DNA from: Streptomyces sp. NRRL WC-3626 | GTDB lineage: Bacteria; Actinomycetota; Actinomycetes; Streptomycetales; Streptomycetaceae | DNA: 21,978 nucleotides | Direction of reading: 5' to 3' | Assembly (NCBI RefSeq): GCF_000718785.1 | Contig: NZ_JOCA01000042.1 | Coordinates: 1-21,978, forward strand | Part shown: positions 1 through 21,978 of the stretch, piece by piece | How the letters are laid out: each line of letters starts with the position of its first letter | Position numbering within the stretch: position 1 is the first letter of the stretch | Translations under genes and position numbers: made by a program | Notes under the pieces: generated by a model | What the model was told of the DNA's origin: nothing | Database searches by the model: none | The model's input: the letters and a program-made list of their open reading frames with translations, nothing else

Positions 1-1
1 T

Positions 2-661
2 GTGTGGCTTGGGGTTGTTGTGGAGCCGGTGGTGTACGGGGTCGGCGCCGGGCTGTTCGTCCGCCACGACACTCTGGTGTCTATTGGTATGTACGAGGAG
101 CCGGTCGATGATCTGCTCGTCGGCTACAAGCTTTCCTCCGCCGGTGCCGTCATGGACGTCCTGCCCGTGTTCAACCTGGTCGACCGTTATCCCGGGCCTG
201 GGGCGCTGGGGAAGGCGTACGCGCTTGTGGCTCATGGTTCGCTCGTCGGGTGCCGGCGGTTGCTGACGGATCCGGTGTTGCGTGTTTTCCGGCCGCGTAA
301 CACGGTCGTGTTCGTCAAGGAGGGTCTGGACACGGTGTGGTGGTTCGGCGGTCCTGCCGTGGTGCTGGCCGCGATCGTGGCTCTCGCTGTGGACGGTGGG
401 GGTGGTGCGCTGCTGGTGTGGGCGTTGACGGCATGTATCTATACGGTGCTGCACGCCATGTGGTGTGTGATGAAGGCGCGTCAGTGGCTGGCCGTGCATC
501 GCGGGGTGGCTGTCCGGGCCGAGGTGCCCACGTGGCCGTCCGTCCTCGCACTGGTTCCGGCGTTTCTGCTCCAGCCGCTGCTGCACTGGGCCGGCCCGCT
601 CAGGCACCTGTACCGGGCCATGCGGGGTGTGCCGCCCGCCTTCGGCAAGACCGAGCGGTGA
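2..661 (+). CDS. Glycosyltransferase family 2, C-terminal part (5' end outside window)
   Basis: The reading frame is open from the first base, so the gene starts before the window. About 219 residues are visible. Near residues 30-45 an acidic stretch (EEPVDDLLVGYKL) fits the ED-type acceptor/base region of family 2 glycosyltransferases that is followed by a GYxL segment. After it come hydrophobic segments at about 111-130, 136-156 and 180-200, the layout of a membrane-embedded processive or polyprenol-linked sugar transferase. The nucleotide-sugar binding half is not visible. It is followed by a second glycosyltransferase-like gene and an ABC exporter, which suggests assembly of a glycan or glycolipid at the membrane. 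The family call rests on motif and topology; the sugar is unknown. Confidence 0.7.
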   Translation: MWLGVVVEPVVYGVGAGLFVRHDTLVSIGMYEEPVDDLLVGYKLSSAGAVMDVLPVFNLVDRYPGPGALGKAYALVAHGSLVGCRRLLTDPVLRVFRPRNTVVFVKEGLDTVWWFGGPAVVLAAIVALAVDGGGGALLVWALTACIYTVLHAMWCVMKARQWLAVHRGVAVRAEVPTWPSVLALVPAFLLQPLLHWAGPLRHLYRAMRGVPPAFGKTER

Positions 662-910
662 GCCGCAGGCGGACGCTCCTCCCGCCGCCCCCCCCGCCTT
701 CGGCCGCCAACCCCTCCGACCCCTCCGCTTCCGCCGCCCGCCGCCCGCCGCCCCACGACACCCGCCTCCGCTGCCCTTCCTCGCCCCACGTCTCTCGGCT
801 TCGGTTTCCGCCCTCTCCGACGACCCCTTCGCCCCTCCGCCCGCCCCCCTTTTCCCCACCGCCCCCCGGCTTTGGCCTTCGGCCCTGCTGTCCACGAGAA
901 AGACCTGGTA
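662..910. other. C/T-rich intergenic tract
   Basis: These 249 bases between two co-directional glycosyltransferase genes are almost entirely pyrimidine on the plus strand from about 670 to 870, with long C runs broken by T and few A or G. No convincing gene, clear hairpin or promoter is seen. Reading frames through it give only proline/arginine/serine-rich low-complexity sequence. The complementary strand is G-rich enough to allow G-quadruplex or R-loop formation, but that is inference. Confidence 0.5.
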
Positions 911-2038
911 ATGACACCGCACCCCTCACACCCGTTTCTGTCCACCGTGATCATGGCTCACCCGCAACGTATGGCCGCGGCACGGGCGTTGAGTCAGGCC
1001 CATCCCGCGCTGGGTGCGCGGATCGTGTCCGATCCGGAGCCGGAGGGGCCGCCGTCGGCGTTGCGTACCGCCCGCCTTGCCTGGCAGGCGGTGGCGCCGG
1101 GTGCCACGCATCATCTGGTCGTGCAGGACGACGCGTTGCCGCTTGAGGGGTTCGCGGGCACGGTCGCCGCGCTGGCCGCGGCGCGGCCGCAGGCGTCTTT
1201 GAGTCTGTTCACGGAGTGGGGTTCGCGTACCGCGAACGCGGTCCGTGCCGCGGCGTTGCTCGGTCACGCGTGGGCGCCCGTGGTGGACGACTACCTGCCG
1301 TCGGTGGCCCTGGTGCTGCCCGTGCGGCTTGCTCTCGGTTTCGAGGAGTACGCGGCCGCGAAGGCGACGCCCGAGGCGACCGACGATGTCACTCTGCTCG
1401 ATTATGTGCGGGGGGTGGACAAACTCGTTCCCGTGGCCGGGCCGGTCGATCATGCCAATCCGCCCAGTCTTGTGGGTAACGAGGTCATGGGCCCGCGCAG
1501 CGCCGCCTGTCTGTCCGCGGCCGCGGACCCGGGTGGTTCCGTCCTGCCGGCGATGTCCGCCGTGCCGTACTTCTGCTGGTGGGAGCAGCTCGCCGTGGTC
1601 TATGTGCACGATCCCGCCGCCCCCGGCGGGTGGCGCCGGGTGCCGGCCGGGGAGGTCCTGGCGCAGCGGGGTATCGGGCGGGAGCAGGTCGTGGGAGCGC
1701 TGCGGCAGGCGCTGGAGATCCTCCCGTACCGCGCGTTCGTGCACGACCGGGTCAGTGACGTCCTGCTCGCCGAGGTGTGGACCACCGCTTACACGCTCGG
1801 TGTGGTCACCCGGGACCTCGGTGCGCCCGACGGGGGTTTCCCCGACCCCACGCGGCCTGCCGCCCGTACGGCTCTGGCCACACTCGTGCCGGGGGCGTTG
1901 CGCCGGGTCGTTCCGGTGCGCTGGCTGGCGGCGGTGGGGGAGCTGCTGTATCCGCTGGTGGAGGCGGCGGTCCTGGGGGGCGCCCGGGATGTCATGGCCG
2001 CGGGGGGCGGCCCGGTGCTGTCCGGGGGTGTGTCATGA
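911..2038 (+). CDS. Glycosyltransferase-like protein (GT-A type)
   Basis: A 375-residue protein starting at ATG 911; an in-frame start at 872 adds an unlikely leader, and the opening after 911 (FLSTVIMAHPQR) is the usual first beta strand of such transferases. A hydrophobic strand followed by QDDA at about residue 70 resembles the metal-binding acidic pair after the nucleotide-sugar strand. A WWEQ segment lies mid-protein. There is no transmembrane segment, so it should be cytoplasmic. The stop overlaps the start of the ABC ATPase by ATGA, implying coupled translation. The ribosome site is weak (GAGAAAG upstream). Transferase function is inferred from fold-like motifs and context; sugar and acceptor are unknown. 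Confidence 0.55.
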   Translation: MTPHPSHPFLSTVIMAHPQRMAAARALSQAHPALGARIVSDPEPEGPPSALRTARLAWQAVAPGATHHLVVQDDALPLEGFAGTVAALAAARPQASLSLFTEWGSRTANAVRAAALLGHAWAPVVDDYLPSVALVLPVRLALGFEEYAAAKATPEATDDVTLLDYVRGVDKLVPVAGPVDHANPPSLVGNEVMGPRSAACLSAAADPGGSVLPAMSAVPYFCWWEQLAVVYVHDPAAPGGWRRVPAGEVLAQRGIGREQVVGALRQALEILPYRAFVHDRVSDVLLAEVWTTAYTLGVVTRDLGAPDGGFPDPTRPAARTALATLVPGALRRVVPVRWLAAVGELLYPLVEAAVLGGARDVMAAGGGPVLSGGVS

Positions 2039-3054
2039 GCGGTACCGAGGCGGTGATCGAGGTCACCGGCGTCACCAAGACGTTCCGCTCCTGGGGCGCT
2101 GCCGGCGCCTGGAGCATCCGCCGTCCCTTGCGTCGGCCGTCGGAACGCGCGCTCGCGCTGGACGGCGTCCATCTGCGCGTCGCGCGTGGCGAGTTCGTCG
2201 GGCTGCTGGGACAGAACGGGGCCGGTAAGTCCACCCTGATCAAACTGATGACGGGCCTGCTGCTGCCGGACACCGGCACGGTCCGGGTCTGCGGGCTCGA
2301 CCCCTACGGCGACCGGGAGCGCAACGCCCGCAACATGGGTGTCACGTTCGGGCAGCGCACGCAGCTGTGGTGGGACCTGCCGGCACGGGATTCCTTCTCG
2401 ATCCTGCGTGACGTCTACGGGCTGCCCGAAAGGGTCTGGCGGGAGGCACTGGCCGAACTCGACGACGTACTCACCCTTTCCGCGTTCTGGGACACCCCGG
2501 TACGGTTCCTGTCTCTGGGCCAGCGGGTGCGGTGCGATCTGGCCGCTGCGCTGCTGCACCGGCCGCGGGTCCTCTTCCTCGACGAACCCACCATCGGTCT
2601 GGACGTCATGGTGAAGGACCAGGTGCGGGAGCTGCTGTCACGGCTGGCCGCGACCGGCGATCACTCGGTGGTGCTGACGACGCACGACATGGCGGAGGTC
2701 GAGGCACTGTGCCGCCGTATCGTCGTCATCGACCGCGGACGGGTGGTGCACGACGGGCAGCGGGACCGGCTCGCCGTCGCCGCCGGTGCCGAGCGGTCCT
2801 TCCTCGTCGAGTTCGAGACGCCGCCGCCGCGGCTGGATCTGGTCCGGGCCACGGTCGTGTCCGTCAGGGGGGCGACCGTGCGGGTCAGGCCGGTTTCGGG
2901 GGCGGACCGGGCGCAGGTCACCGCCGAACTGCTGGCCGCGCACCCGGTCCGCTCGGTGCGCTACGAGGGGGCGACGGCCGAGGACGTCCTGCGCGCCCTG
3001 CACCAGCGCGCGCGCCCTGAGCCGGCGAGTGGGGCCGCGGGGGCGGCCACATGA
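2035..3054 (+). CDS. ABC transporter ATP-binding protein (COG4586-like)
   Basis: A 339-residue ATPase starting at ATG 2035, which overlaps the previous stop (ATGA); frames running further upstream are out-of-frame readings of that gene. Walker A GQNGAGKST lies at residues 59-67, the Q-loop near 105-110, a variant signature LSLGQR at 159-164, Walker B VLFLDE ending at Glu184, and the switch His at 217 (TTHD). A C-terminal extension of about 100 residues follows. It should power an ABC-2 type exporter with the next two genes as membrane partners, a one-ATPase, two-permease layout known from the COG4586/COG4587/COG3694 group. The substrate is not known; upstream glycosyltransferases point to a sugar-containing product. 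The stop overlaps the next ATG. Confidence 0.88.
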   Translation: MSGTEAVIEVTGVTKTFRSWGAAGAWSIRRPLRRPSERALALDGVHLRVARGEFVGLLGQNGAGKSTLIKLMTGLLLPDTGTVRVCGLDPYGDRERNARNMGVTFGQRTQLWWDLPARDSFSILRDVYGLPERVWREALAELDDVLTLSAFWDTPVRFLSLGQRVRCDLAAALLHRPRVLFLDEPTIGLDVMVKDQVRELLSRLAATGDHSVVLTTHDMAEVEALCRRIVVIDRGRVVHDGQRDRLAVAAGAERSFLVEFETPPPRLDLVRATVVSVRGATVRVRPVSGADRAQVTAELLAAHPVRSVRYEGATAEDVLRALHQRARPEPASGAAGAAT

Positions 3055-3920
3055 GCCTCACCGGCCGTTTCGTTCCTGCCTCGCGGCGGGCCGGCCGGCC
3101 CGGCCCGCTGTCGTGGCGGTCCCCCCGCGCGTACCGCCTCATGACTCTGGTGCCGCGAACGGAGTGGGCCTACCGGCCGCGTATCGCCGCGACGGCCTTC
3201 GTGATCGTCACCCAGGTCTTCCTGTACGTGCTGCTGTGGCGCGCGCTGTACGGCGAGAGCGGCGAGACGGTCGCCGGCCTCGGCATGTCCCAGGCCATCA
3301 CGTACTCGGTGCTCGCCACGCTCATGGGGACCGGCCGGGTCATCATGGAAGGGGCCTCGCAGGAGACCGCGCAGAGCAAGATCCGTGACGGATCGGTGGT
3401 GTTCTGGTTCGTCCGCCCGCTCTCCGCCCGCCGCTACTGCGCCTGGCGCGGCCTGGGCGAGAGCCTGTACGCCACGGCCTGGCTGCTGGCCGGCCTGGCG
3501 GTGGGCGTGGCCTGCGGGCTGGTCGCGCTGCCGCCGTCCCTGGCCGCCGTGGCGGTCACCGTGCCGGCCTACGGACTCGGTCAGCTCGTCTTCTACCAGA
3601 TCGGCCTGCTGGTCGACCTCACCAGCTTCTGGACCATCACCTCCTTCGGTGTGAACCGGCTGGCGGCCTTCGCCCAACTGCTGCTGTCGGGCGGGCTGAT
3701 CCCGCTGTGGTTCTTCCCGGAGGGGCTTCGCGCCGTCGCCGTCCACCTGCCGTTCGCGGCGACCATCAACGTGCCGGTCTCCCTGTACACGGGGCGTATC
3801 CCCGCGGGGGAGTGCTGGCCGTACGTCGCCGAGCAGGCCCTGTGGTGCGTCGTACTGGCTCTGCTGAGCCGGGTGATGTGGCAGCGCGCGGCCCGCCGGC
3901 TGCTCGTGCTGGGAGGGTGA
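3051..3920 (+). CDS. ABC-2 family permease (COG4587-like)
   Basis: A 289-residue membrane protein whose ATG at 3051 overlaps the ATPase stop. Hydrophobic segments lie around residues 45-65, 80-105, 135-160, 165-190 and 205-235, with a last one near 255-275, consistent with six helices. The region GASQETAQSKIRDGSVVFWF followed by VRPLS is typical of the ABC2_membrane_6 type permeases, where a cytoplasmic amphipathic stretch sits between helices 2 and 3. It should form the membrane channel with the next gene. The gene ends only a few bases before the next start, so both are in one transcript. Confidence 0.82.
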   Translation: MSLTGRFVPASRRAGRPGPLSWRSPRAYRLMTLVPRTEWAYRPRIAATAFVIVTQVFLYVLLWRALYGESGETVAGLGMSQAITYSVLATLMGTGRVIMEGASQETAQSKIRDGSVVFWFVRPLSARRYCAWRGLGESLYATAWLLAGLAVGVACGLVALPPSLAAVAVTVPAYGLGQLVFYQIGLLVDLTSFWTITSFGVNRLAAFAQLLLSGGLIPLWFFPEGLRAVAVHLPFAATINVPVSLYTGRIPAGECWPYVAEQALWCVVLALLSRVMWQRAARRLLVLGG

Positions 3921-3925
3921 CGCGG

Positions 3926-4762
3926 ATGACGACGACTGACGGCACCGCCGCGCCCGCCCGCCGGGTGGGCAGGCTGCGGCTGGCCGCCGTGATCGTGCGG
4001 GCCGGTCTGCGCAGCCAGCTCGCCAACCGCGCGGACTTCGCGATGGCCGTCGCCAACGGTGTGACCTACCAGATCACGGTTCTCCTGTTCGCGACGGTCA
4101 TCTTCAGCCGGTTTTCCTCGCTCGGCGGCTGGGGCCTCGGGGAGATCCTGCTGATCAGCAGTATCCGCATGCTCGGACACGGACTGTACATGCTGTTCTT
4201 CGGCAATCTCGGGCTGATCCCGCACCTGCTGCGGGAGGGCCGCTTCGAGGCCTTCCGCACACGTCCGGCACCGGTGCTGCTCCAGGTGTTCACGTACGAG
4301 GCGCCGATCAACGCCCTGGGGGACCTGGTGGTGGCCGGAGCGTCGCTGACCGTGTGCCTGTCCCTGGTGGACGTCACCTGGTCGCCGGCCGCGCTGTGCT
4401 TCCTGGCCGTCGCGGTCGCCGCTGCCACGGTGATCGAGCTGGGGCTCAACCTGCACATCGCGGGTCTGGTGCTGCGGTTCAGGGGCAGTGAGTCCCTGTT
4501 CTTCTGGCTCGACAACACCGCGGGCAACTTCGGCAACTACCCGCTGAGCGTGTTTCCGGCGGTCCTGCAGGGCGCCTTCACGTTCGGTATCCCGATCGCG
4601 TTCGCCGGCTACTACCCGGCGGCATGGCTGACCGGTCACGCCGGCACGGTGCCCGTCTCACCCGTACTGGTCTATTTGTCACCGCTGGTCGCCCTGCTGG
4701 CCCTGCTGTCCGGCCTTGCGGTGTGGCGCCGCTGCCTGGCGTGGTACTCCCGCAACGGATGA
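3926..4762 (+). CDS. ABC-2 family permease (COG3694-like)
   Basis: A 278-residue membrane protein. ATG 3926 is chosen because GGGAGG at 3911-3916 lies at a proper distance; a GTG at 3917 overlapping the previous stop would sit directly on that site. Several hydrophobic helices span the protein, and the central stretch LLREGRFEAFRTRPAPVLLQ is the same kind of loop seen in the preceding permease (DGSVVFWFVRPLS), showing they are paired, distantly related subunits. It also has a conserved-looking GNFGNYPLSVFP segment typical of this half of the transporter. It is the last gene of the operon, followed after about 18 bases by a strong stem-loop. Confidence 0.82.
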   Translation: MTTTDGTAAPARRVGRLRLAAVIVRAGLRSQLANRADFAMAVANGVTYQITVLLFATVIFSRFSSLGGWGLGEILLISSIRMLGHGLYMLFFGNLGLIPHLLREGRFEAFRTRPAPVLLQVFTYEAPINALGDLVVAGASLTVCLSLVDVTWSPAALCFLAVAVAAATVIELGLNLHIAGLVLRFRGSESLFFWLDNTAGNFGNYPLSVFPAVLQGAFTFGIPIAFAGYYPAAWLTGHAGTVPVSPVLVYLSPLVALLALLSGLAVWRRCLAWYSRNG

Positions 4763-4780
4763 TGCACGAGCGGGCGCGGG

Positions 4781-4808
4781 CCCGTCGTCCCGGGCCGGGG
4801 ACGACGGG
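4781..4808 (+). terminator. Stem-loop terminator after the ABC operon
   Basis: CCCGTCGTCCC (4781-4791) and GGGACGACGGG (4798-4808) form a perfect 11-bp stem with a 6-nt loop, 18 bases after the last permease stop. There is no T tract, which is common for actinomycete terminators. Confidence 0.7.
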
Positions 4809-4975
4809 TGCGGGGCCACCTGCTGCGCTGGACCGAGCCGTGCGAGCAGGGCCTGCGGCCAGCCCTGCGCCCGGGGCCACGGGAGGCGCGGCGCTCGTGC
4901 CCGCCACCTTCGTCGTCCTGTCGGCTGCCCTTTGCGGGTGGGTGAGGATGCGGCGAGACCGGGAAGCGCAGCCTC

Positions 4976-5599
4976 ATGGTTCATGTGGCCGACAATGAGC
5001 GTATGGACGTCCCTGAGCTGCTCGAATCAGCTTCCCTGCTGGTCCCGGAAGAGACCGCCACGGAGAACGACATCACGGTGGGGGACATCTGGGACTACCT
5101 CGTACACGACGAATGGGAGATCGCCCTGGGCCTGCTGGAGGAGCTCGGGGACGGCCGCTCGCTCCCTTTGGAGTTCTGGGAGAAGCTCGCCGAAGCGGCT
5201 GAGCAGCTCCGGCTCGAGCGGAGCGCGGCCTGGTGTCATTGGCGGTGCTCCGAGATCCGCAACGGTGTGATCCGGGCGGATCTGACACTGCGTCCTGCCG
5301 GCGAGGCTCGTCGCACCACGCCGATCCCGGGCGCCGGTGTTCTGCGACCCATGTGGGACATCGGACACCTCTCACCCACCGGTGGACGTGCGGTCAGCAT
5401 CGCCTTCCTCCGGGTGGAGCGCGTGCCCCTTCTGGAGCCCGGCGGCCGAGCCACGGTTCGCCTCGTGCCCCTCACTCCCTCTCATTGGACGCACGTCCGG
5501 CCCGGCCGGCAGATCACCATGCACGAGGACCGAACCGTGGCCGGCACCGCGGTCGTCCTGGAGGTTCACCGCCCTGCCGCCGCCGAGCCCGCGGGATGA
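4976..5599 (+). CDS. Protein with C-terminal EF-Tu domain-3-like barrel, unknown role
   Basis: A 207-residue protein. ATG 4976 has a GGGAAG site at fair distance; ATG 5003 (opening MDVPELLES) is the alternative. Residues 30-95 look helical and acidic (GDIWDYLVHDEWEIALGLLE) and contain Trp/Cys-rich WCHWRCSEI. The second half (about 100-200) follows the pattern of elongation factor Tu domain 3: a GVLRPMW segment, a PGGRATVRLVPL strand, and HEDRTVAGTAVVLEV matching the REGGRTVGAGVV-type ending. There is no G domain, so it is not a translation factor. The fold is a proposal from pattern resemblance. It stands alone between a terminator and a convergent regulator; function unknown. Confidence 0.6.
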   Translation: MVHVADNERMDVPELLESASLLVPEETATENDITVGDIWDYLVHDEWEIALGLLEELGDGRSLPLEFWEKLAEAAEQLRLERSAAWCHWRCSEIRNGVIRADLTLRPAGEARRTTPIPGAGVLRPMWDIGHLSPTGGRAVSIAFLRVERVPLLEPGGRATVRLVPLTPSHWTHVRPGRQITMHEDRTVAGTAVVLEVHRPAAAEPAG

Positions 5600-5839
5600 C
5601 GTGACCGGCTCACAGTCTTCCTGCCGGTGCACGTATCTCCGTCCTTGGCGGAGCACTCACAGAAGTAGGCGGGATACGGTCGAAGACCGCCTGCACACGG
5701 TGTCAGCGAGCCGGGACCAAGGAGAAGAGACGGAGCGAGGCACAACCTCACGGCCCCCGCCACTCCTTGTCCGTGACGTCCGGGAACTCGCCGCCCAGGT
5801 GCTGCCCGTCTTCCGCCGGCGGCTTTTGCTGCCGCTGGT
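5600..5839. other. Convergent intergenic region
   Basis: These 240 bases lie between the converging ends of the EF-Tu-domain-like gene and the AraC-type gene. Short inverted repeats such as CTCCG...CGGAG near 5637-5653 and CCGCCGGCGG near 5815-5824 may help termination. I see no credible gene here; the frames are short and lack ribosome sites. Confidence 0.4.
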
Positions 5840-6775
5840 TCAGCTTCCGCGCCGGTACGCGCCGGGGGCCAGCCCGTGTGCGCGTTTGAACGCGGTGGCG
5901 AAGGCGAACTCGGAGGTGTAGCCCACCTGCGCGGCGATGGACCGCAGGGGTGCCTGCGTCGCCCGTAACAGGCGGGCTGCCGTGGTCATCCGCCACCAGG
6001 TCAGGTAGCCGAGGGGCGGCTGGCCGACCAGCGCGCAGAAGCGCCGGGCGAACGCTGCCCGGGACAGGCCCGCTTCCGCGGCGAGCTTCGCCACGGTCCA
6101 CGGTGCGGCCGGGTCCCGGTGAACGGCGTGGAGGGCGGCGGTGACCGCCGGGTCGTTGAGTGCCGCGGCCCAGCCGGTGGTGGTGCTGCGGGCGGGCTGT
6201 CCGGCGAGCCAGATACGCAGGATGTACATCAGGAGCGTGTCCAGGAGCGCGGGGACGGCCGCGGCGCTGCCCAGGCGCGGACGGCCCACCTCGGCGGCCA
6301 GGAGCCGCACCGCGGCGTGCAGCTCGGTGTGGCGGCCCGGGTCGGCCGGCAGGTGGATCAGGTCCGGCAGGGTCAGCAGCAACGGGTGGGTTCTGGACGG
6401 GTCGAGCCGGTAGGCGCCGCAGAGCATCACAGTGGCCGGACCGCCCCGGCCGAGCGGGTCGACACTGTCCGACACGTAGGACTCGGACAACTCGGGGGCA
6501 TCGGCGGTACAGGCAGGGCCTGTCACCGCCGATGCCGGGTGGTCGGCCAGCGTGTGCCCGCTGCCGTGCGGCAGGAACAGTACGTCGCCCGCACCCATGC
6601 GGAGCGGCGCCGTGTGCGGGCTCAGGAGCCAGCAGACGCCTTCGAGGACCACCTGGAAGCCCGCCGACCCCGGTACCGGGACGAACTGCTGTCTCCATGG
6701 TGCATGCCATCGCACGTACGCCGACCGGGGCCTGCCGGTCCGCGCCACGCTGATCACGTCGCTGAGCACATCCAT
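5840..6775 (-). CDS. AraC family transcriptional regulator with N-terminal cupin
   Basis: A 311-residue regulator read from 6775 down to 5840. The start is set at the ATG giving MDVLSDVISVARTGR, the usual opening of this family; longer in-frame starts lack that support. The first ~180 residues form a cupin-like sensor (Cupin_6 type), with FQVVLEGVCWLL and the turn GAGDVLFLPHGSGH. The last ~100 residues hold two helix-turn-helix units: WTVAKLAAEAGLSRAAFAR and APLRSIAAQVGYTSEFAF, ending near the typical P-x-x-YRR. It is divergent from an oxidoreductase with only 88 bases between starts, so it probably controls that gene and itself. The effector is unknown. Confidence 0.9.
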   Translation of the reverse strand: MDVLSDVISVARTGRPRSAYVRWHAPWRQQFVPVPGSAGFQVVLEGVCWLLSPHTAPLRMGAGDVLFLPHGSGHTLADHPASAVTGPACTADAPELSESYVSDSVDPLGRGGPATVMLCGAYRLDPSRTHPLLLTLPDLIHLPADPGRHTELHAAVRLLAAEVGRPRLGSAAAVPALLDTLLMYILRIWLAGQPARSTTTGWAAALNDPAVTAALHAVHRDPAAPWTVAKLAAEAGLSRAAFARRFCALVGQPPLGYLTWWRMTTAARLLRATQAPLRSIAAQVGYTSEFAFATAFKRAHGLAPGAYRRGS

Positions 6776-6792
6776 GGGGCCGAGCCTATGCA

Positions 6793-6840
6793 CGAGACGT
6801 TCACGTATGCGTGCAACACCATGACGCATGGACCGTCTCG
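6793..6840. promoter_or_regulatory. Nested inverted repeats in the divergent regulator/oxidoreductase promoter
   Basis: Within the 88 bases between the two starts are a perfect 7-bp repeat pair CGAGACG (6793-6799) / CGTCTCG (6834-6840), a perfect CCATG-ACG-CATGG (6819-6831), and an imperfect palindrome beginning GTTCACG and ending CGTGCAAC (6799-6817). These are plausible operator sites for the AraC-type protein. No clear -35/-10 pair could be assigned. Confidence 0.4.
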
Positions 6841-6863
6841 ACTGGGGGCCATACGTTCGCGGC

Positions 6864-7790
6864 ATGAAGATGAAGACCGCGCGTATCCATGCGTTCGGCG
6901 ACGCGTCCGTGATCCGTTACGACGATGTTCCCCGGCCCCGGCCCGCCCCTGGTGAAGTCCTCGTCCGCGTTGCCGCGACCTCGTTCAACCCCACGGAGGC
7001 CGCACTGCGCGCCGGGCTGTTGCAGGCGTTCCTGCCCGTGGATCTCCCCTACACACTGGGCTGGGACGTCGCCGGCACGGTGGCCGGGATCGGCCCGGGG
7101 ACCCGGGGGCATGCCGTCGGCGACCGGGTCGTGGGGCGGCTGGAGGGCGCGGCGGCCGCCGAGTACGTGACGGCGCCGGGTGCACTGCTGGTTCTGGCAC
7201 CGGCGTCCGTTCCACTCACGCACGCAGCGGCCCTTCCCGTGGCCGGCCTGACAGCCTGGCAGGCGGTGTTCGAGCACGGGAAGGTGACCGCCGGCCAGCG
7301 GGTACTGGTCAACGGCGCGGGGGGAGGCGTCGGTGGGTTCGTGACACAGCTCGCCAAAAACGCCGGAGCCGAGGTGATCGCCACGGCCGGCGCCCGCAGC
7401 ACCGCGGCGGTCCAAAAACACGGAGCGGACCACGTGATCGACTACACCGCCCTGCCGGTCGCAGCCGCACTCGACCGCCCAGTGGACACGCTGCTCAATC
7501 TCGTTCCACTGAGCCCGCACGACGCCGCGGCGCTGGCATCCGTGGTACGGCCGGGCGGACGGATCGTCTCGGTCACGGTCCCGTTCGAGCCACCCGCCGA
7601 AACCGGAGTGACGGCGACCCACATGGTCGCCCGTAACGATGTGGCACATCTGGCGGCGCTCGTCGAACTCGTCGACACGGGGAAGGTCACCCTCGATATC
7701 AGCGCCTCACACCCGCTCACCGCCCTCGCGGACGTCCACCGCCTCAGTGAAGCGGGCCGAATCCGCGGCAAAGTCGTCATCGTCGCCTGA
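6864..7790 (+). CDS. NADPH-dependent quinone oxidoreductase-like MDR enzyme
   Basis: A 308-residue medium-chain reductase starting at ATG 6864 (MKMKTARIHAFGD). The N-terminal GroES-like half contains the usual LPYTLGWDVAGTVAGIGPG strand-turn, and the Rossmann half has the dinucleotide loop NGAGGGVGGFVTQLAK near residues 155-170. The cysteine and histidine ligands for catalytic zinc are absent, which places it with the zinc-free quinone oxidoreductases rather than alcohol dehydrogenases. It ends with the GKVVIVA motif common to the family. Expected reaction: NADPH-dependent reduction of a quinone or enone in the cytoplasm. The divergent AraC-type gene is the likely regulator. The true substrate cannot be told. 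Confidence 0.88.
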   Translation: MKMKTARIHAFGDASVIRYDDVPRPRPAPGEVLVRVAATSFNPTEAALRAGLLQAFLPVDLPYTLGWDVAGTVAGIGPGTRGHAVGDRVVGRLEGAAAAEYVTAPGALLVLAPASVPLTHAAALPVAGLTAWQAVFEHGKVTAGQRVLVNGAGGGVGGFVTQLAKNAGAEVIATAGARSTAAVQKHGADHVIDYTALPVAAALDRPVDTLLNLVPLSPHDAAALASVVRPGGRIVSVTVPFEPPAETGVTATHMVARNDVAHLAALVELVDTGKVTLDISASHPLTALADVHRLSEAGRIRGKVVIVA

Positions 7791-8040
7791 CGGGCCACCT
7801 CGACGAACGCCGAGCCGCAGAAAGCGACCCGGCCCCAGGCCGCAAAGGTGACGCCCCCTCACTTCCTTGCCGACCGTTCTGCACGCAGCCCTTCCCACCC
7901 GGCCGCTGAAGCCGCGATACGCAGCGCCCGGACGAAAATCCTCTACGGCCAGGGATGACGACCGCCCCCTGAGGGCCACCGGGATGCCCTGCCGGCCACT
8001 TCCGAACCACCAGCCGGACTGCCCCAGGCACCTCCGAAAG
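7791..8040. other. Decayed intergenic sequence, nothing recognised
   Basis: About 250 bases between the oxidoreductase stop and the esterase relic. A long plus-strand frame runs through from 7867, but its first 55 residues are proline/arginine-rich and resemble no family I know, and no ribosome site precedes it. Confidence 0.4.
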
Positions 8041-8673
8041 TTCCGCATCCACGGGCCTGCACAGTACGACCCAGCCCAACCGGCACCTCTGAGGTACGCG
8101 GCGCGTTCGTCCTGGACAACCTCATTCACCGCGGCGACACCCCCGTCACCATCAGCGTGTTCGTCGATCCTGACGTCTTCCCCCGCGCAGAGAACCCGAA
8201 GAACCGGAACAACGAGTACGACGCCATCGACGACCAGTACGTCACCTTCCTCCGCACCAAGATCATCCCGCGGGCAGCAAAACGCCATACCCCCGCGCAA
8301 ATCGCCCGAAAGGTGGGGCATCTACGGCGGGAGCACCGGCGACAACCGCGCCTTCACCGCCGCATGGCTGCGCCCGGACCGGTTGTGCCGCGTCCGCCGC
8401 GTCATCGGACGTCTGTCCGGCCGCGCGCAGATGCCGGACGACAGCCCCTACCCGGACCTCATCTCCCGCGTCCCCCGCAAACCCCTGCGCATCGTCATGC
8501 AGGACGGCCACCACGACCTGCACCGGAACGAACCACGGAGGAACCAGCCCGCCGAAAACCTGCGTGTGGCAGCCGCTCTCGCTGAAGCGGGCCACGACTT
8601 CCGCCTTGCCCCGGCAGACGGCGCACACAGCCCCAACCACGGCGGCATCCTGCTGCCGGACGCTCCGCGCTGC
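8041..8673 (+). pseudogene. Frameshifted esterase (enterochelin esterase-like, alpha/beta hydrolase)
   Basis: Pieces of one esterase lie in different frames. Frame 1 at 8062-8088 reads AQYDPAQPAPL. Frame 3 from about 8103 to 8280 reads FVLDNLIHRGDTPVTISVFV and continues to RNNEYDAIDDQYVTFLRTK. From about 8308 it is back in frame 1 with RWGIYGGSTGDNRAFTAAW, where GGSTG keeps the G-x-S-x-G nucleophile elbow. Further on are MQDGHHDLHRNE and DGAHSPNHGGILLPDA, the acid and histidine regions of the family. At least two frame changes and a missing N-terminus make it inactive. It runs directly into a transposase fragment in the same frame. The family is recognised with good confidence; parent length would be near 400 residues. 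Confidence 0.75.
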
Positions 8674-8676
8674 CCG

Positions 8677-8838
8677 ACCGGGCAACTCGCCGAGCACCGC
8701 CGGCAGGTCGGCACCCGCCGGCGGCGCCCACCCCCGAACCGGCAGGCCCTGCTCGTCCTGGCCCACCTGCGCTGCGGTGACACCTGCACCCGGCCGGCGG
8801 CCTCCTTCGGCACAGGTGTGGCCACGGTCTACCAGTTG
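8677..8838 (+). pseudogene. IS5-type transposase relic (N-terminal helix-turn-helix part)
   Basis: About 54 residues in the same frame as the end of the esterase relic. The core NRQALLVLAHLRCGDT followed by FGTGVATVYQLL is the helix-turn-helix region near the N-terminus of many Streptomyces IS5-type (DDE_Tnp_4) transposases. The resemblance stops abruptly after 8838 and no DDE catalytic part is found downstream, so only a fragment remains. It may mark the insertion or recombination that cut off the esterase gene. Confidence 0.6.
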
Positions 8839-8978
8839 CTGCCGAGCTCCGCCACCGCCCACCACACCCGCGCCACCGCCGAGGCACTCCTCGGCGCTCC
8901 CACACCCGGCAGTGCCCCCGCCCGCCACGCCCGCCGCCGACCAGCTCCTCGCCCGACCCCCGCCTGCACCACCACCCC

Positions 8979-9250
8979 GACGACACCATCCCTCATGACG
9001 ACGGCACGTCTCCTACGACGACGGCACCCACCCCGGCCGCCCACTTCCCTCCCGCCCCCGGCCATCCCGACTGCCCCGATCTCACCGGCCCGCCCGCGGC
9101 CCGCCAACTCCACACACTGTGCGAAACCGCCGTCACCCGCCCTCCCCCCCCGACGCCCTGGCCTTCCACTACACCCTCTGCCTGCACCACCGCACCCGCG
9201 GCGAACAGCACGCCGCCGCCTTCTACGCCCAGCAGACCGGCCTCGACCCC
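8979..9250 (+). pseudogene. Unassigned coding relic split by a frame change at a C run
   Basis: Frame 3 from about 8979 reads HPDDTIPHDDGT and later DLTGPPAARQLHTLCETAVT; at the C-rich run near 9140-9151 the plausible sequence moves to frame 2 and continues ALAFHYTLCLHHRTRGEQHA then AAFYAQQTGLDPT. The two parts have protein-like composition unlike the surrounding proline/arginine-rich frames, so I read them as one decayed gene. I do not recognise the family. No ribosome site was found. Confidence 0.35.
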
Positions 9251-10044
9251 ACCCCCCCGGCGCCGGCGAGGAGCCCTGCCCCATCCGCCCCGCGGGAACC
9301 CATGACCCGAGCGTCGATACCGACTGGCCGGGGGACCGCAGATGAGGCGGGGGAGGGCTACGTCGCTGGTGAGCATGTACGGACGGCCTGCCTGCCGCCG
9401 GCAAACGGATCGGTGAGCGTCTGACCGGGCAGTTCACGCTCTGGGCGAAAGGAAAGAGGGGACACACGCAACGGCTTCGCGCCCACCCCAGTGACCTCAA
9501 AGACCGCTCCGCAGGCGTACGTGCCGCAGCGAGCCGCCGCAGGGTGATGCGGGCGGCCGTTCACCGCGTGCGGGACCGCCGGACAACTCCCGCCTCGCCA
9601 GACAAAGATGCCCGCCCCCGCGCCCTACACCAGGCCGACCACGAGCACACCCGCGACGGACACGGCCGGACGAGCGGCGCGGTCCCCACAGTCACTGAGG
9701 ACGGCACCCGGCAACCGAAGGCCCCGGCACACACCCGCCTGCAAATCCCCCCACCGGCCTCCCGGCACTCCCGGCCTCCGGCCACCCGCTCATCCGTCCA
9801 TGCCCCACCCCGCCGACGAAACTTTCCAGCCACTCCGGCACACCGCCCTACGGCCGGGCCCCACGGCCCGGGAACCCGGCCCCGGGACGGCCACACGCCC
9901 CCGACGGCCCACCCCCACCCCCATCCCCGGGGCGGGCCCCGGACACTCCCGGCCGGACCGCACAAAGAGTGATTTAAATTGCCATTTACTCGGTTGGCCT
10001 CTCCCCGCACATCGGCCGAATTCTGCTCTTGATAGCAATAATGA
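9251..10044. other. Gene-poor decayed region with GC-rich hairpins and an AT-rich edge
   Basis: No gene is supported here. Frames on both strands are low-complexity (Pro, Arg, His, Thr) and lack ribosome sites. Between 9852 and 9942 there are two tight hairpins: GGCCGGG (9852-9858) with CCCGGCC (9875-9881), and CCGGGGC (9927-9933) with GCCCCGG (9936-9942). From about 9965 the base composition changes sharply to AT-richer sequence that leads into the promoter of the next gene. Confidence 0.45.
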
Positions 10045-10074
10045 TTGCCGGTCCGGCACCGTCACACCTATGAT
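10045..10074 (+). promoter_or_regulatory. Sigma-70-type promoter for the secreted DUF2690-like protein
   Basis: TTGCCG (10045-10050), an 18-bp spacer and TATGAT (10069-10074) match the primary (HrdB-type) promoter pattern. The expected start near 10081 gives a leader of about 48 bases before the GTG start at 10129. The surrounding stretch is unusually AT-rich for this window. Confidence 0.55.
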
Positions 10075-10128
10075 CATCCGGCGCTTCACATAAATGCTCG
10101 TACCATCTGCATGGAATCCGGAGCCTTC

Positions 10129-10584
10129 GTGAACAAGATAGTGACCCGTACCGCGACCATCTCTGCAGCCGTTGTCGCGATGGGCATGCTCCCCCTGGCC
10201 GGCACCTCGTTCGCCGCGAGCTGCAGCGGGACAAGCTGCGACAACAAGGGTCCGAGAGCCACAGCCTGCGAAACGGCGAGCGTCTCCACACAGCGGACCA
10301 TCGACAACAACAGCCGCAAAGCCGAACTGCGCTGGTCGTCGGGGTGCAGCGCAGCCTGGGTCCGGGTGACGAACAACTCCTCGAACTCGCTCTACAACTC
10401 CTACGGCTACATCGAGAAGTACGACTCCGCCGGCAAGCTCATCCGCTCGCTCAGTATCCGCGTCCCGGACACCACCGGCGGCTCGGACTGGTCGAACATG
10501 CTGGGCGGCGCCAGCTACTACTACCGCGTCTGCATCTCTTTCGTCGGCAACGAGTACCCGCTGAAGTGCAGCTCGAAATTCTGA
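10129..10584 (+). CDS. Small secreted DUF2690-type protein
   Basis: A 151-residue protein. GTG 10129 is chosen because GGAG at 10120-10123 precedes it by five bases and translation then opens directly with a signal peptide; ATG 10111 is a weaker choice. Residues 1-29 form a Sec signal (basic NKIVTR start, hydrophobic core, TSFA cleavage region). The mature part opens ASCSGTSCDNK and has six cysteines, enough for three disulfides, plus many Asn, Ser and Tyr, which fits an extracellular beta-rich fold. The SCxGxxCxxKxP start and later RWSSGCSAAWVRV are the DUF2690 pattern. Function is unknown. It has its own promoter and a downstream stem-loop, so it is monocistronic. Confidence 0.82.
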   Translation: MNKIVTRTATISAAVVAMGMLPLAGTSFAASCSGTSCDNKGPRATACETASVSTQRTIDNNSRKAELRWSSGCSAAWVRVTNNSSNSLYNSYGYIEKYDSAGKLIRSLSIRVPDTTGGSDWSNMLGGASYYYRVCISFVGNEYPLKCSSKF

Positions 10585-10601
10585 AACACCAAAAAACCGA
10601 C

Positions 10602-10650
10602 GGCCGTCACCGGGCACCCCGCACCGCCCGCTGACGGCCCCGGCCGTTTT
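10602..10650 (+). terminator. Stem-loop with T tract after the DUF2690-type gene
   Basis: GGCCGTCA (10602-10609) pairs with TGACGGCC (10632-10639), and an overlapping tighter hairpin ACGGCC-CC-GGCCGT (10634-10647) runs directly into TTTT (10647-10650). It lies just after the stop codon of the secreted protein. Confidence 0.6.
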
Positions 10651-10677
10651 CACGCAACTGAACTTGATTGGGTGATG

Positions 10678-10715
10678 TCGGTGCCGTTCGCCTGACAGCC
10701 GGCCGTCGGCACCGA
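10678..10715. repeat. 9-bp inverted repeat at the left edge of the IS630-type element
   Basis: TCGGTGCCG (10678-10686) and CGGCACCGA (10707-10715) are perfect complements, 20 bases apart. The repeat ends directly before a TA dinucleotide at 10716-10717, the target type of IS630 elements, so it may be a hairpin target beside the insertion or part of the element's end. Confidence 0.4.
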
Positions 10716-10721
10716 TAGCCG

Positions 10722-11267
10722 TTGGGTGGGAGGTATGCGCAGGGCGGCGGGCTGACCGACGCCGAGAGGACCACGCGGGAGCGGTTACGGCTCCAGGCCG
10801 TGGAGCGTTTCGTGGGCGGGCAGAAGAACGCGGAGATTGCCGCTGCCCTGCGGATCAGCTTGCGGTCGGTCGAGCGGTGGCGCCGGGCCTGGCGCGAGAG
10901 CGGCGAGGCGGGAGTCCTGTCGAAGGGGTCGCCGGGAAGACCTCGACTCAGTGAAGCCCAGTTCGACAGGCTGGAGCAGGAGTTGGAGCGTGGTCCACTG
11001 GCTCACGGCTGGGCGGACCAGCGGTGGACCCTGGCACGGATCAAGACGCTGATCGGCCGGCTCTTCCACGTCTCCTACACGGTCGAGGGCACCTGGCGGC
11101 TGCTGAAGCGCCACGGGTGGAGCTGGCAGCAGCCCACTCGACGGGCGATCGAGCGCGATGACGACACGATCGAGGTGTGGAAGAAGGAGACCTGGCCGCG
11201 GGTAAGAGCACCGCGGCGGAGCGCAACGCCTGGATCCTCTTCGAGGACGAGGCCGGGCAGTCGATGA
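10722..11267 (+). CDS. IS630 transposase, N-terminal frame (DNA-binding part)
   Basis: A 181-residue frame that would start at TTG 10722, the only start giving the family's usual RYAQGGGLTDAER opening. It holds a helix-turn-helix (NAEIAAALRISLRSVERWRR, about residues 33-53) and a second winged-helix part (DQRWTLARIKTLIGRLFHVS then WRLLKRHGWSWQQP). After about residue 155 (ETWPRV) the frame leaves the transposase and ends in a basic tail; the catalytic part continues one frame back. The protein can become complete only through a -1 frameshift, or it is a broken copy that lost one base near the GTAAG at 11201-11205. Confidence 0.78.
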   Translation: MGGRYAQGGGLTDAERTTRERLRLQAVERFVGGQKNAEIAAALRISLRSVERWRRAWRESGEAGVLSKGSPGRPRLSEAQFDRLEQELERGPLAHGWADQRWTLARIKTLIGRLFHVSYTVEGTWRLLKRHGWSWQQPTRRAIERDDDTIEVWKKETWPRVRAPRRSATPGSSSRTRPGSR

Positions 11268-11791
11268 CTCCGCCGCGCGCCAGGACCTGGGGCCGGATCG
11301 GCCAGACCCCGGTCGTGAGGGTGAGGGGCCGAGGCTCGGGGCGCGTGTCGATGGCGGGGATGGCCGGCTACAAGCCGGGCCAGCGGTCCCGGCTGATCTA
11401 CGCGATCCGCGAGTACCGGGGCCGCAAGGACGAACCGAAGGGCTTCGGCTGGCGCGACTTCCGTGACCTGATCGTCCGCGCTCGCATCCAGCTCGGCGGA
11501 CCGATCGTGCTGGTCTGGGACAACGTCCGCCTGCACCTGACGGCCGGCATGCGCGAGTTCATCGACGCGAACGCCGAGTGGCTCACTGTGTTCCAGCTGC
11601 CTACCTATGCCCCGGACCTCAACCCGACCGAGGGAGTCTGGTCGCTGGTCAAGCGGTACATCGGCAACCTCGCCGCGGCCGACCTCGGCCAGATCACCCG
11701 CGCCGTGAAGCGCAAACTGAAGATGCTGCAGTACCGACCGGAGGCCATCGACGGTTGCCTCGCCGGCACCGACCTGGCCCTGGACCTGTGA
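11177..11791 (+). CDS. IS630 transposase, C-terminal DDE frame
   Basis: This 204-codon frame overlaps the first by 91 bases in the -1 frame. It encodes the catalytic RNase-H-like core: WILFEDEAG with the first Asp at residue 24, IVLVWDNVRLH with Asp115, and NPTEGVWS with Glu152, the D-D-E arrangement of the IS630/Tc1 group with 36 residues between the last two. The GTG at 11177 could start it on its own, but a DDE part without the DNA-binding half would not work. Expected role: single-strand cutting and joining of the element ends at TA targets. Confidence 0.8.
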   Translation: MEEGDLAAGKSTAAERNAWILFEDEAGQSMTPPRARTWGRIGQTPVVRVRGRGSGRVSMAGMAGYKPGQRSRLIYAIREYRGRKDEPKGFGWRDFRDLIVRARIQLGGPIVLVWDNVRLHLTAGMREFIDANAEWLTVFQLPTYAPDLNPTEGVWSLVKRYIGNLAAADLGQITRAVKRKLKMLQYRPEAIDGCLAGTDLALDL

Positions 11792-11855
11792 GCGTGGGGT
11801 CGACCGACCCGTAATTGGTCGAAGCCCAAAGCTGCTGGTCAGCTACGGTGGCGGC

Positions 11856-12938
11856 ATGACTGACAGCATGCCCGAGGTCTCCTTCAAGGGCGGCTTCAAG
11901 AGAGCGCCGCTGGAGGTCTCCAAGGCCGACGGCGAGCCTGTGGATCTGACCCGCTCGGGCCAGGGCAGCACCCGGCGCATCGCCCTCGCCGTGTGGGAGT
12001 GGACCAGCAGCCTCCTCGAAAGCAGTGAACTCGCCGCGACGGGGGAGCAGGACGAGCCGCAGCCCACCCAGACCATCGTCGTCTACGACGAGCCCGACAC
12101 CCACCTCGACTACCGCCACCAGCGCACCGTCATGGACATCATCCGCAAGCAGTGTGCCCTGCCCCACGTCAGCGTCATCGTCGCCACCCACTCGATGAAC
12201 CTCATCGACGGCGTCGACATCGCCGACGTCGTCCACCTCAAGCTCAGCGACAGCGGCCGCACCCTCGTCGAGCGCCTCGACGGCGACACCCACGACGGCA
12301 TCGACTTCCACCTCGGACAGATCGCCGCCGCGGTGGGACTGCGCAACTCCGTCCTGCTGCACGAACGCTGCTTCCTGGCAGTCGAAGGCCCCACCGAGCA
12401 GCAGTGCGTGCCCCTGCTCTTCCGCCTCTCGCAGGGACTGCCCCTGCAGGCGGCCGGCATCGCCCTGTGGGCCTGCGACAACAACGAAGGAGCACTCCAC
12501 CTCGCGGGCTACCTCGTCAAGCACCATCGCACCGTCATGCTGATGGTCGACGCCGACAGCCGCGCAAATAAGCACTTCAAAACCGAGAAACTCATCAAAG
12601 CCGGTCTCGACCTCACCAAGCAGGTCTCGTACGTCGGCGAGAGCCAGGGCTACAACGAACTGGAAGAGCTCTTCAGCGACCTCCAGTGGGCAGCCGCCGC
12701 CAACGCCCACTGGCCCCGCCCCGAGGGCCAGCCCTGGAGCGCCGACGACTTCAGCGAGCACCGGGGCGGCAAGTTCAGCGAGCGCATCCTCTACATGATC
12801 AAACAGCAGGCCGCAGAGAGCAGCCCCAACGGCAAGGCCGACATGCTCTACGCACTGGTGTCCATGCTCACCACCCCCGAAGAGGTCCCCCAGCAGCTAC
12901 GGGACATCTTCACCGAGGTGCAGGCCCTCGCCTGCTGA
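11856..12938 (+). CDS. OLD-family ATPase/TOPRIM nuclease, 5'-truncated
   Basis: A 360-residue frame from ATG 11856. It contains the second half of an ABC-type ATPase: signature-like SGQG at 34-37, Walker B VVYDEP at 75-80 (Glu79) and switch His112 in ATHS. A TOPRIM nuclease domain follows, with VEGPTE at 176-181 (Glu177) and the metal pair DAD at 232-234, then an acidic ELEELFSD. Walker A and the rest of the N-terminal ATPase half are missing. Homologous-looking sequence (LLVSYGGG) continues in frame upstream of the ATG, up to the IS630 edge, so the gene was probably cut by the element. OLD nucleases act on DNA, often in phage defence. This copy should not bind ATP normally. Confidence 0.8.
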   Translation: MTDSMPEVSFKGGFKRAPLEVSKADGEPVDLTRSGQGSTRRIALAVWEWTSSLLESSELAATGEQDEPQPTQTIVVYDEPDTHLDYRHQRTVMDIIRKQCALPHVSVIVATHSMNLIDGVDIADVVHLKLSDSGRTLVERLDGDTHDGIDFHLGQIAAAVGLRNSVLLHERCFLAVEGPTEQQCVPLLFRLSQGLPLQAAGIALWACDNNEGALHLAGYLVKHHRTVMLMVDADSRANKHFKTEKLIKAGLDLTKQVSYVGESQGYNELEELFSDLQWAAAANAHWPRPEGQPWSADDFSEHRGGKFSERILYMIKQQAAESSPNGKADMLYALVSMLTTPEEVPQQLRDIFTEVQALAC

Positions 12939-13122
12939 CCTGCTGCTGCGTTCGCCGCTGCAGCATGCGCTCCTTGCGCTGCTCAGTGGTCGGCGCCGTC
13001 CAGGCGTGCCATCCGGCCTCCGCAGTCCATTGCCGCGCGTGCGCGCGGGCTTCGATTCCGCACCACCGGCAGCCCCCGGGTGCCACAGTGTGCTCGGTCC
13101 TGGCAGAACGCGATAACGACAT
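12910..13122 (-). CDS. Small CxxC protein, unknown role
   Basis: A 70-residue protein read from ATG 13122 down to 12910. A near-perfect ribosome site, AAGGAGG, sits five bases upstream of the start, which makes this small gene credible. It contains GGCRWCGIEARAHARQW, a CxxC pair like half a zinc ribbon, then a tryptophan-rich GWHAW and a basic, Gln-rich helix (EQRKERMLQRR). Similar short CxxCG...HxRQW proteins occur in streptomycetes and their phages (from memory, not checked). It is convergent with the OLD-type gene and overlaps its last 29 bases, and is divergent from sbcD. Confidence 0.7.
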   Translation of the reverse strand: MSLSRSARTEHTVAPGGCRWCGIEARAHARQWTAEAGWHAWTAPTTEQRKERMLQRRTQQQVSRRGPAPR

Positions 13123-13299
13123 CACATCCTCCTTCCCCCACTGCTTATCTTGCCTCCTGCCACTGACAATCACCCTGCGAGCCGCGTCCGGCTCCGCCAC
13201 CCGGCGGCGCATACGAAGAAACCTTTCCCTCACGTGCCCCAAGTCCCCGAAACAAGACCGTTTATCGGGAAAACCGCCCGTAGCTCCCACCACTCTGGT

Positions 13300-13314
13300 T
13301 ACGGTCTGTGCCCA
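13300..13314 (+). promoter_or_regulatory. Possible -10 element for a leaderless sbcD transcript
   Basis: TACGGT (13300-13305) fits the actinomycete TAnnnT -10 pattern and would place the transcript start within a few bases of the sbcD ATG at 13314. No ribosome site precedes that ATG, which agrees with a leaderless message. No good -35 was seen. Confidence 0.3.
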
Positions 13315-14483
13315 TGAGGTTCCTGCATACCTCGGACTGGCATCTCGGCTGCCGGTTCCACGGGGAAGATCTGATCGACCACCAGCGCAAGGTCCTGGAC
13401 CACATCTGCGCCACCGCCCGCACCCAGAAGGTGGACGCCCTGCTGATCGCGGGCGACATCTACGACCGTGCCATTCCGAGCCTGGACGCGGTACGTCTGT
13501 TCGACCGGGCTCTGCACCAGCTTGCCGACCTTGGTATCCCCACCGTCATGATCAGCGGGAACCACGACTCGGCCCACCGTCTCGGTACTGGCTCTGGCCT
13601 GTACGCCAAATCCGGCGTTCACCTGCGCACCGACCCCGCCGACGCTGCCCGCCCCGTCCTCCTCGACGACGAGCACGGTCCCGTCGCCGTCTACGGAGTG
13701 CCCTACCTCGAGCCCGCCCTGGTACGCACCCAGTTGGACGCAGAGACAGCCTCCCACCAGGCCGTTCTCACCTCGGCACTGGACCGCATCCGGACTGACC
13801 TCGCCACCCGTCCGGGCGCCCGCTCCGTCGTCCTCGCCCACGCCTTCATTACCGGTGCCACCACCAGCAAAAGCGAACGCGACATCAGCGTCGGCGGAGT
13901 CGCACACGCCGGCGCCGACCTCTTCGACGGCATCGACTACACCGCCCTGGGCCATCTGCACCGCCCGCAGAGCGTCAACGACCGCATCCACTACAGCGGC
14001 TCCCCACTGGCCTACTCCTTCTCCGAGGCCAACCACACCAAATCGATCACCCTGGCCGACCTGCCAGCCGCCGGAGCCCCCACGATCACCCGCCACAACA
14101 TCCCGGCCGACCTCCATCTGCCGCTGGCCCGGTTGACCGGCCGCATCGAGGATCTGCTGACCGACCCCGCGCACGAAGCTCTCAGCGAAGCCTGGCTGCA
14201 GGTCACCCTCACCGACACCGCCCTGCCGTACGAGGCGATGGCACGACTCAGACAGCGCTTCTCCAAGACGCTGGACATGCGGCACGTACCCGCTGGCATC
14301 CCGGCACAGGCCACCGACAGCCCCACCTACCGCGAACGGGTACGCGGCCGCGGCGACCTCGACATCGCCCACGACTTCATCACCGCCGTGCGCGGCACCC
14401 CACCCACCACCGCAGAGGCAGGCCTCCTGCAAGAGGCCGTCGACGACATGCGCGTGCGCGCCCAGGAGAAGGAAACCGTCTGA
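13314..14483 (+). CDS. sbcD: SbcD-type exonuclease subunit (Mre11 family)
   Basis: A 389-residue calcineurin-like phosphoesterase. ATG 13314 gives the canonical opening MRFLHTSDWHLG; an in-frame GTG two codons earlier is possible. Metal-binding motifs are in order: D8 and H10 (SDWH), D48 (GDIYD), N83-H84-D85 (GNHD), H176 (VVLAH), and H214/H216 (GHLH). The C-terminal third is the usual DNA/partner-binding cap. With SbcC it forms the ATP-driven nuclease that opens DNA hairpins and trims protein-blocked ends. The next gene starts one base after this stop, so the two are co-translated. It sits about 8 kb from telomere-like palindromes. Confidence 0.93.
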   Translation: MRFLHTSDWHLGCRFHGEDLIDHQRKVLDHICATARTQKVDALLIAGDIYDRAIPSLDAVRLFDRALHQLADLGIPTVMISGNHDSAHRLGTGSGLYAKSGVHLRTDPADAARPVLLDDEHGPVAVYGVPYLEPALVRTQLDAETASHQAVLTSALDRIRTDLATRPGARSVVLAHAFITGATTSKSERDISVGGVAHAGADLFDGIDYTALGHLHRPQSVNDRIHYSGSPLAYSFSEANHTKSITLADLPAAGAPTITRHNIPADLHLPLARLTGRIEDLLTDPAHEALSEAWLQVTLTDTALPYEAMARLRQRFSKTLDMRHVPAGIPAQATDSPTYRERVRGRGDLDIAHDFITAVRGTPPTTAEAGLLQEAVDDMRVRAQEKETV

Positions 14484-14484
14484 C

Positions 14485-17400
14485 ATGCGTCTGCACTCCC
14501 TGCGCCTGCAGGCCTTCGGCCCCTTCGCCCGCCGGCACACCGTCGACTTCGACGCCCTGTCCGCCGACGGCCTGTTCCTCCTGCACGGCGACACCGGCGC
14601 CGGCAAGAGCACCCTGTTCGCCGCCATCTGCTTCGCCCTGTATGGCCTGCCGCCTCACGAACGCAACATGCGGCTGCGCAGCGATCACGCTCCCGCGGAC
14701 CTGCTGACCGAAGTGACCCTGGAATTAACCCTGGCCGGCAAGCGCCTGCAGATCCGCAGGATCCCCGCCCAGAAGCGACCCCACCTGCGCAACAGCGCAG
14801 AACTCGTCGACCAGAAGGCCGAAACCCACCTGCACCAGTGGGTCCTCGACGAACACGGACACGGCCGGTGGGAAGGCGTCATCAAGTCCCACAGGGAAGC
14901 CGCAGAGGAGATCAAGTCCCTCCTGCGCCTGACCCGGCAGCAGTTCTGCCAGGTCGTCCTGCTCCCGCAGAACGAGTTCACCAAGTTCCTGCGTGCCGAC
15001 GCATCTGAACGCCGCATCCTGCTTGGCACCCTCTTCGGCACCCGCCGCTTCGGCCTCATCGAAGAATTCCTCGCCAACCGCAAAACCCTCACCGCGAAGA
15101 CGCGCGACGAGGCCCGCGCCGACGTCCTGCGCCTGGCCGAACGCATCAAGCAGGCAGCCGGCGACGACCTCGAACCCGCCCAGAACGCCCCCCGGGCCGA
15201 CGACCCCGCCACCCTCACCGCACCCGCCCGCGCGTGGGCCAGCGCCCTGCACCACCAAGCCCTCACCCGCCAGTACGCCGCCGACGCCGCCACCGAGACC
15301 GCCGAGCAGCAGCTGGCGCAAGCCCGCCTGACAGAACAGGCCGTCCGCGACCTCCACCGTCTCCAGCAGGCCCACCGCACCACCGCACACGAGCTCGACC
15401 TGCTCCAGGAGGAGGCCACCCGCCACGACCTCCTTGCCGAACGCCGCGACCGGGCTGTGAAAGCTCAGCAACTGCAATCCGTCCTGGAGACCGCGCACAC
15501 CGCCGACCGCGAGCACACCCGTGCCCTGGACGAGGACAGCCGCGCCCGCGCCCTGCTGCCGCCCGAACACACATCCCTCGACGACGCTGGCCTCACTCAC
15601 GCCGCGCAGCAGCTGCACGCCGACACCGGCGCTGTCCAGGCGCTGCTGCCCGACGAGGCCACCCTCCAGCGCCACACGGCAGAACTGGCCGCACTCGACC
15701 GCGAGCGCCAGCAGCTCACCGAAACCCTCACCGACGCCCAGCAATGGCTCAACGCCCTTCCACAACGCCGCGCCGACCTTGCCGCACGTCTGGAAGCCGC
15801 CCACAGCGCGCAGGAAACCAGCCGCGAACTCACCCCCACCCTCAACCTCGTTGAAAAGCAGCTGGAAGCCGCCAGGCGCCGTGACGCCCTCGACCAGCAG
15901 ATCAGCGTCGCCCACAAAGTCCTCAGCCAGGCCGAGAAGGACTCCGAGCAAGCCGCGAAAACGTACATCGACATCCGACGCCGCCGCACGGACGGCATCG
16001 TCGCCGAACTCGCCGACCGGCTCGTCGACGGCGAAGACTGCCCCGTATGCGGTTCCCCCACCCACCCCGCACCCGCCACTGCCCAGCCAGGCCAGCCCAC
16101 CGCCGCCGACGAACAGGCCGCCGAAGCAGCCCACACCCGCGCCCAGCAGAGTGAGAACAAGGCCAAAGAGGCCCTGGCCCACCTGAACGAACAGGCCGCC
16201 ACGGCACGCGGTGAAGCCGGCGGCGACACCCCTCTCGCCGACCTCACCGCCCACCGCACCGCCCTCGAACAACACCTCGCCGACGCCCTCTCCCAGGCAT
16301 CCGACGCCGGACCGGCCAGCGAACAACTCGCCCTTCTGGAAAAGGAACAGGCCGAAACCGAGCACACCCGCAACACCGCCACCGCACGCATGGGCGCCGC
16401 CGACGCAACCTACGACAGCCTGCACACGCAGCGCGAAGAGCTCACCCACCGCCTCGCCACCGCCCTCAACGGGCACGCCACACTCGCCGACCGCATCACC
16501 GCCCTCACCCAGCACGCCAGCCGCCTCGACGCCGCCGCCGCGTGCGCCGCCACCGTGACAACAACCGCCACAGACCGCCACAGCGCCGCCGCTCTCGCCG
16601 AGCAGGCAGCCCACGCGGCAGGCTTCACCTCCCCGGCCGAAGCCTCGGCCGCCCGCCTGCCCGACGACGAACTCACCGCGATCGACAAAGAGATCACCCA
16701 CTGGCGTGAACAGCGCCTCGTACTGACCGCCCGGCTCGCGGAACCCGAACTGCAGGCAGCCATCACCCAGCCACCCGCCGACCTCGAGCACGCCGTCACC
16801 GAACTGAACACCGCCACCACAACCCACACCCGCACGGCAGCCCTCGCCACCCAGGCCGCCGACCGGACAACCACCCTGGCCGCCCTCACCGCTCAGCTGG
16901 ACACCCAGATCCAGCGCCTGGAACCCCTTGAGGACGCCTACGGCACCGTCGATCACCTCCACGGCCTCATCAGCGGCAGCTCCCCCAGCAACCAGCTCCG
17001 CATGCAACTGGAGTCCTACGTCCTGGCAGCCCGTCTCGAAGACGTCGTCGACGCCGCCAACACCCGCCTGTCACGCATGTCCCACCACCGCTTCACCCTC
17101 GTCCACTCCGACGACAGAGCTGCCCGAGGCGCCAAATCGGGCCTGGACCTCAAGGTCCTCGACGCCTGGAGCGGACACAAACGCCACACGGACACCCTCT
17201 CCGGCGGCGAATCCTTTTACGTCTCCCTGGCCCTCGCCCTGGGCCTGGCCGACATCGTCACCGCCGAAGCCGGCGGCCAGGCACTGGACACCCTCTTCAT
17301 CGACGAAGGCTTCGGCACCCTCGACGAAGACACCCTCCACCAAGTCCTCGACGTCCTGGACTCCCTACGCGCCCACGACCGCACCGTCGGACTCATCAGC

Positions 17401-17499
17401 CACGTCCCCGAACTCCGCCGCCGCATCACCCAACGCCTGCACATCTCCAAGAACATCGACGGCTCCACCATCACCCACCTGACCGAAGCGGCCGAATGA
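14485..17499 (+). CDS. sbcC: SbcC-type ATPase subunit (Rad50 family)
   Basis: A 1004-residue SMC-like protein, normal length for the family. ATG 14485 is one base after the sbcD stop and has AGGAGAAGGAA upstream inside sbcD. Walker A GDTGAGKST is at residues 35-43. Long Ala/Gln/Glu-rich coiled coils flank the zinc hook CPVC (Cys519, Cys522). The C-terminal half carries the signature TLSGGESFYVSLALALGLAD near 905 and Walker B DTLFIDEGFGTLD near 935. It powers SbcD to cut DNA hairpins and blocked ends. Leu81 is encoded by TTA (14725-14727), the codon read by the developmentally controlled bldA tRNA in Streptomyces, so full translation may depend on growth stage. Confidence 0.94.
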   Translation: MRLHSLRLQAFGPFARRHTVDFDALSADGLFLLHGDTGAGKSTLFAAICFALYGLPPHERNMRLRSDHAPADLLTEVTLELTLAGKRLQIRRIPAQKRPHLRNSAELVDQKAETHLHQWVLDEHGHGRWEGVIKSHREAAEEIKSLLRLTRQQFCQVVLLPQNEFTKFLRADASERRILLGTLFGTRRFGLIEEFLANRKTLTAKTRDEARADVLRLAERIKQAAGDDLEPAQNAPRADDPATLTAPARAWASALHHQALTRQYAADAATETAEQQLAQARLTEQAVRDLHRLQQAHRTTAHELDLLQEEATRHDLLAERRDRAVKAQQLQSVLETAHTADREHTRALDEDSRARALLPPEHTSLDDAGLTHAAQQLHADTGAVQALLPDEATLQRHTAELAALDRERQQLTETLTDAQQWLNALPQRRADLAARLEAAHSAQETSRELTPTLNLVEKQLEAARRRDALDQQISVAHKVLSQAEKDSEQAAKTYIDIRRRRTDGIVAELADRLVDGEDCPVCGSPTHPAPATAQPGQPTAADEQAAEAAHTRAQQSENKAKEALAHLNEQAATARGEAGGDTPLADLTAHRTALEQHLADALSQASDAGPASEQLALLEKEQAETEHTRNTATARMGAADATYDSLHTQREELTHRLATALNGHATLADRITALTQHASRLDAAAACAATVTTTATDRHSAAALAEQAAHAAGFTSPAEASAARLPDDELTAIDKEITHWREQRLVLTARLAEPELQAAITQPPADLEHAVTELNTATTTHTRTAALATQAADRTTTLAALTAQLDTQIQRLEPLEDAYGTVDHLHGLISGSSPSNQLRMQLESYVLAARLEDVVDAANTRLSRMSHHRFTLVHSDDRAARGAKSGLDLKVLDAWSGHKRHTDTLSGGESFYVSLALALGLADIVTAEAGGQALDTLFIDEGFGTLDEDTLHQVLDVLDSLRAHDRTVGLISHVPELRRRITQRLHISKNIDGSTITHLTEAAE

Positions 17500-17608
17500 C
17501 CCCACGACGGACGCCGGACCCGCCCTCGCCGACGAAACGCAAGCCCCAGGCCGCGCACACTCACTGATCTTCAACCTGCCGTCGGCCCAAGGCGTAGCCA
17601 CAACCGCC

Positions 17609-17653
17609 GGGGCTGCCTGTACCCCTCTCGGCCCCGTCGAGAAAGGCAGCCCC
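17609..17653 (+). terminator. Two-tier stem-loop after sbcC
   Basis: GGGGCTGCCT (17609-17618) pairs perfectly with AGGCAGCCCC (17644-17653); inside the loop TCTCG (17626-17630) pairs with CGAGA (17638-17642). It starts 110 bases after the sbcC stop and is a likely terminator without a T tract. Confidence 0.6.
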
Positions 17654-17903
17654 ACAGCGCTCCCGCGTCGAAAGCCGCCCATCCCTGAAGGCACCCGACC
17701 TGCCTCCCAGAAGGAGCGCATCGAACACGTACTGCTTCATGCCATTTCTGCATGTGATCGAAGTGACGGAAACAGAGCACTGCGGTGCATGAGCACCTGC
17801 ATCGGCCACCGCAGCCGTACCAGAACACGCCAGTCCAGTCCGCATGACAGGAGTTTCCGCAGATCCGAGAACCACTGTCCCGCATGTTCGAACACCGCCG
17901 GAC

Positions 17904-17920
17904 CCGTGACCGCGTCACGG
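17904..17920. promoter_or_regulatory. Perfect 7-bp inverted repeat, operator candidate
   Basis: CCGTGAC and GTCACGG are separated by CGC. The palindrome lies about 125 bases upstream of the small membrane protein gene, in a region with no gene of its own, so it could bind a dimeric regulator. Confidence 0.35.
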
Positions 17921-18045
17921 CGCGTTTTCGAGGCACTGCCAAGGCCTCCGCTGATCAAACCGGCGGATTTGTCAGTGCCCGCTGCTACACCAATTCCCAG
18001 AGATCAGACCGCAGTTGGCGGCCTGACGACATGGAGGAGGAAGCA

Positions 18046-18252
18046 GTGGCGAAGCCGACCGAGGGCTACTACAAGGTGCGAAGTCATTACCGACGCAAAC
18101 CCCGCCCCAGCGCGAAGAAACTGAGCGGCTGGTCGATCGCAGGGCTGATCGCGGTGGTGTGGCTATGGAGCCAGCTCATCGGCTTCGGAGAGGCCTCCCC
18201 GACAACACCGCAAACCCCTACACCATCAGTGTCAGCGAGCGTGGGCCACTGA
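18046..18252 (+). CDS. Small single-pass membrane protein, unknown role
   Basis: A 68-residue protein. GTG 18046 is chosen because GGAGGAGG (18034-18040) lies five bases before it; ATG 18031 would cover that site. The N-terminus is basic (YYKVRSHYRRKPRPSAKK), followed by one transmembrane helix (SIAGLIAVVWLWSQLIGF) and a short Pro/Thr/Ser tail, so the basic part should face the cytoplasm. The stop shares one base with the ATG of the next gene (TGATG), so it is coupled to the membrane-anchored endonuclease. I do not recognise the family; a helper role for the endonuclease is a guess from coupling. Confidence 0.65.
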   Translation: MAKPTEGYYKVRSHYRRKPRPSAKKLSGWSIAGLIAVVWLWSQLIGFGEASPTTPQTPTPSVSASVGH

Positions 18253-18437
18253 TGCCCCGCCGCTCGCCCCGGCTACGCCCACCCCGCGGCGGCAGGGAAC
18301 AGGCCGCCGCCGCAGCCGTCGCCTGCGCCGCACTCTGGCTGCTGGCCAAGATCGCCACAGCCACATGGCAGGCAGCCGTCCGCATCTGGCCATGGCTCGC
18401 CGTTCTCGCGGCTCTCGCCCTCGGCTACGCAGCTTGA
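18252..18437 (+). CDS. N-terminal membrane anchor of an Mrr-type endonuclease, ended by in-frame TGA
   Basis: Sixty-one residues from ATG 18252: a basic start (MPRRSPRLRPPRGG) followed by two hydrophobic stretches (QAAAAAVACAALWLLAKIA and WPWLAVLAALALGYA). The TGA at 18435-18437 stops it, but the same frame continues at once with RFIRELQARKVRAQ and an endonuclease domain. Related streptomycete proteins, as I remember them, are one polypeptide with this anchor, and a Trp codon (TGG) at this point would restore it. So this is either the front half of a nonsense-mutated gene, a read-through product, or a separate small membrane protein. Confidence 0.6.
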   Translation: MPRRSPRLRPPRGGREQAAAAAVACAALWLLAKIATATWQAAVRIWPWLAVLAALALGYAA

Positions 18438-18467
18438 CGGTTCATCCGTGAACTGCAGGCCCGGAAG

Positions 18468-18929
18468 GTGCGGGCCCAGACGCTGGCCCGGCTCCGGATC
18501 ACGCTCGCGCAACTCGACGCCATGGACGACCGGGCCTTCGAGTTCGCCCTACGTGACCTGCTCCTCCGGGACGGCTGGAACGCACGGCAGGTCGGCCAAC
18601 AAGGAGACCAGGCCGCAGACGTCATCGGCGAAGACCGCCAACGCGGCAGAATCGTCCTGCAGGCCAAGCATACGACCGTCGCCGGCAAGGTCGGCTCCTC
18701 AGTGATGTACCAGGTCAAAGGCACCGCAGGCCCCGCGCACGGAGCTGATATCGCAGTCGTGGTCACCAACGGCTCCTTCACCCGGGACGCCAAAACATGG
18801 GGCGAACGCCACCAAGTGCACTGGATCGACCGGGACCGCCTGCGCCGGTGGGCCGAACACGGCACGCCCCTGCAAGACCTTCTGCGCCTGCCCACGTCAC
18901 GCAAGACAGCCTTCCGCCGGGCTGCCTGA
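18468..18929 (+). CDS. Mrr-type restriction endonuclease domain, separated from its anchor
   Basis: About 153 residues if started at GTG 18468; no good ribosome site precedes it, since GGAAG touches the start codon. The domain has the Mrr/PD-(D/E)xK pattern: Glu in AFEFALRDLLLRDGW, Asp in GDQAADVIGE, and QAK in IVLQAKHT, followed by GADIAVVVTNGSFTRDAK and a WIDRDRLRRW strand-helix typical of the family end. These catalytic residues are intact. Expected activity is DNA cleavage, perhaps of modified or foreign DNA. The frame is open back to the TGA at 18435, so the original protein of 225 residues was membrane-anchored. Whether this half is made depends on read-through or re-initiation. Confidence 0.72.
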   Translation: MRAQTLARLRITLAQLDAMDDRAFEFALRDLLLRDGWNARQVGQQGDQAADVIGEDRQRGRIVLQAKHTTVAGKVGSSVMYQVKGTAGPAHGADIAVVVTNGSFTRDAKTWGERHQVHWIDRDRLRRWAEHGTPLQDLLRLPTSRKTAFRRAA

Positions 18930-18995
18930 AACCAAGCGGAGAAAGCCCGAACCCCGAGCCGTCGCCCCCTATCCGCATCCGACAACACTGATCAT

Positions 18996-19024
18996 GGGGC
19001 GCGCATGGGCTGGCAGCGCGCCCC
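18996..19024. repeat. Strong stem-loop between the endonuclease and helicase genes
   Basis: GGGGCGCGC (18996-19004) and GCGCGCCCC (19016-19024) form a perfect 9-bp stem with an 11-nt loop, 67 bases after the endonuclease stop and 88 before the helicase start. It may be a terminator without T tract or a structure in the helicase leader. Confidence 0.5.
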
Positions 19025-19111
19025 CGCCAGAGCAGAGACACTGCGCCGCACCCCTGCTGTACGCGAGAATGAACGCGAGTCAGCCCCTCCTGCATGCCGA
19101 GGAAACGCGCG

Positions 19112-21538
19112 ATGACCGCCAGTCCCACCGCAACAGAACACCCCGGGCGTCTGGTCCTGCGCACAGACCAGCAGGAGGGCCTCGCCAACACGCTTCGCCA
19201 CCTGCGCCGCCCGCGCACCCGCGGGCACGCCGTCTCGGCCTGCGGCACCGGCAAGACCCTCTTCGCACTGCGCGTAGCCGAGGAACTCGGCGTGCGGCAC
19301 CTGGCAGTGGCGGTGCCCAGCCTGGACCTGGTCGCACAGTGGGCAGCGTCCGCCCGCGCAGACGGCCGCCGCGAGCCGATGATCACCGTCTCCTCGCTAC
19401 GCGCCGCCTCCCACCCGTTGCTCGCCGAGGCCGAGGTCGACTCGGCCAACGCGGGGGAGTACCTGGCCTACTGGCTCGGCCGCCACCCCAAAGCGACGGT
19501 CTTCTTCACCTACGACTCGCTGTCCAAGATCGAAGAGGCCCAACACTCCGCGATCTTCCCCGCCCCCCTCTTCGGCCTGCTGGTCGTGGACGAAGCCCAC
19601 GCCACGGCCGGCACCTGGGAGAAGAACTGGACTGCGCTGCACGACAACGAGCGCATCCCTGCCGAGCGCCGCCTCTACCTCACCGCCACCCCCTATGTGT
19701 GGGACGCCCCCCGCCTGACCGAGCCGCCCACCACCAGAGCGCAACCCAAGCGCACCACCGCCACCGCACCCGCCTGGGACGACCCAGCCCTGCTGGCGAC
19801 CATGGACCAGCCGCAGATCTTCGGCCCCCGCCTGCACACCTACTCCCACGCCGACGCCATCGATGACGGGGTCCTCGCCGACTACCAGCTCGTCGTCCCC
19901 ACCGTCACCGACACTGAACTGCACAACGCGCTCACCGATCCTGAAGCCCGGCCCACCGCGCGCCACACCACCGCCCTGCACTTGGCCATCCTCAAAGCCA
20001 TGCGCGAGCAGGACCTGCGGCACGTGTTCGTCTACTTCCAGCAGATCGCCGACGCCGCCGACTTCGCCCGCCAGTTCGCCCACACCCTGCGCACCCTCCC
20101 CGACGAACTGCGCCCCGACTGGGCGGACGACGTCGTCGTGCAGTCCATCGACGGCACCCACAGCCCCCACCGGCGCGCCGACACCATCGCCCGCTTCAGC
20201 AACGCCGAGCGAGGCGTGCTGGCCAACGCCAAGGTCCTAGGCGAAGGCGTCGACCTGCCGGCCGTCGACGCCGTCGTCTTCGCCGACCGCACCGCCAGCG
20301 TCCGCCGCATCGTTCAAGCGCTCGGCCGCGCCCTGCGCAAACCACCCACCCTCAAGACGAAGACAGCCAGCCTCGTCATCCCCGCCTACATCCCGCCCGG
20401 CACCGACCCCACCGACCTCCTCGGCACCCCCTACGAAGCCCTCTGGCTGGTCACCGCCGCCCTGCGCCACCACGACCAGACCATCGCCGCCCGCACCCCC
20501 CGGGCCAAGAACCAGCATCCCGCCCGCGACTCCCACACCTACATCACCCGCCGCTTCCGCTTCGACCACACCCTCGACCCCACCGCGATCGCCCGCGCCC
20601 TCGACCTGCTGGTGTGGCCCTCCAGCGGCGCCGTCCTGTCTGCTCCCCGCCGCGCTGGCCTAGCCGCCGCCATCCGCTACCAAAGCGAACACAGCCACCT
20701 GCGCGTGAGCGCCGACTACGAGGACGCTTACGGCTACCGGCTGGGGCAATTCATCACCGGCCAACGCACCGCCTACCAGGCAGGCGCCCTCGATCCGGCA
20801 TGGATCGCCGAGCTCGAGGATCTCGGCATGATCTGGGACGACCACGAGGCCACCTGGCAAGGCCACCTGGCCACCGTCGAGGCCTTCCATGCCGAACACG
20901 GCCACCTTGCCATCCCCACCCAACTACCCGGCGGCCAGTTCCTTGCCGACCAGCGCGCCCTAGCCCGAAAGGACCGCCTCACCCTCGACCGCGACAACCA
21001 GCTCACAGCCCTCGACCCAGACTGGAAACTCCCCTACGGCCCCGACTGGCATCGCAAGTACCATCTGCTGCGCCGCCACCTGGAAGCCGGCAACCACCCC
21101 AGCACGCTGCGCCGCGACACGGTCATCCACGGAGTGAAGGCGGGCAGCTGGCTACACCGCCAGCTCACCAGCTGGCCCGACCTCGACCCCGGCCAGCGCG
21201 ACCTGCTCGCCCGCATGGGAATCACCCCCGACCGCACCCTCCTGGAACAGAAACACGCCGCGGGCAGGCCGAGCACATCGCGGCGGCGCACGTTCGCGCA
21301 AACCACCGAGATCCTCGGGCTCTTCGTGGCACGGTGGGGACGCACCCCCGGCGCCCGGGAGTGGATCGAGGTGGACGGCGACCGTGTCATGATCGGTCCC
21401 TGGCTCGCCAAGGTCCGCACCAAGCTGAACAATGATCAACTCCCCTCAGAGCAAGAAGAGTTGGTGTCCGCTACCCTTGCCGAGCACGGCATCGATCTGA
21501 TCCGTGCTCCTGGGACCATCGGACCATCAAGCGGCTGA
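19112..21538 (+). CDS. DEAH-box helicase with helicase-associated repeats, TtrA-like
   Basis: An 808-residue protein. ATG 19112 follows GAGGAAA by seven bases; ATG 19094 would overlap that site. The superfamily 2 core has Walker A CGTGKT (44-49), DEAH (160-163), LTATP (190-194) and motif VI QALGRALR (402-409). The C-terminal part (about 510-795) holds four repeats of the helicase-associated type, seen as aromatic and HGH/GxWL patterns such as FHAEHGHLAIP and GSWLHRQLTSWP. Helicase genes of this build lie next to telomeres of linear Streptomyces replicons (TtrA group). Here the stop is only 440 bases from telomere-like palindromes. Target DNA and exact role are unknown; TtrA identity is inferred from architecture and place. 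Confidence 0.82.
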   Translation: MTASPTATEHPGRLVLRTDQQEGLANTLRHLRRPRTRGHAVSACGTGKTLFALRVAEELGVRHLAVAVPSLDLVAQWAASARADGRREPMITVSSLRAASHPLLAEAEVDSANAGEYLAYWLGRHPKATVFFTYDSLSKIEEAQHSAIFPAPLFGLLVVDEAHATAGTWEKNWTALHDNERIPAERRLYLTATPYVWDAPRLTEPPTTRAQPKRTTATAPAWDDPALLATMDQPQIFGPRLHTYSHADAIDDGVLADYQLVVPTVTDTELHNALTDPEARPTARHTTALHLAILKAMREQDLRHVFVYFQQIADAADFARQFAHTLRTLPDELRPDWADDVVVQSIDGTHSPHRRADTIARFSNAERGVLANAKVLGEGVDLPAVDAVVFADRTASVRRIVQALGRALRKPPTLKTKTASLVIPAYIPPGTDPTDLLGTPYEALWLVTAALRHHDQTIAARTPRAKNQHPARDSHTYITRRFRFDHTLDPTAIARALDLLVWPSSGAVLSAPRRAGLAAAIRYQSEHSHLRVSADYEDAYGYRLGQFITGQRTAYQAGALDPAWIAELEDLGMIWDDHEATWQGHLATVEAFHAEHGHLAIPTQLPGGQFLADQRALARKDRLTLDRDNQLTALDPDWKLPYGPDWHRKYHLLRRHLEAGNHPSTLRRDTVIHGVKAGSWLHRQLTSWPDLDPGQRDLLARMGITPDRTLLEQKHAAGRPSTSRRRTFAQTTEILGLFVARWGRTPGAREWIEVDGDRVMIGPWLAKVRTKLNNDQLPSEQEELVSATLAEHGIDLIRAPGTIGPSSG

Positions 21539-21578
21539 GGTTTGGCCGCTGAGCTCAGTGCGACAGCAGACGCGTTCG

Positions 21579-21611
21579 CCCGCTCCCGGGTTCCATTCTC
21601 CAGTGAGCGGG
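21579..21611. repeat. 7-bp inverted repeat in the terminal spacer
   Basis: CCCGCTC (21579-21585) pairs with GAGCGGG (21605-21611) over a 19-nt loop. It starts 40 bases after the helicase stop and could act as its terminator. Confidence 0.45.
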
Positions 21612-21631
21612 GGAGTGGCAGAACTCGAATA

Positions 21632-21647
21632 CTCCAAAGTTTTGGAG
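21632..21647. repeat. Tight hairpin in the terminal spacer
   Basis: CTCCAAA (21632-21638) and TTTGGAG (21641-21647) are complementary with only two bases between. It is AT-richer than the other hairpins. Confidence 0.5.
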
Positions 21648-21676
21648 ACAAGGAAGCAGCGGCACACAGGATTGGC

Positions 21677-21711
21677 ACGGCTCGACGTTCTAGTCGTAAC
21701 TGACGAGCCGT
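21677..21711. repeat. 8-bp stem-loop in the terminal spacer
   Basis: ACGGCTCG (21677-21684) pairs with CGAGCCGT (21704-21711); the loop contains further short complements (ACG...CGT), making a longer imperfect hairpin. Confidence 0.5.
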
Positions 21712-21740
21712 CACCAAGCACCCAGTCGGGTAGGCCAACG

Positions 21741-21761
21741 CCCCCGGCCCCCGGCCCCCGG
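21741..21761 (+). repeat. Three tandem copies of CCCCCGG
   Basis: Three perfect 7-base units lie between the spacer hairpins and the terminal palindromes. The opposite strand is G-rich in regular runs. Confidence 0.75.
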
Positions 21762-21832
21762 CTGCTAGCCGAATTAACCTGCACCCCAGTCATGTTGGAC
21801 TTGAAAAGTGAAGGCGAGTCGGGGAGGAGGCA

Positions 21833-21978
21833 CGATCGCGGAGCGATCGGGACACCGCACCGACGATCCAACTCGATCCGCGGAGCGGATCCGGTCCCGG
21901 AGGGACCGAGCCCAGCACCCGCGGAGCGGGTGCTGAACCGACGCGTAGCGTCGGCGCGTCGCTCCTGCGGAGCAGGAC
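21833..21978. repeat. Telomere-like array of six short palindromes with GNA loops
   Basis: Six perfect inverted repeats, each with a 3-nt loop: arms 21833-21839/21843-21849 (GGA), 21875-21881/21885-21891 (GGA), 21892-21898/21902-21908 (GGA), 21913-21922/21926-21935 (GGA), 21938-21944/21948-21954 (GTA), 21963-21968/21972-21977 (GGA). The second and third abut with no gap. The fourth, with 10-bp arms, contains CCCGCGGAGCGGG, the core of palindrome I in archetypal Streptomyces telomeres. The plus strand would be the 3' overhang if this is the right end. GNA loops closed by C-G are known as very stable sheared G-A mini-hairpins, and such loops are described for Streptomyces telomeres. The window ends one base after the last palindrome. 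Confidence 0.75.

Follow-up and report, generated by a model that had tools for sequence, protein, structure and literature searches.

An Sg2247-type telomere at the end of a Streptomyces contig and a candidate protein pair for its replication

We found that the row of hairpins at the right-hand end of the analysed DNA (the window, 21,978 nt long and identical with the entire contig C42, 1-21978) forms, judged by its sequence, the terminus of a linear Streptomyces DNA molecule, with a telomere of a type already described in 2021. Our main reading, to which we assign a probability of roughly 0.8, is that a linear replicon ends here on its right-hand side in an Sg2247-class telomere, capped by a protein of ~190 amino acids and its ~500-aa partner, both encoded on contig C25 of the same draft genome. 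The comparison of genomes points to a protein pair that probably finishes the copying of Sg2247-type tips. The ~190-aa protein and its family B-type polymerase partner are probably a more useful lead than the telomere itself. The pair suggests how chromosomes can stay linear in genomes without archetypal tpg, and the gene pair together with the predicted fold makes the missing Sg2247 proteins and the Tap polymerase puzzle directly testable. Moreover, a large set of proteins named 'transcriptional regulator' in the databases is probably misnamed.

The hairpin array and the adjoining DNA

Six perfect hairpins with 3-nt loops fill positions 21833-21977 of the window. The loop is GGA in five of them and GTA in one, always on the + strand, and it is closed by a C-G pair in all six. 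The array is composed as follows:

21833-21849, + strand: hairpin 1 (innermost), 7-bp stem, loop GGA
21875-21891, + strand: hairpin 2, 7-bp stem, loop GGA
21892-21908, + strand: hairpin 3, 7-bp stem, loop GGA
21913-21935, + strand: hairpin 4, 10-bp stem, loop GGA
21938-21954, + strand: hairpin 5, 7-bp stem, loop GTA, one of the two class-defining terminal hairpins
21963-21977, + strand: hairpin 6 (outermost), 6-bp stem, loop GGA, of the form TCCTGC/GCAGGA, the commoner form being GTCTGC/GCAGAC
21978, + strand: contig end, with six bases (GCGCGC) probably absent

The preliminary description had held a chance origin of such a cluster to be very unlikely, which agrees with our results. In 5000 dinucleotide shuffles of the array stretch, GNA hairpins with a stem of at least 6 bp numbered none in 4959 cases and one in 41, and never more; positions 1-21800 of the window contain one. 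As single-stranded DNA, the stretch 21829-21978 folds with -52.8 kcal/mol (z -5.1), and none of 200 shuffles folded as well. The minimum-energy fold departs from simple hairpins in two places, the hairpin 2 region and the hairpin 5 loop, which have other pairing partners. Further points of that description were also confirmed, namely the six palindromes with C-G-closed GGA/GTA loops on one strand and the archetypal 13-base core inside the fourth palindrome. Its reading of the array as a Streptomyces telomere of non-archetypal type, in which the strand of the would-be 3' overhang carries the GNA loops, is supported as well. The 13-mer CCCGCGGAGCGGG is located at 21918-21930, ~48 nt inward from the end, and the 13-bp palindrome I, which in archetypal telomeres forms the very end, is not found there. 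The draft assembly (92 contigs, 7.914 Mb) contains the array once; a second, inverted copy may be collapsed.

The DNA on the inner side of the array carries the following features:

10722-11267: IS630-type transposase, below the model cut-off, followed by a second overlapping frame that reaches 11791
11856-12938: OLD-like TOPRIM/AAA protein of the subtelomere, all three matches below the Pfam cut-offs
11867-21904, + strand: terminal segment, 99.3% over 10,038 bp to the telomere-bearing end of contig C8 in genome G163
13308-14483, + strand: accessory SbcD, inside the terminal segment
14485-17499, + strand: accessory SbcC, inside the terminal segment
18468-18929: Mrr-type restriction endonuclease of the subtelomere
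19094-21538, + strand: helicase of 814 aa with ResIII, Helicase_C and two helicase-associated (HA) stretches

The similarity to G163 stops ~75 bp from the IS630-type transposase frames. In G163, the genes of the candidate terminal protein (TP) and its partner, which are presented below, lie just inside the terminal segment, 12.7 kb from the contig end, and both are absent from the window; a swap of the terminal segment is plausible. The helicase ends 294 bp before hairpin 1. Its copies beside the same telomere are 94-99% identical in G163, G104 and G376, while the identity is 64-68% in several plasmids and G340, and 31% in G051. By its subtelomeric position and its domains it presumably recalls TtrA. 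SbcCD attacks hairpins and protein-blocked ends. The placement of the accessory SbcD/SbcC genes beside a hairpin telomere, 4.3 kb from the hairpins, is odd and lies outside our claim on the telomere; another sbcD (55% identity) is found on contig C2.

Assignment to the Sg2247 class

Using a sequence search and comparison by eye, we found that the last ~40 nt of the window match Sg2247-class telomeres, and the plasmid matches to the array include the ends of pSCAT and pSHJG1. Both plasmids are named as members of this class, together with S. rimosus ATCC 10970 and S. griseus 2247, in the accessible part of the survey by Algora-Gallardo et al. 2021 (PMC8743542), which describes the hairpin loops of the class as GGA, GAA and GTA. 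The loops of the window, five GGA and one GTA, fall within this set, and the terminal stem-loops are conserved with those of the Sg2247 members. We regard the window telomere as a further case of the known class and not as a new one. The earlier proposal of a new telomere class had to be given up, since the window shares its two outermost hairpins with the Sg2247 class (PMC8743542). That hairpins 1-4 resemble those of the named plasmid members little in sequence could still speak for a genuinely new class. However, the inner hairpins differ among the compared ends as well, and both the match over the terminal ~40 nt with its two hairpins and the GGA/GTA loops contradict this explanation, which we consider highly improbable.

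A tip pattern was built from Sg2247-class telomeres, fixing five of the seven 3'-arm bases of hairpin 5. It gave 63 matches in named genome contigs. The distance to the contig end is at most 60 nt for 58 of these, at most 100 nt for 59 and above 1 kb for four. The Sg2247-type telomere appears in many Streptomyces, with 61 stretches in named genomes. For the comparison of stems the window was added (64 pattern matches). All seven pairs of hairpin 5 are Watson-Crick in 64 of 64, and the free pairs 1 (CG 58, GC 3, AT 3) and 4 (CG 43, TA 11, AT 9, GC 1) change on both arms together. The two outer pairs of hairpin 6, in the 43 matches with enough sequence, have one form in 35 and another in seven, and are broken in one; with this exception, the variable stem pairs stay paired across the pattern matches. 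The loop tally over the 64 matches is GGA 241, GTA 66 and GAA 23. The commonest tip is AGCAGACCGCGCGC, while AGCAGGACGCGCGC, the sub-type of the window, occurs in three. S. tibetensis, Streptomyces sp. CB02414 and S. tagetis, which belong to this sub-type, read GCAGGACGCGCGC at the position of the contig end. Because three named telomeres of the same sub-type read GCAGGACGCGCGC/AGCAGGACGCGCGC, the window contig probably lacks its final six bases, GCGCGC.

The array search covered 392 genomes of the genus. Close relatives were found at contig ends in G376, G261 and G163, where the array is cut inside hairpin 3, and related arrays at both ends of the one-contig genome G051; in G340 and G206, the main contig has a related array at a single end. 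G051 has an Sg2247-class telomere that is identical at its two ends. In G376, the loop of hairpin 1 is TCC, i.e. GGA on the opposite strand, and hairpin 4 differs in stem sequence with the pairing kept. In G104, the array is part of a terminal inverted repeat, which is at least 3641 bp long. Its right copy on contig C1 breaks off in the last hairpins; beyond this point, lower-GC DNA (56-63% GC) continues for 16 kb, 8 kb of which had no near match among plasmids.

Copies inside larger records were also observed. In G349 (C1:9396000-9412000), a 2.9-kb, 93% copy of the window subtelomere including the helicase stops after hairpin 1, ~1.6 Mb inside an 11-Mb chromosome, and is probably the relic of a former end. 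The records NZ_CP108270, NZ_CP108311, NZ_CP108874 and NZ_CP109577 have inward-pointing class-type tips ~920 bp away from their end, an arrangement that a fold-back end, or an assembly error of the fold-back kind, would give.

The array of the window could likewise be a pseudo-telomere or internal relic, with the contig ending there by an accident of assembly. Such copies exist, as the G349 example and the four pattern matches at a distance of over 1 kb from the contig end demonstrate. However, the window contig stops 6 nt short of the canonical end, contig C255 of G376 ends at the same base and contig C8 of G163 within the array. Moreover, all six hairpins of the window are complete, and the search of this genome gave no second copy. 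An internal origin is hence very unlikely, and we retain the reading as a true tip.

A candidate terminal protein and its partner

The accessible part of the 2021 survey (PMC8743542) names no terminal or telomere-associated protein for the Sg2247 class and calls these proteins elusive. It reports no similarity to Tap, Tpg, Tac or Tpc for genomes with the Sg2247 telomere, and a lack of archetypal tpg for the chromosomes of the class (PMC8743542). The genome studied here agrees with the latter: a search with the Tpg model NF047541, positive in 295 of the 392 genomes, gave no match.

We compared the gene content of plasmids whose ends are of the class type (NZ_CP108301 and NZ_CP108461 as a whole, 50 of 54.5 kb of NZ_CP108317 and the last 20 kb of NZ_CP109223). 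All four encode a protein of 190-196 aa (46-91% identical), which in three of them adjoins a 517-614-aa protein of one family. The ~190-aa protein has a helix-turn-helix (HTH) and is annotated as 'transcriptional regulator'. With a profile of this small protein (A1), a single gene was found in the genome, at 40560-41129 of contig C25. The gene of the ~500-aa partner is directly upstream (C25:39029-40534); the partner profile gave one further match in this genome, on contig C10 and restricted to the HTH part. The gene pair and the telomere (C42) are located on different contigs of the draft.

Forty TP loci were compared, 20 picked for diverged TPs and 20 mainly from genomes with the telomere. 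The partner is upstream and on the same strand in 32 of them, within 137 nt in 30, as a short fragment in one and 1.6 kb away in another; eight loci gave no partner match. Lone TP genes without an adjoining partner were also seen within ~0.6 kb of contig ends (G206:C1, G327:C26, G015:C1 and G350:C1), a situation similar to that of SLP2, for which lone tpg genes have been described (PMC3572947).

The predicted structure of the partner contains a polymerase palm fold. Residues 212-502 have the predicted fold of a phi29-type family B DNA polymerase without the exonuclease domain, and the TM-scores are only 0.34-0.40 over the whole model. Sequence-profile searches with the partner gave no polymerase family in Pfam (two relatives) or NCBIfam, and none among the matches listed for PHROGs. 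In biochemical work on Tap from 2015, polymerase activity was reportedly found and no polymerase motif reported. We lean towards the view that Tap and the partner family are exonuclease-less relatives of phi29-type polymerases and that the ~190-aa family is the Sg2247 terminal protein.

The small gene and Tpg (NF047541) were each counted at E values up to 1e-10 in the 392 genomes, together with the exact telomere pattern. The exact telomere is present in 23 genomes, the ~190-aa gene in 159 and Tpg in 295. The ~190-aa gene is present in every one of the 23 exact-telomere genomes, compared with 136 of the 369 others, whereas archetypal Tpg is found in six of the 23 (weakly in one, G236) and in 289 of the 369. 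Among the 97 genomes without Tpg, 78 have the ~190-aa gene and 19 have neither gene. Fisher tests for co-occurrence gave p-values of 3.5e-10, 4e-7 and 4e-20, with genomes treated as independent despite shared ancestry. When up to two mismatches were allowed, the telomere was found in 39 genomes, 36 of them with the gene; in each of the three without it (G099, G210 and G239), the telomere has two mismatches. In at least 10 of the 23 genomes, one contig carries both the gene and the exact telomere, no more than 50 kb apart; in G299, the gene is 65 kb away from a one-mismatch copy. The expectation in the preliminary description that such a telomere has its own terminal proteins gains support here, as the association with the ~190-aa family exceeds that with archetypal Tpg (23/23 versus 6/23). 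The 136 carriers without a visible exact telomere could reflect missing draft tips, plasmids or other telomere types.

The genomes with the closest telomere relatives carry TPs that are 64-65% (G163, G376 and G261) or 72% (G104) identical to the one in this genome, while TPs of 76-78% identity occur in G146, G340 and G324 beside less similar telomeres. Because the genomes with the closest telomeres carry the less similar TPs, co-evolution of telomere and TP is not seen on a fine scale.

It is also conceivable that the telomere is of Sg2247 type, that its terminal protein is something else and that the ~190-aa gene encodes an ordinary regulator riding on linear plasmids and subtelomeres. The presence of an HTH, the usual database name and the frequency of the gene, which includes the 136 carriers just mentioned, fit this explanation. 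However, the association with the telomere class is tight and the distribution nearly complementary to that of Tpg. Moreover, a Tap homologue with a predicted polymerase fold adjoins the gene in 30 of the 40 loci, size and operon order are Tpg-like, and the lone copies lie at most ~0.6 kb from contig ends. We therefore consider an ordinary regulator unlikely and favour the ~190-aa protein as terminal protein.

For the mechanism, we start from the association of the gene family with the class and from the polymerase fold, and assign binding, priming and covalent attachment by analogy with Tpg and Tap. Replication started internally would leave a 3' overhang on the + strand, which would fold into the row of GNA-loop hairpins seen in the sequence. 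The ~500-aa partner (C25:39029-40534), as the likely telomere-associated protein, would bind the folded overhang. The ~190-aa HTH protein (C25 40560-41129), as the likely terminal protein, would prime synthesis of the final part of the 5' strand; the partner may add the first nucleotides to this primer.

Comparison with known systems

The window shares with Sg2247-class telomeres the two conserved terminal hairpins, the GGA/GTA loops, the contig-end position and the variable inner hairpins. It differs in its outermost stem, which is TCCTGC and not GTCTGC, and in that the terminal six bases are outside the contig. With the archetypal Streptomyces telomere it has in common the tightly spaced palindromes, whose GNA loops are on the 3' strand, and a pair of Tap-type and Tpg-type genes, whereas the tip is without the 13-bp palindrome I.

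The partner is homologous to archetypal Tap across most of the C-terminal domain, a remote relationship found by profile comparison. However, both proteins stay below the models of the archetypal pair: the A1 protein scores 15.9 bits against the Tpg model NF047541 (cut-off 90 bits), in the HTH region only, and the partner 68 bits against the Tap model NF047542 (cut-off 600 bits), in its N-terminal part. Also in the comparison of profiles, the match of TP to Tpg is weak and confined to the HTH (36.7%).

The likeness of the partner to phi29 and other protein-primed family B polymerases lies in the predicted fold of residues 212-502 and in the invariant Asp of the A-like and C-like motifs. In contrast to these enzymes, its aligned part is without the exonuclease domain, in place of which the protein has an N-terminal HTH and a Cys/His segment, and the sequence identity is 12%.

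A further non-archetypal pair, GtpA/GtpB of S. griseus IFO13350, was reportedly described by Suzuki et al. in 2008. It is cited as such in PMC7205883. Proteins closely related to a TP with 45% identity to that of the present genome are listed for S. griseus, S. anulatus and their kin, so that the C25 pair resembles GtpA/GtpB both in being non-archetypal and in this link to the S. griseus group. The two families may perhaps be one, which we regard as a candidate link between the systems.
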